Origin: a virus
Strand: one strand, 5' to 3'
Length of the DNA stretch: 35,075 nt
IMG/VR virus record: IMGVR_UViG_3300007734_000618
Location: 1-35,075 of that record
The notes beneath the pieces were generated by a model. The model worked only from the letters and a program-made list of their open reading frames with translations, was not told the origin of the DNA and did no database searches. Below, in pieces: positions 1 through 35,075 of this stretch (within the stretch, counting starts at the first letter, position 1; the number at the start of each line of letters is the position of its first letter). The translations under genes and the position numbers were made by a program.

Positions 1-1749
1 TGGCGCGCTGAGGTCGGTCGCAAGCTGACGGCCAGCGAGGAGATGGCGCACGCCAGGCGCATGGCCGAGGCCAAGGCGCTGCGCGACGCCGAGCTGGAGC
101 GCAAGCACGAGGTGGCAGCGGCGACGGTCGAGACGATATGGACCTCGGCCCAGGCGGCCAGCCCTGACCACCCCTACCTCAAGCGCAAGGGCATCGGCGT
201 GCATGGCGCGCGCGTGACCGGCGACGGCCGCCTGGTGGTGCCGCTGTATGGCCAGAATGGCGCGCTGGCCAGCCTGCAGTACATCGCACACGACGGCGGC
301 AAGCTGTACCACCCAGGTGGCGAGGCTGGCGGCAAGTTCTGGATGATCGGCACGATGGACGAGCCTGGCGTGCTCTATGTGGCCGAGGGCTTTGCCACAG
401 CCGCCACGATCCACGAGACGACCGGCCGGCCCTGCGTGGCGTCCTACAGCGCCAGCAGCCTGGTGCCGGTGACAGGCATCATGCGCGAGATGTACGGCGC
501 GACCCAGGACATCGTGATCGTGGCTGACCACGACAAGCATGGCGTGGGCCAGAAGTACGCCGAGCAGGCCAGTGCCAAGTACGGCGTGCGCGTGGTTGTG
601 CCTCCAATTGAAGGCATGGATGCCAACGATTATGCCCAGGCAGGCCACGATCTGGCCAGCCTCCTGACGCCTGCCAAGACCGACTGGCTGATCGCAGCCG
701 ACGACTTCTCAGCCCAGCCGGCCCCGATCTCTTGGCTGGTCAAGCGCTGGCTGCAGAACAATGCCCTGATCATGGTCCACGGCCCATCAGGCGGCGGCAA
801 GACCTTCGTGGTGCTGGACTGGTGCCTGCGCATGGCCAGCGGCGCGCCTGACTGGTGTGGCCACAAGGTCAAGGCAGGCAACGTGGTCTACCTGGCCGGT
901 GAAGGCCACCACGGCCTGCGTGGGCGCGTCGCAGCCTGGAAGCACCACCACCAGGCCGGACACCTGGCCATGTGGCTGTCCAAGGACGGCTGCGACCTCA
1001 ACACCCCGACCGGCTACCTGCAGGTCGTCGAGCACCTGCGCAGCCTGCCGGAGAAGCCGGCCGTCATCGTGGTGGACACCCTGCACCGCTTCCTGGCCGG
1101 CGACGAGAACAGTGCCCAGGACGCCAAGACCATGCTGGACGCCTGCAACAGCCTGATGAACGAGTTCGGCTGCAGTGTGATCTTGGTCCACCACACCGGC
1201 GTGGCTGAGGAAGCCCAGCACCGCGCGCGTGGCTCATCAGCCTGGCGTGGCGCGCTGGACATCGAGATCAGCATCGTGCCAGGCAAGGACGGCGTGCCCA
1301 TGCAGATCGTCCAGCGCAAGTCCAAGGACGCCGAGCTGGCCCAGACGGTCCACGTCGAGCTGCAGCAGGTCACCATCCCAGGCTGGTACGACGAGGACCA
1401 GCAGCCGGTCACATCGGCCGTCATCGTCCAAGCGCAGCCTCCATCCAGCCCCAGGAAGGACAGCAAGATCGACAGCCACCGCAAGACCTTCGAGAACGCC
1501 TGGTGGTCTTCAGGAGCAGAGGAGCGTAATGGTTTACCCTACCTCAGCAGGTCGGCGATGGTGGACTACCTGGTCCAGAAAATGGACGTCAGCGAGGCCT
1601 CAGCCAAGGTCTACATCAAGCCAAGCGCCAACGGAAAACCCATCGCAGACCTGCTGGTGGCCGAGATCATCGAGGCCTTCGAGCACGGCTGGACGGTGAT
1701 CGATGAGGCCCAGGCCAGTGCCATGCTGATCAGGAAGTCGGCGAGCTGA
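1..1749 (+). CDS. Toprim primase / RepA-type helicase, C-terminal part (5' end outside window)
   Basis: The reading frame is open from base 1, so the first ATG (43) is internal and the gene is 5'-partial; 582 residues are visible. A Toprim domain covers about residues 115-215, with the catalytic Glu at 129 and the acidic pair D176-x-D178. A RecA/RepA-like ATPase follows, with Walker A GPSGGGKT at 261-268 and Walker B ending in D359. Such fusions synthesise primers and unwind DNA at phage forks. The expected N-terminal segment is missing here but lies at 34849-35075 at the other end of the window, so the two pieces are probably one gene. The stop is followed immediately by DnaA boxes, which fits a replication role. 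The family call is secure; oligomeric state and primer specificity are unknown. Confidence 0.9.
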   Translation, partial: WRAEVGRKLTASEEMAHARRMAEAKALRDAELERKHEVAAATVETIWTSAQAASPDHPYLKRKGIGVHGARVTGDGRLVVPLYGQNGALASLQYIAHDGGKLYHPGGEAGGKFWMIGTMDEPGVLYVAEGFATAATIHETTGRPCVASYSASSLVPVTGIMREMYGATQDIVIVADHDKHGVGQKYAEQASAKYGVRVVVPPIEGMDANDYAQAGHDLASLLTPAKTDWLIAADDFSAQPAPISWLVKRWLQNNALIMVHGPSGGGKTFVVLDWCLRMASGAPDWCGHKVKAGNVVYLAGEGHHGLRGRVAAWKHHHQAGHLAMWLSKDGCDLNTPTGYLQVVEHLRSLPEKPAVIVVDTLHRFLAGDENSAQDAKTMLDACNSLMNEFGCSVILVHHTGVAEEAQHRARGSSAWRGALDIEISIVPGKDGVPMQIVQRKSKDAELAQTVHVELQQVTIPGWYDEDQQPVTSAVIVQAQPPSSPRKDSKIDSHRKTFENAWWSSGAEERNGLPYLSRSAMVDYLVQKMDVSEASAKVYIKPSANGKPIADLLVAEIIEAFEHGWTVIDEAQASAMLIRKSAS

Positions 1750-1753
1750 ATAT

Positions 1754-1777
1754 GACTTATCCACAGACTTATCCACA
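1754..1777 (+). repeat. Tandem 12-bp repeat carrying two perfect DnaA boxes
   Basis: GACTTATCCACA occurs twice head to tail (1754-1765, 1766-1777). Each copy contains TTATCCACA, the strong consensus DnaA box (1757-1765 and 1769-1777). Short inverted arms ATGAC/GTCAT flank the pair. This is what one expects at a host DnaA-dependent phage or plasmid origin. The arrangement is seen directly; origin function is inferred. Confidence 0.8.
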
Positions 1778-1792
1778 GTCATGGCAAGGGAA

Positions 1793-1832
1793 CAAGGTAA
1801 CAGAACGGAAAAAAACGGAACTTGTTACCTTG
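1793..1832. repeat. 10-bp inverted repeat in the origin/regulatory region
   Basis: CAAGGTAACA (1793-1802) is perfectly inverted as TGTTACCTTG (1823-1832). The 20-nt spacer contains two copies of AACGGAA around an A-run. A reverse copy, TTCCGTT, occurs near 1895. It could be an initiator-protein site or a hairpin. No function is proven. Confidence 0.6.
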
Positions 1833-1857
1833 GGCAAAGCAGGGTTGGAAGGGAACT

Positions 1858-1891
1858 GGAACTACCCCCTTTCTATAGAAGGGGTAGTTCC
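1858..1891. repeat. Long near-perfect palindrome (11-bp arms plus palindromic core)
   Basis: GGAACTACCCC (1858-1868) pairs with GGGGTAGTTCC (1881-1891), and the centre TTCTATAGAA is itself palindromic, with two unpaired bases on the left. No U-tract follows, so it is a poor terminator candidate. A cruciform or protein-binding site at the origin is more likely. GGAACT is also duplicated just upstream. Confidence 0.7.
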
Positions 1892-1928
1892 CATGTTCCG
1901 TTCCCCATGCAGGGCATTTTTGTGCCGA

Positions 1929-1957
1929 TTGACTTATCCACACAAACCCTTTAGAGT
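1929..1957 (+). promoter_or_regulatory. Sigma70-type promoter for the packaging/virion genes, overlapping a DnaA box
   Basis: TTGACT (1929-1934), a 17-bp spacer and TAGAGT (1952-1957) fit a host sigma70 promoter reading into the gene at 1989. A third perfect DnaA box, TTATCCACA (1934-1942), begins on the last base of the -35 and runs into the spacer. It lies within a third copy of the 12-mer GACTTATCCACA (1931-1942). DnaA binding here would be expected to affect transcription. Confidence 0.6.
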
Positions 1958-1974
1958 TTAGATGCAAAGGGTTT
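1944..1974. promoter_or_regulatory. 9-bp inverted repeat over the -10/start region (candidate operator)
   Basis: AAACCCTTT (1944-1952) and AAAGGGTTT (1966-1974) form a perfect inverted repeat. The arm centres are 22 bp apart, about two helical turns, spanning the -10 and expected start point. It may be an operator for a dimeric repressor or a 5'-UTR hairpin just before the ribosome binding site at 1977-1982. Confidence 0.5.
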
Positions 1975-1988
1975 ACAAGGAGATCGCA

Positions 1989-2294
1989 ATGGGAAAGATG
2001 TACGCAGGAAACCTTCCAACTGAAGACGATGGATGGAATCAGATCGGGAAATGCTGGGACAGCGATGAAGTCGAGTGGTTGGTGTTCAGTCGTCCACAAG
2101 ATCACACGCCAGACTGGATGACCTACAAGATCGTGGCCAACGGGCGAGCACGCAACAAGGCCAACTACTGGCTGGTAAAAAACATCGAGACAGGCCAGAT
2201 TGGATTTGCAAGAGACTACGTACACATGCGAGACAACAGGCCAGAACTGCATGCGCAAGTCGAGGCCATCTTCAAGAAAGTGAGCAAGCAGTGA
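1989..2294 (+). CDS. Conserved phage protein of unknown function, first gene of the rightward unit
   Basis: This 101-residue soluble protein starts at ATG 1989, chosen because AAGGAG (1977-1982) lies 6 nt upstream; an upstream ATG at 1962 has no such site and falls in the operator repeat. It is rich in Trp and charged residues, with no membrane segment or recognised catalytic motif. It overlaps the next gene through a GTGA junction and so is probably translationally coupled to it. I do not recognise a family. Confidence 0.7.
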   Translation: MGKMYAGNLPTEDDGWNQIGKCWDSDEVEWLVFSRPQDHTPDWMTYKIVANGRARNKANYWLVKNIETGQIGFARDYVHMRDNRPELHAQVEAIFKKVSKQ

Positions 2295-2572
2295 GCACCA
2301 CCAACGTGAACGAGATGCTGGCCGGACGCCAGGGAACCTATGGCGCGTTCGAGAATCACGCCAAGATTAGCCAGGCGCTCAAGGACGTGATGTTCGAGCG
2401 CTCAGGATGGGACCGGCTCAAGCCAGACCAGCGCGAAGCCCTGGAGATGATCCAGCACAAGATTGCGCGCATCCTCAACGGCGACCCGACCTACGCCGAC
2501 AACTGGATCGACATCGCCGGCTACGCCACCCTGGTGGCCAACCGGCTCGAAAAAGGGGAGAATGACGCATGA
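2291..2572 (+). CDS. DUF6378-like phage protein
   Basis: This 93-residue protein starts at GTG 2291, which overlaps the stop of the preceding gene (GTGA). The pattern of an early G-x-Y-G-x-F-x-x-H-A segment, a central QREALEMI helix, HKIARILNGDP and a final DIAGYATLV resembles the phage family DUF6378, whose biochemical role I do not know. It ends in an ATGA overlap with the methyltransferase gene, suggesting co-expression. The family call is from remembered sequence patterns; function is unknown. Confidence 0.7.
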   Translation: MSTTNVNEMLAGRQGTYGAFENHAKISQALKDVMFERSGWDRLKPDQREALEMIQHKIARILNGDPTYADNWIDIAGYATLVANRLEKGENDA

Positions 2573-3933
2573 CCACGAAATCCCACAAAACCAACCCAGC
2601 CGACAAGGTCGAGCAGTGGCCCATCGAAAAGCTGGTGCCATACGCCAAGAATTCGCGCACCCACAGCGAGGAGCAGGTCGCCCAGATCGCGGCCAGCATC
2701 CGCGAGTGGGGCTTCACAACCGCTGTCCTGGTGGACGAGTCCGGCAGCATCATTGCCGGTCATGGTCGCGTGATGGCAGCTCGAAAACTCGGCATGGCAT
2801 CATTGCCGGTCATGGTCGCGGCAGGCTGGACCGATGCCCAGAAACGTGCCTACGTCATTGCTGACAACAAACTTGCACTCAACGCAGGGTGGGACAACGA
2901 GCTGCTGGCGCTGGAGTTGGCTGAGCTGGATGAAGAAGGATTTGACATCGGCCTGACAGGATTCACCCAGGACGAGATCGACGCACTGACCAAAGTCGAA
3001 GACGCAGAGCAGATCGAATACCAGGGCGATCCAGACGAAGTCCCTGAGATTGGCGAGACGCCAATCAGCGTGCCCGGCGATATCTGGGTGCTCGGCAAGC
3101 ACCGCCTGATGTGCGGTGACAGCACAAACCTGCAGCAGGTGGAAAAGCTGATGGACGGAAAGCTGGCCGATCTGGTCTGGACTGATCCACCATATAACGT
3201 GGCGGTCGAAGGCAAGGCCGGCAAAATCATGAACGACGACATGGGGTCTGGTGAATTCCGAGACTTCCTGCGCAGCGTCTACGCCAGCTACTACGCAGTC
3301 ATGCGAGCTGGCGCAGTGATCTACGTGGCGCACGGTGAATCCGAGCGCGCGGCATTCACAGACTGCATGGTGGAATCTGGACTGAAACTTTCTCAGGTGC
3401 TGATCTGGGTTAAGCAAAGCGCAACCCTGTCACGCCAGGACTTCAACTGGCAGCACGAGCCGATCCTGTACGGCTGGAAGGAAGGCGCTGGCCATTACTT
3501 CTGCGGCAACTTCACACTGACCACGGTGATCGACGATGACGTTGACCTGAAGTCGATGAAGAAGGAGCAGCTCATCGACATGATCAACGAGATCAGGAAC
3601 AAGGCCAGCGGCACGATCATCCGGCACAACCGGCCAACGAAAAGCGATCTGCACCCAACCATGAAGCCGGTGGCGCTGGTGGAGCGCATGATCGAGTGGA
3701 GCAGCAATCCAGGCGAAATCGTTCTGGACCTGTTCGGTGGCAGCGGCAGCACGTTGATCGCAGCACAGAAGGCCAACAGGCAAGCGCGTTTGATGGAACT
3801 GGACCCAAAGTTTGTTGACGTCATCGTCAAGCGCTGGCAGGAGTTCACCGGCAAGCAGGCAATTCACGCAGAAACTGGAAAACCTTTCGCGGAGGTTATG
3901 AATGGCAACGAAATCACAGAAACCCACAATTGA
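2569..3933 (+). CDS. ParB-N domain / DNA methyltransferase fusion
   Basis: This 454-residue fusion has an N-terminal ParB/Srx-fold domain (about residues 10-120, with the signature IIAGHGR at 61-67). A SAM-dependent DNA methyltransferase follows. Its catalytic motif DPPY at 206-209 precedes the SAM-binding FGGSG motif at 389-393, the beta-class order of N6-adenine or N4-cytosine enzymes. No restriction endonuclease is adjacent, so the likely role is protecting phage DNA from host restriction or marking it for replication or packaging. It starts in an ATGA overlap and its 3' end overlaps the next gene by 32 bp. A 24-bp direct repeat in the ParB part (2747-2770, 2797-2820) is read in two different frames. 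Target sequence is unknown. Confidence 0.9.
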   Translation: MTTKSHKTNPADKVEQWPIEKLVPYAKNSRTHSEEQVAQIAASIREWGFTTAVLVDESGSIIAGHGRVMAARKLGMASLPVMVAAGWTDAQKRAYVIADNKLALNAGWDNELLALELAELDEEGFDIGLTGFTQDEIDALTKVEDAEQIEYQGDPDEVPEIGETPISVPGDIWVLGKHRLMCGDSTNLQQVEKLMDGKLADLVWTDPPYNVAVEGKAGKIMNDDMGSGEFRDFLRSVYASYYAVMRAGAVIYVAHGESERAAFTDCMVESGLKLSQVLIWVKQSATLSRQDFNWQHEPILYGWKEGAGHYFCGNFTLTTVIDDDVDLKSMKKEQLIDMINEIRNKASGTIIRHNRPTKSDLHPTMKPVALVERMIEWSSNPGEIVLDLFGGSGSTLIAAQKANRQARLMELDPKFVDVIVKRWQEFTGKQAIHAETGKPFAEVMNGNEITETHN

Positions 3934-4390
3934 AGAAAAATCGGTCCGAAAAAAGCCGGACGGACGGAAAAACAACGGCGGCGCGCGGCCAGGCACTGGC
4001 GGCGCAATGCCTGGTGCTGGCCGACCAGCCTTCGAGCCGACCGACGCAGAGCGCAAGCAGGTCGAGGCCATGTCCGGCTACGGCCTGCCAATCGAGCAGA
4101 TCGCCATCCTGGTGCGCGGTGGCATCGACACCGACACGCTGCGCAAGCACTTTGCCACCGAACTGGTGGCCGGCAAGGCAAAGGCCAACTCTGGCGTCGG
4201 TCGCACTTTGTTCCAGAAGGCGATGGGCGGCGACACGGCGGCCATGATCTGGTGGTCCAAGACCCAGATGAAGTGGAAGGAAACCCAGGCGCACGAGCTG
4301 ACCGGCGCAGACGGCGCGCCTTTGGAGTTTGCGAAGATCGAACGAGTGGTCATCCGTGGCAAAGCAGACGCTGAAAATTCAGACGCCTGA
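3902..4390 (+). CDS. Probable terminase small subunit
   Basis: This 162-residue protein sits directly before the large terminase, where the DNA-recognition subunit is expected. The first 40 residues are basic and Gly-rich. Residues about 45-85 look like a helix-turn-helix segment (IEQIAILVRGGIDTDTLRKH), followed by a helical region common in small terminases. Start ATG 3902 has GGAGG at 3891-3895; an ATG at 3898 is in another frame. It overlaps the methyltransferase end and the start of the large subunit. The role is inferred from position and the HTH-like segment, not a strong family signature. Confidence 0.6.
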   Translation: MATKSQKPTIEEKSVRKKPDGRKNNGGARPGTGGAMPGAGRPAFEPTDAERKQVEAMSGYGLPIEQIAILVRGGIDTDTLRKHFATELVAGKAKANSGVGRTLFQKAMGGDTAAMIWWSKTQMKWKETQAHELTGADGAPLEFAKIERVVIRGKADAENSDA

Positions 4391-5588
4391 GTGGGCGCTT
4401 CCGCTGCTGGAGCCGGCGCGCTACAAGGGCGCGCACGGTGGCCGTGGCTCGGGCAAGTCGCACACCTTCGCAGAGATGCTGATCGAGGCGCACATCCTGG
4501 ACCAGACCAGCCGCAGCGTCTGCGTGCGCGAGGTCCAGAAGTCGCTGGCGCAGTCGGTCAAGCGCCTGCTGGAGCTGAAGATCGAGTCCATGAATGCCGG
4601 TGCCTACTTCGAGGTGCAAGAGGCCGTCATCAAGTCCAAGAAGGGAGACGGCTTGATCATCTTCCAGGGCATGCAGAACCACACGGCCGACTCGATCAAG
4701 TCGCTGGAGGGCTACGACCGTGCCTGGGTGGAGGAGGCGCAGAGCCTGTCACAGCGCAGCCTGGACCTGCTGCGGCCGACCATCCGAAAGCCAGGCTCCG
4801 AGCTGTGGTTCACCTGGAACCCGAGCCAGGCCAGCGATCCGGTGGACAACCTGCTGCGCGGCGCGAAGCCGCCACCAGACGCCAAGGTCATCGAGGTCAA
4901 CTTCGACGACAACCCTTGGTTCCCAGACGTGCTGCGCGCCGAGATGGAGTACGACAAGGCGCGCGACCCGGACAAGTACGCACACGTCTGGCGTGGTGGC
5001 TACCTGCAGAACAGCAGCGCGCGTGTCTTCCGCAACTGGCGCATCGAGGAGTTCGAGGCACCAAAGGACGCCATCCACCGGCTCGGCGCAGACTGGGGCT
5101 TTGCCACCGACCCGACTGTCCTGGTGCGCTGCCACATCGTCGGCCGCACGCTCTACATTGACCACGAGGCCTACATGGTGGGCTGCGAGATCGTGAACAC
5201 GCCGGAGCTGTTCATGACCGTGCCGGAGGCCGAGCGCTGGCCCATCGTGGCCGACAGCTCCAGGCCGGAGACGATCAGCCACATGCGCAAAAACGGCTTC
5301 CCGAAGATCATGCCGGCCGTCAAGGGCGCGAAGTCGGTCGAGGAAGGCGTCGAGTGGCTCAAGTCTTACGACGTGGTGGTTCACCCGCGCTGCACGCACA
5401 CCATCGACGAGCTGACCTTCTACAGCTACAAGACCGATCCACTGACCGGAAAAGTCCTGCCGATCCTGCAGGACAAGAAGAACCACGTCATCGATGCGCT
5501 GCGGTATGCGTGCGAAGGCGTCCGAAGGGCTGCGGTGGTTTCGCGGCCTGTTGACTTCAAACCATTGCCGGTGACGAGTAAATGGTAG
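4356..5588 (+). CDS. Terminase large subunit (packaging ATPase and nuclease)
   Basis: The packaging motor pumps DNA into the prohead and cuts the concatemer. With a GTG start at 4356 the protein has 410 residues, with Walker A GGRGSGKS at 28-35 and the Walker B acidic pair E126-E127. The RNase H-like nuclease domain has acidic residues D246, D300 and D380 (in the IDALRYA helix). Length and motif order fit the Terminase_3/PBSX-like large subunits. A TTG at 4329 would add nine residues but its Shine-Dalgarno is too close, so GTG 4356 is preferred though not certain. The gene overlaps the small-subunit gene by 35 bp. Confidence 0.93.
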   Translation: MAKQTLKIQTPEWALPLLEPARYKGAHGGRGSGKSHTFAEMLIEAHILDQTSRSVCVREVQKSLAQSVKRLLELKIESMNAGAYFEVQEAVIKSKKGDGLIIFQGMQNHTADSIKSLEGYDRAWVEEAQSLSQRSLDLLRPTIRKPGSELWFTWNPSQASDPVDNLLRGAKPPPDAKVIEVNFDDNPWFPDVLRAEMEYDKARDPDKYAHVWRGGYLQNSSARVFRNWRIEEFEAPKDAIHRLGADWGFATDPTVLVRCHIVGRTLYIDHEAYMVGCEIVNTPELFMTVPEAERWPIVADSSRPETISHMRKNGFPKIMPAVKGAKSVEEGVEWLKSYDVVVHPRCTHTIDELTFYSYKTDPLTGKVLPILQDKKNHVIDALRYACEGVRRAAVVSRPVDFKPLPVTSKW

Positions 5589-5614
5589 AAAATACTTGCA
5601 AATAGGGGCGAAAT

Positions 5615-7669
5615 ATGGCACGCATGTCCAAAGAGCAATATCTCAACAAACTGCACAGCGATGCGCTGGCGCAGTTCAACGACATCCAGACTGCACTGCG
5701 CGACGAGCGCCTGCAGTGTCTGCAGGACCGGCGCTTCTACAGCCTGGCTGGCAGTCAGTGGGAAGGCCCACTCTGGGACATCTACGAGAACAAGCCGCGC
5801 TTCGAGGTGAACAAGATTCACCTGTCGGTGATCCGCATCATCAACGAGTACCGCAACAACCGGGTCACGGTGGACTTCACGCCGAAGCCTGGCCAGGACG
5901 ACAAGCTGGCCGAGACATGCGACGGCCTGTACCGTGCCGACGAGAAGGACAGCGTGGCCGACGAGGCCTACGACAACGCCTTCGAAGAGGCGGTGGGCGG
6001 TGGCTTCGGTGCCTGGCGTCTGCGCAACGTCTACGAGGACGACGAGGACGAGGACAACGAGCGCCAGCGCATCCTGATTGAGCCGATCTTCGACGCCGAC
6101 AGCTCGGTGTTCTTTGACCTCAACGCCAAGCGCCAGGACAAGTCCGACGCCAGGTACTGCTACGTCGTCACCAGCATGACCAGGCAGTCCTACAAGGAGA
6201 CCTGGGGCGACGACCCGACCGACTGGCCAAAGGAAATCCACCAGTACGAGTTCGACTGGTGTACGCCAGACGTGGTCTACGTCGCCGAGTATTACAAGGT
6301 CGAGGATGTCAGCGAGACGATCCGCATCTTCCGAGCCATCGACGGCACCGAGGAACGCTACCGTCAGGCCGACTTCAACGACGACCCGGCGCTCGAAGAG
6401 ACCTTGGCGGCCATCGGCAGCATCGAGGTGCGCCAGCGCAAGATCAAGACTCGCAAGGTCCACAAGTACATCATGTCGGGCGGCCGCATCCTGGAGGATG
6501 CCGGCTACATCGCCGGCAAGGAAATCCCCATCGTGCCGGTCTACGGCAAACGCTGGTTCGTGGACAACGTCGAGCGCTGCATGGGCCAGGTGCGCCTGGC
6601 CAAGGATGCCCAGCGCCTGAAGAACATGCAGCTCAGCAAGCTGGGCGAGATCAGCGCGCTGTCCAGCGTCGAGAAGCCGATCCTGACGCCTGAGCAGGTC
6701 ACTGGCCACCAGGTCATGTGGGCAGACGACAATATTCGCAACTACCCCTACCTGCTGATCAACCCGATCACCGGCCCGGACGGCAGCCAGCAGGTCAGCG
6801 GCCCAGTGGCCTACACCCGAAGCCCACAGATACCGCCTGCGATGGCTGCGCTGATGCAGATCACCGAGCAGGACATGCAGGACATCCTGGGCAGCTCGCA
6901 GCAGGCCGACAAGATGGTCAGCAACATCTCGGGCAAGGCCATCGAGATGATACAGACCCGCCTGGACATGCAGACGTTCATCTACATGAGCAACTTTGCC
7001 AAGGGCATGCAGCGCTGCGGTGAAATCTGGCTCAGCATGGCGCGCGACATCTATGTCGAAGAAGGCCGCCAGATGAAGACCATCGGCCCGAACGACGAGA
7101 TCGGCATGGTCGAGCTGATGAAGCCGACCGTCAGCGAGGCCGGCGAGGTGGTCATGGAGAACGACCTGAGCCGTGCCAAGTTCGACGTGAACGTCGAAGT
7201 CGGCCCGTCCAGCACCAGCAAGCGCGCGGCCACCGTCCGAGCGCTGACCGGCATGATGGCCATCACCGACGACCCGCAGACCAAGCAGGTGCTGCAGGCG
7301 ATGGCCATGATGAACATGGAAGGCGAGGGCATCAGCGACGTGCGCGACTACTTCCGCAAGCAGCTCGTGCGCATGGGAGTGGTCAAGCCGACCGAGCAGG
7401 AGCAGGAAGAGATGATGGTCGAGCTGCAAGGCCAGCCCGAAGACCCGAACAAAATCTTCTTGCAGGCAGCGGCCGAGGAGGCTATCGCCAAGGCGGCCAA
7501 GGCGCGTGCCGACACGGTCAAGACCGTGGCCGACGCCGGCCTGTCGCGTGCCAAGACAGCCGAGACGCTGGCCAAGACTGGCGTCCAGGAACAGAACATG
7601 GCGCTCACGGCAATGGAGGCCGAACAGCAGGCCATCATGGGGCAGCAGATTCAGCCTGTTGTCAGATGA
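5615..7669 (+). CDS. P22-like portal protein
   Basis: This 684-residue protein is close in length to P22 portal (725). It has the family's N-terminal helix, a D-F-T-P-K-P-G segment near residue 90 and a long acidic loop. The C-terminal helical tail (about residues 600-670) is Ala- and Lys-rich, like the P22 portal barrel. The dodecameric portal forms the unique vertex through which DNA is packaged and ejected. It follows terminase and precedes scaffold, as in P22. Start ATG 5615 has a weak GGGG-type ribosome site. Confidence 0.92.
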   Translation: MARMSKEQYLNKLHSDALAQFNDIQTALRDERLQCLQDRRFYSLAGSQWEGPLWDIYENKPRFEVNKIHLSVIRIINEYRNNRVTVDFTPKPGQDDKLAETCDGLYRADEKDSVADEAYDNAFEEAVGGGFGAWRLRNVYEDDEDEDNERQRILIEPIFDADSSVFFDLNAKRQDKSDARYCYVVTSMTRQSYKETWGDDPTDWPKEIHQYEFDWCTPDVVYVAEYYKVEDVSETIRIFRAIDGTEERYRQADFNDDPALEETLAAIGSIEVRQRKIKTRKVHKYIMSGGRILEDAGYIAGKEIPIVPVYGKRWFVDNVERCMGQVRLAKDAQRLKNMQLSKLGEISALSSVEKPILTPEQVTGHQVMWADDNIRNYPYLLINPITGPDGSQQVSGPVAYTRSPQIPPAMAALMQITEQDMQDILGSSQQADKMVSNISGKAIEMIQTRLDMQTFIYMSNFAKGMQRCGEIWLSMARDIYVEEGRQMKTIGPNDEIGMVELMKPTVSEAGEVVMENDLSRAKFDVNVEVGPSSTSKRAATVRALTGMMAITDDPQTKQVLQAMAMMNMEGEGISDVRDYFRKQLVRMGVVKPTEQEQEEMMVELQGQPEDPNKIFLQAAAEEAIAKAAKARADTVKTVADAGLSRAKTAETLAKTGVQEQNMALTAMEAEQQAIMGQQIQPVVR

Positions 7670-7743
7670 CGCCGAATGCGTGAAAATGTGAGAAACGGCG
7701 ACCACCCAGCCGTGTCAATGGGTGAGTTTGATGGGGTCAACCA

Positions 7744-8640
7744 ATGAACAAAAGGGCAGTAGTTGTAGACGATAGCCAAGTGGACGAAACCGTGGTGCTT
7801 GAGGACGAGCCGCAGGACGTTGAGATCGATGCTGGTGAGAACAATGCCGCCAGCGACCAACTGACCGAAGGCGATGCCGAACAGCACGATGAAGAGTCCG
7901 ACGAGGTGGTCGTCTCCATTGGCGAGGAAGCGCCCCCCGCCGAAGAGGAGCAGCGTGCGCCTGAATGGGTGCGTGAGCTGCGTAAGGCCAACCGCGAGAA
8001 AGAGCGACGCATTCGAGAACTCGAAGCCAAGCTGCAGACCACTGCGCAGACTGAGAACAAGCCGGTCGCGCTGGGTCCGAAGCCCAAGCTGGAGGAATTC
8101 GACTACGACGCCGACAGGTTCGAGCAAGCACTGGATGCCTGGCATGAACGCAAGCGCCAGCACGATCTGGAGACCGAGAGGGTCCGCCAGGCCGAGCAGA
8201 CGCAACAGCAAGCCTGGCAGGCCAAACTGGAGGGCTACAGCAAGGCCAAGGCCGAGCTGAAGGTCCGAGACTATGAGGACGCCGAGGCGATTGCCCAGGA
8301 AGTCTTCAACGTCACCCAGCAAGGCGTCATCTTGCAAGGAGCTGACAATCCCGCACTGGTCATCTACGCACTCGGCAAGAACCCGAAAAAGGCTGCAGAC
8401 CTCGCAAAGATCAACGACCCCGTGAAGTTTGCCTTCGCGGTAGCGAAACTGGAGAAAGAATTGAAAGTGACGAACCGCAGGGCAGCACCCGCACCGGAGC
8501 GAGTAATCCAGGGGACTGGACGAGTCTCTGGTGCGGTGGACTCAACCCTTGAACGGCTGCGTGAAGAAGCCGCGCGTACTGGCAACATGACGAAAGTCAT
8601 CCAGTACAAAGCGCAGAAGCGCGCAGCATCCAAAAACTGA
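7744..8640 (+). CDS. Scaffolding protein
   Basis: This 298-residue protein matches P22 scaffold length (303) and lies between portal and coat. The first 75 residues are strongly acidic. The middle (about 78-175) is a Glu/Lys/Arg/Gln-rich helical region likely to form coiled coil. The C-terminus is basic, as needed for coat binding in P22-type scaffolds. It would direct prohead assembly and then exit. The call rests on position and composition; sequence identity to P22 gp8 is not evident by eye. Confidence 0.75.
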   Translation: MNKRAVVVDDSQVDETVVLEDEPQDVEIDAGENNAASDQLTEGDAEQHDEESDEVVVSIGEEAPPAEEEQRAPEWVRELRKANREKERRIRELEAKLQTTAQTENKPVALGPKPKLEEFDYDADRFEQALDAWHERKRQHDLETERVRQAEQTQQQAWQAKLEGYSKAKAELKVRDYEDAEAIAQEVFNVTQQGVILQGADNPALVIYALGKNPKKAADLAKINDPVKFAFAVAKLEKELKVTNRRAAPAPERVIQGTGRVSGAVDSTLERLREEAARTGNMTKVIQYKAQKRAASKN

Positions 8641-8660
8641 TTTTGAAATAGGAGCCCATC

Positions 8661-9941
8661 ATGGCCAATAGTTTTTCCAAAGAAGAGCGCGTAGCGTTCG
8701 AAGACCTCCTGGAAGGTTTCCAGGACGCACTGGTTCTGTCCCGCAACGTCGCGATCTACAACACCGATCAGACGATGATGGAACGTGCCAACAACACCAT
8801 CTGGCGTCCCCAGCCCTACATCGCCCAGTCGATCAACAGCACGCCTGGCACCCCGATCTCTGGCTACAAGGCCATGACTCAGCTTGCCGTGCCTGCCACC
8901 CTGGGCTTCAGCAAGACCGTGCCGTGGGAAATGACCACGCTCGAACTGCGTGATGCCCTGCAGGAAGGTCGCCTTGGCGACTCTGCCAAGCAGAAGCTCG
9001 CGTCTGACATCAACGTGGCTATCATGAGCGCTGCAGCGAACCTCGGCTCGCTGGTGGTGCCCATCGCTGCTGCTGCTGGTGACTATGACGACATCGCCCT
9101 GTGCGACGCCATCATGAACGAGCAGGGCGTGCCCGACTACGACCGCTTCCTGGCCCTGTCCAGCCGTGACTACAACGGCCTGGCTGGCAACCTGGTGGGC
9201 ACTGCTCGCAGCTTCGGCAATGCCAAGTCAGACAAGGCCTACGAGCGCAGCTACGTCGGCATGGTCGCTGGCTTCGACACCTACAAGATGGACTACGCCA
9301 ACCGTCTGACGGCTGCTGCTGGCGGCGGTGCGATCACCATTGACACCAGTGGTGCCGGCACCCAGGCCAACTATCTGCCCCAGGCGACCTCGACCGCTGT
9401 CGGCGGCCAGATCAACGTGGACAACCGCTTCCAGTCCGTCACCGTGTCTTCCACGGCCGGCGTGGCTGCAGGCGATGCCTTCAAGATCGACGGCGTGTTC
9501 GCGGTGCATCACATCACCAAGCAGTCCACTGGTCAGCTCAAGACCTTCCGGGTTGTGTCGGTGACCAACGGCACCACGATGGTGATCACTCCCCCGATCA
9601 TCGGCGCTCAGGCTCCTGCCACCGACGCTCAACTGCAGTACAAGAACGTGGAAGTCACCACGCCTTCCAACACTGCAGCCATCACTTTCCTGAACGCCAA
9701 CACCGCACAGGTGAACGTGTTCTGGCAGCGTGACTCGCTGGAGATTCTGCCTGGCCGTTATGCCGTGCCTTCGGACGCTGGTGTCGCAGTGATGCGCGCA
9801 AGCACCGACCAGGGCATCGAGCTGGTGATGCAGAAGTTCTACGACATCGACAGCATGACGATCAAGTATCGTCTCGACACGCTGTTCGGTGTGGTGAACA
9901 AGAACCCCGAGATGTCCGGCATCTTGTTGTTCAACCAGTAA
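8661..9941 (+). CDS. Major capsid protein, P22 coat family
   Basis: This 426-residue protein (P22 coat has 430) is an HK97-fold shell protein. The N-terminal helix, the NNTIWRPQPY segment, and the later insertion-like beta-rich region (about residues 220-330) resemble P22 gp5. AGGAG at 8650-8654 lies 6 nt before the ATG. A strong intrinsic terminator follows 12 nt after the stop, which would set the level of this abundant product relative to the tail genes. Confidence 0.93.
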   Translation: MANSFSKEERVAFEDLLEGFQDALVLSRNVAIYNTDQTMMERANNTIWRPQPYIAQSINSTPGTPISGYKAMTQLAVPATLGFSKTVPWEMTTLELRDALQEGRLGDSAKQKLASDINVAIMSAAANLGSLVVPIAAAAGDYDDIALCDAIMNEQGVPDYDRFLALSSRDYNGLAGNLVGTARSFGNAKSDKAYERSYVGMVAGFDTYKMDYANRLTAAAGGGAITIDTSGAGTQANYLPQATSTAVGGQINVDNRFQSVTVSSTAGVAAGDAFKIDGVFAVHHITKQSTGQLKTFRVVSVTNGTTMVITPPIIGAQAPATDAQLQYKNVEVTTPSNTAAITFLNANTAQVNVFWQRDSLEILPGRYAVPSDAGVAVMRASTDQGIELVMQKFYDIDSMTIKYRLDTLFGVVNKNPEMSGILLFNQ

Positions 9942-9953
9942 GCAGCAGGCTGA

Positions 9954-9981
9954 GGGAAGGGGCTTCGGCCCCTTCTCTCTT
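9954..9981 (+). terminator. Intrinsic terminator after the coat gene
   Basis: GAAGGGGC (9956-9963), a TTCG tetraloop and GCCCCTTC (9968-9975) form a perfect stem, followed by TCTCTCTTTC. UUCG tetraloop hairpins are very stable. Because the next gene follows without an obvious new promoter, it may be a partial terminator that lowers expression of downstream tail genes. Confidence 0.85.
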
Positions 9982-10001
9982 TCACCAACAAGGAGCGCAC
10001 C

Positions 10002-10181
10002 ATGCCGTTGACCAAGGGTTATTCGCAGAAGTCCATCAGCAAGAACATCTCCAAGGAGATGAAGAAGGGCATGCCTCAGAAGCAGGCCGTTGCCGTCGCG
10101 CTGTCCACTGCGCGCACTGCAGCCAAGGCCGCAGGCAAGCCCAGCAAGGCACCAGCAAAGCCCAAGAAGGCCATGAAATGA
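10002..10181 (+). CDS. Small basic phage protein (DUF6496-like)
   Basis: This 59-residue Lys/Ala-rich protein starts at ATG 10002 with AAGGAG about 6 nt upstream. Its pattern of GYS-x-KSISKNISKEMKKG, then QKQAVAVALSTAR, resembles a small family common near phage head genes (DUF6496-like, from memory). It is likely DNA- or capsid-associated given its charge, but its function is unknown. Its last bases overlap the start of the next small gene. Confidence 0.75.
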   Translation: MPLTKGYSQKSISKNISKEMKKGMPQKQAVAVALSTARTAAKAAGKPSKAPAKPKKAMK

Positions 10182-10342
10182 AGGCCGGCTTGTACGCCAA
10201 CATCCACGCCAAGCGCGAGCGCATCGAGCGCCAGAAGGCAGCAGGCAAGACGCCTGAGCGCATGCGCAAGCCTGGAGCCAAGGGCGCACCGACCACTGCA
10301 GCATTCAAGGCTGCAGCCAAGACAGCGAAGAAGGCCAAGTGA
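10178..10342 (+). CDS. Small basic phage protein (54 residues)
   Basis: This 54-residue protein reads KAGLYANIHAKRERI near its start and then a Gly/Pro/Ala/Lys-rich tail (MRKPGAKGAPT). This pattern recurs in short phage proteins beside head genes. Its ATG at 10178 overlaps the previous stop, and its TGA overlaps the next ATG at 10342, so three tiny genes are translationally chained. Function is unknown; a DNA-binding or head-associated role would fit the charge. Confidence 0.72.
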   Translation: MKAGLYANIHAKRERIERQKAAGKTPERMRKPGAKGAPTTAAFKAAAKTAKKAK

Positions 10343-10638
10343 TGGAAACAAACATCCTCGCACCCAAGTACCGCAAGAACAAGAAGCCTGTGAAGGTGCG
10401 CAAGCCTTCCAAGCCCATCGATGGCATCAACCATCGGCTGCTGCGTGAGCAAGCAGATGCCCAGGCCAAGATCAAGGCTGCCGAGCCTGTCGAGGCCGCT
10501 GTGCCAGACGAAGACGCACCCCCGACGCGCGAAGAGCTGGAAGCCAAAGCCACCGAGCTGGGGATACCATTCAACGGTCGGACATCCGACAAAAAGCTCA
10601 GTGGCCTGATCGCCACTGCACTGCAGCAGGGAGGCTGA
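10342..10638 (+). CDS. Small protein with a HeH/LEM-like C-terminal motif
   Basis: This 98-residue protein has a very basic N-terminus (residues 1-30), an Ala/Glu linker and a C-terminal helix-extended-helix stretch (about residues 61-95, PTREELEAKATELGIPF...SDKKLSGLI) like HeH/SAP-type nucleic-acid-binding motifs in phage head proteins. The start at 10342 shares a base with the preceding stop. It sits between the coat and gp4-like genes, so a head-completion or DNA-associated role is plausible but not shown. Confidence 0.75.
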   Translation: METNILAPKYRKNKKPVKVRKPSKPIDGINHRLLREQADAQAKIKAAEPVEAAVPDEDAPPTREELEAKATELGIPFNGRTSDKKLSGLIATALQQGG

Positions 10639-10639
10639 C

Positions 10640-11122
10640 ATGGGCTACAGCAAGCGCCAATTCATTGAGGCTGCATTCGCAGAGATCGGCCTTGCGTCCT
10701 ATGTGTTCGACCTTCAGCCCGAGCAGCTTGAGGCCGCCAGGCAGCGGCTCGATGCCATGATGGCCGACTGGAACGGCAAGGGCATCCGGCTCGGTTACCC
10801 GATCCCGGTCAGCCCCCAGGACGGCAGCATCGACGAGCAGACCAACGTGCCGGACTCGGCCTACGAGGCCATCATCTGCAACCTGGGCATCAGGCTTGCG
10901 CCGAGCTACGGCAAGCAGGTCATGAACGAGACCAAGGCCACGGCCAAGCAAGGCTACGACACGCTGATGCAGCGCGCCACGGCCCCGCTGGAGCAGCAAT
11001 TCCCCAACACCATGCCGTCCGGCGCTGGCAACAAGCCCTGGCGTGTTTACGACAACCCATTCCTGCGTCCTCCTGTCAGTCCAGTCGAAGCTGGCCCAGA
11101 TGGACCGCTACAGTTCAACTGA
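10640..11122 (+). CDS. P22 gp4-like tail accessory factor / head completion protein
   Basis: This 160-residue protein (P22 gp4 has 166) has the helical N-terminal half and the MMADWNGKGIRLGYP segment typical of the gp4 family. That family binds beneath the portal ring and closes the packaged head. The C-terminal arm is extended and Pro-rich. It begins one nucleotide after the preceding stop, and the gp10-like gene follows two genes later, as in P22-like clusters. Confidence 0.88.
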   Translation: MGYSKRQFIEAAFAEIGLASYVFDLQPEQLEAARQRLDAMMADWNGKGIRLGYPIPVSPQDGSIDEQTNVPDSAYEAIICNLGIRLAPSYGKQVMNETKATAKQGYDTLMQRATAPLEQQFPNTMPSGAGNKPWRVYDNPFLRPPVSPVEAGPDGPLQFN

Positions 11123-11134
11123 AAGGACACAGCC

Positions 11135-11590
11135 ATGCCATACATCAACCAACTCCCGCTGCTCGCTGTCGCGTCACCTGGCGACCAGATTCCGGTCTAC
11201 ACGCCGAACAACGGCGACGCGCGACGCCTGCCCATTGGTGCGCTGCTGCAGTATTTCCAGCAGACCTTTGCCAGCCCCACGCTGGCCACCAACGTCTACA
11301 CGCCAGGCACTGGCTTCAACTTGCCGGTGCCCACGCCTGTGGCGCAGCAGCAGTGGATGCTGATCCAGCCGGCCGGCACACTGGCCACTGGCTCTGTCAC
11401 GCTGCCGCTGAACACCAGCACGCCTGATGGCACCGAGGTGCTGATCACGACCACGCAGCAGATCACGGCCTTCACGCTGAACGCGAACGGCGCGTCTCAG
11501 CTCTATGGCGACCCGACCACGCTGGCGGCAGAGGACTTCTTCCGCATGCGCTTCGTGCAAGCCACCAACTCCTGGTATCGGATCGCCTGA
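11135..11590 (+). CDS. Conserved phage structural protein, unknown role
   Basis: This 151-residue protein is rich in Thr, Gln and beta-prone residues. It has no signal peptide or membrane segment, and ends in a short FFRMRFVQATNSWYRIA-like edge strand typical of phage decoration or fibre-associated beta domains. It lies between the two tail-completion genes, so a virion role is likely. Start ATG 11135 has GAAAGGA upstream. I do not recognise its family. Confidence 0.7.
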   Translation: MPYINQLPLLAVASPGDQIPVYTPNNGDARRLPIGALLQYFQQTFASPTLATNVYTPGTGFNLPVPTPVAQQQWMLIQPAGTLATGSVTLPLNTSTPDGTEVLITTTQQITAFTLNANGASQLYGDPTTLAAEDFFRMRFVQATNSWYRIA

Positions 11591-11592
11591 TC

Positions 11593-11880
11593 ATGGCCAC
11601 CAAGAAAGACCCCAGGCTGGAGCGCGCTGGCGTCGAGGGCTTCAACAAGCCCAAGCGCACGCCATCGCATCCGACCAAGAGCCACGTCGTCGTGGCCAAG
11701 GCTGGCGACCAGGTCAAGACGATCAGGTTCGGCCAGCAGGGCGTCTCTGGGTCTCCAAAGCGCGAAGGCGAAAGCAAGGCAGACAAGGCACGGCGCGAGT
11801 CGTTCAAGGCCAGGCACGCCGGCAACATTGCCAAGGGCAAGATGAGCGCTGCCTACTGGGCAGACAAGGTGAAATGGTGA
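11593..11880 (+). CDS. Small basic conserved phage protein
   Basis: This 95-residue, strongly basic protein has the pattern RAGV-x-GFNKPKRTP-HP-KSHVVVAK, then KTIRFGQQG, and ends with KGKMSAAYWADKVKW. I associate this with a widespread small phage protein of unknown function. The aromatic tail and high Lys content suggest nucleic-acid or capsid binding. It starts two nucleotides after the previous stop and ends just before the gp10-like gene. Confidence 0.72.
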   Translation: MATKKDPRLERAGVEGFNKPKRTPSHPTKSHVVVAKAGDQVKTIRFGQQGVSGSPKREGESKADKARRESFKARHAGNIAKGKMSAAYWADKVKW

Positions 11881-11884
11881 GGCC

Positions 11885-13288
11885 ATGCAGATACCAATCC
11901 TGAACGGCATCTACACCGACAACGGCCCGGACCTGCGCACGAGCTACCCGGTCAACATGGTGCCGGTGCCCAAGAACAGCGGCATTAGCTCCGGCTTTCT
12001 GCGGCCTGGCGACGGCATTGTGGCCAACGGCAGCGGACCTGGCATTGACCGTGGCGGCATCAACTGGAACGGCACCTGCTACCGGGTCATGGGCACCAAA
12101 CTGGTGACCGTGGCCATCGATGGCACTGTGGCCGTGCTTGGCGACGTTGGCCCTGGTGGCCTCGTGTCGATGGACTACAGCTTCGACCGTCTGGCCATCG
12201 CTGCTGGCGGCAAGCTGTACTACTGGAACACCACCACCGGCCTGGTGCAAGTGACCGATCCAGACCTTGGTCTCGTGCTCGACGTGGTGTGGGTGGATGG
12301 CTACTTCATGACCACTGATGGCGAGAGCCTGGTGGTCACCGATCTGACCGACCCGCTGCAGGTCAACCCGCTGAAGTACGGCAGCTCCGAGGTCGATCCA
12401 GACCCGGTGGTGGCGCTGCTCAAGCTGCGCAACGAGGTCTATGCACTCAACCGAAACACCATCGAGGTGTTCGACAACGTCGGCGGCGACTTTTTCCCAT
12501 TCCAGCGCATCGATGGCGCGCAAGTTCAGAAGGGCGTCATCGGCACCTTTGGCTGCTGCGTCTTCATGGAGCAGGTGGCATTCCTTGGCAGCGGCCGCAA
12601 CGAGCAGCCAGGCATCTACCTGGGCGCGAACGCCACGGCCACCAAGGTCAGCACGCAGGAGATCGACGACCTGCTGATGAACTACACCGAGCTGCAACTG
12701 GCCGAGGCCAAATTGGAAGCGCGCAACGACAAGGCGCACCAGCACCTCTACGTCCACCTGCCAGATCGCACGCTGGTCTATGACGGAGCAGCATCGCAAG
12801 AGCTGGGCGAGCTGGTCTGGTTCACATTGACCACCACCACGGTCGGCTTCGAGCAGTACCGTGCGCGCAATCTGGTCTGGGCCTATGACAAGTGGCTGGT
12901 CGGCGATCCGCAGTCCAGCAGCATAGGCTACCTGGTGGACACCATCGGCACACACTGGGGTCAGAAGGTGCGCTGGGAGTTCGGCACGCTGATCGTCTAC
13001 AACGAAGGCAACGGCGCACTGTTCCACGAGCTGGAGCTGGTGGCTTTGACTGGTCGCGTGGCGCTGGGCGTCAACCCGCAGATCAGCACCAGCTACTCGC
13101 TGGACGGCCTGTCGTGGAGCCAGGACCGCTACATCCGAGCTGGCACCATCGGCAACACCAAGAAGCGCCTGGCGTGGTTTCAGCAGGGCAACATGCGCAA
13201 CTGGCGCATCCAGCGATTCCGTGGCGACAGCGATGCGCACATCGCATTCGCACGCCTTGAGGCGCAGATCGAAGGGTTGGCATACTGA
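11885..13288 (+). CDS. P22 gp10-like packaged-DNA stabilisation protein
   Basis: This 467-residue protein (P22 gp10 has 472) has the family N-terminus (IPILNGIY...YPVNMVP) and a repetitive beta-propeller-like body, including DGYFMTTDGESLVVTDLTDPL near residue 145. gp10 assembles on gp4 as the tail hub to which needle and spikes attach. Its stop overlaps the next ATG (TGATG). Confidence 0.9.
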   Translation: MQIPILNGIYTDNGPDLRTSYPVNMVPVPKNSGISSGFLRPGDGIVANGSGPGIDRGGINWNGTCYRVMGTKLVTVAIDGTVAVLGDVGPGGLVSMDYSFDRLAIAAGGKLYYWNTTTGLVQVTDPDLGLVLDVVWVDGYFMTTDGESLVVTDLTDPLQVNPLKYGSSEVDPDPVVALLKLRNEVYALNRNTIEVFDNVGGDFFPFQRIDGAQVQKGVIGTFGCCVFMEQVAFLGSGRNEQPGIYLGANATATKVSTQEIDDLLMNYTELQLAEAKLEARNDKAHQHLYVHLPDRTLVYDGAASQELGELVWFTLTTTTVGFEQYRARNLVWAYDKWLVGDPQSSSIGYLVDTIGTHWGQKVRWEFGTLIVYNEGNGALFHELELVALTGRVALGVNPQISTSYSLDGLSWSQDRYIRAGTIGNTKKRLAWFQQGNMRNWRIQRFRGDSDAHIAFARLEAQIEGLAY

Positions 13289-14145
13289 TGGCCACGCAAA
13301 AACTCAACCTCACGCGCGATCAGCTCGCCACGTTCCTGGGGAACCACGAGCTGATCAAGCAGTTTGAGAACCTGTTTGCGGTGGCCGACGCCATTGCGCC
13401 TGATGTGGTCAACGAGGTCAACATCGCGGCCGGAACAGCGCAGGCCACGGCCAACGATGCACTTGGGCAGATCGCTGCACTGGCGCAGGAGCTGGCTGTT
13501 TCTGACTCTGTCAGCGACGTGAAGGCCACGCAGGCGCTGGACCAGATCGCCATGCTGGCGCAGGAAATCTCTGTCAGTCTTGCGTCAGCCGAGAACAAGG
13601 CCAACCAGGCGCTGGCGCTGCTTGGCCAACTGGCCAAGGTTGTCGAAGGCCTGCAGATGTCGCCACCTCCGCGAGAGTTCAAACGCTCGCGCTATGGCTC
13701 GTTCTACGACACCACGACGCAGACGGCCACGGCCATCAACACAGCCAAGGCTATCACCTACAACACAACAGAACTGAGTCATGGCGTCTATTTGGGGACG
13801 CCAGCATCTCGCGTCTATGTGGACACTGAGGGCATTTACAACTTCCAGACAAGCATTCAGCTTGATAGCACGGTGGCCACAGCAGAGGAGTTCTATTTGT
13901 GGTTCAGGCTCAATGGTGTTGATGTCACCAACTCAGCAAGCCAAATTCGCATTCAAGGCAACAATGCTGAGATATTCGTGGCACTGAATTACTTCTTCAA
14001 CCTAAAAGCTGGCGACTACGTTGAAATGATGTTTTCAGTCAGTAATCTTGGTGTGCAGATGCTGGCATCTGGCGCAGTAGCTCCTCATCCAGGTATCCCA
14101 TCAGTCATTCTCACAGTCGCCAACAACATCGGAGGTATCCAATGA
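13288..14145 (+). CDS. Candidate tail needle: coiled-coil stalk with C1q/TNF-like knob
   Basis: This 285-residue protein directly follows the gp10-like gene, where P22 encodes its tail needle gp26. Residues about 20-125 are long Ala/Gln/Leu heptad stretches without Pro, fitting a trimeric coiled coil. Residues about 135-285 switch to beta-rich sequence (RVYVDTEGIYNFQTSIQL, LWFRLNGVDV, LNYFFNLKAGDYVEMMFS) with the look of a C1q/TNF-type jelly-roll knob. Sf6-type needles carry such a knob. The knob-coding half is visibly less GC-rich than the stalk half, suggesting exchange of the distal domain. The needle call is from synteny and architecture. Confidence 0.65.
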   Translation: MATQKLNLTRDQLATFLGNHELIKQFENLFAVADAIAPDVVNEVNIAAGTAQATANDALGQIAALAQELAVSDSVSDVKATQALDQIAMLAQEISVSLASAENKANQALALLGQLAKVVEGLQMSPPPREFKRSRYGSFYDTTTQTATAINTAKAITYNTTELSHGVYLGTPASRVYVDTEGIYNFQTSIQLDSTVATAEEFYLWFRLNGVDVTNSASQIRIQGNNAEIFVALNYFFNLKAGDYVEMMFSVSNLGVQMLASGAVAPHPGIPSVILTVANNIGGIQ

Positions 14146-14477
14146 CCGTCACCGTAAAAACACTCGTTCCTCCAAAGCAAATGGAGGCTGTCCAGACCAC
14201 GCAATACACGGCCACGGCCGCGAAGGCGCTGATCGACAAGGCCACCGTCACCAACACCGACACCGTAAACCGCACGTTCAGCGTGAACCTGGTGCAAGTG
14301 GGCGGCAGCGCTGGCAACAGCAACCTGATCATCGACGACCGCACCGTCGTTCCTGGCGAGACTTACTTGTGTCCCGAGCTGGTCGGCCAGGAGCTGGACG
14401 CTGGAGCCTTCATCAGCACCATTGCCAGCAATGCCACGTCCTTGACGCTGCGCATCTCCGGCCGCGAGATCACCTGA
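14142..14477 (+). CDS. Small beta-rich virion-associated protein, unknown
   Basis: This 111-residue Thr/Val/Asn-rich protein is built of alternating strands (VTNTDTVNRTFSVNLV, TSLTLRISGREIT) and looks like a compact beta-sandwich, as in many tail or decoration proteins. It has no signal peptide or catalytic motif. Its ATG overlaps the stop of the candidate needle gene (ATGA), so the two may be made together. A resembling protein is encoded at 23996. Function is not recognised. Confidence 0.7.
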   Translation: MTVTVKTLVPPKQMEAVQTTQYTATAAKALIDKATVTNTDTVNRTFSVNLVQVGGSAGNSNLIIDDRTVVPGETYLCPELVGQELDAGAFISTIASNATSLTLRISGREIT

Positions 14478-14489
14478 TAGGAGAACCAC

Positions 14490-14897
14490 ATGGACTACGC
14501 AAAAATGCCCAAAGTGATGATGGCTGGCTTCGGTGGCCTGCCCATCGAAGAGCCGTTCATCACCACGGCCGAGAACAAGAAGAACACGCAGATGGTCATC
14601 GATGACTGGATGCTCGGCCCAGAGAACCCCAGCAACGAGCGAGGCGCGAACAAGCCCTACTGGATGGCGCTGGCCAAGGCTATGCAGTGCGACGAGGCCG
14701 AGGCGCGTCGTCGTCGCTGCTCCAACTGCGAGTATTACGACAACTCCGTCATGACCCAGGTCAAGATGGACCGCATCCCCTGGAACGAGTGGGATGTGAA
14801 CGCCGGATTCCGTGGCTACTGCAACAAGTTCGACTTCATCTGCCACGATCTTCGCTCCTGCCAAGCCTGGGAAGAGCGCGAGTTCGAGGAGGATTGA
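14490..14897 (+). CDS. Cys-rich conserved phage protein (possible metal site)
   Basis: This 135-residue protein has five cysteines in its second half: C77-x2-C80, C111, C118 and C124, within RRRRCSNCEYYDN and GYCNKFDFICHDLRSCQAW. The spacing suggests a zinc or Fe-S site but matches no family I can name with certainty. It lies in the virion block between needle-like and ejection genes. GAGAA precedes the ATG by a few bases. Function is unknown. Confidence 0.72.
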   Translation: MDYAKMPKVMMAGFGGLPIEEPFITTAENKKNTQMVIDDWMLGPENPSNERGANKPYWMALAKAMQCDEAEARRRRCSNCEYYDNSVMTQVKMDRIPWNEWDVNAGFRGYCNKFDFICHDLRSCQAWEEREFEED

Positions 14898-14901
14898 CCA
14901 A

Positions 14902-14988
14902 ATGTCAAATTGTGGGAAAATGCAGGTGCTGAGCTTATCGAGCCGCCAGCAGCTCATCCGACCACTGGAGGGTTGCGCGCATGAGTAA
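14902..14988 (+). CDS. Possible 28-residue peptide gene
   Basis: A short frame opens at ATG 14902 with GAGGAGG (14886-14892) 9 nt upstream and ends at a TAA overlapping the start of the next gene by 8 bp. The peptide is Ser/Leu/Arg-rich with two Cys. Good ribosome-site spacing and the overlap favour translation, possibly as a coupling peptide, but nothing about it is recognised and it may be fortuitous. Confidence 0.3.
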   Translation: MSNCGKMQVLSLSSRQQLIRPLEGCAHE

Positions 14989-15430
14989 TGTCGATTGGCT
15001 GAAAGAAAACCTGCAAAGGGTTTTCGCGCTGCCTGCGCCGGCCGTCGAGTGGCTGCTCATGCTTTGGAACGCAATCCAGGTCTTCGATGATGTCGCCGAT
15101 GGCGATCCTGTCGAACGCGAAGACCTCAACGCTACCATCTGGAACACGTTGGTCGGAATGAGCCAGAACACCTTCTGGCAGGCCAACTCTCAAACCCTGG
15201 CGCCTGTCGTGGCGTCCATGATCCTCAAGTGGCAGGCCTCCGACCAGGCCGAGCGCGCTGGCAAGGCCGACGCACGCTCATTCGTCTGGCGTGCAGGCTA
15301 CTATGACGTGGTGCTGATGGCGGTGGCTGTGTGCCACGGCACGCAGCGTGCCACGCAATCTGCGCAGCAGGTCATGGAACTGTACGGCGAGACGCTGGAA
15401 AACTACATGAAGGAGTTCAGCCATGCCTGA
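14981..15430 (+). CDS. Conserved phage protein in the ejection-gene block
   Basis: This 149-residue, mostly helical protein contains WNAIQVFDDVADGDPVEREDLN and later KWQASDQAERAGKADARSFVWRAGYYDVVLM, a pattern I associate with uncharacterised proteins of P22-like podophages. Start ATG 14981 has GGAGGG at 14967-14972. It overlaps the next gene by 8 bp. Its position matches the first of the P22 ejection genes (gp14), but no sequence match to gp14 is evident, so that role is only suggested. Confidence 0.75.
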   Translation: MSNVDWLKENLQRVFALPAPAVEWLLMLWNAIQVFDDVADGDPVEREDLNATIWNTLVGMSQNTFWQANSQTLAPVVASMILKWQASDQAERAGKADARSFVWRAGYYDVVLMAVAVCHGTQRATQSAQQVMELYGETLENYMKEFSHA

Positions 15431-16265
15431 TCCAGTAACCGCACTTGTCGTCGGCGGCTCACAACTAGTCGGCGGCATGATTCAAAGCAGTGCAGCTAGT
15501 GATGCTGCAGGCGCACAAACCGCAGCAGCCGAAGCAGGAATTGCTGAGCAGCGTCGTCAGTTCGACATGGTCAGAGAGCTGCTCAAGCCTTATGTCGAGG
15601 CAGGAACTCCTGCGCTACAACAGCAGCAAGCGCTGATTGGCCTACAAGGACAAGAAGCGCAGCAGCAGGCCATCTCTGCTTTGGAGCAGGGAGCTGGCTT
15701 CCAGGCTAGAGTGCGCCAAGGCGAAGAAGCGCTTCTGCAACGTGCATCTGCCACTGGCGGCCTGCGCGGTGGCAACATCCAGGCCGCGCTGGCTCAGTTC
15801 CGGCCGCAGATGCTGCAGCAAGAGATCGAGACGCAATACGGCCGTCTTGGTGGCCTGACCTCTCTCGGCCAGCAGTCGGCTGCAGGTGTCGGTACAGCAG
15901 GCATGCAGACAGGTGCGCGAGTGGCAGGTCTGTATGGTGACGTGGGAGCAGCTCAGGCTGGCAAGGAACTGGCGCAGGGGCAGGCGATGGCTGGCTTGTT
16001 CAACATGCCGGCCCAGTTCCTGGGCATGCAGTACGGTGCCAAGGTCGGCACGCCAGGCTTCGGCAACATCTTCAGCGACCGACGCCTAAAGCGCAACATC
16101 ACCAAGATCGGCACCCGGCCGGACGGCCTGGGCGTCTACGAGTTCGAGTACATCTGGGGCGGTGGCCGACAGATCGGCCTGATGGCGCAGGAGGTCCAGG
16201 GCGTCTATCCTGACGCAGTCGGCGAGGCAGGTGGCTATCTCACCGTGAACTACAGCAAGGTGTGA
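15423..16265 (+). CDS. Putative ejection protein with a short S74-type C-terminal domain
   Basis: This 280-residue protein has an Ala/Gly/Gln-rich N-terminal two-thirds (about 1-210) of helical, aggregation-prone type, as in DNA-ejection (pilot) proteins. From S218 it has a compact intramolecular-chaperone/S74-like segment: SDRRLKRNI, then YEFEYIW, IGLMAQEVQ and VYPDAV. In full-length S74 domains the Ser of the SD pair is the self-cleavage nucleophile; here the usual long C-terminal helix is absent. It may trim or trimerise the protein. It sits where P22 gp7 lies. Confidence 0.75.
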   Translation: MPDPVTALVVGGSQLVGGMIQSSAASDAAGAQTAAAEAGIAEQRRQFDMVRELLKPYVEAGTPALQQQQALIGLQGQEAQQQAISALEQGAGFQARVRQGEEALLQRASATGGLRGGNIQAALAQFRPQMLQQEIETQYGRLGGLTSLGQQSAAGVGTAGMQTGARVAGLYGDVGAAQAGKELAQGQAMAGLFNMPAQFLGMQYGAKVGTPGFGNIFSDRRLKRNITKIGTRPDGLGVYEFEYIWGGGRQIGLMAQEVQGVYPDAVGEAGGYLTVNYSKV

Positions 16266-16267
16266 AC

Positions 16268-17677
16268 ATGGTCCAGCCAATCAACTACCAACTGAACGTC
16301 CAAAGCCCATTCGAGGCCGCACTGTCCGGCTTCAAGATTGGCGCGACCATCGCAGACGTGGCGGCACAGCGACAGCAGCAGGAGGCCGAGCTGGCGCGTC
16401 GCCAGCAACTACAGACGCAGGTCACTGCACTGATGCAGAACCCGAACCCGACCGCGCGCGACTTCACCAATGTGGCCATGCTGCTGCCCAAGAACGAGGC
16501 CGACAGCATGCGCGCCAACTGGGAGACGCTGTCCAAGGATCGTCAGGAAAACGAGCTGCGCTTCGGTGGCCAGGTCATGTCGGCCTTCAGCGCCAACCAG
16601 CCGCAGATCGGCATCCAGCTCCTGCGCGAGCGCGCCACGGCTGAGCGCAACGCCGGCCGAGCAGACCAAGCCAAGGCCTACGAGACCTGGGCGCAGATGG
16701 CCGAGGTCAGCCCACAGAGCGCACAGAAGACCATCGGCATCATGCTGGCAGGCGTTCCTGGCGGAGACAAGGTGCTGACATCGTCCATCCAGGCGCTCAA
16801 GGCCCCGGCCGAGGTGCGAGCTGGCGAGGCTGGCGCGACCAAGGAAGAGCTGATCACAGCCAACACGCCGACGCGCCTGGCGCTGGAAAACACCCAGACG
16901 GCGGCCAACATTCGCAACCTCGACAGCCAGATCGCAGACCGTGCTGGCAGACTGGTGCTCGACCGCGACCGGCTGAAGCTGGACCGCGACAAGCTGCAGT
17001 CTGATGTCGAGCTGAAGCTGTTTGAGCTGAACCAGAAGGGCACTCAGCTCGATGGCAGCGCCACCAAGATCGTGAACGACTCGGCCGTGGCTGCAGTCGG
17101 CTCTGAGCAGGCTGCAGGCCGCATGCTTGACCTGGCCAGCCGCCTGGAACAGCAAGGCGGCGGCTACGGCACAGCCAGCGGCATCAATGCCTGGATTCGC
17201 AATGCCACCGGCAACCAGGACGCCTGGACGCAGACTCGTCAGGAATACGTCAGGCTGCGCAACACCCAGGCCATCAAGTCGCTTCCACCTGGCCCTGCCA
17301 CTGACCGCGACATCGAGCTGGCGCTGAAGGGCTTCCCGCCTGAGAACGCAGACGCCAAGACCGTGGCGTCGTTCCTGCGCGGCATGGCCAAGATGGCACA
17401 GTACGAGGCAGTGGCTGAAAGCGCCAAGGCCGAATGGGTGAACTCGGTCGGATCGCTCGGCCGTGCCACCCGCGACATCGACATCGGTGGCGTCCAGGTG
17501 CCCAAGGGCACCACCTATGTGGACTTCGCGCGCCAGTTCATGGACCAGCGTGCGCAAGACCTGGCAGCAGCACAGGCCGGCCGCGCGGTGTCCGGCCGTG
17601 GCTACATGCGCTGGGCCAATCCTCAGACTGGCGCTGTGCCTGGTGCAGCACCTGCTCAACCTCCTGCTGGACAGTAA
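16268..17677 (+). CDS. Putative DNA-ejection protein (gp20 position)
   Basis: This roughly 469-residue protein is almost entirely helical and rich in Ala, Gln, Arg and Glu, with a hydrophobic N-terminal stretch (about 10-35) and a Pro/Ala/Gly C-terminal tail. Length and place match P22 ejection protein gp20 (471), but no detailed similarity is visible. Start ATG 16268 is preferred; a GTG at 16262 overlapping the previous stop would add two residues. It probably forms part of the cell-envelope channel with its neighbours. Confidence 0.65.
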   Translation: MVQPINYQLNVQSPFEAALSGFKIGATIADVAAQRQQQEAELARRQQLQTQVTALMQNPNPTARDFTNVAMLLPKNEADSMRANWETLSKDRQENELRFGGQVMSAFSANQPQIGIQLLRERATAERNAGRADQAKAYETWAQMAEVSPQSAQKTIGIMLAGVPGGDKVLTSSIQALKAPAEVRAGEAGATKEELITANTPTRLALENTQTAANIRNLDSQIADRAGRLVLDRDRLKLDRDKLQSDVELKLFELNQKGTQLDGSATKIVNDSAVAAVGSEQAAGRMLDLASRLEQQGGGYGTASGINAWIRNATGNQDAWTQTRQEYVRLRNTQAIKSLPPGPATDRDIELALKGFPPENADAKTVASFLRGMAKMAQYEAVAESAKAEWVNSVGSLGRATRDIDIGGVQVPKGTTYVDFARQFMDQRAQDLAAAQAGRAVSGRGYMRWANPQTGAVPGAAPAQPPAGQ

Positions 17678-17680
17678 AAC

Positions 17681-20600
17681 ATGGCGACCCAACAAGTCCC
17701 CACCAGCTACAAAGACCCGTTCTGGTCTGACCTGGCAGCCAACACCGAGCAGAAGCTCGGTCTGCCAAGTGGACTGCTGGTCTCGGTGCTCACGCGCGGC
17801 GAGCGCTCCAACGCCGACCAGGTGTCGGAAGCTGGAGCACGCACACCCTTCCAGATCATCCCGGCCACCCGCAAGGCGGTGCTGGACAAGTACGGCATCG
17901 ACGCCTACCTGAACCCGCAGACGGCCGCTGAGGCTGCCGGCCTGCTGCTCAAGGAGTCGCTGGACCGCAACCAGGGCAACATCGTGCTGGCTGCTGCCGA
18001 GTATCACGGCGGCACCGACCCAAAGAACTGGGGACCACGCACCAGAGCCTACATGCAGCGCGTCTCTCAGGGCGTGCGCGAGCTGACGCCACAAGCTGCG
18101 CCAGCAGGTCGTCCTGCTGCCACCATCGCGGAGGGCGGCACGATCAGCACATTTCAGCGTGCTCTTGGTGCCAGCTCTATGGCTGCTGTCCCGCAGGATG
18201 CGATTGCGCGCGTCTTCGATGCCTACAGCAGCGGCCAGATGACGCCTGCAGAGGCTGCAGAGTTCGAGGCCGACGTGAAGGCCGGCAACATCATGCTGCC
18301 GCGCGGCGCGGCGCTGCGTGGCCAGCAGCAGCCCCAAGGAGCACGGCCAACCATCCCCGAACTGCCTGCGCCTGTCCTGGAGGCCTATCGCACCGGCCGC
18401 ATGACGCGCGACGAGATGATGGAGCTGGAGCGCGACGTGGCCAATGGCATGGCGCGTGTGCCGACTGGCTTTCAACTCCAGAAGACCGAACCAATGGGCG
18501 TGCTGGGCGGCATTCGTGAGGCTGTCACCGGCACCGAACGCACCACGCCGACCACCGAGGCGCTGCCAGACTGGGCCAGCATGCCTGAGCTGAACACGTT
18601 CAGCATGGCCAGCTTCAAGTCTGCGCTGGGCACGCTGATGAGCAACCCGCAGGAGACTGTGCAGGTCATCCAGGCCAACTTTCCTGGCGTGAAAGTCAGC
18701 CAGGACGAGAAGGGCAACTTCGTGCTGCAGTCGTCCATCGACGGCAAGATGTACGCCATCAAGCCTGGATTTCAGGTCAGCGACATTCCGCGCGCTGCTG
18801 GTGCGATTGCAGCATTCACGCCTGCCGGCCGTGCCACCACCATCCCTGGTGCCATCGCTGGCGGCGCAGCCACGCAGGCCGGCATCGAGGCCACCCAGGC
18901 CGCCACTGGTGGCCGATTCGACACTGGCGAGGTGGCGCTGGCTGGAGCACTCGGCGGCGCTGGCCAGGCCGTGACACGCATCCCGCAGATGGTACGCGCT
19001 GTGCGCGGCGGCGAGGCTCCACCTGTTGCACCTGCAGCAGGCGAGCAGGTCGCTGCCCCGATCATGCCCCCGACCGGCACCGTGCGCGAGATTTCCCCGA
19101 CCGGCGCTGTCGGCCCAGAGGTGCCACTGGCAGCCCCTGCGGCCCCTGCTGGCGCTCCAATGGGCACGGCAATGGCTCCAGCAGCCCCAGCAGCCCCCGC
19201 TGCGGCCGCAGCCGCACCGATGACCACCTCCGAGCTGGCGCAGACCGCCAGGACGGCCACAGGTGGCGGCATGGGCGCTGGCCGAGCCACTGAGGTGCTG
19301 GCCACCCAGGCTGCACCTGACTTCAAGGTCTTGGAAGCTGCACGCCGGCTCAAGATCGAGGGCTACCTGCAGCCGGACCACCTGACATCGAACCAGGCCT
19401 ACCGTGAGCTGGCACAAGCCGTGAAGTCGATCCCTGGCAGCCAGGCGCGTGCAGCCGAGCTGACTGGCCTGGAGGCCGTTGGCAAGCAGGCAGACGACCT
19501 GATCACCCAGATCGGCGGCATGACCGACCTCAGCCGCATGAACCAGGCCGTGCGCACCAACCTGTCGCAGACGGTGGCCAACCTAGAGCGCAAAGCCAAC
19601 ACGGCCTACGACGACCTGCGCCAGAACATCCCAGCCCAGACGCGCGGCCCAGCCGACAACGTGCTCGCCTTCGTCGAGCAGCGTGCTCTGGACCTGGACG
19701 GCCCGAAGAACCTCTCCCCGCTGGAGAAGTCGGTGCGCAGCAAGCTGTCGCCAAAGGAGATCAAGGACGCCGATGGCAACGTGATCGGCATGCGCCAGCC
19801 CACCTATGCGCTGATCGACGACGTGCGGCGCGACATCGGCGCTGCAGCACGCCAGCAGGGCGCATTCAAGGACGCAGACACCGGCCTGGCCAAGCGCCTG
19901 TATGCGCTGATCGACGACGACCAGTTCGCGCTGGCCGAGGCCGCTGGCCGAGGCGAGCAGTACCGCCTGGCCAAGAGCCTGGTGGCAATGCGCAAGGGCA
20001 TCGAGGACGACATGGTCTCGCTGTTCGGGCGCGAGCTGGACCAGAGCCTGGTCACCAAGCTGTCCACGGCCACCACGTCCCTGTCCAAGGGCGACGCCGA
20101 CAAGCTGGTAAAAGTGCTGCAGGCCATCCCAGAGGACATGCGCCAGATGGTGGCAGCCTCGGCACTGAACACAGCATTCGGCAAGGCCACCCAGAACGGC
20201 GCGCTGAACTTCAACACCTACGCCAACTGGTACGAGGGTCTGCTGCAGAACAAGCAGGCCTATGCCGCGCTGATGAACAACCTGCCGCAGCCGGCCAGGA
20301 AGGCGCTGTCGGACCTGTATCGGGTCTCGAACAACGTGCGCAAGGCAACCCGCGAGCGCATCACCACCGGCCGCATCCAGGCCGTCCAGCAGGAGCTGCA
20401 GGGCACTGATTCGCTGCTGTCCAACGTGTTCAACGTGGCCAAGCGTGCAGCCATCGGCATCCCTGCAGAGGCCGCCACGACGGCTGTGGGCCTGCCTGGT
20501 GCTGGCATTGCTTCAGGCCTGACGGCGGCCCTGTCCAAGGGCGTCAAGCCCGAGGTGCTCAAGGCTGCCGACGAGCTGATCTCGTCCCCCGAGTTCCAAC

Positions 20601-20788
20601 GTCTTGCCGTGGAAGGCGCGACCAAGACAACCCCAAGCCAGTCCACGATCCGCAGCGTGGCACTTTCTGCCGCCTTCCGGCGCTTTGCTGACGCAGCCAA
20701 GATGCCGCGAGAACTGAGCTGGCGCGAGCGCTGGCTTGTGCAATCCATGCAAGCTGCAGGACAATTCGACCAGGAGAATCAAAAATGA
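17681..20788 (+). CDS. Large ejection protein with N-terminal lytic transglycosylase domain
   Basis: This 1035-residue protein begins with an SLT-type lysozyme fold: catalytic Glu 41 in TRGERSNADQ, then EAGARTPFQIIPATR (about 50-64) and AAAEYHGG (104-111). This would open peptidoglycan during DNA entry. Further on lie helical repeats and a Gly/Ala-rich hydrophobic stretch near 370-410. An Ala/Pro low-complexity linker follows at about 440-520, then a long helical C-terminal half. It occupies the place of P22 gp16 (609 residues) but is much longer and carries its own enzyme. Its stop overlaps the tailspike ATG. Confidence 0.82.
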   Translation: MATQQVPTSYKDPFWSDLAANTEQKLGLPSGLLVSVLTRGERSNADQVSEAGARTPFQIIPATRKAVLDKYGIDAYLNPQTAAEAAGLLLKESLDRNQGNIVLAAAEYHGGTDPKNWGPRTRAYMQRVSQGVRELTPQAAPAGRPAATIAEGGTISTFQRALGASSMAAVPQDAIARVFDAYSSGQMTPAEAAEFEADVKAGNIMLPRGAALRGQQQPQGARPTIPELPAPVLEAYRTGRMTRDEMMELERDVANGMARVPTGFQLQKTEPMGVLGGIREAVTGTERTTPTTEALPDWASMPELNTFSMASFKSALGTLMSNPQETVQVIQANFPGVKVSQDEKGNFVLQSSIDGKMYAIKPGFQVSDIPRAAGAIAAFTPAGRATTIPGAIAGGAATQAGIEATQAATGGRFDTGEVALAGALGGAGQAVTRIPQMVRAVRGGEAPPVAPAAGEQVAAPIMPPTGTVREISPTGAVGPEVPLAAPAAPAGAPMGTAMAPAAPAAPAAAAAAPMTTSELAQTARTATGGGMGAGRATEVLATQAAPDFKVLEAARRLKIEGYLQPDHLTSNQAYRELAQAVKSIPGSQARAAELTGLEAVGKQADDLITQIGGMTDLSRMNQAVRTNLSQTVANLERKANTAYDDLRQNIPAQTRGPADNVLAFVEQRALDLDGPKNLSPLEKSVRSKLSPKEIKDADGNVIGMRQPTYALIDDVRRDIGAAARQQGAFKDADTGLAKRLYALIDDDQFALAEAAGRGEQYRLAKSLVAMRKGIEDDMVSLFGRELDQSLVTKLSTATTSLSKGDADKLVKVLQAIPEDMRQMVAASALNTAFGKATQNGALNFNTYANWYEGLLQNKQAYAALMNNLPQPARKALSDLYRVSNNVRKATRERITTGRIQAVQQELQGTDSLLSNVFNVAKRAAIGIPAEAATTAVGLPGAGIASGLTAALSKGVKPEVLKAADELISSPEFQRLAVEGATKTTPSQSTIRSVALSAAFRRFADAAKMPRELSWRERWLVQSMQAAGQFDQENQK

Positions 20789-22617
20789 GCGCACTTTCCA
20801 TTCAACCAACCTATCCGATCTTCACAGATATTGATGGCCAGCCTCTTGAGGACGGCTATATCTGGATTGGCGTGGCCAATCTGGCCCCAATCGTCAACCC
20901 CATCACGGTCTACTGGGATGCTGCGCTGACAATCCCTGCGGCGCAGCCTATTCGCACGCGCGGTGGTTATCCGGTTAACAGCGGCACGCCTGCACGCCTG
21001 TATGTCAACAGCAACTACAGCATCCAGGTGCAGAACAAAAATGGCAGCGTCGTCTACAGCGCGCCGACTGCAACCGAGCGCTACAGCGATGCGGTGATCA
21101 GCTCTCTCAACGCTGGCCAGATCACCTACGACGAGAGTGTCAACTACCCAGTGGCGACTGTCGGCTACAGCCTGAACAAGCGAGAGGTCGTCATCACTGA
21201 CGCGCCCTACAACGCCAGCCCATCTGCGCTGCCATCTGTGAACCGTGCGGCCATCCAGGCGGCCATCAATGCTTGCCCCCAAGGCGGCACTGTGCTGATT
21301 CCGAATGGCACCTTCAACATCGACGACGAACTGATCATCGACAAGGCGATCACCATTCGTGGACTTGGCCCTGGCAAGTTCATTGACAGCCTCGGCGGAT
21401 CAATCATTCGCCAGACCAACGTGGCGAAAAACGTGTTCACGCTGCGTGCAAGTCAAGCACAGTACGCTTTCGGCCAGTACGGGTTGAACAATGTCAACTT
21501 CCAAGACATGGCGATTACTGGGCCATCGAATGCCAGCTATTGCGCACGAGGTATCGGCTGCGATACCACTGTCAACGGTGGCGACTACCACATTCGTGAG
21601 TTCACATTTACCAATCTAGAAGTCCGTTTTTGCAACACCGGAATTGAGTTGATTGGCATCTGCTATCTCAACGACTTCTATGGAGGAGTTATTTCCCAGT
21701 GCGGTACCGGATTTGCACTGTACAAGGGCGCAGCTCCTGATCGCGGTGGTCAGACTCGCTTCTTTGGAACTACTATTGATCTAATTACAGACGCGTGCAT
21801 TCAATGGAACACAGACACGGTATCTGGCGACCTGTCTCTTTTCGGCTGCACGCTGGCTGATGCGCAATACGGTCTCGTTGCAAACGAAGAAGCCACACTG
21901 ATGATCAGCGGCTGCTCGTTTGAAAATTTACGAAAAACGGGCAATCTTGGAGCTGGTATCTATATTGAGATCAAAGAAATAAATCCAAATAGTGACGCGA
22001 CAAAAACAATCATTGGCAACAAGATGCTGCTTAGTGATTGCGATATTTGGATCAATTGCACTGACGCTTCGACTATTGGTGGGCAATTTCAATGGCCAAT
22101 GAACATTCAGAGCAATACCATGCTCTCGCCAGAGGCTCTGCGCATCACGATGCCTGTCGGAGCAAAACCAATGTCCAGCAACATGTTTGTGCTTGGAGCA
22201 TCTAATGCAGGTCTTAATGCTGGACTGCTTCAGCCATCGCAGATCAGCACAAATTTTGCTGGACAATTTGACTTCAACAGAGTTGTGCGCCGTCGCTACG
22301 CTATTGGAGTTGGGGCATCTGTTGATCTAGACCAATTGCCACCTGGTCTTGTTGTTACAAAGGCGCGTGTATACCTGACCACAAACGCATCTGCATTCAC
22401 TCAATTGTTCTTCGGAGATTCCGCTGTAAACAATAGATATGTTTCATTCAACGCTCAAACGCAGCCGCTGAATACATGGGTGGATTGGACGCCACCTGTT
22501 CCTGAGTTTATTGCTGCCACTGCGCTTCAGTGTTCATTGCTTTGCGGTGGCACTGCAGGCTTCCAAGGCTTCGTCGGCGTGGCCGAAATCGAAGGCTACA
22601 TCGACTACAAACTTTGA
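20785..22617 (+). CDS. Tailspike: P22-type head-binding domain plus beta-helix
   Basis: This 610-residue protein starts with a domain of about 110 residues like the P22 tailspike head-binding domain (YPIFTDIDGQPLEDGYIWIG, then IRTRGGYPVNSGTPARLYV). A right-handed parallel beta-helix follows: AIQAAINACPQGGTVLIPNGTF-like entry strands from about 150, then repeated G/N/F coils to about 430. A receptor-end domain closes the chain. Such trimers bind and often cleave surface polysaccharide. No catalytic acid pair can be assigned by eye. Bases about 21600-22500 are AT-richer than the head-binding part, consistent with domain swapping. Confidence 0.85.
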   Translation: MSALSIQPTYPIFTDIDGQPLEDGYIWIGVANLAPIVNPITVYWDAALTIPAAQPIRTRGGYPVNSGTPARLYVNSNYSIQVQNKNGSVVYSAPTATERYSDAVISSLNAGQITYDESVNYPVATVGYSLNKREVVITDAPYNASPSALPSVNRAAIQAAINACPQGGTVLIPNGTFNIDDELIIDKAITIRGLGPGKFIDSLGGSIIRQTNVAKNVFTLRASQAQYAFGQYGLNNVNFQDMAITGPSNASYCARGIGCDTTVNGGDYHIREFTFTNLEVRFCNTGIELIGICYLNDFYGGVISQCGTGFALYKGAAPDRGGQTRFFGTTIDLITDACIQWNTDTVSGDLSLFGCTLADAQYGLVANEEATLMISGCSFENLRKTGNLGAGIYIEIKEINPNSDATKTIIGNKMLLSDCDIWINCTDASTIGGQFQWPMNIQSNTMLSPEALRITMPVGAKPMSSNMFVLGASNAGLNAGLLQPSQISTNFAGQFDFNRVVRRRYAIGVGASVDLDQLPPGLVVTKARVYLTTNASAFTQLFFGDSAVNNRYVSFNAQTQPLNTWVDWTPPVPEFIAATALQCSLLCGGTAGFQGFVGVAEIEGYIDYKL

Positions 22618-22634
22618 CCAAAGGAGAATTTGAA

Positions 22635-22895
22635 ATGGCTCTGAAGAAAACCTACACCATCGGCGTCTACGGCCAGCAAATTGTTGTGCCTGATGCCTAC
22701 ATCAAGATCGCAACCTTGACCGGCTCTAAGGACGGCATGCGTGCCATCGCTGAAGTCCGTGTCCAGAAGGATGGAGAATTCATCTCAAAGCACGACTTTG
22801 TTTTTGTCCCTGAACTGGACGGCAGCAACTTCATTGCGCAGGCCTACGAGCACGCCAAGAAGCAGCCGCAGTTCGAAGGCGCACAGGACTGCTGA
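22635..22895 (+). CDS. Small conserved protein between spike and fibre genes
   Basis: This 86-residue protein starts at ATG 22635 with AAGGAG at 22621-22626. It is a compact alpha/beta sequence (KTYTIGVYGQQIVVPDAYIKI, KDGEFISKHDFVFVPELDG) without Cys, signal or membrane segment. Short proteins of this kind are often fibre chaperones or small structural subunits, and position favours that, but the family is not recognised. Confidence 0.7.
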   Translation: MALKKTYTIGVYGQQIVVPDAYIKIATLTGSKDGMRAIAEVRVQKDGEFISKHDFVFVPELDGSNFIAQAYEHAKKQPQFEGAQDC

Positions 22896-22897
22896 TC

Positions 22898-23983
22898 ATG
22901 CTCAAGACCGTCTCCTCCATCACCAACGCCATCGGCGCGTTGAACTACAAGGGCACCTGGAACGCCAGCACCAACACGCCTGCACTGGCGTCTGGTACCG
23001 GCACCAAGGGCGACTACTACCAGGTCAGCGTGGCTGGCTCCACTTCGCTCGATGGCATCTCGAATTGGGGTGTTGGAGACGTTGCGGCATTCAATGGCAC
23101 CACCTGGCAGCGCATCGAGGGCGGCGCTGATCTCAACGGCGTCAACCTGTCGGTCTCTGGCACCAGCACACTGTCGGCTCTGACGGCCTCGACTGCGCTG
23201 GCGCTGGACGCCAGCAAAAACGTGGTGAGCGTCACCAACACTGGTACTGGCAACAACGTGCTGGCGACAAGTCCAACAATTAACACTCCGACGTCAAGTG
23301 GCAGTGGAGGTCTTGCGACACGCATTCATACTTTTTACTCGGCTGGATACGCGCAAGAAGTGGTGAATGTAAACGCTGGCGACGTTCAAGGATGGAATGG
23401 CAACGGCTCTGTCATGTTTGTCGCCAAAATAAACGGCAACGGTCGGTCATTGAACGCTGGAGGCACCCTGAACGCGAATGGCACGGACTATGCCGAATAC
23501 ATGACGAAATCAGGAGATTTTGTCATTGCGAAAGGCGACGTTTGCGGTATCAACGCAAACGGACTGCTCACAAATGTCTGGGATGATGCAGTGTCTTTTG
23601 TCGTTAAATCAACCGATCCTGCTTATGTTGGTGGCGACGCTTGGGGTACAGAGGAAACGCTTGGAGTCAAATTTCCAACACTTCCAAAAGAAGATGCAAG
23701 CGAGGCAGAGTGGGAAAAATACATTGCAGAAAAAACTGTTCTTGATCCCATCATAGAAGCTGCAAGACAAAAGGTTGATCGGATTGCTTTTGCTGGTCAA
23801 GTTCCAGTCAACGTGATCGGAGCCGCACCTGGGCAGTACATCATTCCGACCAAAGATAGCGATGGCAGCATCAAAGGCAGCGCAGTCAGCAATCCAACTT
23901 TTGAGCAGTATCAATCTGCTGTTGGCAAAGTGATTGCAATCGAGAATGATGGTCGCGCACGCATCATCGTGAAAATCGTTTAA
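22898..23983 (+). CDS. Fibre-like structural protein with Peptidase_G2-like C-terminal part
   Basis: This 361-residue protein begins with a module found in phage fibre stalks (YKGTWNASTNTPALASGTG, GDYYQVSVAG, WGVGDVAAFNGTTWQ). A Thr/Ser-rich collar follows, then from about residue 195 a region reading NGTDYAEYM, VIAKGDVCGI and FAGQVPVNV. This resembles Peptidase_G2-like/intramolecular-chaperone endings of fibre proteins. Composition changes sharply near 23275: the stalk is GC-rich, the distal part AT-richer. It is probably a second adsorption or decoration protein beside the tailspike. Confidence 0.72.
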   Translation: MLKTVSSITNAIGALNYKGTWNASTNTPALASGTGTKGDYYQVSVAGSTSLDGISNWGVGDVAAFNGTTWQRIEGGADLNGVNLSVSGTSTLSALTASTALALDASKNVVSVTNTGTGNNVLATSPTINTPTSSGSGGLATRIHTFYSAGYAQEVVNVNAGDVQGWNGNGSVMFVAKINGNGRSLNAGGTLNANGTDYAEYMTKSGDFVIAKGDVCGINANGLLTNVWDDAVSFVVKSTDPAYVGGDAWGTEETLGVKFPTLPKEDASEAEWEKYIAEKTVLDPIIEAARQKVDRIAFAGQVPVNVIGAAPGQYIIPTKDSDGSIKGSAVSNPTFEQYQSAVGKVIAIENDGRARIIVKIV

Positions 23984-23995
23984 GGAGAAACACAC

Positions 23996-24349
23996 ATGGC
24001 TACCAATTCGCAAATTGCATTTAACCCGCAAGGCAAGACCGTCGTCGTGGCGGCTGCCGGCGTCGCACCGGCAGGCGTCCAGGTTCCTGTCAATGGCAAC
24101 TTCAGTGCCCAAGAAACCGGCCAGATTCGCGTCGTCAACGCTGGCACGAACCTCGTGCACCTGGGCGTCGGCCCGACTGCTGCGCTGGCCCAGGCCAACG
24201 CTGTGGCGGCCGCTGCAGGTGTTCCTGCTGCTGGCATCCCGCTGGTGGCCGGCGCTGTTGAAGTCCTGCGCTTTCCTGTCGGCTCGTACTTTTCAGGCTT
24301 GGCTGCCGGTGCCACGACGGTCTACATGACCCCTGGCGAAGGTATTTGA
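23996..24349 (+). CDS. Small beta-rich structural protein, unknown
   Basis: This 117-residue Ala/Val/Gly-rich protein with alternating strands (KTVVVAAAGVAPAGVQVPVNG, GQIRVVNAGTNLVHLGVG) resembles small phage decoration or fibre-tip proteins and is similar in style to the product at 14142. AAGGAG (23982-23987) gives a good ribosome site. Its stop shares a base with the next ATG (TGATG), linking it to the lysis block. Confidence 0.7.
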   Translation: MATNSQIAFNPQGKTVVVAAAGVAPAGVQVPVNGNFSAQETGQIRVVNAGTNLVHLGVGPTAALAQANAVAAAAGVPAAGIPLVAGAVEVLRFPVGSYFSGLAAGATTVYMTPGEGI

Positions 24350-24585
24350 TGTTGGAGACCGAGACGATGCTGCAGGAACAACAAGAAGGCATTGACCTGG
24401 TCAAGTACGGCGTGCTCTGGCAGAAAGTCCAGGACATGGACAAGAAGGTCGACAAGATGGAGCGCAACGTCGAGGAGCTGCTGGCGCTGGCCAACAAGGG
24501 CAAGGGCGGCCTGTGGTTCGGAATGAGCATCGTCTCTGGCGTCTCGGCCGTGGTCGGCTACGCCTTGAACTACTTCAAGCACTGA
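24349..24585 (+). CDS. Coiled-coil protein with C-terminal membrane anchor (lysis block)
   Basis: This 78-residue protein has a charged heptad helix (about 20-52, KVQDMDKKVDKMERNVEELLALA) followed by one membrane segment (about 54-75, GGLWFGMSIVSGVSAVVGYAL). The layout is like haemolysin XhlA-type holin-associated proteins. It begins in a TGATG overlap and lies five nucleotides before the endolysin gene, so a role in lysis is likely. Direct family membership is not certain. Confidence 0.7.
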   Translation: MLETETMLQEQQEGIDLVKYGVLWQKVQDMDKKVDKMERNVEELLALANKGKGGLWFGMSIVSGVSAVVGYALNYFKH

Positions 24586-24589
24586 GGCC

Positions 24590-24970
24590 ATGTACAAGCT
24601 CGGCGCGCGATCTAGACAGAGGCTCAAAGGCGTCCACGAAGACCTGGTGAAGGTCGTCGAGCGCGCCATTGAGATCACCACCGTAGACTTCACGGTGCTG
24701 GAGGGATTGCGCACGCCGGAGCGACAGAAGGCGCTGTACGAGGCCGGCGCGAGTCAGACCCTCAATGGCCGGCACATTACCGGCCACGCTGTCGATCTGG
24801 GCGCATGGATCGAGGACGAGGTGCGCTGGGACTGGCCCCTGTATCACAAGATCGCCAAGGCCATGAAAGAGGCCGCCAAGGAGCTGAATGTGGCCATCGT
24901 GTGGGGTGGTGACTGGAAGGGCTTTCCAGACGGCCCACACTTCGAGCTGGACCGGAGGAAATATCCATGA
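24590..24970 (+). CDS. Endolysin, M15-family peptidoglycan peptidase
   Basis: This 126-residue zinc peptidase would cut the peptide side chain of murein (L-Ala-D-Glu type in related phages). The zinc site is visible: H62 and D69 in the HxxGxAxD motif (RHITGHAVDLG) and H117 in GPHFEL. Length is normal for single-domain M15 endolysins. There is no signal peptide, so export needs the holin encoded next. Its stop overlaps the holin start (ATGA). Confidence 0.9.
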   Translation: MYKLGARSRQRLKGVHEDLVKVVERAIEITTVDFTVLEGLRTPERQKALYEAGASQTLNGRHITGHAVDLGAWIEDEVRWDWPLYHKIAKAMKEAAKELNVAIVWGGDWKGFPDGPHFELDRRKYP

Positions 24971-25338
24971 TGGAACCGTTGACCATTCTTGCAGCTCTTG
25001 GGCCATTGGCTGTTGACCTGGGCAAGTCGCTGATCGGGCGCTTCATCCAGACCGACGGCTACAAGCCGGTCAACGTGGACGAGTACGTCAAGATGCGCCA
25101 GTTCGATCTGGACATGTTCAAGGCGATGAATGACGCTGGAGGCACCAACCCCTCATACCCTTGGGTTGAGGCTGCTGTGCGCCTGATGCGGCCTGCTGTG
25201 GCCATGATTGTGCTGGGCACCTGGGCTGTGCTCAAGCTGTCTGGCCAGCCCAGTGATGCGGTGGACAATTTCGCTGCAGCCGTCGGCTTCTACCTGTTTG
25301 GCGATCGGACCCTGTTCTACTCCAGGCGCAAGACCTGA
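24967..25338 (+). CDS. Holin, 3-TM (GTA-type) family
   Basis: This 123-residue protein has an N-terminal hydrophobic helix (about 4-26), a strong membrane segment (about 66-91, RPAVAMIVLGTWAVLKL) and a C-terminal one (about 97-117, AVGFYLFGDRTLFY). This resembles the 3-TM holins first described in gene-transfer agents. It would permeabilise the inner membrane for the preceding endolysin. It is the last + strand gene and runs head-on into the leftward operon with three bases between stops. Confidence 0.78.
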   Translation: MMEPLTILAALGPLAVDLGKSLIGRFIQTDGYKPVNVDEYVKMRQFDLDMFKAMNDAGGTNPSYPWVEAAVRLMRPAVAMIVLGTWAVLKLSGQPSDAVDNFAAAVGFYLFGDRTLFYSRRKT

Positions 25339-25364
25339 CGATCAGGACGGCAGGCGCTCGCCTG
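25334..25364. terminator. Convergent-gene hairpins (weak, possibly bidirectional)
   Basis: CCTGA-CGA-TCAGG (25334-25346) holds both facing stop codons in its arms. CAGGCG-CT-CGCCTG (25351-25364) follows inside the end of the leftward gene. Neither is followed by a U-tract, so termination strength is doubtful, but no other structure separates the two converging units. Confidence 0.35.
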
Positions 25365-25539
25365 TCTCAAAGGCCTCGCGGCCGTCCATCGAGTGGTGCA
25401 GCCAGACGCCATCGTCCAGCGTCGGCTTGCACCAGCAACTGCCATTGGCCTCGTGCTCGCGCAGGTCGTTCAGCGGCACCACATGCCAGCCTGCACAGTT
25501 GCAGTCACGGCCCTGGCGACAGTTCTGGTTACAGCTCAT
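25342..25539 (-). CDS. Small Cys-rich conserved phage protein
   Basis: This 65-residue protein has an N-terminal cluster CNQNCRQGRDCNC and later CWCKPTLDDGVWLHHSMDGRE, a pattern seen in short uncharacterised phage proteins. The cysteines and histidines suggest a metal-stabilised fold. Start ATG 25539 is chosen because it forms an ATGA overlap with the upstream stop; a GTG at 25545 is the alternative. It is the last gene of the leftward unit. Confidence 0.7.
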   Translation of the reverse strand: MSCNQNCRQGRDCNCAGWHVVPLNDLREHEANGSCWCKPTLDDGVWLHHSMDGREAFETGERLPS

Positions 25540-25727
25540 CGGCACATCTTCTCACCGTTGTAGGCAGGCCAGCCGGCCTGACCTTTAGTCTGTTTCCACA
25601 GCTTGACCATCTCGCAGTATTCGGCCTCCTGGCGCTCGGCCTCTTCCAGATCGGACTGGCCGACGATGCCCATCGCAATGAACAGGCCAATGGCGGCCAG
25701 GATGACTTGGTAGCGTTTGATCTGCAT
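25536..25727 (-). CDS. Small single-pass membrane protein
   Basis: This 63-residue protein has one N-terminal membrane segment (about residues 6-22, YQVILAAIGLFIAMGIVG) and a charged tail with two Cys (YCEMVKLWKQT, MCR). AGGAG lies a few bases before the ATG. The layout recalls small membrane accessory proteins of phages (superinfection exclusion, lysis control), but no function can be assigned. Confidence 0.65.
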   Translation of the reverse strand: MQIKRYQVILAAIGLFIAMGIVGQSDLEEAERQEAEYCEMVKLWKQTKGQAGWPAYNGEKMCR

Positions 25728-25738
25728 GGTGGTCTCCT

Positions 25739-25918
25739 TCAGTCAGTGATCAGGCAGCCGTTCTCGATGCGCATGAAGCGCATCAGGTCCAGCTCGCGCG
25801 CCACCTCGACGATGTCCTGCTGGGCGCGCTTGGTCATGGCGCAGCGCTGGCAATAGGCCAGGATGCGCGCTGCGGTCTCGAAAGTGGGACCGAGTTCGAT
25901 GGTAGTGGTTGCATTCAC
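25739..25918 (-). CDS. Small hypothetical protein
   Basis: This 59-residue helical protein starts at GTG 25918, preferred because AAGGAG (25930-25925) lies 6 nt upstream; the frame stays open further upstream but has no better site. It shares GPTFET with the 73-residue protein at 31587-31808, hinting at distant relationship. It is the first gene after the promoter at 25953-25983. No function recognised. Confidence 0.6.
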   Translation of the reverse strand: MNATTTIELGPTFETAARILAYCQRCAMTKRAQQDIVEVARELDLMRFMRIENGCLITD

Positions 25919-25952
25919 GGTCAGCTCCTTGCTGGTTGGTTGCGATGACTGC

Positions 25953-25983
25953 ATCTTACCACGATTTCCCACAATCCATGCAA
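25953..25983 (-). promoter_or_regulatory. Leftward promoter for the last three genes
   Basis: On the - strand, TTGCAT (25983-25978) and TAAGAT (25958-25953) are separated by 19 bp, and TGG directly before the -10 makes it an extended -10. ATTGTGGGAAA (25975-25965) lies in the spacer; the same 11-mer occurs at 14909-14919. It would transcribe the genes from 25918 to 25342. Confidence 0.45.
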
Positions 25984-26001
25984 CTAGGTGAAAACACCTA
26001 G
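25984..26001 (-). terminator. Perfect 7-bp hairpin at the end of the upstream gene
   Basis: CTAGGTG-AAAA-CACCTAG is a perfect stem with a 4-nt loop that includes the stop codon of the leftward gene above. No long U-run follows on the - strand, so it may be a weak terminator or an operator next to the promoter it abuts. Confidence 0.4.
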
Positions 26002-26492
26002 ATGATCTCGACATCGTGCGGCCTGGTCCGGCCGTCCAGGATGGCGTGGATGCGCTTCTCGGTCAGGCGGTGGCAGCGATACATTGTCCTGGCCGGCAGC
26101 ACCTCCAGCAGCTCGGCGTAGCTGGCCAGGACGGCGCGCACGGCCTGGATGCCAGGACCGTCCAGTCTGATGGGCTTGCCTTCGCGCTTGTGGCGCTGGC
26201 CAGCCACGGCCAGGGCGCGCACAGCGTCCATCAGCAGGCCGCTGTCGTCGTCGCAGACCTTCATCTCGACCACCAGCGTCTCCAGCATGTTGACGGCGTC
26301 GCTGACCACCCGCCAGTCGTCTGTGCCTGGCTGATCTGCCGTCTCCAGGCTGTGCAGCCCCTCGTACATCCTGGTGAGCTGGTGCGTGCGGTACTCGGCC
26401 GGCATCGGCTCGGTGGGGCTGGCCAGCAGCTCGTCGAAGACGGTGTAGGTCTTCGGGCGCTGCGGCGGCTTACGCTTTCCTGACTTCCTCAT
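25998..26492 (-). CDS. Hypothetical helical phage protein
   Basis: This 164-residue protein has a basic N-terminus (KSGKRKPPQRPKTYTVFDELL) and a helical middle with a TMYRCHRLTEKRIHAILDG ending typical of small phage early proteins. Start ATG 26492 overlaps the previous stop (ATGA); the frame is open upstream but that stretch belongs to the neighbouring gene. No domain is recognised. Confidence 0.7.
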   Translation of the reverse strand: MRKSGKRKPPQRPKTYTVFDELLASPTEPMPAEYRTHQLTRMYEGLHSLETADQPGTDDWRVVSDAVNMLETLVVEMKVCDDDSGLLMDAVRALAVAGQRHKREGKPIRLDGPGIQAVRAVLASYAELLEVLPARTMYRCHRLTEKRIHAILDGRTRPHDVEII

Positions 26493-26659
26493 GCTCGCAC
26501 ATCCACCAGGCTGATGGCCTTGGTCTCGCGGTCCATGAACACGGCCACGGCGGTGGGCATCGGACCACCCATCGCACCACACACAGCGATGCAGATGGGC
26601 GTCGGCCGCAGAAACGCCAGCAGCATGTAGCGCTTGTCGTTCGGGCTGTCTGCGGCCAT
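26489..26659 (-). CDS. Small hypothetical protein
   Basis: This 56-residue protein has a short N-terminal charged part and two hydrophobic stretches (RPTPICIAVCGAMGG, PTAVAVFMD), most likely buried beta-strands. Its ATG at 26659 shares a base with the stop of the 43-residue gene upstream, and GAGG lies about 9 nt before it. It is part of the overlapping chain of tiny genes. Function unknown. Confidence 0.6.
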   Translation of the reverse strand: MAADSPNDKRYMLLAFLRPTPICIAVCGAMGGPMPTAVAVFMDRETKAISLVDVRA

Positions 26660-26790
26660 CAGTACGTCCTCCAGACCTCGATCTCGACGATCCACAGGTA
26701 CAGATGGAACTCGCCACGGTCGAAGCCGATGGCGAAGTACGGCCAGCGACGTGGGAACCATTGCACAGAGATGCGTGGGCGCAGCTTCAT
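26659..26790 (-). CDS. 43-residue aromatic-rich protein
   Basis: This frame, too short for usual gene-calling cut-offs, runs from ATG 26790 (in an ATGA overlap with the RHH gene) to a TGA overlapping the next ATG. The peptide has four Trp, several Phe/Tyr and many Arg (RPRISVQWFPRRWPYFAIGF, then WIVEIEVW) and looks like a small beta-hairpin fold. Tight overlaps on both sides make it a real gene with good likelihood. Role unknown. Confidence 0.65.
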   Translation of the reverse strand: MKLRPRISVQWFPRRWPYFAIGFDRGEFHLYLWIVEIEVWRTY

Positions 26791-26978
26791 GTGGTGGCCT
26801 CCTGCTGCTGGCTGGTCAGCCCCTGCTTGATGTAGTGCAGCACCTGGGCGGCCAGCGTCCTGGTGTCTGCCTCGGCCTGGCGGCGCAGCGCCAGCTCGAC
26901 ATCTGCCGGAATGCGGATCGTCATGTAGCGATCCTTGGTGGCAGACGCCGACGACTTGGAGGTGGTCGGCGCGTCCAT
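26787..26978 (-). CDS. Ribbon-helix-helix (Arc-like) DNA-binding protein
   Basis: This 63-residue protein has a polar N-terminal tail, then DRYMTIRIPADVELALRRQA (about 16-35) and a second helix about 38-53. That is the strand-helix-helix layout of RHH repressors, which bind DNA as dimers through the strand. It is embedded in the accessory cluster between the Tad2-like and tiny genes, so it may regulate that cluster. Overlaps on both sides indicate coupling. Confidence 0.75.
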   Translation of the reverse strand: MDAPTTSKSSASATKDRYMTIRIPADVELALRRQAEADTRTLAAQVLHYIKQGLTSQQQEATT

Positions 26979-27367
26979 CAGATCACCACCTTCCAGTCCT
27001 CGGCCAGCATGTCAGTCTGACTGGCCAACCACGGCACGCGCGCGCCAGGCGTGTTCTGGGCATCTGCCGGATAGTTCAGGAACACATAAGGCAGCGTCAT
27101 CTTGCTGTGCTCGTCAGGGCGCTGAAGCTCCAGCCACATGCCTTTGCCATTCCAGCCTGCTCGGCACACATGCATGCCTTTTTTCAGGCATTCGAGCGCC
27201 AGGCCAAAGGTCATGGCATCGCACTCGCGATAGGCGTCGTCGAATGCCTCCTGTGGCGACCAGGACTCATAGCCATCGGCGTAGCGCACGCGATAGCCTT
27301 CGCGGCCGGACTCGCTGTGCTTCTCTGGCACAGCGTGGATGATCTTGGTTCCGATGTAGCGTTTCAT
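26978..27367 (-). CDS. Tad2-type (DUF2829) protein, candidate anti-Thoeris sponge
   Basis: This 129-residue protein has an N-terminal extension (about 1-50: RYIGTKIIHA, YRVRYADGYESWSPQEAFDDAY) and a DUF2829 domain from 52. The latter shows MTFGLALECLKKG, RAGWNGKGMWL (69-79) and the hallmark PWLASQTDMLAEDW (112-125). Family members called Tad2 bind the cyclic ADP-ribose-type signal made by Thoeris and so block that abortive defence. Start ATG 27367 overlaps the previous stop. The family call is strong; activity, and whether the extension alters it, is inferred. Confidence 0.85.
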   Translation of the reverse strand: MKRYIGTKIIHAVPEKHSESGREGYRVRYADGYESWSPQEAFDDAYRECDAMTFGLALECLKKGMHVCRAGWNGKGMWLELQRPDEHSKMTLPYVFLNYPADAQNTPGARVPWLASQTDMLAEDWKVVI

Positions 27368-27609
27368 CAATCAGTCCCTCCAGGGTTGGTGATGGCAGCT
27401 TCCTCGAACATGTCAGCCGTGGCCTGGCCGGTGGCCAGTTCGACAGGGATGCCGTGGGTCAGCAGGCTGACCAGGTCGTCCTGGCCGGCGACTTCGATGT
27501 CGAACCTGGTCGAGGCGGCGTACTTGATCGCCTGGGCCTGGTTGGAAGCCCGGATCAGGCGGTGCTTGTTGGTCTCGGTGTCGGTCACCAAGTAGATGCG
27601 TGTGGTCAT
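27367..27609 (-). CDS. Small conserved phage early protein
   Basis: This 80-residue protein begins TRIYLVTDTETNKHRLIRAS and continues NQAQAIKYAA, a pattern common among short phage proteins of unknown role that sit in accessory early clusters. It is alpha/beta and lacks Cys, signal or membrane segments. It lies between the Acb2-like and Tad2-like genes and may share their expression. Confidence 0.68.
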   Translation of the reverse strand: MTTRIYLVTDTETNKHRLIRASNQAQAIKYAASTRFDIEVAGQDDLVSLLTHGIPVELATGQATADMFEEAAITNPGGTD

Positions 27610-27618
27610 GGTGGTCTT

Positions 27619-27858
27619 TCAGAATTTCCAGGTGGCTGCTTTGACTGCCCACATCTGGCCGGCCTGGATGTCAGTAATGGCCACGCTTGCCATGCGCGCG
27701 ATATCCGAGTTCGGCTGATTGGTGCGCAGCTCATGAATCTCGTCAATCAGGTCAGCGCACTTGCGCTTGATGGCATCGACGGTCGGATCGTTGCTGGGAT
27801 TGAATGTCAGGCCGACAGCTTTCTCGCCGAAGGTCATTTCGCGCTGTACTTCACTCAT
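27619..27858 (-). CDS. Acb2/Tad1 hairpin-domain protein, candidate cyclic-nucleotide sponge
   Basis: This 79-residue, two-helix protein has the pattern TFGEKAVGLTFNPS (9-22), a first helix ending DEIHELR and a second ARMASVAITDIQAGQMWAVKAATW. I associate this with the phage family now called Acb2/Tad1 hairpin (DUF7681). Characterised Acb2 proteins soak up CBASS cyclic oligonucleotides; Tad1 proteins soak up Thoeris signals. Start ATG 27858 overlaps the nuclease stop (ATGA), with AAGGAA upstream. Family membership is from memory of sequence patterns; ligand is unknown. Confidence 0.7.
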   Translation of the reverse strand: MSEVQREMTFGEKAVGLTFNPSNDPTVDAIKRKCADLIDEIHELRTNQPNSDIARMASVAITDIQAGQMWAVKAATWKF

Positions 27859-28217
27859 GGGATTTCCTTGTTGGTTGATGAAAAGGCGCGGATCAGCTCC
27901 TTGGCAGATTCCGCACCTTTTCCCACTATAACGCAATATCCCACACTTTCCAAGTATGCGATCCAGTCCTTCTGCTCTGGGCTGAGGCTGCCACCCTTGG
28001 CGCGCTTCATCTCGACCCACAGACGCCAGGCAGGCACGAACAGGTCCGGCACGCCAGAGGCCACGCCTTCGGCCTTCAGGCGGCCGGCTGTGGCCTTGCT
28101 GCGCGCGCCACCGTTGGGGATGGCATGGATGCGCACGCCTGGCCAGGTCTGGCGAAACCAGCGCACCAGCTCGCGCTGCTCTTCGTGCTCTGTTGGGATG
28201 CGGTCTGGCGTGCTCAA
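27855..28217 (-). CDS. VRR-NUC family nuclease
   Basis: This 120-residue PD-(D/E)XK-fold nuclease has the VRR-NUC pattern: IPNGGARSKATAGRLKAEG (33-51), catalytic D58 in GVPDLF, E69-x-K71 in WVEMKR and Q82 in SPEQKDW. Members cut branched or flapped DNA, for example as Holliday-junction resolvases. The start is taken as TTG 28217: AGGAG lies 8 nt upstream and the codon overlaps the previous stop. Near its end, bases 27925-27953 use rarer, AT-rich codons that coincide with a promoter-like element. Confidence 0.85.
   Translation of the reverse strand: MSTPDRIPTEHEEQRELVRWFRQTWPGVRIHAIPNGGARSKATAGRLKAEGVASGVPDLFVPAWRLWVEMKRAKGGSLSPEQKDWIAYLESVGYCVIVGKGAESAKELIRAFSSTNKEIP
27925..27953 (-). promoter_or_regulatory. 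Promoter-like element inside the VRR-NUC gene
   Basis: On the - strand, TTGGAA (27953-27948), a 17-bp spacer and TATAGT (27930-27925) fit a sigma70 promoter. Transcription would start near 27918, about 50 nt before the ribosome site of the Acb2-like gene. The overlapped codons (AGT, GGA, ATA) are unusual for this GC-rich gene. GTGGGA occurs twice here. Confidence 0.45.
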
Positions 28218-28411
28218 AATGGCAGCTCCTGTTCCCACTTGTCGCAGGCATCCAGCGTGGCGGCGAAGTCCTCTGGCGGCTTCATGAAGAACTCGACGCA
28301 CAGGCCGTCCACACCGTAGTGCTCGCAGGTGTGGCAGCACTTGGGCGGCCCGGCGCGCATCCACTCACGCCACTGGATCAGGAACTCTGGCTCTGGTGGT
28401 CTGGTGCTCAT
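28214..28411 (-). CDS. Small Cys-rich (zinc-finger-like) protein
   Basis: This 65-residue protein has CCHTCEHYGVDGLCVEFFMK (about 25-44) plus a later Cys (DACDKW), a spacing suited to a zinc site and familiar from short phage proteins of unknown role. Its ATG overlaps the stop of the HslV-like gene and its stop overlaps the nuclease start, so the three are tightly coupled. Confidence 0.7.
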   Translation of the reverse strand: MSTRPPEPEFLIQWREWMRAGPPKCCHTCEHYGVDGLCVEFFMKPPEDFAATLDACDKWEQELPF

Positions 28412-28857
28412 GGTCGCACCCCCACAGCCTCAACAATTCCACCAGTTCCGTTGTCAAACTCAGCCGCCAGCATGACTGCCTCCTTGGCAGTCTTGCCGAG
28501 AAACATGGCGGCCAAGGCAAAGTCGCGCCCAGAACCCACAGCATGGAAGCCACGTCCAACCGGTACAAAGAACCCGCCTGCGTGCTTAAAAGCCTGGCTT
28601 GTGCCAAGTTGCACAAGCAGGATTGCAGGGTCGTTCTCCGCTTTCTCGTAGTCAGGATAGCCATGATCCATCACATCATCAAAGGTCATGGACTTGACCT
28701 GCTTCCACCACTTGAGCATGTGGTGCTGCATGCCTGCGCCACCGGCCACAAAGTCAGTGCCGAAATACAGCTTGGACGCATGATCAAACAAGCCATAGTT
28801 GTCCTCGTGCAGCGTGTCCGCTGCGATGGTCTTACCATCGAATGCAATGGTTGTCAT
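28408..28857 (-). CDS. HslV/proteasome-like Ntn peptidase
   Basis: This 149-residue protein begins MTTIAFDGKTIAADT, so removal of Met would expose Thr2 as the N-terminal nucleophile, as in HslV and proteasome beta subunits. Later segments SGRDFALAAMFLG and KEAVMLAAEFDNGTGG match the fold's conserved C-terminal part. No unfoldase partner is encoded nearby, so it may use host HslU, digest small host proteins on its own, or have been repurposed. The fold call is good; the substrate is unknown. Confidence 0.8.
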   Translation of the reverse strand: MTTIAFDGKTIAADTLHEDNYGLFDHASKLYFGTDFVAGGAGMQHHMLKWWKQVKSMTFDDVMDHGYPDYEKAENDPAILLVQLGTSQAFKHAGGFFVPVGRGFHAVGSGRDFALAAMFLGKTAKEAVMLAAEFDNGTGGIVEAVGVRP

Positions 28858-28946
28858 GTGTTCTGACCTCCAAATTCACCCAAGCATTTTTTGCAGACGA
28901 TCAGTCCGCGCATCGCTCTGCGATATCCACAATGCTCACATATCAT
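28854..28946 (-). CDS. 30-residue zinc-ribbon peptide
   Basis: A very short frame from ATG 28946 has AAGGAG (28958-28953) 6 nt upstream and ends in an ATGA overlap with the HslV-like gene. Its own ATG overlaps the stop of the sigma-like gene. The peptide holds C3-x2-C6 and C18-x2-C21, a complete four-cysteine zinc ribbon. Perfect ribosome site, overlaps at both ends and the intact motif make it a convincing gene. It may be a tiny transcription or translation modulator. Confidence 0.72.
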   Translation of the reverse strand: MICEHCGYRRAMRGLIVCKKCLGEFGGQNT

Positions 28947-29371
28947 TTGCTTCTCCTTTGTTCATGCTTCCACCAAAACCAGGGAATCACCCTGTCGTCT
29001 ACTTCCCACATCGGCACGCCAGTCAGCTCTGACTGGTGCTTGCGAAACCTGCGCATCGCCTTCATCAGAATCTGGCGCACACGTTCCTGCGTGCGGCCCA
29101 TCACCTCGCCTGCCTCGCGCAGCGTGTGGTTGTCCAACACGCACAAGATGACCACCTGCTCCTCCTGCTCTGTCAGCGGCGTGATGGCCACCAGGCGGCG
29201 CGCAAAGTCCTGCCTGATCCACAGATCAGGATCGGTCTGAGTCGGCCACCAGGAATCAATCGGCTCGCATGGCTCTGGCTCGATGTGGCGGCTGTACCAG
29301 ATGGCCTTGACCTCGCTAGACAGGCTGGCCACACCCAGCTTGCCATAGTGCGGAAGGGCGCGGCCTCTCAC
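28943..29371 (-). CDS. Sigma-70 region 4-like regulator
   Basis: This 142-residue protein contains, at about 63-111, LTEQEEQVVILCVLDNHTLREAGEVMGRTQERVRQILMKAMRRF, a full sigma region-4 helix-turn-helix that reads -35 DNA. Regions 2 and 3 are absent, and flanks are Trp-rich. It may act as a phage activator or a sigma appropriator that redirects host RNA polymerase to middle or late promoters. Start GTG 29371 has GGAGG 5 nt upstream and overlaps the helicase stop; GTG 29377 is the alternative. Confidence 0.78.
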   Translation of the reverse strand: MRGRALPHYGKLGVASLSSEVKAIWYSRHIEPEPCEPIDSWWPTQTDPDLWIRQDFARRLVAITPLTEQEEQVVILCVLDNHTLREAGEVMGRTQERVRQILMKAMRRFRKHQSELTGVPMWEVDDRVIPWFWWKHEQRRSK

Positions 29372-30960
29372 TCCCACCTCCGGCGCATCACTCTGAAAAA
29401 CTTGCCATCGCGCTTGAACTCGATGCTGCGCGGTGGCTGCGTCTGGTTGAGGTTGGCGACCATCTCCTCCAGCGTCTGGACGTTCAGGCCGCCTGGTGCG
29501 ATCTGGCCACGCTCGGCCATTGTCACGAGCTGCTGCATGGCCTTCTGGCCAGCATATCCCTCGTGCATGATCGGCAGGTACTCGGTGATGGCCGGATCGC
29601 TCAGGCCACCGTAGTAGGTGACGGCGATCATCTCCTTGCCACTGGCGCGGCTGACGTGCTTGCGCCAGGTCCAGCCGGTGACATCGAGATCGATGCCTTC
29701 CAGGCCCATGATGTCGTCCTGGCGCAGCTCCAGCTTGCGCTTCTCAGGCTCAGGGAATGCGTGGCCACAGGCCGAGCACACGCGCGCTGCAATGGCGCAC
29801 AGCTCGCCACAGTTATCGCAGACCTTCACTGGTGCCTCGCCATTGCCTTCTCCGGCCTTCTTGGGCGGCTGCACGGCCGTGATCGGCCCATGCGTGGCCA
29901 CCACGCCAGCGAAGTCCAGCACCAGGCAGTGGTCGGTGTGGCTCTTGACCCGCATGCCGCGGCCTGCCATCTGCACATAGAGGCTCGCGCTCATGGTCGG
30001 ACGCAGCATGGCGATCAGGTCGATGTCAGGGTAGTCGAAGCCGGTGGTCAGCACGTTGGCATTGGTCAGGGCGCGCAGCCGGCCGGCCTTGAAGTCAGCC
30101 AGGAGCTGCTCGCGCTCCTTCTTGGGCGTCTCGCCAGTCACGCAGGCCGCAGGGATGCCGTGGATGGTGCTCAAGACGAAGGTTACGTTCTCGGCGTGCT
30201 TGACACCAGCGCAGAAGAACAGCCAGGCCTTGCGCTCGCCGGCCAGCTCGATCACCTCCTGCACCACGGCCAAGTTGTTGGCGTCGGTGTTCACGGCCGC
30301 CTGCAGCTCGGCCTCGATGAACTCACCGCCACGCTTGTGGACGCCAGAGGTGTCCAGCTTGGCCTTGGTGACCTTGCTGCGCAGCGGTGCCAGGTAGTTC
30401 TTGAAGACCAGCTCCTCGATGCTGACCGGCTCGATCAGGTCGTCGAACAGTGCCGGCTTGTCAGTGATCAAGCCGTGGCCAAGGCGGTAGGGCGTGGCCG
30501 TCAGGCCCACCACCCGCAGCGCAGGGTTGATGGCCTTCAGCTCGCCAAGCAGCTTGCGGTATCCACCCTCGTCCTTGTGGTTGACCAGGTGGCACTCGTC
30601 GATGATCACCAGGTCAATGTGGCCCAGCTCGCGCGCCTTGCTGCGCACCGACTGGATGCCGGCGAAGGTGATCGGCTCGCCGAGCTGCTTCTTGCCGATG
30701 CTGGCGCTGTAGATGCCCATCGGCGCGCCTGGCCAGTGCAGGCGCATCTTCTCAGCGTTCTGCTCGATCAGCTCCTTGACGTGCGTTAGCATCAGCACGC
30801 GCGTCTCTGGCCAGTTCTGCAAGGCGTCCTTGCACAGGGCGGCGACGATGTGGCTCTTGCCGGAGCCGGTTGGCAGCACCAGGCATGGGTTGCCTCGGCC
30901 ACCAGCCTCGAACCATGCGTAGAGCACGTCGATGGCGCGCTGTTGGTACTCACGCAGCAT
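29368..30960 (-). CDS. DEAH-box superfamily 2 helicase with zinc ribbon
   Basis: This 530-residue ATPase has Walker A TGSGKS (31-36), DECH (121-124), motif III LTATP (153-157) and motif VI QMAGRGMR (330-337). The usual SF2 lobe pair is followed by a four-Cys zinc ribbon (C381, C384, C395, C398) and an extra C-terminal domain. Res/SSL2-like phage helicases of this size act in replication or recombination, possibly replication-fork restart with the nearby nucleases. It overlaps the gene upstream by 11 bp. Confidence 0.9.
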   Translation of the reverse strand: MLREYQQRAIDVLYAWFEAGGRGNPCLVLPTGSGKSHIVAALCKDALQNWPETRVLMLTHVKELIEQNAEKMRLHWPGAPMGIYSASIGKKQLGEPITFAGIQSVRSKARELGHIDLVIIDECHLVNHKDEGGYRKLLGELKAINPALRVVGLTATPYRLGHGLITDKPALFDDLIEPVSIEELVFKNYLAPLRSKVTKAKLDTSGVHKRGGEFIEAELQAAVNTDANNLAVVQEVIELAGERKAWLFFCAGVKHAENVTFVLSTIHGIPAACVTGETPKKEREQLLADFKAGRLRALTNANVLTTGFDYPDIDLIAMLRPTMSASLYVQMAGRGMRVKSHTDHCLVLDFAGVVATHGPITAVQPPKKAGEGNGEAPVKVCDNCGELCAIAARVCSACGHAFPEPEKRKLELRQDDIMGLEGIDLDVTGWTWRKHVSRASGKEMIAVTYYGGLSDPAITEYLPIMHEGYAGQKAMQQLVTMAERGQIAPGGLNVQTLEEMVANLNQTQPPRSIEFKRDGKFFRVMRRRWE

Positions 30961-31384
30961 CGTTGCCCCTCGTCATGTCCTGCCAATCATTCACCATTGC
31001 ATCAGCCAGCGACAAGCCACGCATCTTTGCAAACTCAGTGATGGCCTCCACTGCTGGTGATGCGTTATCAGCAGACGACAAAACGATGCGTTCCTTGCGT
31101 GAGGTAAGCCATCCCATGAAGTCGAACAGTGCGCCAGCAATCACGGCATGTTCCACTGATGACATACCCGTCGCCTTCTCGTAGTCCTCAAAGCATTCAG
31201 CCGAGTGCAAGTTGGTGTTTGTGCTGCCACAGTTGCGTCCGGCGCAGGGTTGCATCTCAAAATCAAGCCGTGCCAACCTTTCGCGCAATGCAGTGACGAT
31301 TGGCTGCAGTGCTGGCCAATGTGGTGCTCCGCTGCAAGACCGAAGCGCCAACAGCGATTCCTGCATCAGTTCTCTGTCGGTCAT
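30950..31384 (-). CDS. Hypothetical early protein
   Basis: This 144-residue helical protein has a CAGRNCG pair in its middle and KATGMSSVEHAVIAGALFDFMGWLTSRKER (about 70-100), a pattern I recall from other phage early clusters but cannot name. It lies directly above the helicase, overlapping its start, and below another small unknown with an ATGA junction. No enzyme motif seen. Confidence 0.68.
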   Translation of the reverse strand: MTDRELMQESLLALRSCSGAPHWPALQPIVTALRERLARLDFEMQPCAGRNCGSTNTNLHSAECFEDYEKATGMSSVEHAVIAGALFDFMGWLTSRKERIVLSSADNASPAVEAITEFAKMRGLSLADAMVNDWQDMTRGNDAA

Positions 31385-31590
31385 GTGTTGCTCCTTGCCG
31401 CATCCACAGCGGCGTCAAGTGATCTGCCTGTCAGCGGCCCGATGTAGCGCATACCGTGCTCAGTTCGTGTCTGCGACACCACCAATGGATGTTCGTACTG
31501 GTTTGCGCTTCGGTCACGCAGCCATCGGTAGCGTTCAGCGTCGTCCTCCAATGCCTGAATGCGGTCCAGCAGTGCTTGTCGATTTGTCAT
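31381..31590 (-). CDS. Small hypothetical protein
   Basis: This 69-residue protein starts with a helical RQALLDRIQALEDDAERYRWLRDR segment, likely a short coiled coil, followed by a GPLTGRSLDAAVDAA tail. Such EDDAERYRWLRD proteins recur in phage early regions without known function. ATGA overlaps at both ends show it is part of the operon. Confidence 0.68.
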   Translation of the reverse strand: MTNRQALLDRIQALEDDAERYRWLRDRSANQYEHPLVVSQTRTEHGMRYIGPLTGRSLDAAVDAARSNT

Positions 31591-31808
31591 TTGCTGCTCC
31601 TAGCTTCCACAGCAGCGATCATTTCCAGCGCCCATCGGCGATCCAGTGCGTCTGTCGCCAGATCAGCCTGCTTCTGCAGTGAGTCCATGATGACTTTGCG
31701 CTCGGCATCAACAGCCATCTTGCACAGGCCAGCGATGGTCTCGAACGTCGGCCCGTTGCGCAGCACAACCTCGATGGCGACTTCGAGTGATATGGTCTCG
31801 TTGCTCAT
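31587..31808 (-). CDS. Small helical hypothetical protein
   Basis: This 73-residue all-helical protein contains GPTFETIAGLCKMAVDAERK, which shares GPTFET with the protein at 25739-25918. It has no Cys pair, membrane segment or known fold signature. It is coupled to both neighbours by ATGA overlaps. Function not recognised. Confidence 0.65.
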   Translation of the reverse strand: MSNETISLEVAIEVVLRNGPTFETIAGLCKMAVDAERKVIMDSLQKQADLATDALDRRWALEMIAAVEARSSK

Positions 31809-32833
31809 CCAACAATCCTCCCATTCCAGTCCTTGCGCAACTGCTCGACGAAGTCATCGCCCAGGCTGCACATCTTGGGGTTGGCCAGAATCTCGCGGCT
31901 GGTGTAGACGTACGCGTCGCCTTCACCGTTGGCCACCTCGCGGCCTTCGATGACGTACACGGCCGTCCAGTCGTCCAGGCCGTCCTTGCGCTGCCAGGGC
32001 ACCAGGTCAGGATGCAGGACGTGGCTGTCGCAGGCCTGGCGCTGGAACTCGACCGGGATGCCATCTGCATCGTGGCGCTCGCAGCGCCAGGTGCTGTCGT
32101 CCTTGGCCGTGCTGTGCGCGCAGGTGCGGCAGTTCACATGCTCGGTGGTCTTGGTCTCGTGGCAGAACTTGTAGGCGTCGCAGAACTTGCACTGATACCA
32201 GCTCGGGTCGGTGCTGATCGGCTCTGGCATGCGGTCGGACAGCGCCAGCCTGCGGCCGCGCTCGATGGCCTTCTCGGCTGCTGCCTGGTCGTAGTTGATG
32301 CGCTCGGTGTAGATGCGGTCGTCGTCCTTGCAGACGGCCAAGTACAGCGCGCGGTCGATCTCGGTGCCGTGCATGTAGAGCTGCATCTGGACCCAGTGCT
32401 CTGGCTTGGACTTCTCGACACCGTTCTTCTCCAGATCGGCGAACGACTTGGCGCTGTGGGTCTTGAATTCGGCGATGTGGCGCTTCTTGGGCGCTTCAGG
32501 CACGCCAGACTCGATGATGGCGTCGATGCTGCCGGACACATGCGCACCGAAGTCCACGCGCGTCTGCTGCCGGCCGGAGCCACGCACATCGAGGCCGATG
32601 GCGCGCAGGTCTGACACGATGGTGGCCTCCTCCATCTGGCCACGCCTGAACAGGCGCAGGATGCGGCCAGGGAACTTGGGCTGGACAGCCCAGCGAAACG
32701 ACAGCCACAGCCAGCGGTCGCAGGGATGGCCCAACTGGCTGCAGCCCATGTGCGGCCTGGGCGGCTCGGCCAGGCTCTCGTGGTGCTTGTCGATCAAGGC
32801 CTGGATGCTATGATTTGGCTCGGGTATCTTCAT
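31805..32833 (-). CDS. Cas4/RecB-like PD-(D/E)XK exonuclease with Cys clusters
   Basis: This 342-residue nuclease has D104 (GSIDAII), E122-x-K124 (IAEFKTH) and Q149-x3-Y153 (VQMQLYM), the RecB-family active site. Cysteines C31 or C38 and C215-x2-C218-x5-C224 are placed as in the Fe-S cage of Cas4/AddB-type enzymes; a second set (C235, C238, C251, C268) may bind zinc. Likely 5'-3' exonuclease feeding the Sak4-like annealing system encoded above. Start ATG 32833 has AAGGAG about 10 nt upstream. Confidence 0.87.
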   Translation of the reverse strand: MKIPEPNHSIQALIDKHHESLAEPPRPHMGCSQLGHPCDRWLWLSFRWAVQPKFPGRILRLFRRGQMEEATIVSDLRAIGLDVRGSGRQQTRVDFGAHVSGSIDAIIESGVPEAPKKRHIAEFKTHSAKSFADLEKNGVEKSKPEHWVQMQLYMHGTEIDRALYLAVCKDDDRIYTERINYDQAAAEKAIERGRRLALSDRMPEPISTDPSWYQCKFCDAYKFCHETKTTEHVNCRTCAHSTAKDDSTWRCERHDADGIPVEFQRQACDSHVLHPDLVPWQRKDGLDDWTAVYVIEGREVANGEGDAYVYTSREILANPKMCSLGDDFVEQLRKDWNGRIVG

Positions 32834-32871
32834 GGTGCCCGGTCTCCTTCTGAGTGGTTGCCAATGAGGTT

Positions 32872-32902
32872 GCCCCAGTCCTCTCACGAGGCTGGGGCTT
32901 TT
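32872..32902 (+). terminator. Strong hairpin with U-tract facing rightward inside the leftward operon
   Basis: GCCCCAG-(T)-CCTC-TCAC-GAGG-CTGGGGC followed by TTTT gives an 11-bp stem with one bulge and a U-tract only on the + strand. No + strand gene precedes it. It could stop antisense transcription, or on the - strand act as an mRNA-stabilising hairpin between the abundant DUF669 message and the nuclease. Confidence 0.6.
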
Positions 32903-32908
32903 CTCTGC

Positions 32909-33427
32909 TTACTTCTTGGCCCAGGGCGGCGCGGCCTTGGCAGGTGCAGACGCTGCAGGAGCTGCTGCAGGCGCAGCGGCCTGAAAGGCCGGCGCAGCGC
33001 CACCGTTGATAGCTCTGTAGGCCTTGACCTCGTTGCTGGCATCGTAGGTCTTGCCGGTCTTCTCGTCGGTGCGCTTGTCACGGATCGCCAGCTTGATGTT
33101 GACGTTGCCACCGATGAGCTGGTCGGTGTCGTTGACCTTGGCCAGGCCGATGGCGCGCATGATGTCGCCAAGCTGTTGGCGGCCGATCTCCTCGGCCTTG
33201 GCGCTCGCGTTCTTGATGTTGAGGTTCGAGAAGATCACCCGGCCCTGGTGGCTCGGCCCGGTGATATCTAGGCGCAGCTTGATGTACTGGCCGGTGCCAT
33301 CGTTGGTCGGCTTCAGCTCAGCCTGGGTGATGGTCGCGTTATAGAACCCCTCCGGCAGCGGCTCGTAGCTGCCGCTGTTGCCTTGTGGAAGTTCGTTCGA
33401 GTCAAAGGTTTGTCCGAGAAAAGCCAT
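32909..33427 (-). CDS. DUF669 single-strand DNA-binding-like protein
   Basis: This 172-residue protein shows the DUF669 pattern: an early FDSNELP, EGFYNATITQAELKPTNDGTGQYIKLRLDITGP (about 26-58), FSNLNIKNASAKAEEIGRQQL and an OB-like body. It ends in an Ala/Pro linker with a terminal PPWAKK, like SSB tails. DUF669 proteins travel with Sak4-type annealases and probably coat single strands. AAGGAG lies 6 nt before the ATG, and the gene is adjacent to the ATPase pair upstream. Confidence 0.85.
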   Translation of the reverse strand: MAFLGQTFDSNELPQGNSGSYEPLPEGFYNATITQAELKPTNDGTGQYIKLRLDITGPSHQGRVIFSNLNIKNASAKAEEIGRQQLGDIMRAIGLAKVNDTDQLIGGNVNIKLAIRDKRTDEKTGKTYDASNEVKAYRAINGGAAPAFQAAAPAAAPAASAPAKAAPPWAKK

Positions 33428-33430
33428 GAT

Positions 33431-33871
33431 TTACTCCTTGGTGGTGGTGGGTTCAATGGTGAAAGAAGGGCGGCCAGGCTTGGCCGTGATTGCTGCTGCC
33501 AGCGGCTTGGTGATGGCCTCGTCGGTGGACTTCCAGATGGCCATATTGATCTCTGGCTTCCACCGGAACAGCGTCGAGAGGTGATTGGTCAGGCCGTGCT
33601 CGGCGGCCAGCTCCTGCACCTTGTCGGCGTCTACCTTGCGGTCGATGCGGCCGACGATCTTGACCTTGAAACCTTCGAGCGCCAGGGTCTCGGTGCCTTC
33701 GGTGTCGTCCCGGATGTTGGCGATCTTCCTGATCTGGTCCTCGATCTTGCGACGGTCGGCAGTGGCGATGGCCTCGCTCTCCTTCGCAAACAGCCACATC
33801 TTGGCCAGCTCTTCGGCGTCGGTCACGCTCTCGATCAGCTTGCCGGTGTTCATCATTTCCTTGATGTTCAT
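33431..33871 (-). CDS. Conserved recombination-cluster protein, unknown
   Basis: This 146-residue protein has a helical first half (LIESVTDAEELAKMWLFAKESEAIATADRRKIEDQI) and a beta-containing second half (EGFKVKIVGRIDRKVDADKVQEL, LFRWKPEINMAIWK). I recognise it as a frequent neighbour of Sak4/DUF669 genes but do not know its activity. Start ATG 33871 overlaps the ATPase stop (ATGA). Confidence 0.75.
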   Translation of the reverse strand: MNIKEMMNTGKLIESVTDAEELAKMWLFAKESEAIATADRRKIEDQIRKIANIRDDTEGTETLALEGFKVKIVGRIDRKVDADKVQELAAEHGLTNHLSTLFRWKPEINMAIWKSTDEAITKPLAAAITAKPGRPSFTIEPTTTKE

Positions 33872-34545
33872 GCCTTGCCTCCGATCTTTGCGAACACGGC
33901 CGACAGGTCCGGCGCTTCCCACATATCCAGCTTGCCGCTGCGGTCCTTGGCAAGCCACAGGCCGTCGCTGTCGCACATCAGGGCGCGCTGGGTGTTTCCA
34001 TCGCCATCCTTCTCGACACGCAGGGCCAGCACCTCATCGAAGAAGTACGGCAGCGCCTGGCCGGTCTTGTTGCCAGGCATCGAGGGCGCATACAGCACCC
34101 GGCCCATCTCGTCCTGCGTCTTCTCCAGCTTGGCGCTCATGTAGACGTGGCGGCCAGGCAGGTCGCGGAAGGCGCGAATGATGTCGGCCATCTGCTCCTG
34201 CATCGCACCGTAGGCCTGGCGTGGGTCTTTGGTCGCCTTCTTCTCAGCGTTCAGCACCACCTCGGCGATCTCGCTGATGGAGTCCAGCGCCACCGACTTG
34301 TAGGCCTTGGCGTCGTCCGACTCGGTCAGCCACTTGTAGGCCTCCTGCAGATCGGTCATCGATGCGATCTCGATGAAGGGCAGGTCTGCGTCCTGAATGG
34401 ACAGCAGGCCGCCTTCAGCCGACAGCACGATGGGGCTGGGGAGGGTCTTGATCAGCGAGGTCTTACCAGCGCCGGCCTGGCCATAGACCAGGACTTTCAC
34501 ACCGTTGGCAGACAAGCTGCCGGTGGTCTTCACGTTGATTGCCAT
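33868..34545 (-). CDS. Sak4-like (AAA_24) RecA-fold recombination ATPase
   Basis: This 225-residue RecA-core protein has Walker A GQAGAGKT (22-29), a Walker B-like VALDSIS and a VYMSAKLE segment. The set is typical of phage Sak4 annealases, single-domain RecA relatives that pair DNA strands with help of an SSB. The DUF669 gene downstream supplies that partner. Start ATG 34545 has AAGGAG 8-9 nt upstream; it is the first gene of the leftward operon. Confidence 0.85.
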   Translation of the reverse strand: MAINVKTTGSLSANGVKVLVYGQAGAGKTSLIKTLPSPIVLSAEGGLLSIQDADLPFIEIASMTDLQEAYKWLTESDDAKAYKSVALDSISEIAEVVLNAEKKATKDPRQAYGAMQEQMADIIRAFRDLPGRHVYMSAKLEKTQDEMGRVLYAPSMPGNKTGQALPYFFDEVLALRVEKDGDGNTQRALMCDSDGLWLAKDRSGKLDMWEAPDLSAVFAKIGGKA

Positions 34546-34601
34546 AAGTGGCTCTCCTTCTTGGGTTGCTGCGCCTTCGGCCAATTCCTTTCGCGCAGTG
34601 G

Positions 34602-34631
34602 TTGCATCTTAAACCAGAAATCTGGTACAGT
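34602..34631 (+). promoter_or_regulatory. Rightward early promoter (HTH protein and primase)
   Basis: TTGCAT (34602-34607), an 18-bp spacer and TACAGT (34626-34631) form a sigma70-type promoter 40 bp before the HTH gene. Its spacer contains the palindromic operator, and its elements overlap those of the leftward promoter. Confidence 0.65.
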
Positions 34632-34635
34632 GCAA
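34606..34635 (-). promoter_or_regulatory. Leftward early promoter (recombination operon)
   Basis: On the - strand, TTGCAC (34635-34630), an 18-bp spacer and TAAGAT (34611-34606) make a promoter reading toward the Sak4-like gene. Each of its hexamers overlaps a hexamer of the rightward promoter, so the two cannot be occupied at once by polymerase. Confidence 0.65.
34613..34626. promoter_or_regulatory. Palindromic operator between the interlocked early promoters
   Basis: ACCAGAAATCTGGT is a perfect 6+2+6 palindrome centred in the spacers of both early promoters. It is the likely binding site of the HTH protein encoded just downstream, which would repress itself and the leftward operon. Confidence 0.65.
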
Positions 34636-34670
34636 GCACTCCCGCAAAAATTTTTTCAGAGGTGCAACAT

Positions 34671-34856
34671 ATGATGACTGTCGAGCAGATCAAGAAGAGG
34701 CTGGAAGACGCCAACCTCAAGCGCGTGGCCGAGAATGCCGGCGTCCATCCGGCCACGGTCTACAGGTTCATGCAGGACGAATCCAAGCCCCTGTACGAGA
34801 CGGTCAAGGCGCTGTCGGACTACCTGACACGCCAGGAGGCCGCAACACATGGCTGA
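34671..34856 (+). CDS. Small Cro-like HTH regulator
   Basis: This 61-residue protein is essentially one helix-turn-helix domain: LKRVAENAGVHPATVYRFMQ (about 16-35) followed by a support helix ETVKALSDYL. Size and context recall Cro/CopG-size lambda-type regulators. Start ATG 34671 has GAGGTG 6 nt upstream; a second ATG follows at once. It lies 45 bp from the palindromic operator. Its stop overlaps the primase start by 8 bp, so regulator and primase are co-expressed. Confidence 0.78.
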   Translation: MMTVEQIKKRLEDANLKRVAENAGVHPATVYRFMQDESKPLYETVKALSDYLTRQEAATHG

Positions 34857-35075
34857 CCTGTCCAAAGTGCTCGGCGGCCCCTGGTCGCCACCACCAGAAA
34901 AAAGAATTGCACCACCTGAAGAACAACTGCGCGACGCCATGCTGTCGGCCGGCCTGGAGCCACCAGACGAGCTGCTGCTGGATGGCAAGATTCACAGGTT
35001 CAAGTCCGGCACGAAGGGCAGCGGCAGTCACGGAGGTGACAAGCCAGGCTGGTATCTGGTGTTCGGCGACGGAGT
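34849..35075 (+). CDS. Primase/helicase, N-terminal fragment (runs off window end)
   Basis: The frame from ATG 34849 stays open to the window end: 75 codons plus two bases. The fragment (KIHRFKSG...GGDKPGWYLVFGDG) is the start of phage Toprim primases of the type whose remainder fills bases 1-1749. It overlaps the HTH gene by 8 bp. A direct end-to-end join would shift frame, so some bases are missing between the two window ends. Confidence 0.75.
   Translation, partial: MADLSKVLGGPWSPPPEKRIAPPEEQLRDAMLSAGLEPPDELLLDGKIHRFKSGTKGSGSHGGDKPGWYLVFGDG

Follow-up and report, generated by a model that had tools for sequence, protein, structure and literature searches.

Adjacent genes for predicted Acb2-type and Tad2 signal sponges in a modular phage operon

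Results

Gene content and layout of the operon

The window, i.e. the whole 35-kb virus contig analysed here (IMG/VR record IMGVR_UViG_3300007734_000618, positions 1 to 35,075), has the uncultured tailed phage MW202867 as its closest annotated relative (nucleotide identity ~75% across 61% of the 6 kb used as query). A minus-strand operon encodes a helicase, a sigma-70 region-4 protein, a 149-aa protein, a 65-aa Cys-containing protein, a VRR-NUC-domain nuclease, an Acb2-type protein, ORF80, a Tad2-family protein and a ribbon-helix-helix-like (RHH) protein. From VRR-NUC through RHH the genes are tightly packed: the VRR-NUC stop and the Acb2 start overlap in ATGA, nine bases separate Acb2 from ORF80, and the ORF80|Tad2 and Tad2|RHH overlaps are TGATG each. 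The sequence-only reading had placed two adjacent small sponge-family genes here, and both open reading frames are present on the minus strand (27619-27858 and 26978-27367) with ORF80 alone between them; with both exceeding curated Pfam cut-offs, the observation goes beyond chance. The sequences that it quoted are also found, TFGEKAVGLTFNPS and MWAVKAATW in 27619-27858 and PWLASQTDMLAEDW in 26978-27370.

The flanking genes, all on the minus strand, delimit the two sponge genes. ORF80 (27367-27609), a conserved backbone gene of the phage group that is kept with or without Acb2 and Tad2 in sister loci, separates the two insertion points; no family match was found for it in Pfam, PADLOC and NCBIfam searches, and PADLOC and NCBIfam returned nothing relevant for the locus. 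The upstream boundary of the Acb2 insertion is the VRR-NUC-domain protein (27855-28217; PF08774, 27.6 bits), which is Holliday-junction-resolvase-like, and the downstream boundary of the Tad2 insertion is the small RHH-like protein (26787-26978), with a weak RHH_5 match below the cut-off that a sister-group relative passes. The 65-aa Cys-containing protein (28214-28411) is a backbone gene outside the sponge cassettes, found in almost every sister locus whether or not the sponges are there. The sigma-70 region-4 protein (28946-29377, minus strand; PF04545, 45.4 bits) is possibly a phage-encoded transcription factor. Elsewhere in the window (2569-3933, plus strand), a 454-aa protein joins a ParB-like N-terminal part to a DNA methyltransferase (phrog_498).

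The Acb2-type protein

The 79-aa protein encoded at 27619-27858 matches the Pfam model PF24729 (Acb2_Tad1_hairpin) with 43.5 bits against a curated cut-off of 27; T4 Vs.4, an experimentally characterised Acb2, scores 71.4 bits on the same model. The sequence has an N-terminal FGEKAVGLTFNPS followed by a helical hairpin finishing in QMWAVKAATW. The predicted model (mean pLDDT 92.8) contains helices at residues 10-14, 25-46 and 51-75 and no strands, which is the published topology of Acb2, a short N-terminal helix and two long antiparallel helices (PMC12043709, PMC10419184). The hallmark of Tad1, an N-terminal antiparallel beta-sheet ahead of the hairpin, is absent from the model. The earlier assignment to the Acb2/Tad1 hairpin family thus holds at the level of the Pfam model and predicted topology, and as modelled the protein is Acb2-type and not Tad1-type. 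The C-terminal helix aligns gap-free to T4 Acb2, with T68 of T4 falling on T62, a nearly invariant residue within TIAKTKLKEASMWACRAV / SVAITDIQAGQMWAVKAA; T68M reduces binding by T4 Acb2 (PMC12657230). The counterpart of the essential T4 Y8, which gives the published binding-deficient mutant Y8A (PMC12657230), is perhaps F19, in an alignment made uncertain by an N-terminal motif that differs from T4.

When the Acb2 family profile was searched against PDB sequences, no Acb2/Tad1 chain came up, only chance helical matches. The structure comparison proposed by the sequence-only reading gave a mixed outcome for this protein, the predicted topology agreeing with published Acb2 and the Foldseek match to T4 Vs.4 lying below significance (ranks 3 and 13, E 2.7-3.7, TM 0.40 at rank 3), with hairpins of low specificity in such searches; the fold likeness to T4 Acb2 is only suggestive. 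As neither kind of direct PDB search reached significance, the assignment to Acb2 is based on the curated profile, the topology and the motif. The window protein shares with known Acb2 (T4 Vs.4 and the Acb2 of Pseudomonas phage PaMx33/PaP2) the Pfam model, the size, the helix topology, the C-terminal-helix MWA(K/R)A motif and T62; it differs from T4 Acb2 in its low identity, in an N-terminal motif not seen in T4 and in the non-significant fold search.

We consider it unlikely that the protein shares the hairpin shape alone and has another role, e.g. as a small oligomeric scaffold or regulator, which would leave Tad2 as the sole counter-defence. Such a role would suit the failure of sequence and fold searches to reach significance against solved Acb2/Tad1, the distinct invariant N-terminal motif G-x3-VG-x2-FNPS and the location of the gene in some phages near terminase genes, not early genes, but the curated Pfam match in common with T4 Acb2, the conservation of the C-terminal MWA-K/R-A motif and T62, and the repeated occurrence of the gene beside RyR or Tad2 genes favour an Acb2-type protein. 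The gene is under strong purifying selection, with dN about 0.02-0.085 against dS 0.14-1.6.

The Tad2 protein

The 129-aa protein encoded at 26978-27367 matches PF11195 (DUF2829) with 81.6 bits against a curated cut-off of 25, over profile positions 1-73 of 73. The preferred start is the ATG at 27367, in a TGATG overlap with the ORF80 stop, rather than the TTG at 27370. The protein consists of an N-terminal MKRYIGTK beta domain (aa 1-51) and a short-loop Tad2 domain (aa 52-129, 78 aa). Chains of the SPO1, Spt, Myroides and Hgm Tad2 structures are matched both by sequence and by fold, and all 24 PDB matches of the monomer model (mean pLDDT 88) at E<=1e-3 are Tad2/AcrIIA7, so the Tad2-like assignment made earlier is firm. 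Strong purifying selection is also evident for this gene (dN 0.007-0.042 against dS 0.19-1.0); for both genes dN/dS is about 0.03-0.13 in aligned pairs, with one misaligned row (L051) left out.

The window protein resembles known Tad2 (SPO1 Gp34.65, ModTad2, HgmTad2/AcrIIA7 and SptTad2) over the full-length domain by sequence and predicted fold, and unlike them adds the N-terminal beta domain. This domain (MKRYIGTK...SWSP) corresponds to phrog_872, had no PDB sequence match and no Pfam match, and also matches the first part of non-Tad2 PHROG families (phrog_9467 and phrog_32732). The Tad2 domain has ~78 aa compared with 101-104 aa in SptTad2 and HgmTad2, and the alignments gap at their long insertion, which is missing from the window Tad2; SPO1 Tad2 and ModTad2 have a short loop as well. 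The long loop insertion has been tied to cyclic-dinucleotide binding (PMC12043709), and SPO1 Tad2 does not bind 3'3'-cGAMP (PMC11722364). Given the missing insertion and the lack of 3'3'-cGAMP binding by SPO1 Tad2, we predict that the window Tad2 binds ADPR-type ligands only.

Two other readings of this protein were weighed. One, to which we give a minor share of the probability, is that it mainly targets a different signal, such as the type II Thoeris signal His-ADPR, or that the MKRYIGTK domain adds a second ligand. ModTad2, a fold match to the window domain, was solved with His-ADPR, and the N-terminal beta domain is without a solved relative by sequence and matches only the first portion of other PHROG families; the Tad2 domain, however, matches both SPO1 Tad2 (gcADPR) and ModTad2, and sequence cannot tell the ligand class. 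The other, that the protein is an AcrIIA7-type anti-CRISPR, is very improbable: AcrIIA7 belongs to the same family in the PDB, but its entries include cADPR and cGG structures, one of them labelled HgmTad2, and RyR replaces the Tad2 gene at the same slot.

Gene-precise insertion in sister loci

Three IMG/VR scans yielded 215 loci, and junctions were counted in the 69 distinct loci with the anchor, ORF80 and RHH all in range. Of these, 42 have no gene at the ORF80|RHH junction; the others carry Tad2 (17), a RyR-domain protein (five, one of which also has an RNase-H-like gene), a protein of the u4 family (four) or an RNase-H-like gene alone (one). Tad2 and RyR never occur together (0/69), and Acb2 lies upstream of ORF80 in 8/69 loci. 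The flanks of empty junctions read ...GACTGA[C/T]-TGATGGACGCG, and in filled junctions the whole Tad2 gene splits them between two TGATG overlaps. Junction comparison places Acb2 between VRR-NUC and ORF80 in the same gene-precise manner. As read from these junctions, Acb2 and Tad2 are gene-precise insertions into stop/start overlaps of a conserved operon. The RNase-H-like small protein (phrog_2259; L022:5830-6264, also in L019 and L020) occurs in the slot alone or behind RyR. An HNH endonuclease (PF13392), possibly a homing element, is inserted near the sponge slot, close to the VRR-NUC gene, in L102 and about eight more sister loci.

The overlap or close packing of these genes within the operon, and the recurrence of the Acb2-ORF80 order in a second phage lineage, could be taken to indicate that Acb2, ORF80 and Tad2 form a single functional three-gene unit. 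This is largely refuted, and we regard it as most improbable, as 41 distinct loci have ORF80 but no sponge, and each of the two sponges is also found in the absence of the other. The same loci bear on the proposal of the sequence-only reading that the neighbouring small genes (25342-27609 and 28214-28411) are anti-defence candidates by association. These genes are equally present in sister phages without either sponge, and as candidates ORF80, VRR-NUC, the Cys protein and RHH were rejected as backbone, also found in the 41 loci lacking both sponges; the argument from association fails since the flanking genes are present whether or not the sponges are. The informative neighbours are instead RyR and u4, which stand in place of Tad2 in sister phages and are absent from the window.

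In the second lineage (L016), a different, longer Tad2 occupies the same slot beside Acb2 and ORF80, and the combination has therefore arisen more than once. Two further loci have Acb2 and Tad2 adjacent or near: in L178 Tad2 directly overlaps Acb2, and in L214 the order is Tad2, a gp49 relative and then Acb2, in a different genomic context. A conserved Acb2 and Tad2 pair was considered and rejected, with Tad2 in 2/43 other Acb2 contigs and Acb2 in 3/50 contigs of the Tad2/ORF80 set. Joint carriage is uncommon in these whole-contig checks, and the window is an unusual, not a unique, double.

RyR proteins as alternative occupants

The slot occupant in sister locus L018 is a PF02026 protein (42.1 bits, cut-off 27.4), and at the slot position MW202867 carries a gene with the annotation 'ryr domain'. 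Both 2'cADPR and 3'cADPR are targets of phage RyR-domain proteins (PF02026, RyDEP), which cleave or sequester them (PMC13232231, a 2026 preprint). In sister phages the place of Tad2 is thus taken by RyDEP, which is not in the window and has an unrelated fold but the same target signals. Because unrelated folds against the same signals swap at one junction, the exchange provides independent support for the Tad2 function.

Outside the phage group of the window, Acb2 lies near RyR in 10/67 RyR loci (seven non-redundant phages, mostly immediately adjacent) against 0/77 u4 loci (Fisher p 0.0003; 0.0025 de-duplicated), the u4 loci being a rough comparison and not a full null model. The Acb2-type gene is next to the RyR-domain gene, usually adjacent, in L320, L332, L334, L336, L313, L326 and L341, none of these phages being related to that of the window. 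In L384:2593-3339 a gp49/Sf6 gene 66 domain (PF13876) is fused to a RyR domain, and this gene overlaps a stand-alone Tad2 at 3330-3602.

The u4 family

The u4 protein (phrog_419/4502/1810; for example L002:5677-6048), characterised by the pattern MKxRKKPVVIEA...PGDWIITGVKGE.YPCKPDIFAATYEP, has matches in 856 of 50,697 phage records, and no function is assigned to these PHROG families. In single-ORF fusions u4 is N-terminal to a Tad2 domain (L264:2992-3657, L265:2956-3645 and L282:2992-3657; two or three distinct proteins), and Latilactobacillus phage TMW 1.2272 P1 (OQ240260, 13702-14241) encodes a possible full-length relative of the fusion. On the grounds of the Tad2/RyR swap, the Acb2-RyR adjacency and the u4-Tad2 fusions, we tentatively suggest that the ORF80|RHH slot may be dedicated to ADP-ribose-signal antagonists, sometimes with Acb2 upstream, and that u4 could be a so far unrecognised sponge or enzyme that acts on nucleotide immune signals, whether TIR-derived or of another kind.

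Host setting

One Limnohabitans MAG contig carries an Acb2 86% identical to that of the window, and a weak ORF80 relative is found in Limnohabitans phage DC33 (PQ492659, L224). Sequence similarity thus points weakly to a Limnohabitans-like freshwater Burkholderiales host. In 60 genomes of this only suggested host group, CBASS and Thoeris markers are rare, with SMODS over the cut-off in 2/60 and ThsA STALD in 1/60, a point against the counter-defence reading. Phage DC33 is filed as Inoviridae, yet at 39 kb and with an L-alanyl-D-glutamate peptidase its genome resembles that of a tailed phage.

Discussion

Profile-level family membership, predicted folds, gene-precise insertion, alternative occupants and purifying selection are established here for the two genes of the window, which are additional members of known sponge families within a modular slot. 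The probable explanation is that the operon carries two independent counter-defence cassettes, Acb2-type and Tad2, with predicted sponge functions, and that the Tad2 slot is shared by alternative antagonists of ADPR signals. Oligomerisation, the ligands and the anti-CBASS and anti-Thoeris effects are what we infer beyond this. The Acb2-type protein would most likely be an oligomer sequestering the cyclic di- and trinucleotide alarm signals of CBASS and related systems, and Tad2 most likely a tetramer sequestering the ADP-ribose-derived signals of TIR enzymes (Thoeris); sequestration is the likely mechanism for both. The joint blunting of CBASS and Thoeris raised by the sequence-only reading could follow from the known families. 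As the Tad2 domain is without the long insertion associated with binding of cyclic dinucleotides, the two sponges are expected to be complementary, not redundant. Both genes are inserted precisely at stop/start overlaps, so that phages would gain and lose the sponges one at a time.

Several nucleotide-signal antagonists in one phage are also known for SPO1 (Tad2 and Acb4) and T4 (Acb1 and Acb2). Those combinations are known at genome level, whereas the antagonist genes of the window are near neighbours within one operon.

Counter-signalling in these phages is modular: two sponges with different predicted ligands lie in one operon, and Tad2 and RyR are interchangeable among close phages. Many sister phages are sponge-free, a pattern that would be compatible with sponges being costly, for instance by activating Panoptes (PMC12657218, PMC12657230). 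The slot is also a discovery tool, since its alternative occupants are directed at one known class of target: it nominates u4, a very common phage family, as a candidate antagonist of Thoeris signals. Sister phages with and without each sponge offer a natural comparison set.

Follow-up and report, generated by a model that had tools for sequence, protein, structure and literature searches.

Fully interlocked divergent promoters have usually been described singly. The closest described case is the Pc/Pr pair of the Bacillus plasmid pLS20, with RcoLS20, in which, on the reading favoured by its authors, the -10 and -35 boxes of one promoter correspond to the -35 and -10 boxes of the opposite promoter (PMC4207663). 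The regulator gene is adjacent, exclusion of one promoter by the other has been proposed, and the system combines one strong and one activator-dependent promoter with DNA looping between two operators (PMC4207663). In the bidirectional promoters of E. coli (Warman et al.), pseudo-symmetric DNA around a single shared -10 loads polymerase two ways, one at a time, with starts 10-23 bp apart in the five studied; the two directions do not compete at basal activity and do so only when one of them is activated (PMC12825309). In MerR-type divergent promoters such as soxR/soxS, the site of the regulator lies in the spacer (PMC12825309); MerR acts on badly spaced hexamers.

Here we describe a 34-bp element of a virus record of 35,075 nucleotides, analysed in its entirety and referred to below as the window. 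We read it as a symmetric overlapping divergent sigma-70 promoter that starts both gene blocks of the genome, with presumed repression by the neighbouring HTH protein and a presumed role for a leader hairpin, a reading to which we assign a probability of about two in three. At the level of sequence, the comparison establishes how the element is laid out, that it is under a promoter-type constraint, that it survives exchanges of the regulator and that the leftward RNA has a structured hairpin at its predicted 5' end. The features concerned are the following.

34602-34607, plus strand: rightward -35, TTGCAT (direct sequence reading)
34626-34631, plus strand: rightward -10, TACAGT, with TGG before it (direct sequence reading)
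34630-34635, minus strand: leftward -35, TTGCAC, complement of these positions (sequence and relatives)
34606-34611, minus strand: leftward -10, TAAGAT, complement of these positions (sequence and relatives)
34602-34635, no strand: whole interlocked divergent promoter (scan and comparison of relatives)
34638, plus strand: predicted rightward +1, 7 nt after the -10 (from hexamer position)
34599, minus strand: predicted leftward +1 (from hexamer position; the conserved hairpin begins at the next base)
34613-34626, no strand: palindrome ACCAGAAATCTGGT, 6-bp arms around AA, possible operator (little beyond the outer ACC-N8-GGT and the A/T-rich centre mostly conserved)
34569-34598, minus strand: covarying 5'-terminal hairpin of the leftward RNA (covariation; model match 34561-34604)
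34671-34856, plus strand: 61-residue HTH_3 (Cro/C1-like) protein, first rightward gene (Pfam, PHROG, structure model)
34658-34662, plus strand: ribosome site AGAGG of the HTH gene
33868-34545, minus strand: Sak4-like single-strand annealing ATPase, first leftward gene (phrog_124, 2e-59)
34552-34559, minus strand: ribosome site AAGGAGAG of sak4, complement of these positions

The window is the whole virus record. In relatives its two ends (35075/1) are joined with ~45 nt between them, which makes the genome a circular or circularly permuted one of ~35.1 kb; the break in the record falls within the primase gene, and ~45 nt are missing from it. On the plus strand, sensible reading frames start with the HTH gene, cross the ends and continue to ~25.3 kb; on the minus strand they run from 34.5 to 25.5 kb. 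Because they form one rightward and one leftward block, they diverge at a single place, 34602-34635.

Rightward TTGCAT-18-TACAGT and leftward TTGCAC-18-TAAGAT share these 34 bp exactly as the original prediction had it, with an 18-bp spacer in each promoter and a 2-bp overlap between each -35 and the -10 of the opposite promoter. Its description of the pair as face-to-face was mistaken: the transcripts diverge, with predicted starts at about 34599 (leftward) and 34638 (rightward), and the pair is an overlapping divergent one. The TGG ahead of the rightward -10 forms an extended -10 motif. A near-dyad, TTGCATnnTA ... TAnnnTGCAA, spans the element, and a perfect version, TTGCATCATA ... TATGATGCAA, is present in three relatives (L071, L073, L080).

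In its reciprocal -35/-10 overlap and diverging transcripts the element matches pLS20 Pc/Pr, from which this box architecture is already known. Unlike in the plasmid pair, both phage hexamer sets are promoter-like on their own; a large group of phages, with exchanged regulators, shares the arrangement, and a leader hairpin adjoins it. The novelty lies in how widely phages conserve the layout, a natural family with dozens of variants, in the exchange of its regulators and in the hairpin joined to it; our literature search found no report of a conserved phage family with pLS20-like reciprocal geometry. Pseudo-symmetric DNA that would load polymerase two ways, one at a time, is also a trait of the E. 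coli bidirectional promoters, but the phage element, with a separate -10 at each end and 36-40 bp between its predicted starts, is not of the shared -10 kind. A regulator site in the spacer, putative here, recalls the MerR type, whereas the phage regulator is HTH_3 or P22-Cro-like and the spacers are mostly 17-18 bp.

Each window promoter matches the sigma-70 consensus at 7/12 positions; either alone would be weak, and a threshold-based promoter scan of the window lists neither, 7/12 being below the threshold of the tool. Matches of this quality are common by chance, which, with the absence of both from the scan, speaks for a likeness devoid of promoter function. We regard that explanation as hardly credible, for the pair ranks first among 35,035 window positions when interlocked pairs are scored by their weaker partner (sigma-70 matrix), a hairpin is fixed at the predicted leftward start, and the interlock recurs among relatives far beyond the rate in shuffled sequence. 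No second copy of the element or of the palindrome was found elsewhere in the window.

The relatives comprised 80 viral contigs with the HTH gene and 80 loci fetched by Sak4, with a few contigs in both samples; a second viral contig search, with an HTH alignment, gave the same contigs again. The best rightward and best leftward promoters of each region were found independently with the sigma-70 matrix over 125 nt, and a pair was counted as interlocked if each -35 lay at an offset of 3-6 nt from the opposite -10. The interlock was present in 92 of 117 distinct regions upstream of the leftward gene sak4, against 4.0% of shuffled controls (11,700 dinucleotide shuffles), and, after clustering at 75% identity, in 27 of 40 clusters. 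Most of the remaining clusters are loci where the first leftward gene is not sak4; promoter and hairpin then lie further upstream, interlocked again in most. Idiomarinaceae phage 1N2-2 (TTGACT-17-TATGAT with TTGACA-17-TAGATT), Alteromonas phage PB15 and Alcaligenes phage CASP1 keep the same register with different letters. Exceptions are a few clusters with degenerate -35s (L223, L217, L222, L235), Pseudoalteromonas phage H103, whose HTH protein is 50% identical and whose two promoters are separate, and Pseudomonas PSASB_03 and Stenotrophomonas Bhz54, with separate promoters ~55 bp apart.

Across the 27 interlocked clusters T1, A2 and T6 of both -10s and TTG of both -35s are conserved and the remaining hexamer positions vary, a pattern that indicates a promoter-type constraint and bears out the earlier claim of two real, mutually exclusive promoters. 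Use by polymerase is exclusive at any moment because one bound polymerase covers both promoters; the weight of this exclusion would depend on promoter strength, and the compact genetic switch that the original prediction saw in it remains a proposal. In the type-A set, 37 distinct elements adjoining nearly identical HTH proteins with the common recognition helix HPATVYRF, the rightward -35 TTG is kept in 36, 35 and 37 elements at its three positions, and T1, A2 and T6 of the rightward -10 are invariant (37/37), with positions 3-5 variable. The rightward -10 is TATAGT and the leftward -10 TATGAT in most type-A relatives, and the leftward -35 is TTGACA in many relatives with other regulator types. 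As the commonest form among relatives is TTGCATCATAAACC-N8-GGTATAGTGCAA, TACAGT and TAAGAT of the window are weakened versions of TATAGT and TATGAT. A further stretch, GCAAGCAC..CCGCAAA (34631-34648), lies just downstream of the rightward -10, mostly outside the promoter hexamers, and much of it is nearly invariant in type-A relatives.

These substitutions also bear on the possibility that one direction only works, the opposite promoter likeness being a by-product of an operator dyad. A symmetric operator would yield mirror-image hexamers, such as the TTGCA/TGCAA inverted repeat seen here, and both window promoters are weak; yet the hexamers of relatives change without the dyad (L072, for example, has TTGCAT-18-TATAGT with TTGAAC-18-TACAAT), and TAnnnT and TTG are nonetheless kept on both strands. 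Moreover, both flanking genes have ribosome sites, and the 125 nt scanned hold no better promoter. We therefore consider a one-way promoter very improbable. Because the two promoters drift in sequence but stay in register, even where the regulator has been exchanged or is gone, this natural variation allows mutual exclusion and dependence on the regulator to be tested.

The neighbouring protein scores 25.9 bits against Pfam HTH_3, above the cut-off of 23, and matches phrog_18104, a transcriptional regulator, at 9.9e-21. Its structure model (pLDDT 89.5) gave only middling matches to many small HTH proteins, the best with Z 8.1 and rmsd 2.0 over 57 residues, and the naming of a specific relative by structure was dropped for that reason. 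Small Cro/C1 repressors typically recognise 14 bp whose ends are conserved and whose centre is A/T-rich, and Cro-like genes adjoining divergent phage promoters usually autoregulate. The original prediction had one repressor dimer on the palindrome block both promoters, and the HTH protein next door apparently govern them; the first idea holds up in part, and the second is a plausible proposal. In type-A elements each position of ACC (34613-34615) and GGT (34624-34626) is retained by 30-37 of the 37, and the spacers contain a mean of 3.04 mirror pairs versus 2.04 when shuffled. On the other side, interior positions 34616, 34617 and 34622 are among the most variable of the element, and the perfect palindrome is restricted to the window's own small clade. 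A conserved 14-bp palindrome as operator was thus rejected in its strict form, the interior varying while the recognition helix is unchanged; an operator of the Cro/C1 type, 14 bp long and conserved at its ends, could still lie here.

Occupancy of the regulator slot adds to this picture. It holds a P22_Cro homologue in L081 (E 3.7e-17) and more distant HTH_3-like proteins in other phages, those that match Pfam being HTH_3 or P22_Cro, and in L239, L241 and L244 it contains no HTH gene; the interlock is intact throughout. L212 and L233 have an identical 42-bp element with different regulators alongside. Since regulators are exchanged or absent with the interlock in place, the promoter is independent of any one neighbour. 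Control by the neighbouring HTH protein is plausible but supported only in part, through the mostly kept ACC and GGT. In the three relatives that lack an HTH gene there, a fresh partial dyad lies between the -10s (e.g. GCATAGTTCTGTGC in L241), perhaps for a regulator encoded elsewhere. An association of a proline in the recognition helix with ACC/GGT in the spacer looked promising and was dropped because of exceptions (L226, L212).

The same observations could be accommodated if the promoter pair were as described and the HTH protein did not act through the palindrome, with promoter strength and host factors deciding the direction and the protein acting elsewhere or on a flank such as GCAAGCAC..CCGCAAA downstream of the rightward start. 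The variable palindrome interior beside the nearly invariant flank, the swapped or missing regulators and the lack of a second palindrome in the genome all agree with this. We think it unlikely, if clearly less so than a one-way promoter; against it stand the retention of most of ACC and GGT, the resemblance to small Cro/C1 sites, the excess of mirror pairs and the habitual autoregulation of Cro-like genes. The preferred reading, repression through the spacer of a two-way promoter, has its own counterweights in the weak window promoters, a palindrome not conserved along with the recognition helix, identical elements beside different regulators, three relatives with no HTH gene in the slot, the separate promoters of H103, PSASB_03 and Bhz54, and the lack of competition at basal activity in the E. 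coli bidirectional promoters (PMC12825309).

Just outside the 34-bp element lies a part of the finding that is new and absent from the original prediction, a hairpin beginning at +2/+3 of the predicted leftward RNA. Read on the minus strand from 34598 to 34569, it is CTGCGC-GAAA-GG-AATTGG-CC-GAAG-GCGCAG, a 6-bp stem, an internal loop, a 2-3-bp stem and an apical loop, with 9 pairs in ~30 nt. Among the 37 distinct leaders aligned first, pairing is preserved in 97.3% of pair cells, both sides have changed in five of the six outer-stem pairs, and the covariation score is 0.639 versus at most 0.096 with partners slid. The model-fitted set of 65 distinct sequences, which leans towards the hairpin model by construction, gives 98.1% and 0.657 versus at most 0.089. 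The case rests on covariation, because single-sequence folding is unimpressive (z -0.93). Of the 65 sequences, 64-65 retain the unpaired or loop positions A15, A21 and A30 and 60 retain U22, which suggests recognition by something, beyond a plain stem; its covariation and these near-invariant unpaired A's make the hairpin a concrete candidate for a regulatory RNA not described before.

The hairpin model finds one confident match in the window, the leftward copy at 59.2 bits, followed by 14.8 bits for the next. A hairpin on the rightward leader was not supported (fold z +0.54). Counts of G-U and A-C cells (8 versus 5) do not settle which strand carries the hairpin, and its strand was assigned from its place at the leftward start. 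No Rfam 15 family was matched at its gathering threshold, and a permissive search gave only a 13.7-bit miRNA match (E 4.5). The predicted leader structure recalls putL of HK022, an RNA of ~70 nt and two stem-loops that closely follows an early phage promoter (PMC9378689); the present structure, one hairpin of ~30 nt from +2/+3, falls outside the put type.

The hairpin travels with the promoter, not with any one gene, and stays when another gene comes first; it was not found in the Salicola CGphi29, Alteromonas PB15, Pseudomonas and Stenotrophomonas loci (R1). Four relatives have a further copy, which lies ~290 nt downstream of the first and is preceded by a one-way TTGACA-17-CAnAAT promoter of its own.

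L240 and L243: hairpin copies at 723-765 and 1011-1053
L237: hairpin copies at 730-769 and 1013-1055
L242: hairpin copies at 33-75 and 316-358

Promoter and hairpin might even form a single portable control module, in which the symmetric two-way promoter is joined to 5'-terminal hairpins of a new family, read by RNA polymerase or a protein; diverse proteobacterial phages would have kept it while flanking genes and regulators were exchanged. The hairpin could then, for example, signal antitermination or anti-pausing to the leftward operon. We put this forward tentatively and hold it to be rather doubtful.

Under the overlapping divergent promoter that we favour, RNA polymerase would load on the 34-bp element in either direction, probably with host sigma-70 soon after infection, and one bound polymerase would shut out the other from the same bases. 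A rightward start would lead through the HTH and primase/helicase genes, a ParB-methylase and terminase to the P22-type portal and coat, ejection, tailspike-like and endolysin genes, that is, to packaging, virion and lysis functions. A leftward start would serve Sak4, a DUF669 protein, a Cas4-like exonuclease, a helicase, a protein with sigma-70 region 4, an HslV-family peptidase and others. If this single element starts both blocks, the direction taken by polymerase at one 34-bp site sets the division of early transcription. The small Cro-like HTH protein, made from the rightward RNA, may repress both promoters via the outer ACC/GGT triplets of the spacer, which would make for self-limiting expression and not a lysis/lysogeny switch. 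Such a switch is not indicated, because no integrase or CI-type lysogeny repressor was seen among the window proteins scanned, which cover part of the reading frames. The hairpin may stabilise, protect or modify the leftward RNA, or be bound by a protein or by polymerase.

Several further observations concern the gene blocks. The 144-residue leftward protein with a sigma-70 region 4 domain (28943-29377, minus strand; Pfam 5.7e-12) is a candidate regulator of later genes, and a 63-residue Arc-like ribbon-helix-helix protein in the same block (26787-26978, minus strand; weak PHROG match) is possibly another regulator. In the gap after the primase gene, at 1754-1778, two tandem GACTTATCCACA units, each with the DnaA-box sequence TTATCCACA, mark a possible replication origin.
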